A DNA stretch of 64,000 nucleotides from Deroplatys truncata. Lineage: Eukaryota > Arthropoda > Insecta > Mantodea > Mantidae. A program made the position numbers and the translations under genes. The stretch lies in NCBI GenBank assembly GCA_030765065.1, contig CM060979.1:15715001-15779000 (forward strand). Reading direction: 5' to 3'. The notes beneath the pieces are model-generated. The model did not search any database. It saw nothing but the letters and a program-made list of their open reading frames with translations, and had not been told where the DNA came from. Shown one piece after another: positions 1-64,000 of the stretch (its first letter is position 1; the number at the start of each line of letters is the position of its first letter).

Positions 1-577
1 TTTCTGTGCTCGTCCAAACAAAACCGAATTTCAAAGTCCTTGCATGGCAATTAGTTTTTCAAAAATCTGACGATCCCTTTAGCCTACTTTTTGTATCTAC
101 AACGAAATGTGTAATGAAAGTTTATCTCTAACAAGAAGCAGATACTTATTCTTTATTAAATCTCCAAGAATAAGAGCCGTATTTTACAAAGGTATGTTAG
201 GGCTATGGTTGAAGCATAAGTACGCTAGAGATAAAGTAAATTTAAAAATACAGTTATGGAAATACATATGTACTAAACATACAACTAATACAACTAAGAA
301 ATTAATCACAATGTTTTGAAAATAGTATTTACAAACGTTTTACATTGTGCAAAACAGAGTATATTTTGAAAATCTAAATAATGCGATACCTCCAAACTTA
401 ATTACAATTAACTAAATGAACATTTAGAAGGAACTGTTCATATCCATGAGATGGGCAGTCTGTTCGCCATGTCCACGTGAACAGATATTCAACAAGTAGA
501 CGTAACAATAAGATTGAGTATTAATAGTTTATACAGAAAGTCATGTGAATGCAATATATCGGATTTTTTAAAAAAAA
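1..577 (+). repeat. Degraded M-family tail, interrupted
   Basis: Bases 1-150 match the 3' part of diverged M copies (compare 39240-39400): the block around ACGAAATGTGTAATG and the 'tatctc..aacaagaag' stretch. The terminal hairpin region (AGAAAGTCATGTGAATG) appears only at about 530-575. About 370 bp of AT-rich sequence between them is not recognised and may be an unrecognised insertion. The open frame at 107-319 has no recognisable domain and looks like chance. Confidence 0.45.
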
Positions 578-603
578 TTCTGTACCACGTATGTACACAC
601 ATA

Positions 604-1845
604 CACTACGTGATCAAAAGTATCCGGACACCTGGCTGAAAATGACGTACAAGTTCGTGGCGCCCTCCATCGGTAATGCTGGAAGTCAATATGGTGTTGG
701 CCCACCCTTAGCCTTGATAGCAGCGTTCACTCTCGCAGGCACACTTTCAATCAGGTGCTGGAAGGTTTCTTGGGGAACGGCAGCCCATTCTTCACGGACT
801 GTGGAACTGAGGAGAGGTATCGATGTAGGTCGGTGAGGCCTGGCACGAAGTCGGCGTTCCAAAACATCCCAAAGGTATTCTATAGGATTAAAGTCAGGAC
901 TCTGTGAGGCCAGTCCATCATAGGGATGTTATTGTTGTGTAACCACTCCGCTACAGCCCGTGCAGTGTGAACAGGTGCTCGATCGTGTTGAAAGATGCAA
1001 TCGCCATCCCCGAATTGCTCATCAATAGTGGGAAGCAAGAAGGTGCTTAAAATATCAATGTAGGTCTCCTCTGTGATCGTACCACGCAAAACAACAAGGG
1101 GTGCAAGCCCCCTCCAGGGAAAACACGACCATACCATAACACCACCACCTCCGAATTTCACTGTTGGCACTACGCACGCTTGCAGATGACGTTCACCGGG
1201 CATTCGCCATACCCTGCCCATCGGATCGCCACATTGTGTACCGCGATTCGTCACTCCACACAACGTTTTGCCGCTGTTCAGTCGTGTAATGTTGACGCTC
1301 CTCACACCAAGCGAGGCGTCGTTTGGCATTTTCCTGCGTGATGTGTGGCTTATGAGCAGCCGCTCGACCATGGAATCCAAGGTTTCTCACCTCACGTCTA
1401 ACTGTCATAGTACTTGGAGTGGATCCTGGTGCAGTTTGGAATTCCTGTGTGATGGTATGAATAGATGCCTACCTATTACTCTTTACGATCCTCTTAACAT
1501 ATCGGATGTCTCTGTCAGTCAACAGACGAGGTCGGCCTGTACGCTTTTGTGCTGTACATGTCCCTTCACGTTTCCACTTCACTATCACATCAGAAAGAGT
1601 GAACCTAGGGATGTTTAGGAGTGTGGAAATCTCGCGTACATACTTCTGACATAAGTGACACCCAATCACCTGACCACGTTCGAAGTCCGTGAGTTCCACG
1701 GAGCGTCCCATTCTGCTGTTTCACGATGTCTAATGACTACTGAGATCGGGGATAATGAGTACCAGGCAGTAGGTGGCAGCACAATGCACCTAAGATGAAA
1801 AACGTATGTTTGTGAGGCTGTCCGGATACTTTTGATCACATAGTG
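604..1845 (-). mobile_element. Tc1-like DNA transposon, non-functional
   Basis: Terminal inverted repeats are visible: the left end CACTACGTGATCAAAAGTAT matches the reverse complement of the right end (ATACTTTTGATCACATAGTG), differing at one base. A TA dinucleotide lies outside each end (602-603 and 1846-1847), the Tc1/mariner target duplication. The body encodes a Tc1-type transposase on the minus strand, broken by frameshifts. The element interrupts an M2 repeat, which fixes both boundaries. Confidence 0.92.
700..1711 (-). pseudogene. Tc1-family transposase, frameshifted
   Basis: The N-terminus begins at 1711 with MGRSVELTDFERGQVIG, followed by a helix-turn-helix region and a GRPR hinge (RTGRPRLLTDRD), typical of the paired-like DNA-binding domain of Tc1 transposases. 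The catalytic part lies in other frames: first aspartate in WSDESRY (about 1245), then the GVMVWSCF strand, then the second aspartate in FQHDRAP (about 990). The minus frame stops at 880, after the DWPH motif, and the third acidic motif (N-P-I-E type) continues in another frame below 880. At least two frameshifts (near 1200-1400 and near 900-915) make it inactive. In the intact family the protein cuts at the inverted repeats and reinserts at TA. Confidence 0.9.
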
Positions 1846-2178
1846 TACATAGGTAGAGAAGGAATTGCATATCAACAAAAAATTCAATGTCGAGATTTGG
1901 AGGAAACACATATTTTAAGGCCCCTAAATCAGAAAAAAAATTAGAAAAAGGTCAGTGTGTCTCTGTGAACAACAGAACTCAAAAATGAAATGTCGGTTAA
2001 ATACACGCTTTGCATTAAGTTCACTACCTTTGGAAGATGCGACACGAGGATTTTCAAGAAAATCGATATTTTTTTTTGTAAAATGGTTATTAACGACTTT
2101 AAAATACCATATTTTTAAAGAAATTTACATGACAGATAAAATGTATATGTTAAATTTTCTGGAATAGGCTTCTGAAGT

Positions 2179-2869
2179 TGAAGTAGGTTGTTTTGTTGTA
2201 TATTATTTTTACGTTGTTATTTGCCCCACGATTTGGGAGTCAATTTGTAGCAGGTTGTATTTAAGGAGTTATATTACATTTCAACTGTTGGGAGCCGAAT
2301 TTAAAGTAGTTGCAACCGCACGTATAGTACCCGGTTTCCGGTAGCCTTTACAAAAAAAATGTTTAAAAATATTAACTTTGTAATTTGACTGTTTCTTTAA
2401 ATATTATATATTTATGTTTGCCTCGGCTGCGTCAGTATTATTGTTTGAGACATGGATTTCTTAGCAGGGAGTGGTGCGACTAAAGAATATAGGCTTACAC
2501 AGATTATAATTTTACTTCACTCCTTTTATTAATGCTTGACACGATTTAAATAACACTTCACTGATATAGAGGGCTGTCAGATTCTTTTATTAAATATTTG
2601 CACTTTTTAACACGTAAACTATTTTTGTCCCACATAAAATACATATTAAATTTCTCGAGGGCGTATCTCGCGTCCGGTTAGAAAGACTGTCTACAGGCAA
2701 CTGAACTTGTAAACTTTGCTATATTTCAGTTTCTGATTGGCTAATCCTAGTGCAATAGAACTTTTTATATATTGTTACATACACATATAGCTTTAAGGCG
2801 GGTTTTTATTGAATTATATATATTATATAATTTGACTGAAATCATTTACGTATTAAAAATACTGCCTCA
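2179..2869 (-). mobile_element. Solo LTR, family A (target duplication AAGT)
   Basis: Starts TGAAGTAGG and ends CTGCCTCA, so it is a TG...CA terminal repeat read from its 3' side. AAGT is duplicated at 2175-2178 and 2870-2873. Compared with the copy at 26441 it lacks part of the middle. Read in its own direction, the last 150 bp contain a primer-binding-site-like motif (CCCAAATCGTGGGGC) inside the LTR, not just outside it. No internal retrotransposon genes are present. Confidence 0.85.
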
Positions 2870-3342
2870 AAGTCCTCTTCATTCAGAAGGAATTTTGTAT
2901 AATCTTGTATAACTGGTAAACGTTAAACGATAGCCGAAGACGTAGCATACAAAAAAATGTAGATTTCTTTAAAACACACAATTTATTTCAAATAAGCTTT
3001 TTTTAGCATTAGCAATTTCTGAGATATCCATTATTTATGGTTTGAATTGTTTAATACTTAGTCATTCTTTTTAAGTCCTGTCATTTTTCAGTTGTTTCTC
3101 CCGATGTTGCGGAAACAGTATGGAATTTTAAGGTCAGCATAGAGCATCCAGTTGTTAAACATTTGACTATCGCTGTTCTCTTTGTATCTATTACGAAATG
3201 TGTAACGTAGCTATTTCCCTCTATTAAAATGAAGTAGCTTGGAAAATAAACTTTCGTAAGATTAATTTGTATATCCATTAATAAGCCATAGAAGATAGAA
3301 AGCCATGTGAATGTAACCCATAAGATATATATTTTTTAGGAA

Positions 3343-3905
3343 TTTCTTCTACACTTTCCTCTCGCTTCTTCTAACAATAAATGATTGAGGTTTCAGGTAC
3401 CGACATTATTTGCTACTTGTTTGATATTTGCTTTCCTTGCTGGACTCCCATTGGTCACAAATAGGCTTATAAATACATAGAGAAGCTATAATTATAGCGC
3501 TGCGGTCATGGCAAGAAAGAAGAAAAATCCAGCGGCAACATGTTCACACAAGACGTTTTCTCTTTTACCTTTACAGATTGGTCACACCGTCACACGTATT
3601 AATGTAAAAGTGAACATAAATCAACGGTACGAAGGTCACCGAAGAACGGGTGATAAATGCTTGAATACAGAGGACGCTCACTTAAATCTTATTTTGCGTC
3701 AAGTTACGTAGTGTTTTGCGCTTTCTCACCAGCAGAAAGCTGTCAAATTTGCTAATTCTCTGACACGAATCTTACTATCAAACCTGCTAGAGTTCCTAAA
3801 GACATTGCCACCTACAGAGGATGCTTTGCAATAAACTGAATACATGACCAATGTTTTTCTGAAAGAAAACTTGCAAGAATTAAATTCAGATTTAACATAC
3901 TGAGA
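3343..3905. other. No recognised feature
   Basis: AT-rich sequence with no matching repeat in the window, no recognisable domain in the short frames (for example 3508-3711), and no RNA gene seen. Confidence 0.5.
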
Positions 3906-4803
3906 AAACAAAATCTGATTTTTTGAATCCTCATGACTTTCGCTACTCACTCTTTTACAAACTATTCTTACGAAAGCGTGTTTATCTATTCTTGTTTATC
4001 GAGATAACATTTCACTTCGAATTTACACAATTCGTTGTACGATAAGAAGAATACCGAAGGCTGAAGCGATAGTGAAATTTTTAAAAGTTCAAAGCAATTG
4101 TAAAACAAATAACAAAGAGAATTTAGGAAATGGTTAACGAGATGTACAATTCTTTTGTAGTAAGATTTTGTTTGGTGGTTCGGGTTCAATCCCGCATGTG
4201 GGATTTATGGTGGAAAAAACGGCGTCTGGGCGGGATCTCCGAATTCCCCCGCCAGGTTTCATTCCACCGGTGCTCTATCATCACCTTTTCTATCATTTGC
4301 ATCTATCACCCACTTACTTGCTCTCATCCCGGGCGTGTGGCTGGTCACCCCCTTGGTCTTTCATTCTCTGATCCGTAGTCCCCCTACTTCCTGTCAGGCA
4401 TCTGCCCCGAGTGTTACAGTAACTCTTGGGGAGTGCGAGTCCTCGGTTCGAATGGGCGTTAAGCAGGGAAGGCTCTGCTCCAGTTAGGCTGTTTAGACCG
4501 AGTAGTTAGTTTAAGATTTTGTCTATCTCTTATGGTTTACCAGTTATACAAAAGTCATTCAGAATGAAGATGACTTCACAGGCTGTTCCCAGAAAATTGG
4601 TGATATTCGTATTAGTCATGCAAATATTTTTAAACATATGGCAAGTTAATCAAAATCGTTATAGATACTTTTAAGAAAATAAAAATAATGAAATTATTTC
4701 CATGTAGACGATACTTTAAGGAGGAGTTTTTAAAAATCTTCGTGCCACATCATTGAAAGCTGCCAAACTTAGTTACCAAGTTTGGTATTTAACCGACTTT
4801 TTT
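3906..4803 (-). mobile_element. M2 copy carrying a SINE
   Basis: Begins with a mutated tail (AAAATCTGAT, then CATGACTTTC) and runs to the head-proximal block (ACCAAGTTTGGTATTT, about 4780). A 340-bp SINE occupies 4172-4511. Sequence on both sides joins correctly around the 'taagattttgtctatctc' block. Considerably diverged from M1. The far head end is missing where the next, plus-strand M copy starts. Confidence 0.7.
4172..4511 (+). mobile_element. tRNA-type SINE with 11-bp target duplication
   Basis: Flanked by TAAGATTTTGT at 4161-4171 and again at 4512-4522, inside an M2 repeat, so both ends are fixed. A B-box-like GGTTCGGGTTCAATCCC lies about 10 bp from the start. The body is GC-rich compared with its surroundings, a contrast seen at the other SINEs here. 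A second GGTTCGAA-like box lies near 4445. The long target duplication is typical of LINE-mobilised retroposition. The exact family is not recognised. Confidence 0.75.
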
Positions 4804-6790
4804 CATTTTTACTTTCTCCACTACGTATAGTAAGTAGAGGAAGTATTGTATTCCACCCAAAAATTCGATACCGAGATTTCACCGGAAATACATGTTTTGA
4901 GGTACCCTGAATTCAAATAAAGCAATTTTGGAAATTTAATTTATTTCTTCCTAAAAGTATTTTAAATTCTTTATGAAGTTTATTAATAATTAAATTTCAT
5001 ACAATCCCTAAAGTTGGTATTTTAATTTACTATCTTTCAAGATTGCCACACGAAGATTTTGAAGAAAAACCCCCCACCCTAGACTACCCTTTGCATAGAA
5101 CATTTTTCGAAAATTTTGATTTTCTCAAAAATGTCTAACGATATTGATTAAAATATCATATGTTTAAGATATTTTCATAGCAAATGAAATGTACATCTGG
5201 AATTTTTTGGGAATGTCTCCAAAATTATTCATCTTTATGAACGGCGTTTGCATACCTGGTAAATTGTAAGAGACAGACAACATTTTTATACACAAAACAT
5301 GTGGATCTTGTTAAAATACACAATTTATGTCATACATATATTACTTTCTCTACTACGTATAGTAAGTAGGGGAAGTATTGTATTCCACCCAAAAATTCGA
5401 TACCCAGATTTTACCGGAAATACATGTTTTGAGACCCCCTGAATCCAAAAAAGCATTTTTGGAAACATGTTCGTGTGTGTGTCTGAGAACAGCATTGCCC
5501 AGAAACGAACAGTCGGATAAACATCAAACTTGGTATTTAGGTTCAGTATCTTCCAGAGATGCGACACGAAGGTTTTCAACAAAATCCACCCACCCCAGAT
5601 TACCCTTTACATGGAACATTATTCGAAAATTTTAATTTTCTCAAAAATGGCTCTAACGATTTTGATTAACATATCATATGTTTAAGATATTTTCATGACA
5701 AATGGAATTTATATCTCGAATTTTCTGGGAATGTCTCCAAAAGAATTCTTCATTGTAAAGGACTTTTGTATAACTGGTAAACCATAAGAGATAGACAAAG
5801 TTTTACTACACAAAAAATGTAAATCGCGTTAAAATACACAATTTATATCATACACATTTTTTTGTTGAGTGAACCATTTTCGAGATATTGCTTGTTATTT
5901 CCTTAAATTTTTCAATACTTTTTCTCAAATGGGAATGCGTTATTAATTTTTTTATGTCGTGGACATACAAAGACAACGAAATGCGCCACATAGCAACCAG
6001 CTCTTAAAATATTTGACTATCGCTTAAAGCCTACCAATTCCCCTTACATCTACAAGCAAATTAGCAATAAGATTAACATCTCGATTAACATGAAGCATAT
6101 GGAGAATGAGCGTTTGTAAAAATAGTTTGTACAAGAGTAGAGAAAGTCATGTGAAGTGTAACATATCAGATTTTTGTGGAGTGAACCATTTCCGACATAT
6201 TCCTTTTTATTTCTTTGAATTTTCCAATACTTATAGTTTTTCTCATATGGGAATTCGTTATTCATTCGTTTTTTTATGTCGTGGACATACAAAGAGAATG
6301 AAATACTCCACATAGCAACCAGCTCTTAAAATATTTGACTATCGCTTAAAGTCTACCAATTCCCCTTGCACCTACAAGAAAATTAGCAATAAGATTAACA
6401 TCTCGATTAACATGAAGCATATGGAGAATGAGCGTTTGTAAAAATAGTTTGTACAAGAGTAGAGAAAGTCATGTGAAGTGTAACATATCAGATTTTTGTG
6501 GAGTGAACCATTTCCGACATATTCCTTTTTATTTCTTTGAATTTTCCAATACTTATAGTTTTTCTCATATGGGAATTCGTTATTCATTCGTTTTTTTATG
6601 TCGTGGACATACAAAGAGAATGAAATACTCCACATAGCAACCAGCTCTTAAAATATTTGACTATCGCTTAAAGCCTACCATATTCCCCTTGCACCTACAA
6701 GAAAATTAGCAATAAGATTAACATGAAGTAGATGGTGAATAAGTGTTTGTAAAATACGTTTTACAAGCGTAGACAAAGTTATGTGAGTGT
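4804..6790 (+). mobile_element. M1 nest: two heads followed by three tails
   Basis: A first M head runs from 4809 to about 5337 and is cut at 'gtcatacatat', just before the T-run that normally precedes GTTGAGTGAACC. A second, complete copy starts at 5338 and ends near 6170 (CATATCAGATTTTT). Its tail abuts GTGGAGTGAACC, so a second tail (to about 6492) and a third (to about 6790) follow. This fits one M copy inserted in the T-run of another, followed by a tandem duplication of a 322-bp tail segment. Short open frames here (for example 6050-6313 and 6372-6635) are repeated because of that duplication and are not genes. Confidence 0.75.
6002..6645 (+). repeat. 322-bp near-identical tandem duplication
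   Basis: The segment starting near 6002 recurs 322 bp downstream with only a few substitutions: the two 87-codon minus-strand frames within it differ at one residue. It covers the M tail plus the GTGGAGTGAACC block. Its near-identity marks it as one of the most recent changes in the window. Confidence 0.85.
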
Positions 6791-6794
6791 AACA

Positions 6795-6822
6795 CATTTT
6801 TGCGTGCTCGCGCGCACACACA

Positions 6823-6856
<34 letters not shown>

Positions 6857-6965
6857 GCCTTTTTCTAAAAATGCCTTCTTTTCATGGAGCCTCAAAACGG
6901 GTATTTCGAAGAAATCTCGGAATCGATTTTTTGGGTGGACTACGTACGTAGTGATAGGAGAAGTC
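6795..6965 (-). repeat. M head fragment with (CA)n
   Basis: A (CA)n run of about 40 bp is followed by AATGCCTTTTTCTAAAAATG and a block ending TTTTTTGGGTGGACTACG, the M head read backwards. It directly adjoins a plus-strand M tail, giving a tail-to-head inverted junction. Confidence 0.7.
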
Positions 6966-7175
6966 ATATTATTGAAAATGATGATGCACGGCATCTTTTT
7001 TTGTTAGAAATTTCAGGCTCACTCATATTGTTAAAACAGCAATAACCTAGTAAATATTGTGACCGCTCGCAGGAAGCTACCTGAATGCCGTCGGTAAGCC
7101 CATCCTGGTTTACCGGGAAACTTTGTCTCGTCTTTTCAATTTCGTGCTTTTTGTGATACACTTACTACACTAATA

Positions 7176-8169
7176 TGGAGGCAGAATTTTTAACACTTAA
7201 ATGATTTCAGCCAAATTATATAAATATAAGTTCAATAACCAACCGCCTTGAAGCAATATATGTATGTAATAATTTGTAAAATGTATGTAACAGTCATTGT
7301 ATATGCTTATATTATTGTATCCATGTGTAATAATGTTATGTGAATGTATTACGTAATTTAATAATGTAGGAGCTGTGAGAATTATAAGTTAAAGGTTGCT
7401 AACAATGATGTAACCTTGAGGCAATAATGAGTAAGGAAGTTTAAATACTACTAGTCATTTTTAGAGCAGCAATAATGTAAATTTTGAGACAGTTTAAAAA
7501 TAGTCAATCAACCACCAGAAAAGGCTTTAGTTAAATGAAGGTATTCTATTGGAGTAGGATTAGCCAATCAGAGACTTAAAATACAGAAACTTACAAGTTT
7601 AGATGGTTGAAATTAATTCCGTTGCCTCCAAACAGTGCTCATAACCAGACGTGTTGCTTCTAAACAGACGCGAGATGTGTCCTCGAGAAATTAAATACGT
7701 ATTCGTGTGAGAGGAAAAATAAGTTAACGTGTTAAAAAGTACAAGTAATTAATTAAAGAATCTCACAGCTCTCTACACCAGTGAAGTGTCATTTAAATCG
7801 TATCAAGTTTTAATAAAAGGAGTGAAGTAAAATTATAATCTGTGTAAGCCTACATTCTTGTCACACCACAACCCTGCTAAGAGAAACATCTAACAATAAT
7901 ACTGACGCAGCCGAGGCAAACATAAATATAATATCTAAAGATACAGTCAAATTACAAATATAATATTTCTTTAAACTTGGGGCAAAGGCCACCTGAAAGT
8001 ACATTTTGGGCGAAGGCTCCCGGAAACTGTTTACTATACTGCGGTTGCAACTACTACAATTTCGGCTCCGCAACAGTTGAACTATAATGCAACTCCTTCA
8101 ATACAAACAACACCTTTTTCAAATTCGTCCATACGTGGTGCAAAATCCTACAACAAATTAACATCTTCA
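7176..8169 (+). mobile_element. LTR, family A
   Basis: Starts TGGAGGCAG (first bases slightly mutated) and shows the landmarks of family A in order: TAGGAGCTGTGAGAA (about 7370), ATTAGCCAATCAGA (about 7560), TCTGTGTAAGCC (about 7840), ACGCAGCCGAGGC (about 7905), then primer-site-like GTCCATACGTGGTGC near 8130. The 3' boundary near CTTCA is inferred; a possible AATA duplication is imperfect. No internal genes follow. Confidence 0.75.
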
Positions 8170-8384
8170 ATATCCATACTGTTTTTTACAGGATAGTTGT
8201 TTATGTAAGTTTTATTATAATTGATATTTTAATTATAATATTGTAAATATTAAAGCAGGAATAAAAAACTTGACGCATTGTTCTCCAATCGGTCATAGTT
8301 AATAGTTAAGTGAACTCTTGTCGTTATTTTTTGAATAAGAACTGTTACCGGTGTCGACATATTTTGAGTTTTGAAAGTTATATA
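8170..8384. other. No recognised feature
   Basis: AT-rich spacer between an LTR and a mariner element; nothing identifiable. Confidence 0.5.
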
Positions 8385-9636
8385 TAGGGTCTTTCAACAA
8401 GAGTGTCCTATCTTTGAATTTAAATAAAACACGTTCTATAAATGATAGAGGTTTATTTTGAAACATAAGTAATGTCATTACGTGTGGAAGAGAACATCAG
8501 TGAAGTGACCGCCGCGACTTCGTTGGGTTGCGCGTATACGGTTGACCCAATTTTCAATGAAGAGGGACGTAAATTAGGTCCTACTTAACGAATAACACGC
8601 GTCATGTTATTCATAAGATCATTTACTGTATCTGGCTTGTTGACATAAACTCAAGATTTAACATAACCCCACAAGAAGTAATCCAACGGCGTTAAATCAC
8701 ATGACCTCGGGGGCCAGTTAACATCACCACCATGGGAAATGATGAAACCACTGAACTTCTCCTTCAAAAGATCGATTGTTTCGAGAGCAGTATGACATGT
8801 GGCACCATCTTGCTGGAACCAGATGTTTCTAAGATCCATACCATCCAATTGAGGCCAAAAGTAATCCCTTATTAAAGCCCGGTATCTTTCTCCATTGACA
8901 GTTATAGCTTCTCAATTTTCATCTTGGAAAAACTATGGATCAATGATTCCACCATACCAAAATCCACACCACACAGTAACCTTTTGGGGATGAAGTGGTC
9001 GTTCTTGAATCTGCATTGGATTGTGGTTGCTCCAATAGCGGCAATTTTGTTTGTTAACACAACCATCCATCCAAAAGTGGGCTTCGTCGCTGAAGATGAT
9101 TTTTCGACAAAAATCCGGGTCAGCTTCCATAGCCCAGTCAGCGAATACACGGCGCAACCTATGGTCATTGGGCTTTAGTTCGTGAGTTAACACCACTTCG
9201 TAAGCTTGAAACTTCAAGTCCAGATGCAGAAATCGCCAAGTTGTGGTCGGCGAAAGCTTCAATTCTTGCGCTCGACGAGCAATTGATTTGTTTCTCGAGT
9301 ACACTGTCACGAACGCTTACGTCGATTACGTACAGGCATTCTTTGATCGCTGACAGAACCACTTCTTTCAAATTTATCGATCAAACGCCCAATCGTTTTC
9401 TCGCAGGGACGATTATGCACACCGTAAACTTCACGCAATACACGGAAGGTTTGGCGAACAGATGATCCATTTTGATAATAAATGTTCAGAATTTCTATGC
9501 ATTGCTGAATGCTGTAACGTTCCATGACTATTTGTCAATAACAACTGTAACCACATGAAAAAAATGACTGCTGTAACACAGTAACAACGGCAGCTATCAC
9601 ATGTTAAAGATAGGACACTCTTGTTGAAATACCCTT
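8385..9636 (-). mobile_element. mariner-type DNA transposon
   Basis: Terminal inverted repeats of about 30 bp: the left end TAGGGTCTTTCAACAAGAGT and the reverse complement of the right end (AAGGGTATTTCAACAAGAGT) differ at two of 20 positions, and both continue GTCCTATCTTT. TA lies outside each end (8383-8384, 9637-9638). The minus strand encodes a broken transposase with all three catalytic aspartates still visible. Length is about 1.25 kb, normal for mariner elements. Confidence 0.92.
8480..9525 (-). pseudogene. mariner-like transposase, frameshifted
   Basis: Starts at 9525 (MERYSIQQCIEILNIYYQNG) with the N-terminal helix-turn-helix region, then frameshifts near 9310. The catalytic core follows: first D in FSDEAHFW (about 9085), then VTVWCGFWYGGII, a second frameshift near 8930, second D in WFQQDGATCHTA, third D in PPRSCDLTPLDYFLWGY. 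I count 36 residues between the second and third aspartates, nearer DD37D-type than classic DD34D mariners. The frame then meets a stop after GYVKS (8651), although similar codons continue to about 8480. DNA cleavage residues remain but no full-length protein can be made. Confidence 0.9.
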
Positions 9637-10045
9637 TAAAAGTAACCTGATTTGGAATTTACTTCTCTAGTATTATGGAAAATATTGAAAGTAACGTGCC
9701 TAATGATGTAGAAATCGAAGAGGCTTGAATGCGCCGTTATTACTGAAGAAATCTAAACAGAGATTGGAACAGTGAAAGATGCACTCATGCAGGTATGGCA
9801 AGGCCTTCCACTTCTCGGCAGATAAGTGAATCAGTCAGTTTGGGTTGAAGAACATGAGTGGATTTGGAGGAATTACATTTAATAATTATACAAATTATAA
9901 TATTGCGATAAATATTGGGAAATAAATTGTAATATTGTGATGACTTCATACACGCACTAGAGTATGGTTAACTTTATTACAATAATTATGTATTATAGTT
10001 GAGCTACAATAATGTATTACATAATTTGTGTACACAGAAGACATG
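9637..10045. other. No recognised feature
   Basis: AT-rich. A short stretch near 9740-9800 could encode a transposase-like C-terminus, but I could not place it in a family. Otherwise nothing visible. Confidence 0.4.
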
Positions 10046-10049
10046 TGTT

Positions 10050-12060
10050 GATATTACAATTCATTAATTTTCCTGAGATTTATAGATTCAGCATCTTCGA
10101 CAAGGACGATATGGCGTTTTCTTTTTAATTGATGTCGTTGTTCCTCTGTTGGTGCAGAGGAATCTGGCTTAGGATGGTTGATGAAAGTTCTGAGAAGTGG
10201 AGTGTAGCATCTACAGTTGGTATGGCGAGATCCAAATGAGGGTGGCATTGTGGACGTACCAGGGGTGTCCGCTATTATTCATAAGACACGGTTGTAGTGT
10301 TTTAATTCTGTTTATTTGTGTATTTGAGGCCGAACTCCATATCGAGTATGCGTGCATCCAGACTGGTCTTATTAATGAAAAAATATGATGCGTTACACTC
10401 ACATGACTTTCTCTACTCTTGTAAAACTATTTTTACAATCCCATATTCTTTATATGCTTCATGTTAGTCGAGATGTTCATCTTATTGCTAATTTTCTTGT
10501 AGATGCAAGGGGAATTGGTAGGCTTTAAGCTATAGTCAAATGTTTTAAAAGGTGGTTGCAATGTGGAGTATTCCATTCTCTTTGCATTACCAGGACATAA
10601 AAAAATGAATAACGAATTTGAGAAAAAGAGCAAGTATTGGAAAATTTAAAGGGATAACAAGCAATATCTCGAAAATGGTTCACTCAACAACAAAAATGTA
10701 TATGACATAAATTGTGTATTTTAACGCGATCTACATTTTTTGTCTATCTCTTATGCTTTACCAGTTATGCAAAAGTCGTTCACAATGAAGAATGATTTTG
10801 GAGACATTCGCAGAAAATTCGAGATATACATTTCATTTATCATTAAAATATCTTAAACATATGATATTTTAATCAAAATCGTTAGTGCCATTTTTGAGAA
10901 AATTAAAATTTTCGAAAAATGTCCCATGTAAAGGGTAATCTGGGGTGGGGGGATTTTCTTGAAAATCTTGTCGCTTCTCTGGAAGATACTGAACCTAAAT
11001 ACCAAGTTTGGTGTTTATCCGACTGATCGTTTCTGAGTTATGCTGTTCACAGACAGACACACACACGGACATGTTTCCAAAAATGCTTTTTTTCAATTCA
11101 GGGGGTCTCAAAACACATATTTCTCGATATCGAAATTTTTGGGTGGAATACAATACTTCCCCTACTTACTATACGTAGTAGAGAAAGTAAAAAACATAAT
11201 TCTCTTGAGGTGTAATGGTAGTGGAGACGATTGTTTAATAAGATGTTTTAACTGATGCCTTAGTGTTTTAATTAAGGAACAGATATGGGTGTTCCAAGTG
11301 AGTTCGGTGTCCAGAGTTAAACCTAAGTATCTGACTGTCTCAGTTTGTGGTATTTCATTTCCAAACTTGATCATAATTTATTCTTCGGCTCTTCGTTTAC
11401 ATATGAACATTACTACTTCTGATTACTTTGGGTTCATATGCGTCCTCCATTTTGAGCACCATTTGTGTAGTGTATCTGCAAACTGTTGTAAGCAGTCTAC
11501 TGCAGAGTTGTCTGTGCTTTTATAAAGCATTGCAATGTCGTCTTAAATTGCGCTATTGTAACATTTTCATGTGATGGCGACTCGGAGACATAAACTATGT
11601 ATAGAAAGGGGGCTAGCACGTTTCCTTGTGGTACTCCAACTTTTCGGGACTGAGTTTGGTGATTAAGATATTTAACAGACAAATATCTATTTGTAATGTA
11701 AGATTTGAGTGTTAGCAACAATGTTTTGCTCAAAAAGGGTTCTGTTTTGATAAGGGATCCTTATGCCAGACTTTATCAAAAGCCTTTTGTGCTTCCAGAA
11801 ATAGTCCAAAACAGCATTTTCTTCAAAGTATCGAGTATTATGTCTACAACTCGATGATATTGTTTAGGACAGGAGTGAGAAGGTCTAAAGCCAAACTGAG
11901 TTTTAGGAATGAGTGGGTGTAGGACCTTGAGATGCTGTGGAAGTTTTTGGAAACATTGGCAGTAGGCAGATAGGACGATAAGACTGAGAATCTTATTTCG
12001 GTTTGTCAGGCTTGGGGATTATTACTAATATGGCATACACTTATGTTACTCGTCATTTTT
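10050..12060 (-). pseudogene. Jockey-like LINE reverse transcriptase, interrupted
   Basis: Reading on the minus strand from about 12050: a PKPDKP...SYRPICLLPMFPK motif opens the reverse transcriptase domain, followed by an AFDKVWH-type block (about 11780), then GVPQGNVLAPFLYIVY (about 11610), then VRYLGLTLDTELTWNTHI (about 11320). After an 806-bp M1 insertion (10383-11188) the C-terminal part resumes: IRPVWMHAYSIWSSASN and HPWYVHN (about 10240-10390). Several frameshifts separate the blocks, and a catalytic F/Y-A-D-D motif was not seen. The M1 insertion cleanly interrupts codons, showing this was coding sequence first. In family members the enzyme copies its own RNA at a nicked target. Confidence 0.85.
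10383..11188 (-). mobile_element. M1 copy inserted in a LINE
   Basis: Complete: tail ATATGATGCGTTACACTCAC at left, head CTACGTAGTAGAGAAAGT at right. The LINE reading frame on either side is separated only by this element, and an A-run lies at both edges (10378-10383 and 11189-11194). Pre-insertion sequence would have had one short A-run, as at other M sites. The (CA)n is short in this copy. Confidence 0.85.
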
Positions 12061-12684
12061 TTTCAGTATTTGGATTTCTTTTGTTTTCATAGCAACGAGA
12101 ATACGTGTAGGAATATCAAGTTACGATCTATGGTAAAGTAGTCGTAAGTATTGAAAATTAGTTACATCGTGCAAAAAAAAATTCCGATGTGTTACATTCA
12201 CACTGCTTTCTCTACCCTCTATTGCTATTAGTGGGTATACAAATTATTCCTACGAACATTTATTTTCCTGTCTACTTCATTTTAATCCAGATAAAGGTTT
12301 CTGGAAGTACCTGCATTACACGTTTCGTTATAAATACAAAGAGAATAGAGACTTTCAAATGTTTTAAGAACTGAACGTTGGCCTAAAAATTCCATAATCC
12401 TTGCATGACTAGCGAGAAACAGCTGAAGTTCGACAGGACTTTTAAAGGATGGAAATTATTGAAGAATTCGAACCATTAATAACGAACATCTCGGAAATGG
12501 ATCATACCACAAAAAAACTTATCTGAAATAAACTGTGTGTTTTACAGAGAGCTGCATTTTATGCAAAATTATATACATTTCCTTCCGAATGAAGAGGACT
12601 TTACAAGCTATTGCTAGATAGTTTAAATTATACATTGTATTTTCCATGAAAAAGGTAATTTGGCTTGGGGACTTTCTTGAAAAG

Positions 12685-13371
12685 TGTAGCGGGAAATGGT
12701 TGTTCAATAGCATCTGGAAAACGTTCCTCTAGTTGATGCGCTTGGCTGTAGTGTTCTTGTCCTCGGCTATGGATGCTCGTCGGCTGCTGTATTTTCCATT
12801 CCTAATTTTTATCTATATAGCTAATTCTTGGGTCTCAGGGTTATCGTAGTGGAGGCAAATTAAAATACACTGCATTTCCCTTAATAAATGTGGTTTATTA
12901 TCCAATCAAATATTATACAGGCGGCTAGCTTTTCCCATTATACCAATTCCCACCATTAGAATAAATCAGGAGCCTGAACTAACTGCACACGTCTTCCTAC
13001 CCATATGCACACACGTGCATTTGTCGACCCGAGAGTAGCACTTTGTGTCGACGAGATTCTAGAAGCGACTGAAAATCTGGGGCTTTGTTCCCTTTTATAT
13101 ACCTGAGCCTAGTGACGCTTACCTCCGCGCCTCGAAATGCTATTCTACTCCAAAGTTTTGCGCATACGCGTCTCCATGACGCGTCAAAAAGCGGATTCAA
13201 TATATCTGGCTCCCTGTTCATTAGCTTGCTAAAAGGTGGGCTCTACTTAGAATTAACTTTTACCTGGAATTTGCTAGCTCACCCGTCTCTTATAATCTGC
13301 TTTGTACAATTCTTGGTTGTTAGATATTTTAACATGTTTCTTGGTGAATTATATTATTACTATGTACAATT

Positions 13372-13405
<34 letters not shown>

Positions 13406-13411
13406 CTTTTA
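12685..13411 (-). mobile_element. Solo LTR, family D (target duplication AAAG)
   Basis: Starts TGTAGCGGGAAATGG. AAAG is present at 12681-12684 and 13412-13415. Landmarks shared with the copy at 50982 are CTCGTCGGCTGCTGTATT, AATGTGGTTTATT, ACGTGCATTTGTCG, GGGCTCTAC and ACAATTCTTGGTTGTT. A (TA)n tract of about 28 bp near the right end (13375-13402) is absent from the other copy. Orientation is inferred from an AATAAA-type signal readable on the minus strand. Confidence 0.82.
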
Positions 13412-13526
13412 AAAGTGCTGAACGCAAATACCAACTTTGGTATTTATTCGACATTTCGTTTTTAGTTATGCTGTTCACACACACATGCACGGACAGCTTT
13501 CTAAAAATGTTTTTTTTTGTTTATGG

Positions 13527-14488
13527 TGAAGTTGTATAGTGCTTACAATGTTTGTGTATGTGTGTTTACTTCACGCGTTGAAGCCATCTTGTGACGTGAT
13601 TCATTTGTTAGGTTTGTTAGCTCCATCTGGTGTTAGCAATTTGCGGCAGTATTAGTTTTTGTTTGAAAAAATGCTACTGTTATTTTATTTAATTTTGGTT
13701 CTCTGTCCTCCGGCTAGCTATTATCCTTTTGGTCAAGCACTTCTCTTTATACAGGTTGTGTAAACGGAAAGGAATCTTTTATCCAAACATAACACTGATG
13801 AAGAAATTTGTTTTACACTTTTATTGTCGAACACGTTAACTATCACATTTACACATTGATCTTGACACTCGCCAAACTGAAACTGTTATAATAACTTCAT
13901 TACTGATAATTCTTAATTCGCGTACTTCAACTTTTTGTATAATTAACTTTATAACACTTGAGATTTTTCATAAATCTGTTACGCGTAACCTGCAAATTGA
14001 TATCCGAAGTGTGCCGTACAAATACTTTTGACGAACTGACGGGAATGCGACGTGTAGTGTACAAAGAATTTTGATGAACTGACGGGGTCTTTACCTCTAA
14101 CCTACCTTTTTATACTCATACACTCCGACATGCCTAAAGATTATAACTGAGCTGCTATTGGCTAATAAAACGCGCCAACATTAGCGTCTATTTTTATATC
14201 CAATGAAAATTATGAATACATATGCTCTAGGGAAACGTTCCAGAAGATTCTAAAAGAAAAACGCGCCAATATTACGTAACTTCCTCGTTTCCAATAATAA
14301 TAAACAGCTCACCCCCTCGCTGCATTATTGCACGCTATTATTGTCAGTTTCAGTAAGGCAGTATAAACTTACTTCTCAACAATAATTACAATCAATAAAC
14401 ATCTCAAATCAATGTCACATAATAATGCATATTCATACTACAATCATTATTTACATTTCAGTAATTTGTGATACAAATTACTGCATCA
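13527..14488 (-). mobile_element. Solo LTR, family B (target duplication ATGG)
   Basis: Bounded by ATGG at 13523-13526 and 14489-14492; ends TGAAGT...GCATCA. Shares the CCTCCGGCTAGCTATTAT block (about 13708), the GTGTAAACGGAAAGGA block, and the CTCACCCCCTCGC block (about 14310) with other family B copies. 962 bp, no coding sequence. Confidence 0.88.
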
Positions 14489-14590
14489 ATGGGGCCTCAA
14501 AACATATATTTCCTCGAAATCTTGGAATGGGATTTTTGGGTGGAATGCAATACCATTTCTACCTACTAGATGTGTGGTAGAGAAAGTTAA

Positions 14591-14752
14591 AGTAGTTGTA
14601 GAAGAGCGATTAGAGAATGTAGTGTGAATAGAATACATCAGAATTGTTTTAAGAATCCAAATGGACTTTACTATTTCTTGATGCTGCTAGTATATTAAAC
14701 GTTCAAGCGTTAAGAGACAGGAATATTTATTTATTTGTGTTGATTCGAAAAA
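14591..14752. repeat. Direct flank duplication F, left copy
   Basis: About 160 bp including TTCTTGATGCTGCTAGTAT and ending TTGATTCGAAAAA. The same sequence recurs at 15701-15864 on the other side of an M1 element. No other copy of F was seen in the window. Confidence 0.85.
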
Positions 14753-15700
14753 ATCTGATGTGTTACACTCACATGACTTTCTCTACTCTTGTACAAACTA
14801 TTTTTACAAACTCTTATTCTCCATCTATTTTATATTAATCAAGATAAATATTTGCAGAAACGACCTTTGACATGCAAAGAGATTTACATGTTACACATAG
14901 CGACCAGTTCTAAAAATATCTGACTATCGCTTAAGGCGTACTATGTTCCCCTTGTTTTGTATTTGCAAGGACAATATAGAAATACAGTAGCCTTTAAGCA
15001 CATACATATCTCTTAATAGCTGGTTGCTAGGTGCAGCACCATTCTCTTTGCCACAGATTAATACTCTTTGCATATCAAAGACAAAAAAATGAATAACGAA
15101 ATCCCATTTGAGAAAATAAGTATTGAAAAATTTAAGGGAATGACAAGCAATATCTTGAAAATGGTTCACTCAACAACAAAAATGTTAATGACATAAATTG
15201 TGTATTTTAACACAACATACATTTTTTGTGTTGTAAAATTCTATCTATCTCTTATGGTTTACCAGTTATGCCAAAGTCGTTCACAATGAGCAATACTTTT
15301 ATAGACATTCCCAGAAAGTTCGAGATATATATTTCATTTGTTATAAAAATATCTTAAACATGTGACATTTTAATCAAAATCGTTAGAGCCATTTTTGAGA
15401 GACTTAAAATTTTCGAAAAATGTTCCATGTAAAGCGTAATCTGGAATGGGGAATTTTCTTGAAAACCTTCGTGTCGCATCTCTGGACGATACTGAACCTA
15501 AATACCAAGTTTGGAGTTTATCTGACTGTTCGTTTCTGAGTTATGCTGTTCACAGACACACACGGACATGTTTCCAAAAATACTTTATTTTGGATTCAGG
15601 GGGTCTCTAAATATATATTTCAGTTGAAATCTTGGTATCGAATTTTTGGGTGGAATGCAAAACCTTCTCTACCTATTACTTACGTGGTAGATAAATAAAG
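14752..15700 (-). mobile_element. M1 copy between duplicated flanks
   Basis: Complete: tail ATCTGATGTGTTACACTCAC at the left A-run, head CTACCTATTACTTACGTGGT at the right. It carries the long-tail block (GGTTGCTAGGTGCAGCACC). A roughly 160-bp host segment (F) appears on both sides, far longer than any known target duplication of this family. Confidence 0.85.
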
Positions 15701-15864
15701 CTAGTTTGTAGAAGGGTGATTAGAGAATACAGTGTGAATAGAATACATCAGAAATTTTTTAAGAAACCGAATGGGTCTTTACCATTTCTTGATGCTGCTA
15801 GTATATTAAACGTTCTAGCGTTAGGAGACAGGAATATTTATTTATTTGTGTTGATTCGAAAAAA
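15701..15864. repeat. Direct flank duplication F, right copy
   Basis: Matches 14591-14752 with scattered substitutions, then continues beyond the A-run into CTACTTGAGAAGCAG, which is probably the original host continuation. Confidence 0.85.
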
Positions 15865-17044
15865 CTACTTGAGAAGCAGAATCGTAGTGAATTGGTAGAG
15901 ATGCGATTCTCACGCTATCATCAAATAGATGGTGGCTTCCCACATGAACTGTTGATAGTGTTCCTCACACCTTATTCCAAGGCTGTCTGTAAGACACGCC
16001 TCTCTCAGTAGCTCGCTAGCCTTGACGTGCACCGGCCTTCTTGCAAGGAAACTACTACGTAATGAGCGTGCAAAAACCTGTGAACAACAGCCCAGCAAAC
16101 CGCAGAACACAGCTTTTTGCTGCTGTACGTCTTTAAAATGCAGCTCTCGTTTTGGGAGAGACTATATCTCCTTCTGTCTGTGACAGCAAAACTTCTGCTT
16201 ATGTTGAATCAATTGGTCACCTGTTTGGGATTATCCAGGAGTGGACATCCTTCCACAAATCTCTGTTTAAAAAACAAATTCAAATTCTGATGTGTTACAT
16301 TCACATGAAATTCTCTGCCTACTCGTCTATAAACTATTAATCGAGACATGCCTACATTTTCAGCAATGGATTTATTACACTCTAGCTATCTTACTCGACG
16401 TTGCACGGTACCTCCCCCTTCTTTATGACATTATTGTACAATGATCTAGAGAGTTAGTGAATCCTACCCTTTACTCCCCTCCCCAATTCCGTAAAACTTT
16501 AGCTATTTCTAATAACGGATGAAAAATCCCCTTGTATTCAAGGAAAACGTTCGACGGAACGTCTGACTTCCTTAACCACCCGCCGACAGTCTTCCAAGTT
16601 GTGGAAATGCTACATAGTCTATAAGTAACTTTGGTAGTGGAAGAAACTTTGGTGTTAAACTATAATATGTTAAATTTTAAATCGTTATGCCTTCTATTTG
16701 GTCCCATAATTATTTAATAACAAAAGCCACACGAAGCAGAAACCCTCAGCATATACAACGAAATATGGTTCCGCACTCCTAGGCCACCAAGTTAAACTCT
16801 TTGGAAAAGACATGTTTATGACCGTCTAGAAAAATAATATTCTCAGTTAGTTCGCCGATTTCAAATGTTAGGAGTTTTCTCTCTTTATACAATTATTTAG
16901 CACCACCTGCTAACGAACTTGATTACAACATAAATACCAAGAAATAAAACAAAACTTTCTTACGTGAGCGTTATTAGGTTTTGGCATCAGAAACTTCATA
17001 GTCTGTAGAATTAGAATAAAGGTTATTCAGAGATTTTGACAGTG
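15865..17044. other. Mostly unrecognised; short M2 tail
   Basis: An M2 tail fragment (minus) lies at about 16279-16345 (TTCTGATGTGTTACATTCAC). The remainder shows no recognisable gene or repeat. Confidence 0.45.
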
Positions 17045-17604
17045 GTTCATTGAACACCACCCAAAAATTCTAGATTTACTGGAAATACATAGTTTGAGGC
17101 CTCCTGCATCATAACTCAAAAACATACATTCGGATAAATACCAAAGTTAGTATTTAGGTTCAGTACCTTCTAAAGATGCGACCCAAAGATTTTCAAGAAA
17201 ATGCCTCAGCCCAGAATATCTTTTAATGGAAGATTTTTCGGAATCATTTATTTTCTAAAAAAATGTTTCTAACGATTTTGATTAAAATACCATGCATTAA
17301 AGATATTTACATTACAAATGAAATGTATATCTTGAATTTTCTGGGAACTGCCTGTGAATTCACTTTATTAGGAAGACATTTTTATAATCTTGTATAACTG
17401 GTAAACCTAAGCGATAGACGAAAACGAACTACACCATAAATGTAGATCTCTTTAATTTACTTCAAAAAAGTTTTTTTGCAGCACAAGCCATTTCTGGTAT
17501 ATTCGTTTATTAAAGGTCCGAATTGCTCATTTCTTGGCCATTCTCTTAAATCCCTGTCAACATTCAGTTGTTTCTCGCGATGTCATGGAAACAGTATGGA
17601 ATTT

Positions 17605-18372
17605 TGTCACAGTTCTCAGATGACTTGTGTTATCTTATTGTTTAATTATTTTTTGTTTGGGTTCTTTTTCCTCCGGCTAGCTATTATAACTCAGTCGAGC
17701 AAGTGTCTCTAAGCAGGGCGTGTAAACGGAAAGGAGTTGTTGCTAAAAGATAACACTGAAAAAAAATCTGAATCTAGACTTTTATTGCCGTCACACTTAA
17801 TTAATAATTGACATATTTAATCTTTATACACGCCTGACTGAAACTGTGGTATTTCTGAATGTAACTACAGTCGTTATAGTTGCCGCGCACCAATTACTTA
17901 GCGTACTTCACATTTTTGTAACTAACTCTGCGACGTGCACCTCGTGAGAGATTCTTCCGAACTGTGCGACACTTGCTTATGGCTCGAGAATATATACTCC
18001 TTCACCTCGAATTGCCTAAACATTATAATATAGCTGCTATTGGTTACCAAATCAAGCCCACTTTAGCGTCTGTTTTAGTCAGCCAATCACTACTACTAAC
18101 ATATATACTCTAGGGAAGATATACTCCCCATTTCTAAAAAAAGGTACGCTACCCTGACGTCATTTGTTTGTCTCTTCTTAGTGATAAACAACTCACCCCC
18201 TCGGTTTATTGTTACCCACTTCTATTGTCAGTTTCAGTGATGCCGTGTAAACTTATTTCCTAACAATACTTATGGCTAACAAACATCTAAAATCATGTAC
18301 ATACAATAATATTAATTTACACTACAGTCACTTTGGCATTCACAGCATGTTGTGATATAAAATATTGCCTCA
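17605..18372 (-). mobile_element. Solo LTR, family C (target duplication ATTT)
   Basis: Starts TGTCACAG and ends TTGCCTCA, with ATTT at 17601-17604 and 18373-18376. Because it interrupts a known repeat, the empty site can be read directly from other M2 copies (for example 30300-30315). It shares CCTCCGGCTAGCTATTAT and CTCACCCCCTCG with family B but is otherwise divergent. 768 bp, no genes. Confidence 0.92.
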
Positions 18373-18508
18373 ATTTTAAGGCCAGCACATAGCGTCCAGT
18401 TGTTAAACATTTGACTATCGCTGTTCTCTTTGTATCTATAACGAAATATGTAATGTAGCTGTTTCTGGAAAAGCTTATTTAAATCAAAATGTGATAGATA
18501 GAAAAAAA

Positions 18509-19269
18509 ATCTGATGTGTTACACTCACATGACATTCTCTACTCTTGTACAAACTAATTTTACAAACGCTTATTCTCTATCTATTTCATGTTAATCGAGA
18601 TAAACATTTGCAGACTCTATCTTATTGCTAATTTTCTTGTAGATGTAAGGGGATTGTATATTTACAAGGGCAATTTGGAAATACAGTAGCCTTTAAACAC
18701 ATACATATCTCTTAATAGCTGGTTGCTAGGTGCAGCATCATTCCCTTTGCCACAGATTAATACTCTTTGCATATCCATAACAAAAAAATGAATAACGAAT
18801 TCCCATTTGAGAAAATGAATATTGAAAAGTTTAAGGGAATAACAAGCAATATCTCGAAAATGGTTCACTCAACAAAAAAAATGTATATGACATAAATTGT
18901 GTATTTTAACGCGATCTACATTTTTGTGTAGTAAAAATTTGACTATCTCTTATGTTTTAGTTATGCAAAAGTCGTTCACAGTAAAGAATACTTTTGGAGA
19001 CATTCCCAGGAAATTCAAGATATACATTTTATTTGTCATAAAAATATCTTAAACATATGATATTTTAATCAAAATCGTTAGAGCCATTTTTGAGAAAATT
19101 AAAATTTTCGAAAAATCTTCCATGTAAAGGGTACTCTGGGGTGGGGGGATTTTCTTGAACACCTTCGTGTCGCATCCTTGGAAGATACTGAACCTAAATA
19201 CCAAGTTTGGTGTTTATCCGACTGTTCGTTTCTGAGTTATGCTGTTCACAGACACACACACACACACAA

Positions 19270-19309
<40 letters not shown>

Positions 19310-19441
19310 ACGGACATGTTTCCAAAAATGCTTTTTTTTATTCAGGAGGTCTCAAAACATGTATTTCCGGTGAAATCTCGGTATCGAATTTTTGGGTGGA
19401 ATACAATACTTCCCCTACTTACTATACGAAGTAGAGAACGT
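18509..19441 (-). mobile_element. M1 copy nested in M2
   Basis: Complete, long-tail subtype: tail AATCTGATGTGTTACACTCA, then a (CA)n tract of about 60 bp at 19250-19312, then the head TACGAAGTAGAGAACGT. Inserted in an A-run of the M2 copy, in the opposite orientation. Confidence 0.85.
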
Positions 19442-19829
19442 AATAAGCTTTAGTAAGAATAGTTTGTATATGCAGTAACAAACGATGGAGGGTAGAGAGA
19501 GTTTTGTGAATGTATCAAATCAGACTTCTAAGCCCTATCTTCTGTTTTTTATACTGCTACATCATGTCTATCTATGTATATTCCTTGCAATTAAATGTAA
19601 CCGGCTTTTGCTTCTATATTCTGTGGAGTAACATCAGCAATATTTTCTACTCCATGGCGTTCTCAACTAAAGCCCAAGGCCTTCTTCGTATTCATATTCT
19701 TTCATAACTCCAATGTGTTCGTATTCAAGTACAAGGGCTTTGTAAATCGTTTTTAATACGTTAATAATTTATGAAGTTAAATTAGGTGTTTATAGTCCCA
19801 TGCCCGTCACAACGAACTGATTGTGAACG

Positions 19830-20688
19830 TATACTAAGTAGGGGAAGTATTGCATTCCACCCAAAAATTCCATACCAAGATTTCACCGGAAATACATGTT
19901 ATGTGCACCCCTGAATCCAAAAAAGGCATTTTTAGAAAAAGGTCCGTGCGTGTGTCTACGTGTGGGTGGAATAGTATCTGTGAACAGCATAACTCAAAAA
20001 CGAAAAGTCGGATAAATACCAAACTTGTTATTAATGTTCAGTATCTTACAAAGATGTGACACGAAGATTTTCAATAAAATCTCCCAAACCAGACTACCCT
20101 TTATATGGAACATTTTTCGAAAGCCTTGAAATTCTCAAAAAAGGCTAACGATTTTGATTAAAAAATCATATATTTTAAGATATCTTTGTGACAAATAAAA
20201 TGTATATCTTGAATTTTCTGGGAATGTCCCCAAAAGTCCTCTTCATTCTGAATGGCTTTTTTATAACTGTTAAACCGTAAGAGATAGATAAAATTTGTCA
20301 ACACAGAAAATGTAGAGCTCGTTAAAACACACAATTTATGTCATACTCGTTTTTTGTGGAGTGCACCATTTCCAAGGTATTCCTTGTTATTTGTTTGAAT
20401 TTTCCAATACTTATACTTTTTCTCAAATGGGAATTCGTTATTCGTTTTTTTATGTCCTGGACATGCAAAGAGAATGGAATGCGCCACACAGCAACCAGCT
20501 CTTAAAATATTTGACTATCGCTTAAAACCTACCATACTCCCCTTGCATCTACAAGAAAATTAGCAATAAGATAGTTTCTGCAAACGTTTATCTTGATTAA
20601 CATAAAGTAGATGGAGCATAAGCGTTTGTAAAACATAGTTTGTACAAGAGTAGAGAAACACATGTGAGTGTAACACATCAGATTTTTT
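19830..20688 (+). mobile_element. M1 copy
   Basis: Starts inside the head (TACTAAGTAGGGGAAGTATT; the first bases are replaced) and ends TAACACATCAGATTTTTT. Almost no TG expansion (CGTGCGTGTGTCTACGTGTG). The short open frames at 19834-20059 are shared with other copies and are not genes. Confidence 0.85.
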
Positions 20689-20739
20689 ATTATAGATGTT
20701 TTGAGTGAGCCGATATGCTGTTTCCATTTTTTGGCATTT

Positions 20740-21180
20740 ATTTTGTTAGCTTTATTTCGATTCCAGACGAGTGAGAAATCCAATGCTATACCTGGGATTT
20801 GAACCGCGGATCTTCTGGTTTCCGTCCGGTTGCTGTAATCAACTGAGCTAACATGGCAACCGGTATCACCGAATGACTCGATGTTTCTCGGACAAGGAGA
20901 TATCAAATCGTTTCGAGATGACATACCCCAATGGCAACTTACAATGCTGTAAGTACATACTTTAAATCCTGGGCTTCATAGTTTAACCAACTATTAGATC
21001 AATTAATGGAGTTAATCGTTTTTCCGCACAAACCTTGTGTAGAAAACGTTGGAAAGGTAGAATCAGACGACTGAAGAATTCAGTGTCATAGCCGGGATTT
21101 TAACCACGGATCTTCCGTCTGATTGCTCTAACCAACTGATCTACCATGGTATTATGCTGGTACGAGCTCTCCTTCTAGTT
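20740..21180 (-). mobile_element. Two tRNA-like SINE heads
   Basis: On the minus strand, TTAGCTCAGTTGATTA (A-box-like) and GCGGTTCAAATCCC (B-box-like) lie about 45 bp apart at 20812-20880. A second, different pair, GGTAGATCAGTTGGTTAG and GTGGTTAAAATCCCGG, lies at 21087-21160. Spacing fits tRNA promoters, but I could not pair a convincing acceptor stem, so SINE heads are likelier than tRNA genes. The region sits between two inverted M copies. Confidence 0.55.
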
Positions 21181-21190
21181 AAATATAAAA

Positions 21191-22008
21191 AATCTGATGT
21201 GTTCCACTCACATGACTTTCTCTACTCTTGTACAAACTATTTTTACAGACGCTTATTCTCCATATGCTTCATGTTAATCGAGATGTTAATCTTATTGCTA
21301 ATTTTCTTGTAGATGCACGGGGAATTGCTAGGCTTTAAGCAATTGTCAAATGTTTTAAGAGCTGGTTGCTATGTGGCGTATTCTATTCTCTTTGTATGTC
21401 CAGGACATAAAAAATGAATAACGAATGCCCATTTGAGAAAAAGTATTGGAACATTTAAGGGAATAACAAGCAATATTTCGAAAATGTTTCACTCAACAAC
21501 AAAAACGTATATGACATAAATTGTGTATTTTAAAGCGATCTACATTTTTTGTGTAGTAAAATTTTGTCTATCTCTTATGGTTTACCAGTTATGCAAAAGT
21601 CGTTCACAATGAAGAATACTTTTGGAGACATTCCCAGAAAATTCGAGATATACATTTCATTTCTCATGACAATATCTTAAATATATGATATTTTAATCAA
21701 AATCGTTAGAGCCATTTTTGAGAGACTTAAAATTTTCGAAAAATGTTCCATGTAAAGGGTAATCTGGGGGGGGGGGAGTTTATTGAAAACCTTCGTGTCG
21801 CATCTCTGGAAGATACTGAACCTAAATACCAAGTTTGGTGTTTATCCGACTGTTCGTTGCTGAGTTATGCTGTTCTCAGACAGACACACACGGACATGTT
21901 TCCAAAAATGCGTTTTTTGGATTCAGGGGGCCTCAAAACATATCTCGGTATCGAATTTTTGGATGAAATACAATAATTCCCCTACTTACTATACGTAGTA
22001 GACAAAGT
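21191..22008 (-). mobile_element. M1 copy
   Basis: Tail AATCTGATGTGTTCCACTCA to head TACGTAGTAGACAAAGT. Short-tail subtype, CA tract nearly absent (CAGACAGACACACACGG). Complete at both ends. Confidence 0.87.
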
Positions 22009-22049
22009 AAAAACGTAAGTCCATTGGGGAATTTAATGTGGTAACAGCA

Positions 22050-22490
22050 TGTCGTGGTAGCTCATTTGGTTAGAGCAACAATTAATTCCTTTAATCACAT
22101 TCTTTTGCAGAATGTGAGCACATTTTTCCACCATTTCCTAACCCGAATGAACATGGCAGTTAAAGTGCCTAGAAGGTGGAGTGGAAAGTCTTTATATCCT
22201 GTTGCTCTTAATAGAGGGGGAAAAAAAAGCTTAAAGTCATGGCCAACAGTGGCACCAATCAATCCATCATTCGACCGTTGCGCAAAACACAGAAGGCCGA
22301 GCACGCTACGTGCGACAGGAGGCTACCGACATACGCCCCCCATACCGCCGCCGGGGACGCATTTTGATGCACGGGACGTTCTTAATAATAAAGATTATTC
22401 AAATTCTCCCCTCGGGGGGACATTTCCACTGAACTTACGCACTCCCACCTTGGGTTGTTTTTATTTCTTCCCTTCCCATTCCTTTTAAGG
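22050..22490 (+). repeat. Possible tRNA-like SINE, uncertain
   Basis: GGTAGCTCATTTGGTTAGAG at 22057 matches a tRNA A-box. A B-box at normal spacing is not clear. The downstream 400 bp is GC-rich compared with its surroundings and ends in an A-rich stretch. A 144-codon frame runs through it but shows no known domain. Confidence 0.35.
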
Positions 22491-22550
22491 AAGATAAAAA
22501 TAAAAAAGAAATTAAGCATGCAAGTGGCGTGGGATCTATAAACAAGGACG

Positions 22551-22571
22551 GCGAGAGAGAGAGAGAGAGAG
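22551..22571. repeat. (GA)n microsatellite
   Basis: About ten GA repeats interrupting otherwise AT-rich DNA. Confidence 0.9.
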
Positions 22572-23190
22572 GAAGAGCATGATGATCGTTTATGTAAATT
22601 ATAATTTATGGGGTTGAAGGGAGTGGTGAAACTTCACGGTGACGATTACTTCAGGTTTGTTGACTTCTTTATGTAAAATTTCACCGCTGTAGCGCTACTG
22701 GTAAAATAAAAAATATATCTAACTGTATCATAATAGTTAACTCAGATGTGAACAAAACAGTCAAATTAAGCAAATGTAAATTGATTTTACACTCGTAATT
22801 TTATTTCATGTCAATACAAGGGAAAAAAACAAATAATAATCATAGAGCGTATGTAAATGGACATTAACACTCACTTTAAATTAACAGTATTTCTTGTAAT
22901 GTTAATAATTACGAGAGCTGTTACAAATCACAAACCTCGGTAGGCAGTCACTTCTTTGGAATAATTAGCGGTAACTGTTTACGTCACGGTTATTTCTCAG
23001 TAACTGCGTCAGAAGTCTCTATAACCATATCAAACAGCTTTTGATTTACGTTCCTCGCCATTGCAATTTTATGGTTGTTGATTATTCTCAGAGAACTGCA
23101 AAGGTCTCCTTTAGACTTAGATATGAACAAGTGGACTCTCTGTACCGGTGTTTATCAAGGCATCCAGTCCTATATGGACACAAAATTCAT
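22572..23190. other. No recognised feature
   Basis: AT-rich, no repeat match, no supported gene. Confidence 0.5.
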
Positions 23191-23191
23191 T

Positions 23192-24288
23192 TTTATGTTC
23201 TCTGCCACGTACATTCCACTCAACAATTCGATACCATGATTTCACCGGAAATACATGTTTTGAGAATCCCGAATTTAAAAAAAAACATTTTTTGAAAAAG
23301 GTCTGTGTGTGAAGAGCATACCTAAAAATTCTGATGTGTTGCACTCATATGACTTTCTCTACTCTTGTACAAACCATTTTTACAAACGCTTATTCTCCAT
23401 ATGCTTCATGTTAATCGAGATGTTAATCTTATTAATAATTTTCTTGTAGATGCAAGGGGAATTGCTAGCCTTTAAGCGATAGTCAAATATTTTAAGAGCT
23501 GGTTGCTATGTGGAGTATTCCATTCTCTTTGCATTACCAGGACAAAAAAATCTGATGTGTTACATCACATGACATTCTCTAATCTTGTACAAACTATTTT
23601 TACAAACACTTATTCTCCATATGCTTCATGTTAAACGAGACGTTAATCTTATTGCTAATTTTCTTGTAGATGCAAGGGGAATTGGTAGACTTTAAGATTA
23701 ACCACCTCAGATTACCATTTAAAAGGAACATTTTTTGAAAATTTTAATTTTCTCAAAAGTGGCTCTAACGATTTTGATTAAAATATCGTATGTTTAAGAT
23801 ATTTTCATGACAAATGAAATGTATATATCGCATTTTCTGGCTGTCTCCAAAAGCATTCTTAATTGTGAACGACTTTTGCATAACTGGTAAACCATAAGAG
23901 ATAGACAAAATTTTACTACACAAAAATGTAGATCGCGTTAAAATACACAATTTATGTCGTATACATTTTTTTAGTTGAGTGAACCGAGATATTGCTTGTT
24001 ATTCCTTTAAATTTTCCAATACTTATGCTTTTTCTCAAATTTCCTATTCATTTTTTTTGTCCTGGTAATGCAAAGAGAATGGAATACTCCACATAGCAAC
24101 CAGCTCTTAAAATATTTGACTATCGCTTAAAGCCTACCAATTCCCCTTGCATCTACAAGAAAACTAGCAATAAGATTAACATCTCGATATCTCGATTAAC
24201 AGGAAGCATATGGAGAATAAGCGTTTGTAAAAATAGTTTGTACAAGAGTAGAGAAAGTCATGTGAGTGTAACACATCAGAATTTTTTA
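23192..24288 (+). mobile_element. M copy containing two nested opposite-strand M tails
   Basis: A plus-strand head (23192-23332) is interrupted in the A-run after 'agcatacct'. Two minus-strand tails follow: one from 23333 to about 23546, cut at GCATTACCAGGAC, and one to about 23696. The second tail begins exactly at the AAAAAA run after CCAGGAC, the same internal site used in the 57-58 kb nest. The plus copy then resumes and ends ACACATCAGAATTTTTT. Confidence 0.7.
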
Positions 24289-25146
24289 GGGGAAATGCAT
24301 TTTACATACGGCAGTGAAGCTGGCAGTGCGGGAATAACCAACAGAGCATGGCCCTACCCACTAAAACCTCTCCACAGGAAAAGGGAAAAATGATAAAGAA
24401 AGAATATGGAATTAGTAGTGACATTGGCCTATAGCACTCGCATTAATAGAGAAAACAAAAGACAGAGAGTTGCCGTATAATGTACGGGAGCGGATAGAAT
24501 GTAAAGTAAATTGCCCAGCTGCAGCCTATTGACACGAGGGAGATGAAGAATTCAACGCAGATATAATTCAGTCCGAAGACCTCGTCAAATTTTGCACGTA
24601 ATGGTTCTCAGTCCTGCATCATTAGGTATACTTCCAGATATGCTTGCGTTCCTGCATGCATTGGTAGTAATTGATGAGAGGTAGAGATTCTACGTGGTTT
24701 GTGTCAGTCCGAGGACGTCGTCAGTTTCCAGCATTGTACTATTTCTAGGTATAATTACGCTGGTTGTAGGCATAAGTCGTGGTGGCGACCATGCACGAGC
24801 CATGCTATTTTAAATGTCCTAAAATGGTGATGAATGCAAATAAGCATGTTTGCATGAGCCCTGCCGCTCGTCTTAAGTGTCCAGCTGGATGCTGGTCGTT
24901 TTGCTCGTGTCTGGTGCACTGCCTGTATCTATGACCACATTGATAAGAGGTCAAGCCATTTCGGCTCAACTGCAGGAGTGTGTCACTTGGGGAGGTCCTC
25001 TTCTCCCTGAGCTTCTGTAAAGCAAAAGTCTTGGAGGGTTGCTGAATGGACTGAAGGTAGCCTGTAACAGTTGGACAAGTTAGTGGAGGGATAGTGCTGT
25101 AGCGAGCCTAGAGGTTGTCGAGGGAGTCTTGTATGTCGATGTCCAC
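24289..25146. other. No recognised feature
   Basis: Mixed-composition DNA with two similar phrases (GTCCGAAGACCTCGTC near 24571 and GTCCGAGGACGTCGTC near 24706), possibly an old internal duplication. No gene supported. Confidence 0.4.
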
Positions 25147-25150
25147 ATAC

Positions 25151-26006
25151 TGAAGGAGCTGTTTTGTTGTATTGTATTTCAACTGTTGGGGAGCCGAACT
25201 TGTAGTAGTTGCAACCGCACGTATAGTAAACAGTTTCCGATAGCCTTCGCCCCAAATGTAGTTTCAAGTTTTTTTAACTATTAACTTTGTAATTTAACTG
25301 TTTCTTTAAATATTATATATTTATGCTTGCCTCGGCTGCGTCAGTATTATTGTTAGAGTCACGTTTCTCTCAGCAGGGTTGTGGTGCGACTAAGAATGTA
25401 GGCTTACACAGATTATAACTTTACTTCACTCCTTTTATTAATGCTTGATACGATTTAAATAACACTTCACTGATATAGAGCTGTGAGATTTTTTATTAAA
25501 TACTTGCACTTTTTAATACCTAAACTATTTTCGTCTCACACGATTACGTATAAAATCTCTCGAGGACGCATCTCGCATCCGGTTACAAACACTGTCTGCA
25601 GGCAACTGAATTGATTTCAACCGCCTAAATTTGTAAATTTCTGTATTTCAAGTCTATGATTGACTATTCCTAATCCAATAGAACATCTTCATTTAACTAA
25701 ACTGTCACTAAAATTACATTATTGCTTCCAGGAATCGCAAGTAACATTTAAACTTACTAATTCATTATTGCCTCAAGGTTATCTCATTGCTACCTCATTG
25801 TTAGCAACTTTTAACCTATTATTCTCACAGCTCCTACATTATTCAATTACGTCATATATTCACATAACATTATTACACATGGATACAATAATACAAACAT
25901 ATACAATGACTGTTACATACACATACTGCTTTAAGGCGGGCTGTTATTGAATTCATATATTGTATAATTAGAGTGAAATCATTTAAGTGTTAAAAACACT
26001 GCCTCA
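25151..26006 (-). mobile_element. Solo LTR, family A (target duplication ATAC)
   Basis: Starts TGAAGGAGC and ends CACTGCCTCA, with ATAC at 25147-25150 and 26007-26010. Full-length (856 bp). Landmarks: TTCAACTGTTGGGGAGCC, GCCTCGGCTGCGTCAG, GGCTTACACAGATTATAA, CACAGCTCCTACATTATT. It faces the copy at 26441, giving an inverted pair. Confidence 0.92.
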
Positions 26007-26010
26007 ATAC

Positions 26011-26440
26011 AAAGCAGTAAGTATATATCCCACACCGCGGTTTAACAGTCTGGAGGATTAAAACCTCTTAGATAAGTAATGGTACAGCTTTTAATGAATA
26101 TTTGTGTCGTTTTGTCTTTGTTGGTTTCCTCTCATTCCTACAGCTTTCGCCCCATTTTTAGCTTTTCATTAGCGTTTACAGCTATATTATTAGTAAGCCA
26201 ATCAACATTCTTTATACAACAATGCACATTAATTGTTATGGCCCTATTTGGGTGAAATAACAATAATATGTAATATAGTGTCCTGGGTTTCTTACGCAAA
26301 TGGCAGGTATAGCGCGAGACAATGGTGTACGGCGCGGAGTTGATTTACCAGAGTAGAAAGTTCAGCCTCTTGTTTTAGCAACATTAATAAGGTCGTATCC
26401 TAGTTGTTACTAACGACTGAACGACTACTTCCATATCAGT
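26011..26440. other. Spacer between inverted LTRs; unrecognised
   Basis: 430 bp of single-copy-looking sequence separating two oppositely oriented family A LTRs. No gene or repeat recognised. Confidence 0.5.
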
Positions 26441-27303
26441 TGAGGCAGTATTTTTAACATTTAAGTGATTTCAGTCTAATTATATAATACATAAATTCAA
26501 TAACAGCCCGCCTTGAAGCAATATGTGTATGTAACAATATATAAAAAGTGTATATTACAGTCATTGTGTATGTTTATATTATTGTATACATGCTCAATAA
26601 TGTTATGTGAATGTATTACGTAATTTAATAATGTAGGAGCTGTGAGAAAAATAGGTTAAAAGTTGCTAACAATGAGGTAATCTTGAGGCAATAATAAAGT
26701 AATTTTTCAGACAGTTTAATAAAATAGCCAATCAACGACCATAAAAAGCTTTAGTTAAATGAAGGTATTCTATTGGATTAGGATTAGCCAATCAGAAACT
26801 AAAATGGAGCAAAATTTACAAATACAGTTGCCAGTTGCTTGTAGACAGTGTTTCTAACTGGACGCGATATGCGTCCCCGAGAAATTTAATACGTATTTTG
26901 TGTGAGACAAAAATAGTTTACGTGTTAAAAAGTGCAAGTAATTAACAAAAGAATTTCACAGCCCTCTATATCAGTGAAGTGTTATTTAAATCGTATCAAG
27001 CATTAATAAAAGGAGTGAAGTAAAATTATAATCTGTGTAAGCCTACATTCTTCAGTCGCACCACTCCCTGATAAGACATTCATGCCTCTAAAAATAAATA
27101 CTGACGCAGCCGAGGCAAACATAAATATATAATATTTAAAGAAACAGTCAAATTACAAAGTTAATATTTTTAAACTTGGTCCAAAGGCCACCGGAATATA
27201 CATTTGGGGCGAAGGTTACCGGGAACTGTTTACCATACGTGCGGTTGCAACTACTTCAAGTTTGGCTCCCCAACAGTTGAACTACAATACAACTCCTACT
27301 TCA
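26441..27303 (+). mobile_element. LTR, family A
   Basis: Starts TGAGGCAGTATTTTT and ends near CTCCTACTTCA, followed at once by AATTGGCTTTCCATACGTG, a primer-binding-site-like motif. No matching duplication of the left flank (CAGT) lies after it, so this may be a 5' LTR whose internal part has been replaced by SINE-rich DNA. A TCTGTGTAAGCC block and an AATAAAAGGAGTGAAG poly(A)-type signal are visible at about 27005-27045. Confidence 0.85.
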
Positions 27304-27848
27304 AATTGGCTTTCCATACGTGAAGCAACTAGACTTCTTCAAACGTTTGTGGCTGGCATTCGGGTTCGATCCCTGACTACCGTCCACTCTAGCCCATACG
27401 TTTTTCGTGGTTTCCCTGGGTCGGCAGGAGAATGTTCTAGCACGACTTTCGTGCCCCTCTTTTTCTGTACCCATCATCTTCCTTTTCTGTCTCAAGGCTA
27501 TAGGACTAGGTGACTGTGTTCGGCGGGTTGTGGGTTTGAGTTTTATTTATTTAAGGACGCCCTTTAACTGCTGTGGTCCTTAGTGTCCCATTCTATTCTC
27601 GTTGGGGAGCCGTTCGAATTGGGCTAGTCTCGGCGAAGCAGTGTTTCCCGATACCCGTGGGAGACTGGGTACGTCAGTATGGGTGTCCATGCAGACGGGG
27701 ATGTGAGATGCCTTAATTTCCTCCGGTACCGACCTGGAGAGCCGGTAGACGGCATGCTAGAATGTTGTCGCTCCCCCCCCCCCACCGAGGTTTTCAGTAG
27801 TCGCCCTTCTGGGATGACGCGCGTAATAGGCGTATCCAGTTCCATCCT
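27304..27848 (+). mobile_element. LTR leader remnant, SINE-2 head and SINE-1 end
   Basis: 27304-27340 matches the sequence beyond family A LTRs (also at 62085-62130). Then a SINE-2-like head with B-box CGGGTTCGATCCCTGAC (27360) and body block TTTTCGTGGTTTCCC. At 27536-27598 a minus-strand SINE-1 3' end (GAGTTTTATTTATTTAAGG) appears. The rest is GC-rich and unassigned, with a C-run of about 11 at 27773. Confidence 0.55.
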
Positions 27849-28990
27849 GATGCAGTTACTTAAATGTAAATAATGATTGTAATATGAATATGCATTTTTA
27901 TGTGACATTGATTTCAGATGTTTATTGATTGTAAATATTGTTGGAAAGTAAATTTATAATGCCTTACTGAAACTGTCAATAATAACGCGCAATAATGCAG
28001 AGAGGGGGGTGAGCTGTTTATCATTATTGGAAACGAGGAAGTTACGTAATGTTGGCGCGTTTTTCCGTTGAGAACCTTCTGGAATGTTTTCTCCCTAAAA
28101 GCATATGTATTCGTGGTTTTCATTGGATATTAAAATTGACGCTAATGTTGGCGCGTTTTATTAGCCAATAGCAGTTCAGTTATAATCTTTAAGCGTATCT
28201 GGACGAGGGAGTATAAATAAGGTAGGTTGGAGGAAAAGTCAGTCAGTCCTTCAGTTCGCCGAAAGCATTCATACATTACACGTCGTATTTAGCTCAGTTC
28301 ATCAAAAATCTGTGTACACTACACGTCGTCTTCAGTCAGTCAGTTCGTCATACATCGGATATAGATTCACAAGTTACGCGCAGCAAAATTATGAAAGATC
28401 TAAAGTATTGTAAGGTTAATTATATAAAAGATTGAAGTACGTGGATTAAAAGAATTATCAGTAAGAAGTTATTATAACAGTTTCAGTTTGGCGAGTGTTA
28501 AGATCAATGTATAAATGTGATAGTTAACGTGTTCGACAATAAATGTGTAAAACAAATTTCTTCATCAGTGTAATTTTTGGATAAAAGCTTCCTTTCCGTT
28601 TACACAACCTGTATAGAGATACGTGCCCAAGCCAACAGGATAATAGCTAGCCGGAGGACAGTAAACAAAACTTAAAATTCTTTCAAACACTGATACTAGG
28701 TACCACAAATTGCTAACACTAGATGGAGCTACAAACCAAACAAATGAATGACGTCACAAGATGGCTTCAACACTGATGTAAACAAACATTTGTAAGTAAT
28801 ACCGTTACAAATTGGCTACCACAACGTGGGGCTACAATTAATGTTAAATAAATAACATTTAATTACATCAAATTGGTTCCCATACGTGGGGCAGTTAAAA
28901 ATTATGTAACCAAACAAAACAAAAGCAACACAACATAAGATCTTCAAGTTCTAATAATTTACGTAAAAACATATTACGTCAACAATAATG
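27849..28990 (+). mobile_element. LTR, family B, with primer-site leader
   Basis: Starts TGATGCAGTTAC. The LTR runs to about 28809 (ACCGTTACA), where two other copies also end. Just past it is AATTGGCTACCACAACGTGG, then about 40 bp later AATTGGTTCCCATACGTGGG: two primer-binding-site-like motifs in tandem. This is the best leader in the window. No gag or pol follows; sequence changes to GC-rich SINE-type DNA near 28995. Confidence 0.82.
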
Positions 28991-29169
28991 CTACTGCAAT
29001 CCCCGCGCAAGTGGGGGCCCTTTAAAATTCTTAGGTATTGGCTTCATGGGAAACCCTCGGTTGTGGAGAGCAACTCGGAAGGTGCCATGGCCCCGGAGAG
29101 TAGGAGGAATGCTAAGGTTCTTAAATGCTAGTTCCTTGCCCCGGGTAGGACCTTCGTCTGACTGTACCA
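28991..29169. other. GC-rich unassigned block
   Basis: Starts CCCCGCGCAAGTGGGGGCCC, which can fold on itself (CCCC...GGGG). Composition resembles the SINE blocks but no known head is visible. Confidence 0.35.
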
Positions 29170-29372
29170 TTCTATATTGGGCGTGAGAGACGGTAATTTT
29201 GCTCAGAAGCCTTGAGGCTTTTTACGTGCCGTAAATCTACGACACGGGACCACCGGCTTTACTTCCCTTCCCTTCCACCCAAAAAAATTAATCGTCCTCG
29301 ACCGAGTTTGAAACCGCGACCATGGGAACTAGAGGCTAGCATGGTAACCACTACACCAGGGGAGACGACGGG
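29170..29372 (-). mobile_element. SINE-1 copy
   Basis: Carries the central block TTTTTACGTGCCGTAAATCT and ACGACACGGGACCACCGGC, the AATTTTGCTCAGA block, and a head with TTTGAAACCGCGACC (B-box complement) and AGAGGCTAGCATGGTAACCA. This is one of the two copies that keep the tRNA-like head. Confidence 0.8.
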
Positions 29373-29712
29373 TTGCGGGTGGACGGTAGCCTGCGCTCTG
29401 TAGAGGTTTCTCCCCTGGCATCGCGTGGGACTCCGTTAGGTCTGTCTCTCGATTGGTTTCCACCCGATAGGGGACTGCCGGAGTAGGGCCGGGGTTTCGG
29501 ATTTGTTTAGTCTGGAAAAGTTAGGGACCCTGTAATGCTTGTTCTCGTCAACATACGGATCTGGTTCCTCCCAGGGGTCACGTTGGAAGCAAAAAAGGAC
29601 CGTTAGAACCTACTAGCGGTGCTCTGTACCTTTTCCTTTAGCTCTCTGCTGGGAACATCTGCGATCTCAGAGAATGTCCACTGAATGTTCTCAGCTTAAG
29701 ACATTTGCCCCA
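29373..29712. other. GC-rich unassigned block
   Basis: Follows the SINE-1 copy. GC-rich compared with the rest of the window; no gene or known repeat recognised. Confidence 0.4.
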
Positions 29713-29718
29713 CTGTTA

Positions 29719-29970
29719 TTTACTTTCTCGACTATGTACTTACCCATAGTAAGTAAGGGAAGTTTTGCGTTCCACCCAAAATTTCGATACCGAGATTTCA
29801 CCGGAAATACATGTTTTGAAGTTCCCTGAATATTCCCCTTGCATCTACAAGAAAATTAGCAATAAGATTAACATCTCGATTAACACGAAAGCATATGGGG
29901 AATAAGCGTTTGTAAAAATAGTTTGTACAGGACTAGAGAAAGTCATGTGAGTGGAACACATCAGATTTTT
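29719..29970 (+). mobile_element. Internally deleted M1
   Basis: Head (TACTTTCTCGACTATGTACT) to about 29833, joined directly to tail (ATTCCCCTTGCATCTACAAG) and ending ACACATCAGATTTTT. About 650 bp of the body including the TG tract is missing. Confidence 0.85.
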
Positions 29971-30523
29971 CGTTATTTTTGTTGTCTCAAAATGGCTATA
30001 ACTATTTTTATTAAGACAGATATTTAAGATATTTCTATGCCACATGAAATGTATACCTTGAATTTTCTGGGAATAGCCTGGTAATCCTCTTCATTTGGAA
30101 GGAATTTTGTATAATCTTTTATAACTGATATAGTGTAAGCGATAGACGAAAACATACTACATGAAAGCTTTAAAACATAACTTATATCTGATAACTTTTC
30201 TCAGATATGCTTATTAATGGTTCGAATTATTTAAGACTTGGTCATTCCTTCCAGTCTTGTCGATTTTCACTTGTTTCTCGCGATGTCATGGAAACAGTAT
30301 GGAATTTTAAGGCCAGCATATAGCGTCCAGTTGTTAAACAAGCGACTGTCACTGTTCCCTTTGTATCTACAACGAAATATGTAATGTAGCTATTTCTGTA
30401 AAGGTTTGTCTCGATTAAAACGAAGTAGATAGTAAAACAATATTTCGTAAGAATAGTTTTTATACCCATTTATATAAATGATAGACGGTAGAGAATCCCA
30501 TGTGAATGTACAGCTGATTTTTT
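29971..30523 (+). mobile_element. M2, head missing
   Basis: Starts in the middle (GTCTCAAAATGGCTATAACT) directly after the deleted M1 and runs to CATGTGAATGTACAGCTGAT. It contains the uninterrupted GGAATTTTAAGGCC site that serves as empty-site reference for LTR-C at 17605. Confidence 0.8.
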
Positions 30524-30959
30524 TATGACAGCATAAGGTGTAGTTAGGATTTATTACCAGTGCAGATGAAATGCTTGGCTTTGATATCTGTTGCGATCAG
30601 CATCTATTTCAGTGGCATCACGCATGTAAGCCGTTATCGTGGCGAAAGTTAAATTGAAGGTGTACGGAATTAATAATAACAGGGCCGAATATGCTCAAGG
30701 ATGAGGAAATAAGGATTTAAGTGAAAACAGCATTGGATGTAATGCTCCCTCGGCACGATAGTAAGGCCGTGTTTCTCAGTTTTTATTCCAGTATAGTACG
30801 ATATCTTTATACCTTTATTGCTAACCGTATCTAAAGAAAGTACAGGTCTATCGCTTCCCTTCGTGCATCTCCACAACGGCAGGTGTTCAAGCTCGGAAAT
30901 TTCCCTGTACGTATTCGAAGTCATCAGGGTATATCAAAACAGCAAGTGAGATTCTTAGT
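30524..30959. other. No recognised feature
   Basis: No repeat match and no supported coding sequence. Confidence 0.5.
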
Positions 30960-32523
30960 TGAGGCAGTATTTTAATACTTAAATAATATCAGTCTAATTA
31001 TATAATAACTGTACGCCTTAAAGCAACATGTGTATAATATAATATATTAATTATATGTTACAGTAATTGTATTATGTTTATATTATTATGTACATGTATA
31101 ATAATGTTATGTGAATGCATTACGTAGTTTAACAATGTAGGAGCTGTGAGAATAGAAGCAAGGTACCTTCCGTAGCAAACAGAATTACAAAGTAGAAGCC
31201 GAAAGTTGCTAAGAATGAGGTAACCTTGAGACAACAATAAATTAGAAAGTTTAATAAAGGCTACTATGAAGTAGTTATATTTTTTAGCCCCACGTTTGGG
31301 TGTCAATTTGTAGTGGTTTATTTGTTAGTTGGGTGGAAGATGCTTCATGTTTATCTGCACAACGTATGGGAACCAATTTGTCGCGGTAACTTCGTGTTAT
31401 CTTTTGTTGGGCGCCTGTTATTGTATTAGTACTTTGAATGTTGGGTTCATTGTCCTCCGGCTAGCTATTGTTTCTCGGTCGAGCATATCTCTTGATCAAG
31501 GTGTGTAAACGGAAAGGATTTATTACTCAAAGATAACACTGATAAAAGAATTTGTTTTTACACTTTTATTACCGTCACAATTAATTACTTTCACATATTG
31601 ACTCGTGATACACGCCAGACTGAAACTGTTATATTTTCTAATATCACTATAATTACTTATTTACTTCACATTATTTATTCGCGTGTTTCACGTTTATAAC
31701 AAACTTTAAGACGCGAGAGATTCTGTAGAATTGCGTAACGTGTACTTTATGCTTCCGTTGAACTACGCGACGTATAACTCACGAATACTTATGTTGAACT
31801 GATCGACGTATTACACACGAATGCTTCTGTTGGACTGACGAAATCTGCCTCTCACTTTAGCTTTTTATACTCCCACACCCCGATATGCCTAAAGATTATA
31901 ACCGAGCTCGTATTGGTTAATAAAACGCGCCAACATTAGCGTCTATTTTTATATCCAATCAAAAATTACGAAAACGTATGCTCTAGGGAAAATATTCCCG
32001 CTATTTCTAAGAAAAGCGCGCCAGTCTGACGTCATTTGTTTGTCTCTTCTAATTAATATACAACTCACCCCCTCGCTTATTGTTATCCACTCTTATTAGA
32101 TTAGGTACGGTAGGTGTTCAGTGTGAGACATGAAAATTCATTGCGGTGAGAATAATATAAGGTTTACCTGTTAAAAAGCGTAATTAACAATAATCTCACA
32201 GCTCTATTGTAGGATATATCAGTGAAGTGTTATTTAATCGTGTGAAGGAGTAATAAACAAAGTACAATACAATTATAATTTGTGTAAGCCTTGTTCTTTA
32301 GCCACACCAGCCCTGCTAAGAGATACGTGTTTTGAAGATTACTACTGACGCAACATTAAAATGAAAAGTTGATTTTTAAACGTGGGGGCGAAGGCCAGTG
32401 GAAAGTTTGTATCGTACGTGGGGCGAGCACTCCAAGAAACATATCTCCCGCAATGCGTGGTGCAACCACAACAATAAACAACTTCAAGTTTAGCGCCCAT
32501 ACGTGGGGCAACAACACCGTACA
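30960..32523 (+). mobile_element. Solo LTR, family A (TAGT), with LTR-C inside
   Basis: Starts TGAGGCAGTATTTTAA and ends CAACACCGTACA, with TAGT at 30956-30959 and 32524-32527. A minus-strand LTR-C splits it at about 31283-32098. Its 3' part holds three primer-site-like motifs (ATCGTACGTGGGGCG about 32412, GCAATGCGTGGTGCAACC about 32450, TTTAGCGCCCATACGTGGGG about 32490), all inside the duplicated target site and so part of the LTR. Confidence 0.82.
31283..32098 (-). mobile_element. LTR-C with leader, nested in LTR-A
   Basis: Contains CCTCCGGCTAGCTATTGT, GTGTAAACGGAAAGG and CTCACCCCCTCGC. On its 3' side (left) are two primer-site complements, AGCCCCACGTTTGGGTGTCA and GCACAACGTATGGGAACC. The right end is truncated at CTTATTAG, so the normal TTGCCTCA terminus is missing. 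Confidence 0.75.
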
Positions 32524-32527
32524 TAGT

Positions 32528-32797
32528 TGTGGGGTTCTACTGGAACATATAACACTCTTTGGTTTATTCCGAAAGTGATTGTGTTCTAGATTGTCCCAAA
32601 AAAATAAAACAAATAAAAAATTATTGGCACTTATGGTAATAAATCGATTTTTTTTCAGGGTTTTCCCTCATCCTGAGAAAACAAATGTTGTGTAGCTCTA
32701 AACTTTACCACCGGGCCATTTGAGCATCATTTTAACCATTTCGTTCATTCACCGTCCAACATGACCTAACGGTTAAAGGGCATTAAACGTAAAAAAA
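32528..32797. other. No recognised feature
   Basis: Short AT-rich spacer between LTR-A and an M2 element. Confidence 0.5.
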
Positions 32798-33647
32798 ATC
32801 TGATGTGACACATTCACATTACTTTCTTTGCCTCTATCTTTATTATTGGGTACACAAACTATTCTTACTAAAGCTTATTTTTCTATCTACTACATTTTAA
32901 TCCAAATAAACCTTTACAGAAATAGCTACATTACACATTTCGTTATAGATACAAAGAGAACAGCGATAGTCAAATGTTTAACAACTGAACGCTATATGCT
33001 GCCTTAAAATTCCATACTTTTTCCATGACATCGCGAGAAACAACTGAAAATCGATGGGATCTTTAATAACGGATATCTCAGAAATGGTTTATGCCATGAA
33101 AAAAACTTATTTTAAGTAAATTGTGTGTTTTAAAGAGCAATATATTTTGGTCCATCGCTTAACATTTACAAGTTATACAGGATTATATAAAATTCCTTCC
33201 TAATGAAGAGGCCTTCCTAGGCTATTCCCAGAAAATTCAAGATATACATGTTATTTGTCATGTAAATATCTTTCATATATGGTATTATAATCAAAATTGT
33301 TAAAGCCATTTGTTAGAAAATCAAAACTTTCTAAATATTTCCATGTAAAGGGTAGCTGGGGTGGAGGGATTTTCTTGAAAATCTTCGTGTCGCATCCTTC
33401 GATGATACTAAAGTCAAATATATAGTTTGGCATTTATCAAACTTTTTGTTCGAGTTATGCTGTTCACAAACGGACACATAGACAGACACACACACACACG
33501 CACACACACACACACGGACATGTTTCCAAAAATGCTTTTAACTGGATTCAGTGCACCTCAAAACATGTATTTCCGATGAAATCTCGGTATCAAATTTTTG
33601 GGTGGAATACAACACTTCCCCTACTTACTATACGTAGTAGAGAAAGT
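32798..33647 (-). mobile_element. Complete M2 copy
   Basis: Tail AATCTGATGTGACACATTCA (850 bp) to head TACGTAGTAGAGAAAGT. The hairpin arms CACAT and ATGTG persist although the loop differs. A CA tract of about 35 bp is present at 33485-33513. Best intact example of M2. Confidence 0.87.
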
Positions 33648-33800
33648 AAAAATATATCTGCTGTGTCTTATTCATATGACTTTCTTTACAAATTACCCTC
33701 ACAAAGCTTATTCTTCTATTCTAAGCTTATATTTTATACTATTCGAGATAAACCTTTGCAGAAATGGTTTAATTATGTATATCCTTGTAGGTTGAAAGTT
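33648..33800 (-). repeat. M2 tail fragment
   Basis: Starts TATCTGCTGTGTCTTATTCA and continues through TCGAGATAAACCTTTGCAGA, then leaves the family. Directly abuts the head of the preceding copy. Confidence 0.7.
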
Positions 33801-34838
33801 ATATAGCATTCCACTTCTGAATACATGTGGCATTTTATTTCATGTTTCACATTTATAATTATTAAGTTTTTAAATTAATTAACTATAAATGAAAGCACGT
33901 TTGATTTCAGAGCATGAGAATAGCTTTTAAGCTCATTCTATATGTTTAATTGCATTTAATTCAACATGTTCATGCTTTTATGTTAATATATCAAATATGA
34001 CATTCATTGATATGCATATGTTAAAATAACATGGTTTAGAAAGCTGCAATACAACAAAATGTAATGGCAACAATTAGGTTCCGACAATGCGACTAGAAAA
34101 GGACAGCTATAGTTTGGTGTGTGTCCGACATAAGCTACCGTATACATCACAAAGCAGGCTTTGGAAACCTTGCAACGTTTTCTTTAGATTTATCGAGAAA
34201 CATGCCGGACCGTTGTGTGTAACATAGCAGGAAACAGAAGATTTTCCTTGGTAACCAACGGGTCCAGATAAGCAGGTATTGTTAAAAAGATCTTTAGATA
34301 GTAGAAAAAAATTTAAATAGTATGGCTTTAAATCAGGTAAACGAGGCGAGATTAAAAGAAAAACTTTACAAAACAAATCCACACACTTTAGATGTACTTA
34401 AAAATAACGTTCGTCAATAAATTGCTGCCATTTCTCAGAGGAACTGCAGTGTGTATTGGCCAATTTCTTAAGCAGGTGGCAGAAATGCTTGAACAACGAA
34501 GAGAGGCAGTTCCAACATCCCCTTGCTTGATATATGTGAGTAATTTACTTATGTTTTTAAGTGTTCAGGTTGTGTATGTTAGAAATAACTTACACGACAA
34601 ACCATAGTATATTTACTGCGTATTTTCTGTCAGTCGTACCGCCGACAATACAACCACTTCGCCGGCCGGCCGACCGCACGCCGCGAAAGCGGTCCCGCCA
34701 AGAATTGTTCACCCGATATAAGCAGGTTGAAAAAACAGCATGACACTAGATGTAGAAAGCGCAAACTTGGCCATGTGAAACTATCTTTGGTTTCATCTGG
34801 GATGTTAAAAATGCTGCCTAGCACGGATAGTTACAAAA
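33801..34838. other. No recognised feature
   Basis: About 1 kb with no repeat match. Contains a short GC-rich patch (CGGCCGGCCGACCGCACGCC, about 34662). Frames at 34107-34382 (minus) and 34392-34607 (plus) have no recognisable domains. Confidence 0.45.
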
Positions 34839-35395
34839 GGTAGATAGTCAAATCTTATAAACGAATCGTTATATGCTTGAAATTCCGTACTTTTCGCTTT
34901 ACAATAGTGAGTTATTTGCACTTCCAAAACTGAGAATTATTGGCATATTCTAACCAAGCGCAACGAATATCTCGGAAATGGTTAATTTCACAACACATTT
35001 ATTTCACATAAATGGTGTACGTGGGAGATCTACATTTTCTATGCAGTTAGCATTTGTCTGTCTCTTGTGGTTTACCAGTTGCATAAAATTATAGAAACTT
35101 CATAATGAATGAAGAATACTTTACAGGATATTCGCAGAAAATTCACATTTTATTATAGAAGGAAATATCGTAAACGCATGGTATTTGAATCAAAATCGTT
35201 GGAAATTTTTGAGAAAATAAAAAATAACGAAAACATTTCCTTATGGTGGAGTGTATGTAGGGGTATTCCTTTGAAAGTCTTCCTGTCGCATCTTTAGAAA
35301 ATACCTACAAAACTTGTATACCAAGCTTGGTATTACTCCGACTTTTCATTTTTGAGTTATGCCGTTCACACACACACACGGCCATTTATATATAT
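34839..35395 (-). repeat. M2 partial copy
   Basis: Diverged M2 body from GATAGTCAAATCTTATAAAC to the CA tract (CACACACACACACGGCCA), where a SINE-1 begins. Head missing. Confidence 0.7.
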
Positions 35396-35605
35396 TTTTT
35401 TTCGGGCGTAAAAATCCTTAGCGCGGCTTCCTTCGGAAGGGAAGTAAAGCCGGTGGTCCCGTGTCGTAGATTTACGGCACGTAAAAGAACCTCAAGCCTG
35501 ATAAAGAGGCCTCTGAGCAAAATTACCGGTCTTTCACACCCAATATAGAATGGGACGCTAAGAACCACAATAGTTAAAGAGCGTTCATAAATAAAACTCA
35601 AATTA
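35396..35605 (+). mobile_element. SINE-1, head truncated
   Basis: Begins TTTCGGGCGTAAAAATCC, so the tRNA-like head is missing (5' truncation), and ends in an AT-rich tail. Central block GTAGATTTACGGCACGTAAA is intact. Confidence 0.82.
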
Positions 35606-35720
35606 ATTAATGTGAATATTATAACTCAAAAACAAAAATCAGTATAAATTCCGAATTTCATATTAAATTCAGGAACGTGAAGATATTCTTCGTTAATAAA
35701 TAAACTTTCTAGATAAAAGT
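35606..35720 (+). repeat. Degraded M fragment
   Basis: ATAACTCAAAAACAAAAATC and the following phrase match the region downstream of the M TG tract; the rest is too diverged. Confidence 0.4.
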
Positions 35721-36255
35721 AGATCAGCGAATTTACAACACTCCCATTGTGCTCACTAGTTAAGACTTCGGTTTGATATCTTAGAGAGATAATGAGTGTT
35801 GAAGTTAACAGACTTAACATTGACAGGTTAGGACTTGAGGCATCGAGACACCTGTAACATTTTGGTGAAGACGAGCAGATTCCCGCCCCCCCCCTGCTAG
35901 TTGCACACACATGAACCTAATCCACGGATACGGAATCTGGTGTTATGAAAAATAATTGTTTCTCCAGCACAGACAGGATCTTCGTCTTGCATAAAGTGAT
36001 AATTGGCAATAGGTACTTTTTTCGGGCATATCGTCACTATCATTTCCAGAAATGATTACACTGTTGCCGAAATGAGTTCTCTCATGCAACCCGCTTCCTG
36101 CACATTTCTTTTTCCAAGGTATCAACTTTAATCCTTCCGCTCGGGGATTTCATCATTGATTCAGCAGAGAACCTGTTTTCGTTTGCGAAGCCCGCATTTC
36201 TTATTTCTTAGAAGTCTTCTGTCTAGCTGGCGCGTTGCTTGGCTACAATTTTATT
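35721..36255. other. No recognised feature
   Basis: No gene or repeat recognised. Confidence 0.45.
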
Positions 36256-36640
36256 TTCTTCACTGCTTGCATATTATAAGTAAGACACCCAAGAATTTCA
36301 ATACGGAGATTTCACCGGAAGCATAACTCAAAAACTCAAAGTTGGTTAAATGGGAAACTTGTTATTTAAGATCAGAGAAGGTATCGCATTCCACAGAAAA
36401 ATTCGATACCGAGATTTTACCGAAAATACATGTTATGAGAACTTCCTGAATCCAAAGAAGACCGTGTTTAGAAAAAATCTCAAAAAAAAACTCGAATAAA
36501 CATCAAACTTCAGTATCTTCCAAAGATGCAACACGAAGATTTTCAAGAAAATCCCCCAACTAAACTGTCCTTTACATGGAACATTTTTCGAATTTTTTGA
36601 TTTTCTAATGCTTGACACTAACGATTTTGATTAAAATATG
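36256..36640 (+). repeat. Two M head fragments
   Basis: A first short fragment (TATTATAAGTAAGACACCCA) is followed near 36378 by a second (AAGGTATCGCATTCCACAGA) that runs to GATTAAAATATG, where LINE sequence begins. Confidence 0.65.
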
Positions 36641-38250
36641 TTGTTCATCTAATGTGCAGGATTTTGATCCATAAATTTTTACCTTGCTAGCCAATATAAG
36701 TTGTGTATCTTCCCGTCTGGTACAGCTTTCCTCAATTCTGGGCATTCTAGTAGGTGTTCTCCATTTAAAATCTTGCCAGCATTGCAAATTTTACATGCTT
36801 TGTCATTCATAAAACCAAATCTATGTAGATGTTCCAGTCATGTCTAGTGGCTAATCTGAAGTGAGCAACGGCTTCTTTCCTTGGGACTTTTTTACTTTCT
36901 CTACTAAGTATAGTAAGTAGGGGAAGTATTGTATTCCACCCAAAAATTAGATACCGAGATTTCACCGGAAATATATGTTTTGAGACCCCCTGAATCCAAA
37001 AAAAATCATTTTTGGAAACATGTCCGTGTGTGTGTCTGTGTGTGTGTCTGTCTGTCTGTCTATCTGTCTGTCTGTCTGTCTGTCTGTGTGACTGTAAACA
37101 GCATAACTCAGAAACACACAGTCGGATAAACACCAAACTTGGTATTTAGGTTCAGTATCTTCCAGAGATGCGACACGAAGGTTTTCAAGAAAATCCCTCC
37201 ACTCCAGATTACCCTTTACGTAGACATTTTTCGAAAATTTTAATTTTCTCAAAAATGGCTGTAACAATTTTGATTAAAATATCATATTTTTATGATATTT
37301 TCATGACAAATAAAATGTATATCTTGAATTTTCTGGGTATGTCTCCAAAAGTATTCTTCATTGTGAACGACTTTTGCATAACTGGTAAACCATAAGAGAT
37401 AGACCAAATTTTACTACACAAAAAATGTAAATCGCCTTAAAATACACAATTTATGTCATATACATTTTTTTTTGTTCAGTGAACCATTTTCGAGATATTG
37501 CTTGTTATTCCCTTAAATTTTTCAATACTTATTTTCTCAAATGGGTATTCGTTATTCATTTTTTTTTGTGTTGGATATGCAAAGAGTATTAATCTGTGGC
37601 AAAGAAAATGGTGCTGCACCTAGCAACCAGCTATTAAGAGATATGTCTATGCTTAAAGGCTACTGTATCTCTATATTGCCCTTGCAAATACAAAACAAGG
37701 GGAACATAGTACGCCTTAAGCGATAGTCAAATATTTTTAGAACTGGTCGCTATGTGTAAAATGTAATTCTCTTTGCATGTGAAAAGATCGTTTCTGCAAA
37801 TGTTTATCTCGATTAATATGAAATATATGGAGAATAAAAGTTTGTAAAAATAGTTTGTACAAGAGTAGAGAAAGTCATGTGAGTGTAACACATCAATTTT
37901 TTTATTTTATGTTGGAGTAATTTTTGTTAGTAGTTTCCTTTTGAATATTATATTGGTATTTTTGTTCTATATTAATTTTGACATTTTTTAGTTTCATATA
38001 TAGTTCACAAGACTTTATAGATTTTGAATATTACACTGCACCCTTTTTCGCCAGAAAGTCTGCTGTCTCGGTACCATTCACTCCCACATGTGCTGGTATC
38101 CACAGTAATATTATCTGCTGAAATTTTGTTTGGAGTAATCTATAATAAGATCTCACAACCTTAATATTATAAGATTCATCTGGACTATCACATCGTTCTA
38201 TTGCTGGAATGGCAGAAACTGAGTCTGTGAGAACAACTGATTAAACTGAT
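36641..38250 (-). pseudogene. LINE C-terminus with RNase H, split by M1
   Basis: On the minus strand from 38250: SVVLTDSVSAIPAIERCDSP then ILLWIPAHVGVNG and ETADFLAKKGA, an RNase H domain of LINE type with TDS and WIPAHVG motifs. After an M1 insertion (36894-37895) the end follows: VPRKEAVAHFRLATRHD, then CKICNAG and EHLLECPEL shifted in frame, a zinc-knuckle-like C-x2-C...H-x4-C tail. Stops and frameshifts are present. This is a different LINE from the one at 10-12 kb, where no RNase H was seen. Confidence 0.8.
36894..37895 (+). mobile_element. Complete M1, inserted in a LINE
   Basis: Head ACTTTCTCTACTAAGTATAG after a T-run; tail TAACACATCAATTTTTTT. Long-tail subtype. Carries TG repeats followed by a (GTCT)n stretch at 37040-37088. 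The T-run target corresponds to lysine codons of the LINE. Confidence 0.88.
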
Positions 38251-38792
38251 TTGATTAAAATATGACATATAATAAAGATATTACGTGACAAATAAAATGT
38301 ATATCTTGAATTTTCTGGGAATGACCGTGAAGTCCTCTTCATTCGGAAGGAATTTTGTATAACCTTGTATAACTGGTAAACGTTAAACGAAAATGTACTA
38401 CACAAAAAATGCAAGTTTCTTTAAAAAAACGAAATTTATTTCAAATAACTTTTTTATGGCATCAGCCATTCCCGAAACATCCCTTATTAATGGTTTGAAT
38501 TCAACGTTTAGCCAGTTTTTTTTAAAGTCACGTCGATTTTCAGTTGTTTCTCGCGATGTCATGGAAACAGTATAAAATTTTAAGGCCAGCATATAGCGTC
38601 CAGTTGTTAAACATTTGACTATCGCTGTTCTCGTTGTATCTATAACGAAATGTGTAATGTAGTTGTTTCTGGTAAGGTTTATCTCGATTAAAACGAAGTA
38701 GGAAAATAAACTTCCTTAAAAATAATTTGTATACCCACTAATAAACGATAGAGGGTAGAGAAAGCCATGCGAATGTAACACATAAGATTTTT
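38251..38792 (+). mobile_element. M2, head missing
   Basis: Begins GATTTGATTAAAATATGACA and ends AATGTAACACATAAGATTTTT. Contains the uninterrupted TTTTAAGGCCAGCATATAGC region. Confidence 0.8.
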
Positions 38793-39477
38793 ATCTTCCC
38801 TAATTGTTACCTATAGCTAGCGGTGAAAGTATTGCATTCCACTTAAAAATTCGACACCGAGATTTCACCGAAAGCATAACTTGAAAACAAAAAGGCGGTT
38901 GAATACGGTACTTGATGTTTATATTCAGCATCTTCCAAGAATGCGACATGAAGATTTCCAAGAAAATCCCTAAATCATGGCTCTAACGATTTTGAAACAA
39001 ATACTGCTTAAATGGCTAATAAAATGTACACATATGTTGTATTTTCTAGGAATAGCCTGTGAAGCCCTCTTCATTCTGAATGATTTTTATGTAACTGGTA
39101 AACGGTAGGAGTTAACAAAATCTTGCTACACAAAAAAAGAAATGTAGATTTCGTTAAAGCACACAATTTATACCAAATAATTTTTGTGGCATTAACCATT
39201 TCCGAGATATTCTTTGTTATTGGTTTGAAGGTTGAAATTATTTTTTCACGTGGTTCATTGATATTCGTTTTAAACCATCACAGAGCGTTCTGCTTTTTTT
39301 AAAAATCTATCCATTTAGTCTAATGTATTCTTCTTATATCTAAAACGAAATGTGTAAATGTATAACGAAATTTATCTCGATTAACAAGAAGTAGACAGGA
39401 GAATAAGATTTTGTAAAAATAGTGTATGGAAGTGTGAGTAGAGAAAGTAATGTGAACAGAATGCATAAGGTTTTTTA
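38793..39477 (+). repeat. Degraded M (M3)
   Basis: Recognisable from GTATTGCATTCCACTTAAAA to AATGCATAAGGTTTTTT, without a TG tract. More diverged than M1 and M2. Confidence 0.65.
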
Positions 39478-39756
39478 ATGACAACAAGAAAGTTATGTCT
39501 GCATGTTATTCAGCCAAGACTGTTGCTTTGAATGCAAGTGTGAGCACCGGAAGGTTGGATGGTAATTTGTGAAGGAAATTGGGAGTTTTTGGAATGTTCG
39601 CGGCCTCCCATTCACATTCGGTTGTTCCTCCCACATCAAAGTCAACATTTGCGGTTTACCGAATACATCCATATATGTACCTGTTATTTGACAAGTACTG
39701 CCGCAAGTGGTTTACCCACATCAGGCATTTGACATTTAACATGCACGTATGGGGCT

Positions 39757-40158
39757 GATTGCCGAGGGAGATGGCTCGCATCCGGGAGGTCCTGGGTTCG
39801 TTTCCCGTCGACCGCTCACTCTCACATTGCGCTTTTCGTGGGGCGGTTTCTCATCTACCACGAGTTTCTTTCCATAACTTCCCTTTCATCCCACATTCTT
39901 CTCCTTCAGGTGAGCTTCTAGGTTTCCTGGTGTGTAGCGGTGCCGGACAGATGTCGTGGATGCTTTGTCGAAGGAAACAGGGCCGCGTGGGCAGCTCCAG
40001 CAAGTGGGAAGGGAACTGTTAGAGACTTCGACGCGTCTCTGCGGCCTGTCTGCCTGCGACTTGTAGCCTCCTGTGATTCCTTCATTTCATCCCTTTCTCC
40101 TGAGGGTGGTAGCTACAATAGATCTCTTAGGTCGCAGTGCGCAGTGGAACTGGTTTAA
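39757..40158 (+). mobile_element. SINE-2 copy
   Basis: Head CCGAGGGAGATGGCTCGCAT (A-box-like) and GGTCCTGGGTTCGTTTCCC (B-box-like) about 30 bp later. Body is GC-rich (GGGGCGGTTTCTCATCTACC). A related head lies at 49930-49985 on the minus strand. The 3' end is set only by the composition change. The overlapping open frames here are unlikely to be genes. Confidence 0.6.
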
Positions 40159-40960
40159 ACATAGATGCCTATATCATTGCGTTTTAGTGTACTTAGAATA
40201 AGGAGGATCCTTGTCAAAAATAGTGAAAATTTAAAAACTAATGTTTTGCATAATAAAATAATATGAATTGTAAACTACAAGAAAACATAGCTTCCCCCCT
40301 TGACGTATTTAAACCAATCAACTGAAGCTCCATAAATGGACAGTCGCATGCTTAGACACGCCCAGGTTTAAACCTTTGTTTTCTCGCAAATCTTACCCAA
40401 AATGCTTCACATGATGCTATGTTTTACTAATGTGCTTCCCAATTTTTGTAGTAGTACCTCTCAAAATTACATTAAAAAGTATCGTATATTTTTTAAAACA
40501 ATCTTCTAATTTTGAGAAAGAAATTAACTTTTGAAATATCAAGAATTTTAGGGTACAAAATGTATTACTTTTTTCTACAATAATTAGGGATTAATATAAA
40601 AAATTACATTTATAGATTTGAAGAATATGAATTTTTAATGTGTTTATTCTTAAGAAAGCATCTCGTGGAACATTTTTAATAGAACATTGAATTTACACAA
40701 TTAAGAATTCATATTTAATAACCTTGCTAGCTGGAGTTTTGAAACACAATAACAATATTGTTGTTATTGTGTGCAATAAATTTCTTAAATTTCAAAATAG
40801 ATCTAGCATGCTGTGGGTATTCCAAATTTCACTAATATATTAGCATAAAGTAATCACAGTAGTGTTCTTATTGTTCTTCATTTTATGCCACTGAACATCT
40901 GTCTGTTCATTGCTTACGTTGTTTGTGTATACTGCATGTAATTTTCTTGAAATTTTAATT
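40159..40960. other. No recognised feature
   Basis: Very AT-rich. Includes a short inverted repeat, ACAATAACAACAATATTGTTGTTATTGT around 40750-40775, written here as arms ACAATAACA and TGTTATTGT. Confidence 0.45.
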
Positions 40961-41001
40961 TTCTTCCTCTACCATTGCATTCCACCCAAAAATTCTATGT
41001 T

Positions 41002-41051
<50 letters not shown>

Positions 41052-41281
41052 CAGCGTAACTAAAAAACGCAAAATCGCTTCATACCAAAATTGTTATTTA
41101 AATTCAGTATCTTTCAAGCATGCAAGATGGAAGATTTTTACTCTCTTTACTACGTATAGTAAGTAGGGGAAATATTGTATTCCACCCAAAAATTCGATAC
41201 CCAGATTTCACCAGAAATACATGTTTTGAGACCTCCTGAATCCCAAAAAACATTTTTGGAAACATGTCCGTGTGTGTGTGT

Positions 41282-41350
<69 letters not shown>

Positions 41351-42290
41351 CAGCATAACTCTGAAACGAACAGTCCGATAAGCACCAAACGTGGTATTTA
41401 GATTCAGTATCTTCCAGAGCTGCGACACGAAGGATTTCAAGAAAATCCCCAACCCATACTACACTTTACATGGAACATTTTTCGAAAAGTTTAATTTTCT
41501 CAAAAATGACTCTAACGATTTTGATTAAAATATCATATGTTTAAGATATTGTCATGACAAATGAAATGTATATCTCGAATTTTCTGGGAATGTCTCCAAA
41601 AGTATTCTTCATTGTGAACGACTTTTGCATAACTGGTAAACCATAAACCACAAAATTTTACTACACAAAAAAATGTAGATCGCGTTAAAATACACAATTT
41701 ATGTCATATACATTTTTTTTGTTGAGTGAACCGTTTTCGAGATATTGCTTGTTATTCCCTTAAATTTTTCAATACTTATACTTTTTCTCAAATTCGTTAT
41801 TCATTTTTTTATGTCCTGGACATGCAAAGAGAATGGAATACTCCACATAGCAACCAGCGTTAAAATATTTGACTATCGCTTAAAACCTAGCAATTCCCCT
41901 TGCATCTACAAGAAAATTAGCAATAAGATTAACATCTCGATTAACATGAAGCATATGGAGTATAAGCGTTTGTAAAAATAGTTTGTACCAGAGTAGAGAA
42001 AGTCATGTGAGTGTAACACATCAGATTTTTCAAGAAAATTCCCCCATGTAAAGTACGATTTACATGGAAAAATGTTTTGTTTTTTTTGTTGTTTTATTTA
42101 AAACAGCTCTATCAATTTTGATTAAAATGTCATATGTTTAACATGTTAGCATGCGAAATAAAGATCTGTCTCAAATAACATGAAGTAAGTAGATCTATAA
42201 GCGTTCGTGAAGTATAGATTATAGAAGTTATATACAAATAAACGATTTTGGGAAAGCGAGTGTAACACAACGTAATTCTTTAGATAATAA
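40961..42290 (+). repeat. Old M copy interrupted by M1
   Basis: Outer pieces 40961-41139 and 42026-42290 join at 'gaagatttttcaagaaaattc', a sequence continuous in other copies. A (TG)n of about 40 bp lies at 41010-41048. The outer copy is diverged; the inner copy is young. Confidence 0.8.
41140..42026 (+). mobile_element. M1 nested in an old M copy
   Basis: Head ACTCTCTTTACTACGTATAG to tail TAACACATCAGATTTTT, inserted in the T-run of GATTTTTCAAG. Carries the longest pure dinucleotide tract of the window, about 80 bp of TG at 41266-41348. Confidence 0.88.
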
Positions 42291-42299
42291 GAAATAAGG

Positions 42300-42560
42300 A
42301 AAATGTTTCCATCCTTAAAAAGTTGCCGGACTTAAATGCCATTTTCATAGTTATATGGAATTTAGTTTTTGAGTTATCATGCTCTCTCTCTCTCTCTCAC
42401 GCACACACACATAAATATACAATCATACATACATACCTATGTATACGCACACGAGGCCCTTTCTTAAAAACTTATCGTCTTAATTCAGAGACTTCATAAA
42501 CTTGTATTTCCGGTTAAAAGGTGAGAATCTTGGGTCGGATACAGTATTCCTTTTACTTTA
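42300..42560 (-). repeat. Degraded M head with (CT)n and (CA)n
   Basis: TTGAGTTATCATGCTCTCTC, a CT run, CACACACACA, then TTGTATTTCCGGTTAAAAGG match the M head reversed. Confidence 0.65.
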
Positions 42561-42926
42561 CGTAAGAAACAAGGACCAATAATAAAAGAGAGACAGAGAG
42601 AGAGAAAAAAAAGGGGGAAAGACCGCAATTAAAACCCACGCTATTCTGGACTCCATTCTGTCTAAATGGACATATTTGTGCCTCGTCTTCGAACACTCGA
42701 CAAGAAAAGGATTTTTCATCAACTTCCGACCTGGGTAGTATTAATGTGACCCTAAATAAATGAAAGAAATCAATACAGCAAGACATTTTATTGAACTTTA
42801 GTTGCTTATTGGAGGGGTTCAAATCGCTCTGCCGTTTTTGATTGGTTCTCTTTGCATCTAATTTTCTAGGCATGTTGCTTACTTAGAAGCAAAGTGCTGG
42901 TTTGTTGTTACCGCAGATAAATTTTT
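42561..42926. other. Unassigned; GA-rich start
   Basis: Begins with an AGAGAGACAGAGAGAGAG stretch. A 106-codon minus-strand frame spans it but is low in recognisable features and partly encoded by the GA run, so it is not called. Confidence 0.45.
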
Positions 42927-43828
42927 ACTTTCCCTACTACGTATAGTAAGTAAGGGAAGTATTGTATTCCACCCAGAAATTCGATACCGAGATTTCACCG
43001 GAAATATATGTTTTGAGACCCCCTGAATCCAAAAAAAAGCATTTTTGGAAACATGTCCGTGTGTGTGTGTCTGTCTGTGTGTCTGTGAACAGCATAACTC
43101 AGAAACGAACAGTCGGATAAACACCAAACTTGGTATTTAGGTTCAGTATCTTCCAGAGATGTGACACGAAGGTTTTCAAGAAAATCCTCCCACCCTAGAC
43201 TACCCTTTACATGAAACATTTTTCGAAAATCTTAAGTTTCTCAAAAATGGCTCTAACGATTTTGATTAAAATATCATATGTTTAAGATATTTTCATGACA
43301 AATAAAATGTATATCTTGAATTTTCTGGGAATGTCTCCAAAAGTTTTCTTCATTCTGAACGACTTTTGCATAACTGCTAAACCATGAGATAGACAAACTT
43401 TTACTATACAAAAAATGTAGATCGCGTTAAAATACACAATTTATGTCATATACGTTTTTGTTGTTGAGTGACCATTTTCGAGATATTGCTTGCTATTCCC
43501 TTAAATTTTTCAATACTTATTTTCTCAAATGGGAATTCGTTATTCATTTTTTGTCTTGGATATGCAAAGAGTATTAATCTGTGGGAAAGGGAATGGTGCT
43601 GCACCTAGCAACCAGCTATTAAGAGATATGTATGTGCTTAAAGGCTACTGTATTTCTATATTACCTTATAAATATATATTCCCCTTATATCTACAAGAAA
43701 ATTAGCAATAAGATAGAGTCTGCAAATGTTTATCTTAATTAACATGAAGTAGATGGAGAATAAGCGTTTGTATAAATAGTTTGTACAAGAGTAGAGAAAG
43801 TCATGTGAGTGTAACACATCAGATTTTT
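42927..43828 (+). mobile_element. Complete M1, reference copy
   Basis: 902 bp. Head ACTTTCCCTACTACGTATAG; short TG/TCTG tract; TTGAGTGACCATTTTCGAGA block; long-tail block GGTGCTGCACCTAGCAACCA; subterminal AGTAGAGAAAGT; hairpin arms ATGTG and CACAT; terminal CAGATTTTTT. T-runs at both edges. Confidence 0.9.
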
Positions 43829-43935
43829 TAAGATCTGAAGCTACCAGGAATGACTGAGCCAGACAGACTAAGAAATGTGGATATCAGAGAACAGCCACAT
43901 ATAATCGAGGAAATAGAGAAATACCACAAAAATCT

Positions 43936-44756
43936 TGTGTTACATTCACATGTCTTTCAATAATATTCGCTTATTAGTGGGTGTATACGTATCACTCTTA
44001 CGAAAGTTTATTTTCCTATCTACTTCAATTTATCGAGATAAACCTTTCTAGAAATAACTCCATTACAAATTTCATTATAGATACAAACGGAATAGCGACA
44101 GTCAAACATTTTAGAACTTCACGATATACTATACATTGACTGAAAATTCCATACTCTTTCCACGACATCACGAGAAAGAACTGAAAATCGACAGGAATTA
44201 AAATAATGATTAAGTACTGAATAATTTGAACCAACAATAATGACTATTTCGCAAATGGCTTAAGTTGCAAAAAAGGTATTTGAAATAAATTGTATGTTTA
44301 AAGAGATCTATATTTTTTGCATTTAAGGTGTTATACAAGATTAATTAAATTTCTTTCCCAATGAAGCGAACTTCACAGGTTATTCCCAGAAAATTCAAGA
44401 TATGCATTTAATTTGTTTTGTAAATATATTTAATATATGGTATTTAATCTAAATCGATAGAGCAATTTTCGACAAAATCGAAAATTTCGAAAAAATGCTC
44501 AATGTAAAGGGTAGTTGGGGTGGGGGGGGGTTAATTTACAATCTTAGTATCGCATCTTTGGAAGATATTTACTGAACCAAGTTTGGTATTTATCCGACAA
44601 TTCGTTTTTGAATTATGTTCGACACACACACAAACGGTCACTTTTTGTAAAAATGCTTTTTTAGAATTCAGGGGACCTCAAAACATATTTCCGGTGAAAT
44701 ATCGGTATTGAACTTCTGTGTGGAATACAAAATTTTGCCTAAGAGAAAGTAAAAAT
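43936..44756 (-). mobile_element. M2 inserted in a LINE
   Basis: Tail AATCTTGTGTTACATTCACA in an A-run (CACAAAAA) of the LINE; head ends GCCTAAGAGAAAGTAAAAA. Diverged but full-length, with almost no CA expansion. Confidence 0.8.
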
Positions 44757-44785
44757 GAAAAAAAAACATGTACTAAAATGAAATT

Positions 44786-44992
44786 GAGTTTTATTTAGGG
44801 ACGCTGTTTAACTGCCGTGATTCTTAGCGCCCTTTTCTATATTGGGCGTGAAATATCGGAAATTTTGCTCAGAGGCCTAAGATATCAGGCTTGATGATCT
44901 TTTACGTGCCGTTTTATTTCCCTTCCGAAGGAAGCCATGCTAAGGATTTTTACGTCCGAAAAAAATCTATCGCCCTCCCCGGGTTTGCGATG
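44786..44992 (-). mobile_element. SINE-1 copy with internal deletion
   Basis: 3' end TTGAGTTTTATTTAGGGACG; central ATCTTTTACGTGCCG is then joined to TTTTATTTCCCTTCCGAAGG, skipping about 25 bp present in other copies. Head mostly missing. Confidence 0.8.
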
Positions 44993-45115
44993 GATTACCT
45001 CCTTCCAGACTTGCTAAGCAAGCATTGCTTTATAGACCTTTTAGAAACAGAGGAATTGGACGACCTCGAAGAAGATGGAGGGATCAATTTGAACATTTGA
45101 ACAGTTCGTCTGAAC

Positions 45116-45964
45116 CTAAAGTGTGTTTTAGATGAAGAAGACCTTCTAATTTTTCTCCACATGCCTTTTTCACAGTGACAGGTTGCTCACTTGGACAGAA
45201 GCGGTTAGTAAACCAAAGTTACCGCACGGCGGTTGCTACGGACACATGCATGTTCTTGCACGCGTAACAACAATTTAACGACCGAATTATTAAGACGTAC
45301 AAAACAAACAAATGAACGTCATAATGAGAGGAAGAGCCCGTTGGTATGGAGGGCGCAACAGACGGTATTGTCGAGGCAACTTCCGGCAATTTCCTGCAAG
45401 GATGCGACCAGGCGGAAAAATTTATCACTACCGCCATCTCTCAGTACCAGAGCGGTGTAATTTATAAACATTTACCTCCGGTAAACACCAGGGAGGGGGC
45501 CCATAAGACCCAGGCATCATATTAAGTTATTTCCATCATCGCTATTATCATTTTTCGGAACCCACCACTATAATCCACCAACCCTAAAGGTTTTTTTTTC
45601 TATCAGGCCTCGCTGGTTGTGGAACAGGGACGGATAAGACGGAAATTGGTTACAATTATTCGCCGGGTTTTAATGTGAGGTTAGGATAATGATGTTGAAG
45701 GATCACCTGGTGGTGTGGAGCCCTTCGGAACAACTTAGGGTAACTTCGGGTCAAACTAAAGCAGTTAGTGCGGTAATTCCCAGTGAATTGCATACCTGGA
45801 ATCGATGTTTGTGCGTTTGGCAACTGCTAAGGAGAACCCTCAAAGGAAGACGAGGTGTTTGTATCTCTGCTGCCAGAGTTGGTCATTTTAACTGGTCCTC
45901 ATGATTCCACTGGATTCTCTTGTTTCTTCTTATTAATTGAGTTGTAGGCATAAGTAGGACGCAA
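45116..45964. other. No recognised feature
   Basis: Mixed-composition sequence. Short frames at 45233-45460 and 45689-45904 have no recognisable domains. Confidence 0.4.
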
Positions 45965-46590
45965 TAAACTAAAGAGATAGTCAGATTTTTAAACTCTGTA
46001 TGCATTTCATACCATGACTTTATCCTCTTTCGTGTCTTCCTCCGTGGTCTATGGGTACTATGCTAGCCTCTGATTCCCGAGATTGCGGGTTCAAACGCGG
46101 CGCAGGGCAATGGATTTTTTCGGGCGTAAAAATCCTTAGCATGGCTTCCTTCGGAAGGAAAGTAAATCCGCTGGTCCCGTGTCGTAGATTTACGGCACGT
46201 AAAAGAACCTTAAGCCTGATAAAGAGGCCTCTATGCAAAATTACCGGTATTTCACGCCCAATATAGAATGTTGCGCTAAGGACCACAGCAGTTAAACAGC
46301 ATCCATAAAGAAAATTCAATTTAATTTATTCATTTAATTCTCTTTCGTTTTATCAGTGAGTATACAAACTATTCTTTCTGAAATTTATTTTCTTATCTAC
46401 TTCATTTTAATCGAGATAAAACCTTAACAGAAACAGCTACATTACACATTTCGTTATAGATAAAAAGAGAACAGCGATAGTCAAATGTTTAACTGGACGC
46501 TATACACAATCCTTTCCGAAGGAAGTGGTCCTCACAGTTATTCCCAGAACATGCAAGATATGCATTTTGTTTGTCCTGTAAATATCGTGG
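45965..46590 (-). repeat. M2 partial copy carrying SINE-1
   Basis: The tail portion CATACCATGACTTTATCCTC continues after the SINE into TTTTATCAGTGAGTATACAA. The copy is cut at 46590 by unrelated sequence and lacks its head. Confidence 0.72.
46034..46339 (+). mobile_element. SINE-1, full length, 9-bp target duplication
   Basis: Flanked by CTCTTTCGT at 46025-46033 and 46340-46348. Head: CCGTGGTCTATGGGTACTAT, then TTGCGGGTTCAAACGCGG (B-box-like). Middle: GGCGTAAAAATCCTTAGCAT and GTAGATTTACGGCACGTAAA. End: GCGCTAAGGACCACAGCAGT and an AT-rich tail. 306 bp. This copy defines the family. Confidence 0.9.
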
Positions 46591-46860
46591 ACGAGCCGAA
46601 ATACCCGGCGTTGTCCGTCGTTTGACGACTTATCCCTGTAACATTTAACCTTGGGTTGTACTTACCCAATAGGCTTGTGTTTCTTTGGAGGCATTATTAT
46701 ACAAGATACTTAAATAAATAGTTAGAACTCTATAAAGAGCAAAATATAAAAATACTGAGAAAACATTAAAATTAAAGCTGAACAGCCAGAAATACCACAG
46801 TTTGTAATGATAATATGACTGAGTGGCTTCCACGTTGTTACATCCGGGCGGCCTCGTCAC
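46591..46860. repeat. Possible short inverted-repeat element
   Basis: Left end GTGGACGAGCCGAAATACCC and the reverse complement of the right end GTGACGAGGCCGCCCGG share an imperfect inverted repeat. No target duplication is clear. Confidence 0.3.
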
Positions 46861-47949
46861 TATTTATAGAGAAAATCTTGGTTGGGAAGAAATAATAACA
46901 GTTTAAGTAACATTGATATAACCTTGTTTATTCTCAGTAAGCAACATACACAAATCTACTTAGAAAACATACGAAAGACAAAATAAAATGAAAGCCAAAA
47001 CTAATATATACAAAGAAAATAAGAATCAGTAGTGGTACTTCTACTGGTTCTACTGTTGCTGTCATCAAAGTGTAATATAATACCACCCAAATGTTGGTAA
47101 TTTATTGCCAAGGGATTGTAGCGCCTTTATATATGCGCAAGCAGTTACAAATATTTATTTGACGGCGTTATTACGCCATGATCAATGTCAGAGAGGAGAT
47201 CGACAGATAATATGTGAACTAGCTGTTCCTTTTTTATTTTTTGAGGCCGTGAAAGACTAAGTAATTATTATTCTTATGTTGGCAATGTATTCCAAAATAT
47301 TTCCGCTTACGAGATATTAAACGCTATAATACCCACAGCAGAAAAGCAATAACATTTGCAATTCACCATATTGTTCCCGTTGACAAAACATTGATACCCT
47401 TCATAAGCGGTTCACAATCTCCATTCCTGAAACTTGGCACTGGATCCAACATAAAATTCGCTGCATTACTATGGTGGAGAACCCCAAAACCATTCACAGG
47501 GCTGCCTTATAACTCGATATTCAGATAAAACGTCATGTATTTGCCCAAATATGCTAGACCATCGGACCCGACTCCAAACGAATAAACAAAAAACTGTTGT
47601 TTTTCGGCCCAAACTTATTCTTTCCTTTTAAGAGGAGGCGTCTGTGAAAATTGATAAAATCCATAGTTTATTTTTCTCACAAGGATGTGAAATGTTTGTA
47701 TGTATTGTGCGAAAGATACCATTTTTTTGCTGCAGTTAAGATACAATATAAGAAGTGTTACTTACAAAACATTATTGTTATAATTAAAGTAATCTCTAAC
47801 TCTTTTTAAAAGAAAAACCATTGTTTTAAATGTATATGTCATTTGTCTGATCATAGCGTACAAAACTGTCACATAATTTTTGTACTAGTTTTAAATGAAC
47901 GGAAAAAAATTGAAAAAACAAAAGCTATTACGATTGTCGTTGAAAAAAA
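46861..47949. other. No recognised feature
   Basis: About 1.1 kb of AT-rich DNA with no repeat match and no supported gene. Confidence 0.5.
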
Positions 47950-48693
47950 ATCTGATGTGTTACACTCACATGACTTTCTCTACTCTTGTACAAACTATTT
48001 ATACAAACGCTTATTCTCCATCTACTTCATGTTAATCGAGATAAACATTTGCAGACTCTGTCTTATTGCTAATTTTCTTGTAGATGTAAGGGGAATATAT
48101 ATTTACAAGGGCAATATAGAAATACAGTAGCCTTTAAGCACATACATATCTCTTAATAGCTGGTTGCTAGGTGCAGCACCATTCTCTTTGCCACAAATTA
48201 ATACTCTTTGCATACCCAAGACAAAAAAATGAATAACGAATTCCCATTTGAGAAAATAAGTATTGAAAAATTTAAGGGAATAACAAGCAATATCTCGAAA
48301 ATGGTTCACTCAACAAAAAAATGTATATGACATAAATTGTGTATTTTAACGCGATCTACATTTTTGTGTAGTAAAATTTTGTCTATCTCTTATGGTTTAC
48401 CAGTTATACAAAAGTCGTTCACAATGAACAATTCTTTTAGAGACATTCCCAGAAAATTCGAGATATACATTTTATTTGTCATGAAAATATCTTAAACATA
48501 TGATATTTTAATCAATATCGTTATAGGCGTTTTGAGGAAAATTAAAATTGTGACAAATGTTCCATGTAAAGGGTAATCTGGGGTGGGGGGATTTTCTTGA
48601 AAACCTTCGTGTCGCATCTCTGGAAGATACTGAACCTAAATACCAAGTTTGGTGTTTATCCGACTGTTCGTTTCTGAGTTATGCTGTTCACAG

Positions 48694-48725
<32 letters not shown>

Positions 48726-48862
48726 ACACACGGACATGTTTCTAAAAATGCTTTTTTTGGATTCAGGGGGTCTCAAAACATGTATTTCCGGTGAAATCTC
48801 GGTATCTAATTTTTGGGTGGAATACAATACTTCCCCTACTTACTATACGTAGTAGAGAAAGT
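47950..48862 (-). mobile_element. Complete M1
   Basis: Tail AATCTGATGTGTTACACTCA to head ACGTAGTAGAGAAAGT, 913 bp, long-tail subtype, CA tract of about 40 bp (48691-48732). Confidence 0.9.
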
Positions 48863-49260
48863 AAAAACGAAACATTTTCCATGTAAAGGGTAGCTTAGCG
48901 CGAGTATTTTCTTGAAAATGTTTGTGTCATATTTTGGAAGACGTTTTTAAGTTATGCTGTCAAAGACAGACACACACACAGTTACATACGCGCGCAACCA
49001 CACATATTCCTGCTTCTAAAAACGCTTTTTTAGACTCAAAATTTGTATCTCCGGTTAAATCTCGATATTGAATTTAGGCGAAATACAATCCTTGCTTTGT
49101 TTATTAAAGGTAGGCAGTACAGATGTAGATGACGTAAACACATAATTTATATCGAACAATATTATTGTGGAATTCAACCATTTACCATATGTTCCTTGTT
49201 ATTGATGTGAATTTTCAAATTCTTTATACTTTGTTGATACTACAAGGTTGCCAATCGATT
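48863..49260. repeat. Two degraded M fragments, opposite orientations
   Basis: 48865-49100 is a minus-strand head (CATTTTCCATGTAAAGGGTA to GGCGAAATACAATCC). 49111-49260 is a plus-strand body piece (GTAAACACATAATTTATATC to GTTCCTTGTTATTGATG). Confidence 0.6.
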
Positions 49261-49469
49261 GCTTCTCGCAGCCATTAAAAGAGTGGAACTTCAAAACGAA
49301 TACTTCGAACCATTTTTTAAAGATTTGGTTGATGTTTCAGTCTCCTATATGTTTCCTTCTATAAAGAGAAGTTAAACCGGGAAATCCGTCAAACCCAAGC
49401 TGTTCACAGCAGTACTACTGGTTTTCCACAACTTTAGGAATTGCTACGAAGGGTACTCGGTACTAATCC

Positions 49470-49985
49470 ACATATATTGTACCTACGCCAGACATGGAGG
49501 CGTCCCCGGGATGAGGCGACAAGAGACACCGGGCGGCCGGCACCAGGAGTAACGGCACAGGAATGGCAGGGTCCCTAAGTTTCCAGATAGACACTCCCCG
49601 GCAGACGGACATCTTACCCCGCACAAAGGGGGTCCAACGCTCCTCAAGGGGGTTCGGATACGCCCGGCACTCAGCCGGAAAGCCGAGGGACGGAGACAAT
49701 CACAAAGAGCATCCTTTTCCCCTGCCACACTGCACCGAAACACCATCGCCGACACTTACAGCGCTAAAAGAGACCAACAGATGAAAGATGAAGAGAAATG
49801 AGAATGGAGATGAAATGGAGGGAAAGGAAATTCGGGGATGTGAGAATCCTTCCCAGCATTTGCCTGGCGACCCGGGAAAGCCTCCGACAAAAGTCATAGT
49901 CAGAAAGGTCGACTGCAGTAAGCGAACCCACGATCTCCCGAATGTGACCCACAGACGAAACCGCCTGAGCCATCCCTCTCGGTTT
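49470..49985 (-). mobile_element. SINE-2-like copy in a GC-rich block
   Basis: Minus strand: head CCGAGAGGGATGGCTCAGGC at 49985, then GAGATCGTGGGTTCGCTTAC (B-box-like), then body GGCTTTCCCGGGTCGCCAGG. GC-rich DNA continues to about 49470, but how much belongs to the SINE is unclear. The overlapping minus-strand frames look like composition effects. Confidence 0.55.
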
Positions 49986-50019
49986 TCGCAACTTAAAATG
50001 GAACAGAAAACATCAACGG

Positions 50020-50722
50020 TAGGAGTGCAACAAATCTTCGCTTCGTGGACAACATTATTTTATTGTCCACATCAGCGCAAACACTCCAAGCAATGGTAAA
50101 CGACCTTCATACCCAGAGCAAAGCCATAGGCCTGACGATGGACAACACAAAAACAAAAATAATGACTAATGAACAGGAAATACCAATAAGATTGAAAGTC
50201 TCAGAATACAAATACTTGGGACAGCATGTAGCCTTCATGCAGAACACCAACCTCGAGTTAAAACACAGGATATCATGGTATTCTGGAGTCTGAGATCCAT
50301 GTTGTTAGACAAATCAATCAACCATAAGCTAAAGTTTCAGACCTTAGATTCCTACAGCTTCCTAGTGATCCTCTATGAATGTTGAACATGGACCTTATAA
50401 AGCGATTCACAAGAACACAAACATGCCGGAGAAAGATGCTGAGAAACATACTGGACACTGAGAGACAAAATTTCTAACACCAACCTGAAAAGAATGACCA
50501 ACACATCTCACGCAGCAGAACGAGCAATGACGACGAAGTGCAAGTGGGGAGGCCATGCAACAAGAATGGATCATTCAAGGTGGACGTACGCGACCACGAT
50601 GTGGGACCAACACATCGGAAGAGGAAACCAGGGAAGACCACGGCTTAGATGGGCAGACGTATTCGTGAAAATGGTAGGCAAACAGTGGTCAAGGAAGACA
50701 AAAGACAGAACTAGGACGTAGT
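50020..50722 (+). pseudogene. LINE reverse-transcriptase fragment
   Basis: Begins NLRFVDNIILLSTSAQTLQA, the catalytic F-A-D-D-I region, here mutated to F-V-D-N, so the polymerase site is lost. Then TMDNTKTKIMTN and KVSEYKYLGQHV, typical of the thumb. A frameshift follows, then LKRMTN, KWGGHATRMDHSRW and GNQGRPRLRWADVFVKMVGK, the C-terminal signature of this LINE type. Ends near 50722. N-terminal endonuclease and most of the polymerase are missing. Confidence 0.88.
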
Positions 50723-50919
50723 CTAGCACAAACTCTTAATTTAAGTGTTAAGGAGTAAAACACTACCAAAGTGACATCAGTCAAGGAGTGTTACAGTGTA
50801 GAGTTAACAGGACATAAGTTCTGGAGATTAGCAGATCGAGTGAATGTTACCTTGCTTGGAAAAGCTCACCAAGCAGAAATAACGAGCCACGTTATTTCTA
50901 AACGAGGTCTTGCCCGGAC
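50723..50919. other. LINE 3' flank
   Basis: Likely the LINE 3' untranslated part; no other feature seen. Confidence 0.35.
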
Positions 50920-50981
50920 AAGTCATTCATATCCCTGCTGTAATGAAACAATTTCTGCAAACTTAATCTCGATTAACAGGA

Positions 50982-52744
50982 TCTAGCGGGGAAAACATTG
51001 TTCCTCTGTTTGATGCCCTCTGGTTGATGCTGCAGTGTTCTTGTCTCCGGCTATTGCTGCTCGTCGGCTGCTGTATTCTCCATTCCTAATCAATACCTTG
51101 CGACGGTATTATTAATGTATTTGTATATTTGTGTTTACTCCGCGTGGTGAAGCCATCTTGTGACGTGATTCATTTGTTAGGTTTGTTAGCTCCATCTGAT
51201 GTCAGCAATTTGCGGCAGTATTAGTGTTTGTTTGAAAGAATGCTACTGTTATTTTATTTAATTTTGGTTCACTGTCCTCCGGCTAGCTATGATCTTTCTG
51301 GTCGAGCACTTCTCTTTATACAGGTTGTGTAAACGGAAAGGAGTCATTTATCCAAAGATAACACTGATGAAAGAATTTGTTTTACACTTTTATTGTCGAA
51401 CACATTCACTATCACATTTACACATTGATCTTGACACTCGCCAAACTGAAAATGTTATAATAACTTCATTACTGATCATTCTTAATTCGCGTACTTCAAC
51501 TTTTTGTATAATTAACTTTATAACACTTGTGATTTTTCATAACTCTGCTATGCGTAACCTATGAATTGATAGCCGACGTATACTGTACAAATACTTCTGC
51601 TGGACTGAAGGCGACGTGTAACGTGCAAATGTTTTCGACGAACTGACGGGGTCTATCTCTAACCTAGCCCTTTTTTATACTCCTACACCCCGATATGCCT
51701 AAAGATTATAACTGAGCTGCTATTGGTTAATAAAACGCGCCAACATTAGCGTCTATTTTTATATCCAATGAAAATTATGAATACATATGCTCTAGGAAAA
51801 ATGTTCCAGCAAATTCTAAAGTAAAACGCGCCAATATTACGTAACTTCCTCGTCTCTAATAATGATAAACAGCTCACCCCCTCGCTGCATTATTGCACGC
51901 TATTATTGTCAGTTTCAGTAAGGCAGTATAAACCCACTTCTCAACAATAATTACAATCAACAAACATCTCAAATCAATGTCACATAATAATGCATATTCA
52001 TACTATAATCACTCTTTACATTTAAATAATCTATGATACAAATTACTGCATCAACCTATCTAGCTAATTTCACGGGTCTCAGGGTTTACGTAGGCGAGGC
52101 AACTTAAAAGACTGTGCATTTCCCTTAAAAATGTGGTTTATTCTCCAAGAAATATTTATGGGCGACTAGCTTTTCCATCTGTAACAATTCCCAACAGTAT
52201 AATAAATTAGGAGGCTAGTATAACTGCACACGTCTTCCCACCCATATGCGCACACGTGCATTTGTCGTCCAGAGAGTATCTATCACTGTGTGTCGACGAG
52301 GTTCTATAAGAGAGTGAAAATCTGGGGCTTTTTTCCCCCTTTTTATACCTAAGCCTAATGACGCTTACTTCCGCGCTTCAAAATGTAACGACGTTTCTAA
52401 TTGGTCCTCAGACCGCGTTATGTATGATAATATTCTGCTCCAAAAGATTTTGCATACGCGTCCCAGTGATGCGCCAGGAAGCACATTCAGTATCTCTGTC
52501 TCTTTCTATTTCTCCTTACTGCTACTAGTTCCCTGCTCATTAGCTTGGTGAAAGGTGGGCTCTACCTAGTATTATCTTTTACCTGGAATTAGCTAGCTCG
52601 CCTGTTCCTTACATATCCAAGTTAGAATTTGCTTTTGTGCAATTCTTGGTTGTTGAATATTCTAACATATTTCTTGGTGAATTATATTATTATGTACAAT
52701 TCTTGTTTAATGTTGATTTATGTCTATGTGTATATGCCCTTTCA
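50982..52744 (-). mobile_element. Solo LTR, family D (AGGA), with LTR-B inside
   Basis: Starts TCTAGCGGGGAAAAC and ends CCCTTTCA, with AGGA at 50978-50981 and 52745-52748. Interrupted at 51099-52053 by LTR-B. Removing that leaves about 810 bp, similar to the other family D copy. Confidence 0.87.
51099..52053 (-). mobile_element. Solo LTR, family B (ACCT), nested in LTR-D
   Basis: Starts TGCGACGGTATTATT and ends TACTGCATCA, with ACCT at 51095-51098 and 52054-52057. Shares CCTCCGGCTAGCTATGAT, GTGTAAACGGAAAGGAG and CTCACCCCCTCGC with the copies at 13527 and 27849. 955 bp. Confidence 0.92.
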
Positions 52745-52929
52745 AGGAAGTAGACAGCACAGTAAGCTTTTGTAAGAATAATGTATAGAAGATTGAGTAG
52801 AAGAAATCATGTAAACGTACAAAGGTCATTAAATTATTTGGTAGCCCATTTGCAACTTCTCTCTCTTTTGCTATTCCTTCGCCATTTGCCGGGAACACGA
52901 TCTGCCGATTCGCGTTCTAAAGTGCACTG

Positions 52930-53188
52930 ACGCCATGTTCTTAAGTGTTGCTGCATCAGGTCCAGTCAGTCGATACGGTAAACAGGGTACGTTACTTTTC
53001 TGTGGAAGAATCTGCTCGTGGTGTGCGCATGAAACGTTTCCAGACTCTGTGCCACCTGTTCAAGCAAGATTCTGCAACGGCACATACGACTGCGGAACCA
53101 TTAAATGCAATCGGAGAAGCGTTTGATGACAGAATTAGTAAAGTTGATTTGTGGGTCCCGCACTCCGACTTAACGAGTTGTGATTTTT
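52930..53188 (+). pseudogene. mariner-type transposase fragment (5' part)
   Basis: Encodes LFKQDSATAHTTAEPLNAIG, FDDRISKVDLW and DLTSCDFY, matching the second and third acidic motifs (Q-D-x-A-x-A-H-T and D-L-x-x-C-D-F-Y-L-W-G) of a mariner group different from the element at 8.4 kb. The frame breaks exactly in the CDFY codons, where an M1 is inserted, and continues after it (54111-54241). Confidence 0.82.
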
Positions 53189-54110
53189 ACTTTCTCTACT
53201 ACGTATAGTAAGTAGGGGAAGTATTGTATTCCACCCAAAAATTCGATACCGAGATTTCACCGGAAATATATGTTTTGAGGCACCCTGAATCCAAAAAAGA
53301 ATTTTTGGTAACATGTCCGTGTGTGTGTCTGTGAACAGCATAGCTCACAAACGAACAGTCGGATAAACACCAAACTTGGTATTTAAGTTCAGTATCTTCA
53401 GAGATGCGACACGAAGGTTTTCAAGAAAATCCTCCCACCCCAGATTACCCTTTACATAGAACATTTTTCGAAAATTTTAATTTTCTAAAAAATGGCTACA
53501 ACGATTTTGATTAAAATATCATATATTTAAGATACTTTCATGACAAATAAAATGTATATCTTGAATTTTCTGATAATGTCTCCAAAAGTATTCTTCATTG
53601 TGAACGACTTTTGCATAACTGATAAACCATAAGAGATAGACAAAATTTTACTACACAAAAAATGTAGATCGTGTTAATACACTTTTTTGTTGAGTGAACC
53701 ATTTTCGAGATATTGCTTGTTATTCCCTTAAATTTTTCAATACTTATTTTCTCAAAGGGAATTCGTTATTCATTTTTTTGTCTTGGATATGCAAAGAGTA
53801 TTAATCTGTGGCAAAGAGAATGCTGCTGCACCTAGCAACCAGCTATTAAGAGATATGTCTATGCTTAAAGGCTACTGTATTTCTATATTGCCCTTGCAAC
53901 TACAAAATAAGGGGAACATAGTAGGCCTTAAGCGATAGTCAAATATTTTTATAACTGGTCGTTATGTGTAAAATGTAACTCTCTTTGCATGTCAAAAGAC
54001 CCTTTCTGCAAATGTTTATCTCGATTAATATGAAATAGATGCAGAATAAGAGTTTGTAAAAATAGCTTGTACAAGAGTAGAGAAAGTAATGTGAGTGTAA
54101 CATATCAGAT
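53189..54110 (+). mobile_element. Complete M1, inserted in a transposase
   Basis: Head ACTTTCTCTACTACGTATAG follows TGTGATTTTT; tail ACATATCAGATTTTT precedes ATTTGTG. 922 bp, long-tail subtype, with the private variant AAAATAGCTTGTACAAG near its end. Confidence 0.9.
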
Positions 54111-54241
54111 TTTTATTTGTGCCGTCCTTTGAAAGATAGTATATCGTTCAAATCCTAGCACACTACAGGAACGTAGAGATAGCATCGTGCAAGAAATCAC
54201 AAGAATTCCTGCTGATTAGCTTATGCGAGTGAATGACAGTG
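54111..54241 (+). pseudogene. mariner transposase C-terminus, first copy
   Basis: Continues the frame interrupted at 53188: FYLCG, LKDS, YRSNPSTLQERRDSIVQEIT then RIPAD, as expected downstream of C-D-F-Y-L-W-G in mariners. It ends at 'gaatgacagt', where the next M head begins. A second copy lies at 58714-58812. Confidence 0.82.
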
Positions 54242-54421
54242 TTACTTTCTCTACTACGTAGAGTAAGTAGGGGAAGTATTGTATTCCACCCAAAAATTCG
54301 ATACCGAGATTTCATCGGAAATACATGTTTTGAGATCCCCTGAATCCAAAAAAGCATTTTTGGAAACATGTCCGAGTGTGTCTGTGTGTCTGTCTGTCTG
54401 TCTGTGTGTGTGTCTGTGTGT

Positions 54422-54462
<41 letters not shown>

Positions 54463-54975
54463 CAGCATAACTCAGAAACGAACGGTCGGATAAACACCAA
54501 ACTTGGTATTTAGGTTCAGTATCTTCTAGAGATGCGACACGAAGGTTTTCAAGAAAATACCCCCACCCCGGATTACCCTTTACATTTTTCGAAAATTTTA
54601 ATTTTCTCAAAAATGGCTCTAACGATTTTAATTAAAATATCATATGTTTGTGATATTTTCATGACAAATAAAATGTATATCTTGAATTTTCTGGGAAAGT
54701 CTCCAAAAGTATTCTTCATTGTGAACGACTTTTGCATAACTGGTAAACCATAAGAGATAGACAAAATTTTACTACCCTTAAATTTTCCAATACTTATTTT
54801 CTCAAACGGGAATTCGTTATTCATTTTTACTTTCTCTACTACGTATAGTAAGTAGGGGAAGTATTGCATTCCACCCAAAAATTCGATACCGAGAGTTCAC
54901 CGGAAATACATGTTTTGAGACCTCCTGAATCCAAAAAAAGCATTTTTGGAAACATGTCCGTGTGTGTGTCTGTGT

Positions 54976-55028
<53 letters not shown>

Positions 55029-58000
55029 TGTGTGTCAGTGTGTCTGTGAACAGCATAACTCAAAAACGAACAGTCGGGTAAGCACCAAACTTGGTATTTA
55101 GTTTCAGTATCTTCCAGAGATGCGACACGAAGGTTTTCAAGAAAATCCCCCCACCCCAGACTCTCCTTTACATGGAAGATTTTTCGAAAATTTTAATTTT
55201 CTCAAAAATGGCTCTAACGATTTTGATGAAAATATCATATGTTTAAGATAATGTCATGAGAAATGAAATGTATATCTCGAATTTTTTGGGAATGTCTCCA
55301 AAAGTATTCTTCATTGTGAACGACTTTTGCATAACTGGTAAACCATAAGAGATAGACAAAATTTTACTACACAAAGAATGTAGATCGCGTTAAAATACAC
55401 AACTTATGTCATATACATTGCTTTTGTTGAGTGAACCGTTTTCGAGATATTGCTTGTTATTCCCTTAAATTTTCCAATATCTACTTTTTCTCAAATTCGT
55501 TATTCATTTTTACTTTCTCTACTACGTATAGTAAGTAGGGGAAGTATTGCATTCCACCCAAAAATTCGATACCGAGATTTCACCGCAAATACATGTTTTG
55601 AGACCTCCTGAATCCAAAAAAAGCATTTTTGGAAACATGTCCGTGTGTGTGTCTGTGTGTCTGTGTGTGTGTGTGTCTGTGTGTGTGTGAACAGCATAAC
55701 TCAAAAACGAACAGTCGGATAAACACCAAACTTGATATTTAGGTTCAGTGTCTTCCAGAGATGCGACACGAAGGTTTTCAAGAAAATCCCCCCACCCCAG
55801 ACTACCCTTTACATGGAACATTTTTCGAAAATTTTAATTTTCTCAAAAATGGCTCTAACGATTTTGATTAAAATATCATATGTTTAAGATAATGTCATGA
55901 GAAATGAAATGTATATCTCGAATTTTCTGGGAATGTCTCCAAAAGTATTCTTCATTGTGAACGACTTTTGCATAACTGGTAAACCATAAGAGATAGACAA
56001 AATTTTACTACACAAAAAATGTAGATCGCCTTAAAATACACAACTTATGTCATATACATTTCTTTTGTTGAGTGAACCGTTTTCGAGATATTGGTTGTTA
56101 TTCCCTTAAATTTTCCAATACTTATACTTTTTCTCAAATTCGTTATTCATTTTTTACTTTCTCTACTACGTACAGTAAGTAGGGGAAGTATTGCATTCCA
56201 CCCAAAAATTCGATACCGAGATTTCACCGGAAATACATGTTTTGAGACCTCCTGAATCCAAAAAAAGCATTTTTGGAAACATGTCCGTGTGTGTGTGTGT
56301 GTGTGTGTGTGTCTGTGTGTGTGTGTGTGTGTCTGCGTGTGTGTGTGTGTCTGTGAACAGCATAACTCAAAAACGAACAGTCGGATAAGCACCAAACTTG
56401 GTATTTAGGTTCAGTATCTTCCAGAGATGCGACACGAAGGTTTTCAAAAAAATCCCCCCACCCCAGACTACCCTTTACATGGAAGATTTTTCGAAAATTT
56501 TAAGTTTCTCAAAAATGGCTCTAACGATTTTGATGAAAATATCATATGTTTAAGATAATGTCATGAAAAATGAAATGTATATCTCGAATTTTCTGGGAAT
56601 GTCTCCAAAAGTATTCTTCATTGTGAACGACTTTTGCATAACTGGTAAACCATAAGAGATAGACAAAATATTACTACACAAAAAATGTAGATCGCGTTAA
56701 AATACACAACTTATGTCATATACATTTCTTTTGTTGAGTGAACCGTTTTCGAGATATTGCTTGTTATTTCCTTAAATTTTCCAATACTTATACTTTTTCT
56801 CAAATTCGTTATTCATTTTTTACTTTCTCTACTACGTACAGTAAGTAGGGGAAGTATTGCATTCCACCCAAAAATTCGATACCGAGATTTCACCGGAAAT
56901 ACATGTTTTGAGACCTCCTGAATCCAAAAAAAGCATTTTTGGAAACATGTCCGTGCGTGTGTCTGTGTGTGTGTGTGTCTGTGTGTCTGTGTGTGTGTGA
57001 ACAGCATAACTCAAAAACGAACAGTCGGATAAACACCAAACTTGGTATTTAGGTTCAGTATCTTCCAGAGATGCGACACGAAGGTTTTCAAGAAAATCCC
57101 CCCACCCCAGACTACCCTTTACATGGAACAATTTTCGAAAATTTTAATTTTCTCAAAAATGGCTCTAACGATTTTGATGAAAATATCATATGTTTAAGAT
57201 AATATCATGAGAAATGAAATGTATATCTCGAATTTTCTGGGAATGTCTCCAAAAGTATTCTTCATTCTGAACGACTTTTGCATAACTGGTAAACTATAAG
57301 AGATAGACAAAATTTTACTACACAAAAAATATAGATCGCGTTAAAATACACAACTTATGTCATATACATTTCTTTTGTTGAGTGAACCGTTTTCGAGATA
57401 TTGCTTGTTATTTCCTTAAATTTTGCAATACTTATACTTTTTCTCAAATTCGTTATTCATTTTTTTATGTCCTGGACATGCAAAGAGAATGGAATGCGCC
57501 ACATAGCAACCAGCGTTAAAATATTTGACTATCGCTTAAAAGCTACCATATTCCGCTTGCATCTACAAGAAAATTACCAATAAGATTGACATTTCGATAT
57601 CTCGATTAACATGAAGCATATGGAGAATAGGCGTTTGTAAAATTAGATTGTACAAGAGTAGAGAAAGTCATGTGAGTGTAACACATCAGATTTTTTTATG
57701 TCCTGGACATGCAAAGAGAATGGAATGCGCCACATAGCAACCAGCGTTAAAATATTTGACTATCGCTTAAAACCTACCATATTCCCCTTGCATCTACAAG
57801 AAAATTACCAATAAGATTGACAACTCGATATCTCGATTAACATGAAGCATATGGAGAATAGGCGTTTGTAAAATTAGGTTGTACAAGAGTAGAGAAAGTC
57901 ATGTGAGTGTAACACATCAGATTTTTTATGTCTTGGACTTGCAAAGAGAATGGAATGCGCCGCATAGCAACCAGCGTTAAAATATTTGACTATCGCTTAA

Positions 58001-58713
58001 AAGCTACCATATTCCCCTTTCATCTACATGAAAATTACCAATAAGATTGACATCTCGATATCTCGATTAACATGAAGCATATGGAGAATAGGCGTTTGTA
58101 AAAATAGATTGTACAAGAGTAGAGAAAGTCATGTGAGTGTAACACATCAGAATTTTTTTTTAGTCCTGGACATGCAAAGAGAATGGAATGCGCCACATAG
58201 CAACCAGCGTTAAAATATTTGACTATCGCTTAAAAGCTACCATATTTCCCTTGCATCTACAAGAAAATTAGCAATAAGATTGACATCTCGATATCTCGAT
58301 TAACATAAAGCATATGGAGAATAGGTGTTTGTAAAAATAGTTTGTACAAGAGTAGAGAAAGTCATGTGAGTGTAACACATCCGATTTTTTTGTCTTGGAT
58401 ATGCAAAGAGAGTGGCAACGAGAATGGTGCTGCACCTAGCAACCAGCTATTAAGAGATATGTATGTGCTTAAAGGCTACTGTATTTCTATATTGCCCTTG
58501 CAATTACAAAACAAGGGGAACATAGTAGGCCTTAAGCGATAGTCAAATATTTTAGAACGGGTCGCTATGTGTAAAATGTAATTCTCTTTGCATGTCAAAA
58601 GATCGTTTCTGCAAATGTTTATCTCGATTAATATGAAGTAGATGGAGAATAAGAGTTTGTAAAAATAGCTTGTACAAGAGTAGAGAAAGTCATGTGAGTG
58701 TAACACATCAGAT
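54242..58713 (+). mobile_element. Five-deep nest of M1: five heads, then five tails
   Basis: Heads begin at 54242, 54829, 55511, 56156 and 56821. The first four stop at the same internal site, TTATTCATTTTT. After the fifth head, tails end in order at about 57692, 57921, 58152, 58384 and 58713. Tails 2-5 restart right after that site (TATGTCCTGG, TCTTGG). The outermost head and last tail are both the long-tail subtype, while the inner ones are all the short subtype with CAACCAGCGTTAAAATATTT. This is what stepwise insertion of M into M predicts. Confidence 0.85.
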
Positions 58714-58812
58714 TTTTATTTGTGGGGTCCTTTGAAAGATAGTGTATCGTTCAAATCCTGGCAAGAAATCACAAGAATTCCTGCTGATTAGCTTAGGCGA
58801 GGGAATGACAGT
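58714..58812 (+). pseudogene. mariner transposase C-terminus, duplicated copy
   Basis: Repeats 54111-54241 (TTTGTGGGGTCCTTTGAAAG to GAATGACAGT) but lacks about 30 bp between two GCA triplets. It then continues into ATTTTTAGAAGG, perhaps the original flank. Confidence 0.85.
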
Positions 58813-59245
58813 ATTTTTAGAAGGTATGATGCTTATAAATTAATACGTAACGACTCACTTTAATTTATAATGTGATAACATCATAATTAACAACGCTTCT
58901 GTCCATTATAATAAGGAATGATGCTTTTCTGAGGACAGAAACTCAACATTTCAAGCGTGTACTATGACATAAGGATGTTTATTGCGCATCGTGGAAGATG
59001 AAATTAGGCCCCAGGCTACAAAATTTTACGCCAGTTTACCAAACCATCAGAGTATCCTGGTCAGATCGCTTGGGGACTACAACCCTAGAACTCGCCGTCT
59101 ACGGCGTCATCGTGTTCCCCGCATGGCATGTGGGCACACCAGATAACCAAGGAGTTACACTAACAGCAGCTAAAGCTGAACTCCATAGTAATCCTACCCA
59201 AGAGATGATTGGTCTCAAAATTCAATCCTAACTAAAGAAATTGAT

Positions 59246-59288
<43 letters not shown>

Positions 59289-59595
59289 AGGGTGCAGAAG
59301 GGCCGCTGCATCCTAACAGGTAGTTCGAGGAGCTACATGCTTCCTCTCTTCTTTCTTACAGCCTCAAAACAAACCGTCATCCTTAAACATCATTTCCTAC
59401 TGAAATAATCATCCTGTGGTTAAACCCTGACGAGGGTGGGCACACAGCAAAAATACACTCGTGCTAAAACTTAGCCTGCCAGCAGCTCGTTGGCGTTTTA
59501 CCGGCAACTCCCGGCTCACTCGTGCAGTAGAGAGAGCCCACGAGTGGGTTACCATATAATATAATGCCCTTATACGTAGCATATTAGATTTTAAG
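58813..59595. other. Unassigned, with (CA)n
   Basis: A pure (CA)n of about 40 bp at 59248-59287 lies outside any M copy. No gene recognised; a 125-codon minus frame at 59409-59786 has no known domain. Confidence 0.45.
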
Positions 59596-59599
59596 AGAA

Positions 59600-59978
59600 A
59601 GATCCTTGAGTGCGTATGTATTTGTGAACTGCGTACCCCAAAAATCGAAATAGATGCCAATCTTGGGATTTCAGCTAAGCTTCTTCCAAAGATGTGAGAA
59701 TAAGATTTCCATGAAAATTCCCCCATTCCCTTTTCCTTTCTTTTTGATAAATTTAAAAAATGGCACAAACGATTTTGAGAAAACATTGCATGACTAATAA
59801 AATGTATACCTCTAATTATCTGAAGTTCTTTTCATTCTGAATGTCCTTTGTATAATTTTGTTTAACTGTTAAACGATAAAGGACAGACAAAAGTCTTAAG
59901 ATTAGCGTGTAGGAAAACTAAAATACGAGTAATCGATAGCGGGTAAAGAAAGTCATGTGAATGTAAACACCTTGTTTT
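59600..59978 (+). repeat. Degraded M copy
   Basis: From GTGAACTGCGTACCCCAAAA to AAAGAAAGTCATGTGAATGT; recognisable by GATTTTGAGAAAACATTGCA and TAACTGTTAAACGATAAAGG. Confidence 0.6.
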
Positions 59979-60029
59979 TCTTTAAAGCCCAGGAAAAGGA
60001 GATAAAAGAAATAAATAAGAAATGCATTC

Positions 60030-60998
60030 TGTCTTTCTCTTCTTTCTCTTCTCGTACTTTCCTCTTCTTTTCTATACACTTCCCGTCTATTTTCTTTTCA
60101 TCTCTTCTCTTTTCTTTCTTTCCTTCCTTCTTTACTTTGTCTTCCCTCTTCTTGTCCTTTATTCCTGTCTCCTCTATTTCTTCTCTCTCTCTTCTCTTCC
60201 TTTCGTCTTGTTTTCTCTTCTCTTGTCCTCTTTTCCTTTCATCTTCTCTTCCCTTCTCTTTTTTTCCGTCTTCTTTTGCTGCACTTCCCTTACCTTTTCT
60301 TCTCCTTTCATTCTTTTCTTTGCTCCCCTCTTCTGTTCTCTTCTCATGTTTTCCCCTTATTTTTCTCTTCCTTCACTTTAGTCTTGTCTTCGTTTCTCTA
60401 CTCTTTCTTCTCTTTCATTTATTCTCTCCTCTTCTTTTTCCGTCCTTCTCTTCTCTTCCTCTTCTCTACCCTTCTCTCCTATCCTCTCATCTCTTATCTT
60501 CTCCACTTATCTCTTCTCTTCTATTCCCTTCACTCCCCTCCCCTGTTCTTCTCTTTCCTTCACTATCCTTGTCTTCTCACCTTTTCTCTCGTCACTTCTC
60601 TTCTCTTGTCTCCATTTTTCTCTTCTTCTCTTCTCTTACTTCTCCTTCCTACTCTCTTCTACTCCTCTCATCTCTTCCCTTTCCTTCTCTTCTCTCCCCT
60701 TCTCCCCCTTCTTTTCTCTTCTGTTCCCTTCTCTCCCATTCTCTTCTCTTACCAACTCTTCTCTTCCCTTGGCTTCTCTCCCTTCACTTCTCATCTCCCG
60801 TATTCTCTTCTTTTCGCTTAGCTTCTCTTCTCCCCCCTTCTCGCTTCGCTTCCCTTCTCCTCTCTCCTATTCTCTTCTTTCCTCTCCCATTCTCCTGTGT
60901 CACACTCTCTTCTCTCCTTCTCTTTTCTTCTCTTCTCTTCCCTTATCTTTGCTCCCTTCTCTTCTCATCTCTCCCATTCTTTTCTCTGCTCTCTTCGC
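60030..60998 (+). repeat. About 970 bp of nearly pure pyrimidine (TTCTC-type)
   Basis: Almost only C and T on the plus strand, built from degenerate TTCTC/TCTCC/CTTC units without a fixed period. Open frames of up to 351 codons (59957-61012) cross it in several frames, encoding only S/L/F/P-rich repeats. Such tracts avoid stop codons in pyrimidine frames, so these are not genes. Confidence 0.95.
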
Positions 60999-61628
60999 AC
61001 AGTTGCCAGTAGCATTCACCGCTGTAATAAAGGCACATTACTCACTATTAATCTTCGTTAATAACGCAAGACAGTTGCCATGCGATTCCTTACGGCCTAC
61101 AATCACGGCTACGAACGTGCTTATTTTCAGGTTCCGCGAATGCTAACGGGGAGGCCCATGGGAACCCAACCTCACCTCGAGTGTGACGGAAAGCTTAATA
61201 TTAAAACGCAGACTTGCATCCATAATTGTGTATCAGATTCCGCGTGATGCAAGATCGTTTTTCCGTGACGATTGTGGCTACTATAATCTGACCGGAACTA
61301 ATCCGGTTTGTGCTTCGCTCTTCATTACGCCACGTTAACATTTCCATCTCTGAGAAATCTCTTGCCACAGAACGAATCAATAAGAAACCTGCCTTCTTCA
61401 CATTTTCACATTTGCAAGCCGCGCTACCTTCGGTTTATCTATTTGCATTTCATTTAATAAATAATAATACTGCGCTCAAAGGAAGCGCTCTTAGATTAAA
61501 CTCGGCATGTTCAATCAAACCAATGTTTTTATCCTAGAAGATTGAACGTAATCACATTCAATGAGAGGTGTAAGTGAGTTTCTTTTGTTTTCTCTTTTCT
61601 CCAAGGTTACGCAACGCGTACTGTAAAG
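60999..61628. other. No recognised feature
   Basis: Ordinary-composition DNA; no supported gene or repeat. Confidence 0.45.
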
Positions 61629-61629
61629 T

Positions 61630-62074
61630 ACAATACTTGCTTTCTCTACCACGTATGTACATAGCAGGTAGAGAAGGTATTGCATTCCACCCAAAAATTC
61701 GATATCAAGATTTCATCGTAAATACATGTTTCAGGCCGCCTGAATACAAAAGGAGCACTTTTAGAAAATGATTCATGTGTGTGTCTGTGTGTCTGCGAAC
61801 AGCATAACTCAAAACCTCGAATAAACACTTAATTTGATATTTGAGTTTAGTATCTTCCAAATATACGACACGAACATTTTCAAAAAAAACTCCCCTACAC
61901 CAAACTACCCTTTAGGCGGAACATTTTTCGAAAATTTTGATTTTCTCAAAAAGGCTCTAACGATTTTGATTAAAATACCCTATATTAAAGATATTTACAT
62001 GACAAATAAACTGTATATCTTGAATTTTCTGGGAATAACCTGTGAAGTCCTCTTCATTCCGAAGGAATTTTGAT
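61630..62074 (+). mobile_element. M head, cut by LTR-A
   Basis: Head TACTTTCTCTACCACGTATG through GAAGTCCTCTTCATTCCGAA, then truncated. The head variant (ACCACGTATGTACATAGC) matches the M2 copy at 578. Confidence 0.8.
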
Positions 62075-63044
62075 AAGTGTGAAGAAGATGGTTTGTTGTT
62101 GCTACGTATGGAAAGCCAATTTCAAGAAGCTGTATTATATTTCAACTGTTGGGGAGCCAAACTTGAAGTAGTTGCAACCGCACGTATGGTAAAAGGTTTC
62201 CGGTAGCCTTGGCCCCAAATGGCCTTTGCACCAAGTTTAAAATATTTTTTTAACTTTGTAATTTAACTGTTTCTTTAATTATTATTTAGGTTTGCCTCGG
62301 CTGCGTCAGTATTATTGTTAGAGACATGGATTTCTTTTCAAGGCGTGGTACGGCTGAAGAATGTAGGCTTACACAGATTATAATTTTACTTCACTCCTTT
62401 TATTAATGCTTGACACGATTTAAATAACACTTCACTGATATAGAGAGAGCTGTGAAATTTTTTTATTAACAACTTGCACTTTTTCGCACTTAAACTATTT
62501 TTGCCTCACACAAAATACGTATTAAATTTCTCGAGGACGCATCTCGCGTCAGTTAGGAACACTGTCTGAAAGCAACGCGTCCAGTTATGAGCGCTGTCTA
62601 CAAGCAACTGAACTCTAAATTTGTAAATTTTGCTATATTTCAGTTTCTGATTGGCTAATCCTAGTCCAATAGAATACCTTATTTAACTAAAGCTTTTTCT
62701 GGTTGTTGATTGTCTATTTTATAAACTGTCTCAAAATTTACATTATTGTTGCTCCAATAATGACTAGTAGCATTTAAACTTTCATACTCATTATTTTCTC
62801 AAGGTTACCTCATTGTTAACAACTTTTAGCCTATTATTCTCACAGCTCCTACATTATTAAATTACGTAATACATTCACATAACATTATTGAACATGTATG
62901 CAATAATATAAAAATTTACAATGACTGTAATATACACTTTTTATATATTGTTACATACACATATTGCTTCAAGGCGGGCTGTTATTGAACTTACATATAA
63001 TATAATTAGACTGAAATTATTTAAGTGTTAGAAATACTGCCTCA
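62075..63044 (-). mobile_element. LTR-A with leader remnant
   Basis: Ends ATACTGCCTCA at 63044. At its 3' side (left) is a primer-site complement, CTACGTATGGAAAGCCAATT, matching the sequence after the LTR at 27303. No matching target duplication was found, so one end is probably rearranged. Also carries a short internal duplication near 62560-62600 (AACTGAACTC / AACACTG phrases). Confidence 0.75.
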
Positions 63045-63788
63045 GTTTACATGTTATACATTAAATCCTAATTACCGTATTAAATGTTCCAATGAATCGA
63101 AATTATAATTCTATTAATGTACTTAAAATAGGTTTTAAAAAGATCCTTATTGATTTTGGTAATTCTATAAGATGAAACAAACGCAACTACTGCGTATCTT
63201 ACACAGATTGACGGATGGCGAAGTCTGGCAAGCTAGGGAGACTTCGTTATTTAAAACCTGCTTGACTTATGAGCTTGATATAAAACAGGTAGACGAGACA
63301 ATGGGCTTTTTGGGTTAAAGGGGCCTCTGAAAATAGTATTTCCAGATGTGAACACTAGTGTTTTACTGAACGCCATACTTCTTGCACCTTAGGAAATCAA
63401 CGAGAAAAGCAAAAATATTTGAAATTGTGCATTTTTAAAGCGGACATTATAAAAATGGTGAAGAAAGACCAGGTATTCGACCAGATGTCCCTCGCCCTCG
63501 CAACTGAGGGACACGGAAACGTGTCGATGTGTACGCATATCCCGGTTGCCACAAGCAGCAGTTGCCTAATAACAGGTGTTGGGGGCCAAACTCAACCTTC
63601 CTCCCGAGTGAAGGTAGCCCCAGCATTACATACACTACCGTGCTATTAACTCTGGGAAGGCTGCCTTCCAGCGAATATGTGACAGCTCAGACACAAACCT
63701 GGCTTTCACCCACAAATACCAGCCATTCTTCCTTATCCCTAATACATTAGTATTTTCCTAATGCAAGAGGATATCTTAGCAAATACAC
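63045..63788. other. No recognised feature
   Basis: About 740 bp. A GC-richer patch at 63470-63640 has open frames on both strands with no recognisable domain; possibly an unidentified SINE. Confidence 0.4.
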
Positions 63789-63789
63789 A

Positions 63790-64000
63790 AAAATCTGACG
63801 TGTTACACTCACATGACTTTCTCTACTCTTGTACAAACTATTCTTACAAACGCTTATTCTCCATATGGTTCATGTTAATCGAGATAAACATTTGCAGTAG
63901 CCTTTAAGCACATACATATCTCTTAATAGCTGGTTGCTAGGTGCAGCACCATTCCCTTTCCCACAGATTAATACTCTTTGCATATCCAAGACAAAAAAAT
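63790..64000 (-). mobile_element. M1 tail, continues past the window
   Basis: AATCTGACGTGTTACACTCA, then the long-tail block CTGGTTGCTAGGTGCAGCAC; runs off the end at CAAGACAAAAAAAT. Confidence 0.88.

Follow-up and report, generated by a model that had tools for sequence, protein, structure and literature searches.

The window analyzed, a 64,000-nucleotide stretch of the Deroplatys truncata genome (contig CM060979.1, positions 15,715,001 to 15,779,000), contains at 54242–58714 an array made up of plus-strand pieces of a repeat of approximately 0.9 kb, referred to as M. Direct reading and BLAST gave the order H1-H2-H3-H4-H5-T1-T2-T3-T4-T5, with heads (H) and tails (T) in the equal numbers, five and five, that had been predicted originally. 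The heads lie at 54242–54826 (H1), 54827–55509 (H2), 55510–56153 (H3), 56154–56819 (H4), and 56820–57462 (H5), these being BLAST boundaries, with the ACTTTC start about 2 bases further in. The tails, given with their bracket partners, occupy 57463–57691 (T1, paired with the innermost head H5), 57692–57921 (T2, H4), 57922–58154 (T3, H3), 58155–58386 (T4, H2), and 58387–58714 (T5, paired with H1, the outermost host). H1–H4 are cut at one T-run (TTATTCATTTTT), and the four head–head junctions at 54815, 55498, 56141, and 56807 consist of CGTTATTCA, a run of 5, 5, 6, and 6 Ts, respectively, and ACTTTCTC (the run preceding H2 is located at 54824–54828). The claim that all five heads are cut there held for these four, because the fifth is uncut: the head–tail junction of H5 at 57451 reads CGTTATTCA-T7-ATGTC and retains an unfilled T7 target site (57460–57466). 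All five tails resume 3′ of the T-run, as had been proposed, and the restart of the later ones is marked by runs of 7, 6, 9, and 7 Ts after CATC[AC]GA. Inside the nest, the insertions have 5–6 Ts on their left and 6–9 Ts on their right.

The outermost pair had been assigned to a subtype of its own, correctly, because H1 and T5 stand apart from the inner heads and tails. T5, the 324 bp tail of the long subtype that terminates with AGTAGAGAAAGT and CACATCAGA, differs by 23.1–23.6% from T1–T4, while these differ from each other by 2.2–5.7%; similarly, H1 (long-tail subtype) is 6.4–8.0% away from H2–H5, the mutual divergence of which is 2.0–3.4%. A solitary, un-nested M of the outer subtype, with head and long tail, adjoins the array at 53187–54111. 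It has in common with the outer element of the nest an approximately 100–130 bp 3′ flank, which was overlooked originally: the stretch X1 (54112–54241) between the solitary copy and the nest resembles X2 (58715–58813), the sequence 3′ of the nest.

M and the Helentrons of the same genome

M fits best among the non-autonomous Helentrons (HINEs). It has 12 bp subterminal inverted repeats (ACTTTCTCTACT/AGTAGAGAAAGT), and the 3′ end GTGTAGAGAAAGT of a Helentron of the same genome pairs with ACTTTCTCTAC over 11 bp, as judged by eye; repeats of at least 11 bp are therefore common to both. Insertion occurs into T-rich sequence with a variable number of Ts. M appears to lack coding capacity, as ORFs reaching 100 aa are limited in the nest to three minus-strand frames of 101–118 aa; these are located around the first head, and its GT tract is spanned by two of them. 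Near the 3′ end, M carries ATGTG-AGTGTAA-CACAT and four Helentrons carry ATGTG-AATGTAA-CACAT, and the fold of this hairpin in M was not more stable than those of shuffled sequences (z −0.27). The portions of PMC4067079 consulted describe HINE/DINE-1 elements in the same way: they lack a long ORF, have subterminal inverted repeats and a microsatellite, insert into T-rich targets that leave a variable number of Ts at their sides, and share their genome with Helentrons whose terminal motifs match. They also have a short palindrome at the 3′ end, to which the ATGTG/CACAT motif of M may correspond. However, the 3′ repeat is about 22 nt from the end in M and 38–60 nt in the mite families described there. 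Those portions mention clusters and tandem arrays of HINEs, and contain no deep same-site nests.

The Helentron Rep domain PF14214 was matched 152 times (150 of 291 candidates scored), and 18 matches fall in frames that run for 2,100 aa or more without a stop. The single stop-free frame of one scanned copy comprises 2,324 codons and encodes PF14214 (Rep, Helitron_like_N; E 5.2e-28), a PIF1 helicase (E 5.2e-29), and a C-terminal Exo_endo_phos_2 match, which at E 3.4e-5 and 24.1 bits is below the curated cut-off of 27.4 and makes the endonuclease part weak. With this sub-threshold match, the one copy joins Rep, helicase, and endonuclease in one protein, which is the domain set of autonomous Helentrons (the Helitron2 group with endonuclease); the four Helentrons examined differ from these by having two heads at the 5′ end. 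The heads are joined by the same TTATTCA-T4-ACTTTC junction in all four, and in the three copies with a fetched 5′ border the inter-copy homology begins at an M head (for copy C9, the sequence examined covers the final 253 bases of the outer head). The four are 98.2–99.7% alike over the compared 5′ stretches, and one of them, C4, is itself inserted in an M head–tail site. Their 3′ end is common with M over 33–35 bp at 94%, but over the last 60 bp they are only 68–71% identical to T1–T5 (a value of 54% for the solitary M at 53187 was set aside because its end had been misplaced). Under the subfamily rule of PMC4067079, they are thus partners of M by their ends, at the level of the family, and M may have an autonomous relative closer than these. 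The transposase of M is probably supplied by the present Helentrons or their relatives.

Junctions and arrays across the genome

A search of the 4.29 Gb genome for the exact head–head junction gave 17,358 occurrences, compared with none for the reversed control pattern, so the nest in the window is not a product of chance, and M self-nests are common in D. truncata. The two exact tail–tail patterns occurred 8,226 and 3,943 times. An excess of heads over tails was considered and dropped: the exact patterns recovered 40 of 50 annotated head–head junctions, 22 of 55 tail–tail and none of 6 long tail–tail junctions, and because of this unequal recovery the counts are compatible with rough equality.

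M holds two T7 runs, a point overlooked originally, one being the internal nest site, and the opposite-strand run in the head is used as an insertion target as well. Runs of at least 7 Ts number about 5.5 million on both strands of the genome (scaled from the window). The plenty of T-runs and the use of the second one weakened the idea of a private, M-specific target, and the target looks like T-runs instead. At the places listed, insertion turned a T7 run mostly into 5 + 7 Ts, a result to which Ts brought by the element and a T5 duplication would lead equally. Among 20 balanced arrays, counted by hand and including 6 approximate ends, at least 4 Ts flanked the right side in 18, the left in 15, and both in 13.

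The original prediction had suggested looking for nests that use this site but differ in depth, and such nests are present elsewhere in the genome. Of 26 arrays of at least four units picked by a tail query, 11 were balanced, nine had spare tails, four had spare heads (in two cases the array extends beyond the sequence retrieved), and two were cut at one end; L012 was counted with the spare-tail arrays, without its trailing head fragment, and L013 gains an adjoining fifth tail if units are joined more laxly. Eight loci picked by a head–head junction included five balanced arrays and three with spare heads. M arrays are therefore often unbalanced, which counts against a simple nesting account, and the equal head and tail numbers of the window are no rule, because arrays with an excess of either exist between T-run or non-M flanks.

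Head–tail pairing and competing explanations

The alternative named in the original prediction was separate tandem duplication of the heads and of the tails, with equal counts arising by coincidence; unequal crossing-over would be the process. Neighboring units are indeed tandem and similar, and unbalanced arrays such as L025 (HTTT) and L024 (HHTTT), both with T-run flanks, would suit it. However, the comparison of head and tail histories, which had been set as one of the tests and was run on this and other arrays, showed them to be compatible with bracket pairing over many arrays: head and tail distances of bracket partners correlated with r = 0.652, a value reached by none of 1000 within-array shuffles (mean 0.394, sd 0.147), and for non-adjacent pairs only with r = 0.728 vs. 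0.625 in the shuffles (sd 0.052, 0/1000), while first-in-first-out matching gave r = 0.112. With the window array excluded, the observed values were reached by 0/1000 shuffles for all pairs and 1/1000 for non-adjacent pairs. In addition, some arrays spell balanced words that contain side branches (HHHTHTTT, for example, or HHHHTHHTTHTTTT in L011), which a run of heads and a run of tails expanding separately could not produce by themselves, and the third element of the window recurs as a head–tail bracket pair in two other nests at 0.4–0.9% divergence (H3 0.5% from L015 H2 and 0.7% from L021 H4, T3 0.4% from L015 T2 and 0.9% from L021 T2). Considering these data, separate duplication is highly improbable, and an assembly artefact, for which the repeat-rich region with its GT tracts would speak, is scarcely credible, as the units diverge (heads by 2–8%, tails by 2–24%), nests with equal head and tail numbers are found on several contigs of chromosome size, and the junctions number in the thousands.

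Several levels may instead have arrived jointly, if a nest already two or three levels deep, or a two-headed chimera, transposed as one unit. The nearly identical two-headed Helentrons and a head-head-tail unit between T-runs (L055) are in line with this, as are the chimeras proposed in the consulted parts of the reports on Fusarium (PMC5148889) and maize (PMC3288121) Helitrons. The nests in L015 and L021 nevertheless have contents and hosts different from those of the window: compared with these, the elements inside the common third element differ by 1.3–4.4% and those outside by 3.0–6.0%, yet window H4 is only 1.3% from L015 H3, with the tails 3.9% apart. The distances among H2–H5 follow no two-by-two pattern, and a doubling of H2-H3 into H4-H5 as a two-level unit was rejected for this reason. 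We consider joint arrival unlikely for the window. Of five HHHTTT arrays whose innermost head is complete, four (L016, L018, L019, and L023) favor nested insertion, their innermost heads being 0–0.3% and their middle heads 0.7–5.9% apart, and the innermost head of the fifth, L026, is 3.3–3.7% off. Homologous recombination among the repeated heads and tails of nests built by insertion, adding or removing units and giving unbalanced arrays, has somewhat less than an even chance of being part of the picture; arrays with spare heads and spare tails occur and L058 contains a head with an internal deletion, but the balanced window array does not need it and spare heads are equally explained by chimeric transposition.

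Proposed mechanism and relation to known systems

Repeated self-insertion at one position, as originally proposed, is the best reading, and the window very probably represents nested self-insertion of M, a HINE, into its T-run to five levels. M would insert in a fixed orientation into runs of T, and an insertion into the T7 run at the head–tail boundary of a copy would split it into head and tail, each newcomer contributing a T7 site of its own. In the window, the first host would have been an M with a tail of the long subtype, which received another M in its T7 run, and the process would have been repeated to five levels. A strict one-at-a-time order of insertion and the corresponding relative ages of the levels are presumed; the outer-older age gradient within arrays is weak, permutations reaching the observed value in 17/2000 cases for heads and 176/2000 for tails. 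Replication starting at the outer head and ending at the first tail would yield double-headed chimeras, and the four Helentrons examined appear to be such, their two heads fitting the expected product of the published self-insertion model.

Among Fusarium Helitrons (PMC5148889, in the text available) there are self-inserted elements and elements that combine several 5′ termini with a single 3′ terminus, and chimeras formed by starting at the outer 5′ and stopping at the first 3′ terminus have been proposed, and the maize report (PMC3288121, likewise in part) gives self-inserted, multi-terminus elements; M arrays resemble both. The Fusarium text presents one nested example with duplicated 5′ ends typically shorter than 200 bp, whereas here five levels and thousands of full head–head junctions at one T-run were found. 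SaTar arrays are likewise made of small elements by simple-sequence targeting, but the sections of PMC5907723 consulted describe them as uniformly non-nested, unlike M arrays. Multi-level same-site nests of HINEs or Helentrons were not found described in the open-access literature searched, most of it judged by listing.

The internal T7 could act as a built-in landing pad that draws new copies into old ones and spares host DNA, and it may be maintained by selection. Since any head could serve as the start of transposition and the first tail as its end, nests would then breed chimeras, and a recently spreading two-headed Helentron would have taken the 5′ end of an abundant non-autonomous family via a nest; we put this forward tentatively and regard it as rather doubtful. 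The literature consulted, in part, bases the self-insertion of rolling-circle transposons on a small number of cases. The present genome offers thousands of head–head junctions at one identifiable T-run, in arrays readable as bracket strings, and its double-headed Helentrons fit the chimera model from the fungal and maize cases as far as these texts give it. The nests are a natural record for counting the start and stop rules of Helentrons, the order of insertions, and the birth of chimeric elements, and can reveal how a putative rolling-circle family starts, stops, and recombines.

Anatomy of the nest

The M array at window 54242–58714 lies within contig C5 of a genome of 4.29 Gb and 818 contigs. 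M is an element of about 0.9 kb, filed as a non-autonomous Helentron (HINE), in which a 5′ head and a 3′ tail are separated by a T7 run. As the original prediction had it, five heads (H1–H5) are followed by five tails (T1–T5) with junctions at T-runs. The claim that each head is cut at the T-run held for H1–H4, which end in CGTTATTCA-T(5–6) immediately before the ACTTTCTC with which the next head begins, but not for H5, where the T7 run leads unbroken into T1. Tails T2–T5 restart with a T6–T9 run after the CATC[AC]GA end of the preceding tail. The outer pair, H1/T5, and the solitary M at 53187–54111 are both of the long-tail subtype, and the predicted distinctness of H1/T5 was borne out by divergences of 6.4–8.0% between H1 and H2–H5 and of 23.1–23.6% between T5 and T1–T4.

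A 3′ flank of approximately 100–130 bp is common to the outer nest element (54242–58813) and the adjoining solitary M (53187–54241), by either local duplication or 3′ read-through. At 5859–6724, an M appears to have expanded by tandem repetition instead of nesting: the 322-bp unit, present in 2.7 copies, combines one tail with ~92 bp from the end of a head. The degenerate pyrimidine-rich (TTCTC-like) tract at 60035–60992 opens a 351-aa frame, which is probably not a gene.

Nesting or tandem duplication

Two origins were considered for the array, repeated self-insertion of M at one site and separate tandem duplication of heads and tails. Under arrival of each M in one piece, bracket partners, meaning a head and the tail that closes it (H1/T5, H2/T4, H3/T3, H4/T2, and H5/T1 in the window), should have a common history, even kilobases apart. 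With long tails excluded, 120 heads and 125 short tails of full length were available; head distances correlated with bracket-tail distances at r = 0.652 (86 pairs, 32 arrays), while within-array tail shuffles gave a mean r of 0.394 (sd 0.147), and 0/1000 reached the observed value. For non-adjacent pairs only, with the innermost dropped, r was 0.728 (39 pairs, 22 arrays) against a shuffled mean of 0.625 (sd 0.052), again reached by 0/1000. Excluding the window, the observed r was reached in 0/1000 (all pairs) and 1/1000 (non-adjacent) shuffles. First-in-first-out pairing gave r = 0.112 (85 pairs), and the same test on fewer loci agreed with the larger set (0.497 vs 0.269 shuffled, sd 0.059; 0/500). 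The original prediction was right about both the nest and its cause, repeated self-insertion.

The H3/T3 element of the window diverges by 0.5%/0.4% from H2/T2 of locus L015 and by 0.7%/0.9% from H4/T2 of locus L021, both bracket pairs in their own arrays. Around this shared element the inner elements are 1.3–4.4% and the outer hosts 3.0–6.0% apart; this is most simply explained if a single young element inserted into three hosts and was followed by different guests in each. The innermost heads of four HHHTTT arrays (L016, L018, L019, and L023) are 0–0.3% and their middle heads 0.7–5.9% apart, L026 (HHHTTT) being an exception with an innermost head 3.3–3.7% off. The outer-older gradient by nearest-neighbour distance was weak (permutations 17/2000 for heads, 176/2000 for tails).

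Arrays, target sites, and junctions across the genome

A genome search for tail arrays, in which the best 40 of 4,068 candidates were scored, listed 41 matches including the window. The tail-chosen sample comprised the 20 matches next in rank (L009–L028) and the window, L001–L008 being excluded from all counts because they overlap these. Among its 26 arrays of at least four units, 11 had equal numbers of heads and tails in bracket order, nine had spare tails (including L012, which also carries a trailing head fragment), four had spare heads (two extend beyond the stretch read), and two were cut at an end. Balanced forms included HHHTTT (L016, L018, L019, L023, and L026; first head 5′-truncated in L018 and L019), HHHHTTTT (L013, one further tail lying 30 bp beyond), HHHTHTTT (L017), and HHHHTHHTTHTTTT (L011). 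A junction-chosen sample of eight loci on contig C1, taken in the order of the head-head junction list with the 13.83/13.84 Mb mirror clusters skipped, contained HHTT (L050, L056, L053 with a 5′-truncated outer head, and L049, whose outer head is split by another insert, so that the script reads HTT and the remainder was read by eye), HHHTTT (L054), HHHTT (L052), HHT (L055), and HTHHT with a head end before it (L051); five of the eight were balanced and three had spare heads. Bracket order was kept in 15/15 hand-picked balanced arrays, from which L027 (~HTHT, balanced) was omitted because its first head is truncated; the combined chance calculated for these 15 takes random unit order as its null, which is a weak one. 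Nests of other depths (HHTT, HHHTTT, HHHHTTTT) occur elsewhere in the genome.

At the flanks of 20 balanced arrays, tallied by hand with six array ends marked approximate, at least four Ts were found on the right in 18, on the left in 15, and on both sides in 13. M itself has two T7 runs: the plus strand carries one where head meets tail, and the minus strand the other, at ~107–113 of the head. At L016, L018, and L020, a head is cut at 112–113 with an opposite-orientation M abutting (three of the six head pieces ending there); L013 is a fourth case, its opposite-orientation M being visible in the overlapping stretch L006. The shared orientation within the nest is accordingly explained by which strand carries the internal T-run, without any need for M-specific homing.

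Exact patterns, with the reversed pattern as control, counted 213,461 head starts (control 6). Junctions, each with a control of 0, numbered 17,358 head-head (8.1% of head starts), 35,856 head-short tail, 33,871 head-long tail, 8,226 tail-short tail, 3,943 tail-long tail, and 5,946 tail-head. These are lower bounds of unequal depth, since pattern sensitivity on annotated junctions was 40/50, 16/53, and 3/10 for head-head, head-tail, and head-long tail and 22/55, 0/6, and 10/16 for tail-tail, tail-long tail, and tail-head, respectively.

Several C1 regions have other structures. C1:20305–122593, near the contig end, is an extended tandem (satellite) array whose units each contain M (at least 31 head-tail junctions among the matches listed, period ~3,408 bp). 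C1:19823780–19832172 is an M-containing unit repeated in tandem (four copies, period 2,481 bp, with tail-head, head-tail, and head-long-tail junctions). In the head-head mirror pairs at 13833730–13843088, 22028066–22033265, and 26123577–26132958, junctions spaced by 443 or 451 bp recur 4–9 kb from each other with their orientation reversed; these are some palindromic or inverted-repeat element with shortened M heads. A 1.3 kb read from the 13.83/13.84 Mb clusters (L058) shows heads in succession, one internally deleted.

Helentrons with M-type ends

Subterminal inverted repeats of 12 bp, a GT microsatellite, and T-run targets make M resemble HINE/DINE-1 as described in PMC4067079; its 3′ palindrome (ATGTG...CACAT) also corresponds to that description, though the stability of this palindrome is not significant. 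For Helraiser, a Helitron, a 3′ hairpin is the reported terminator (PMC5876387). PF14214 had at least 152 matches in the genome (150 of 291 candidates scored), and for at least 18 of these the reading frame spans 2,100 aa or more without a stop. Pfam found Helitron_like_N, DUF6570, and PIF1 in one Helentron copy, with Exo_endo_phos_2 below the cut-off. The N-terminus of the Helentron protein (L041:2193–5999, residues 46–191) matched Herpes_teg_N at 36.9 bits, presumably a cysteine-protease-type domain.

The 3′ homology of four Helentron copies runs up to an M-type terminus with Ts beyond it, and 5′ homology begins at an M head in 3/3 copies with the 5′ border read, the stretch for the fourth (contig C9) starting within the outer head. 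Ahead of the coding part, each of the four has two heads with an identical TTATTCA-T4-ACTTTC junction, and the contig C4 copy is inserted in an M head-tail site. Their last 60 bp are 68–71% identical to T1–T5, which makes these Helentrons partners by their ends; a closer Helentron partner of M may exist.

The Fusarium Helitron model (PMC5148889) has a start at the outer 5′ end and a stop at the first 3′ end, and the two heads of the Helentrons here fit this model; related elements with multiple termini appear in the maize account (PMC3288121). Events of this kind were already known; what makes this case a notable variant is how deep the nest goes, how many junctions there are, and the presence of Helentrons with two heads.
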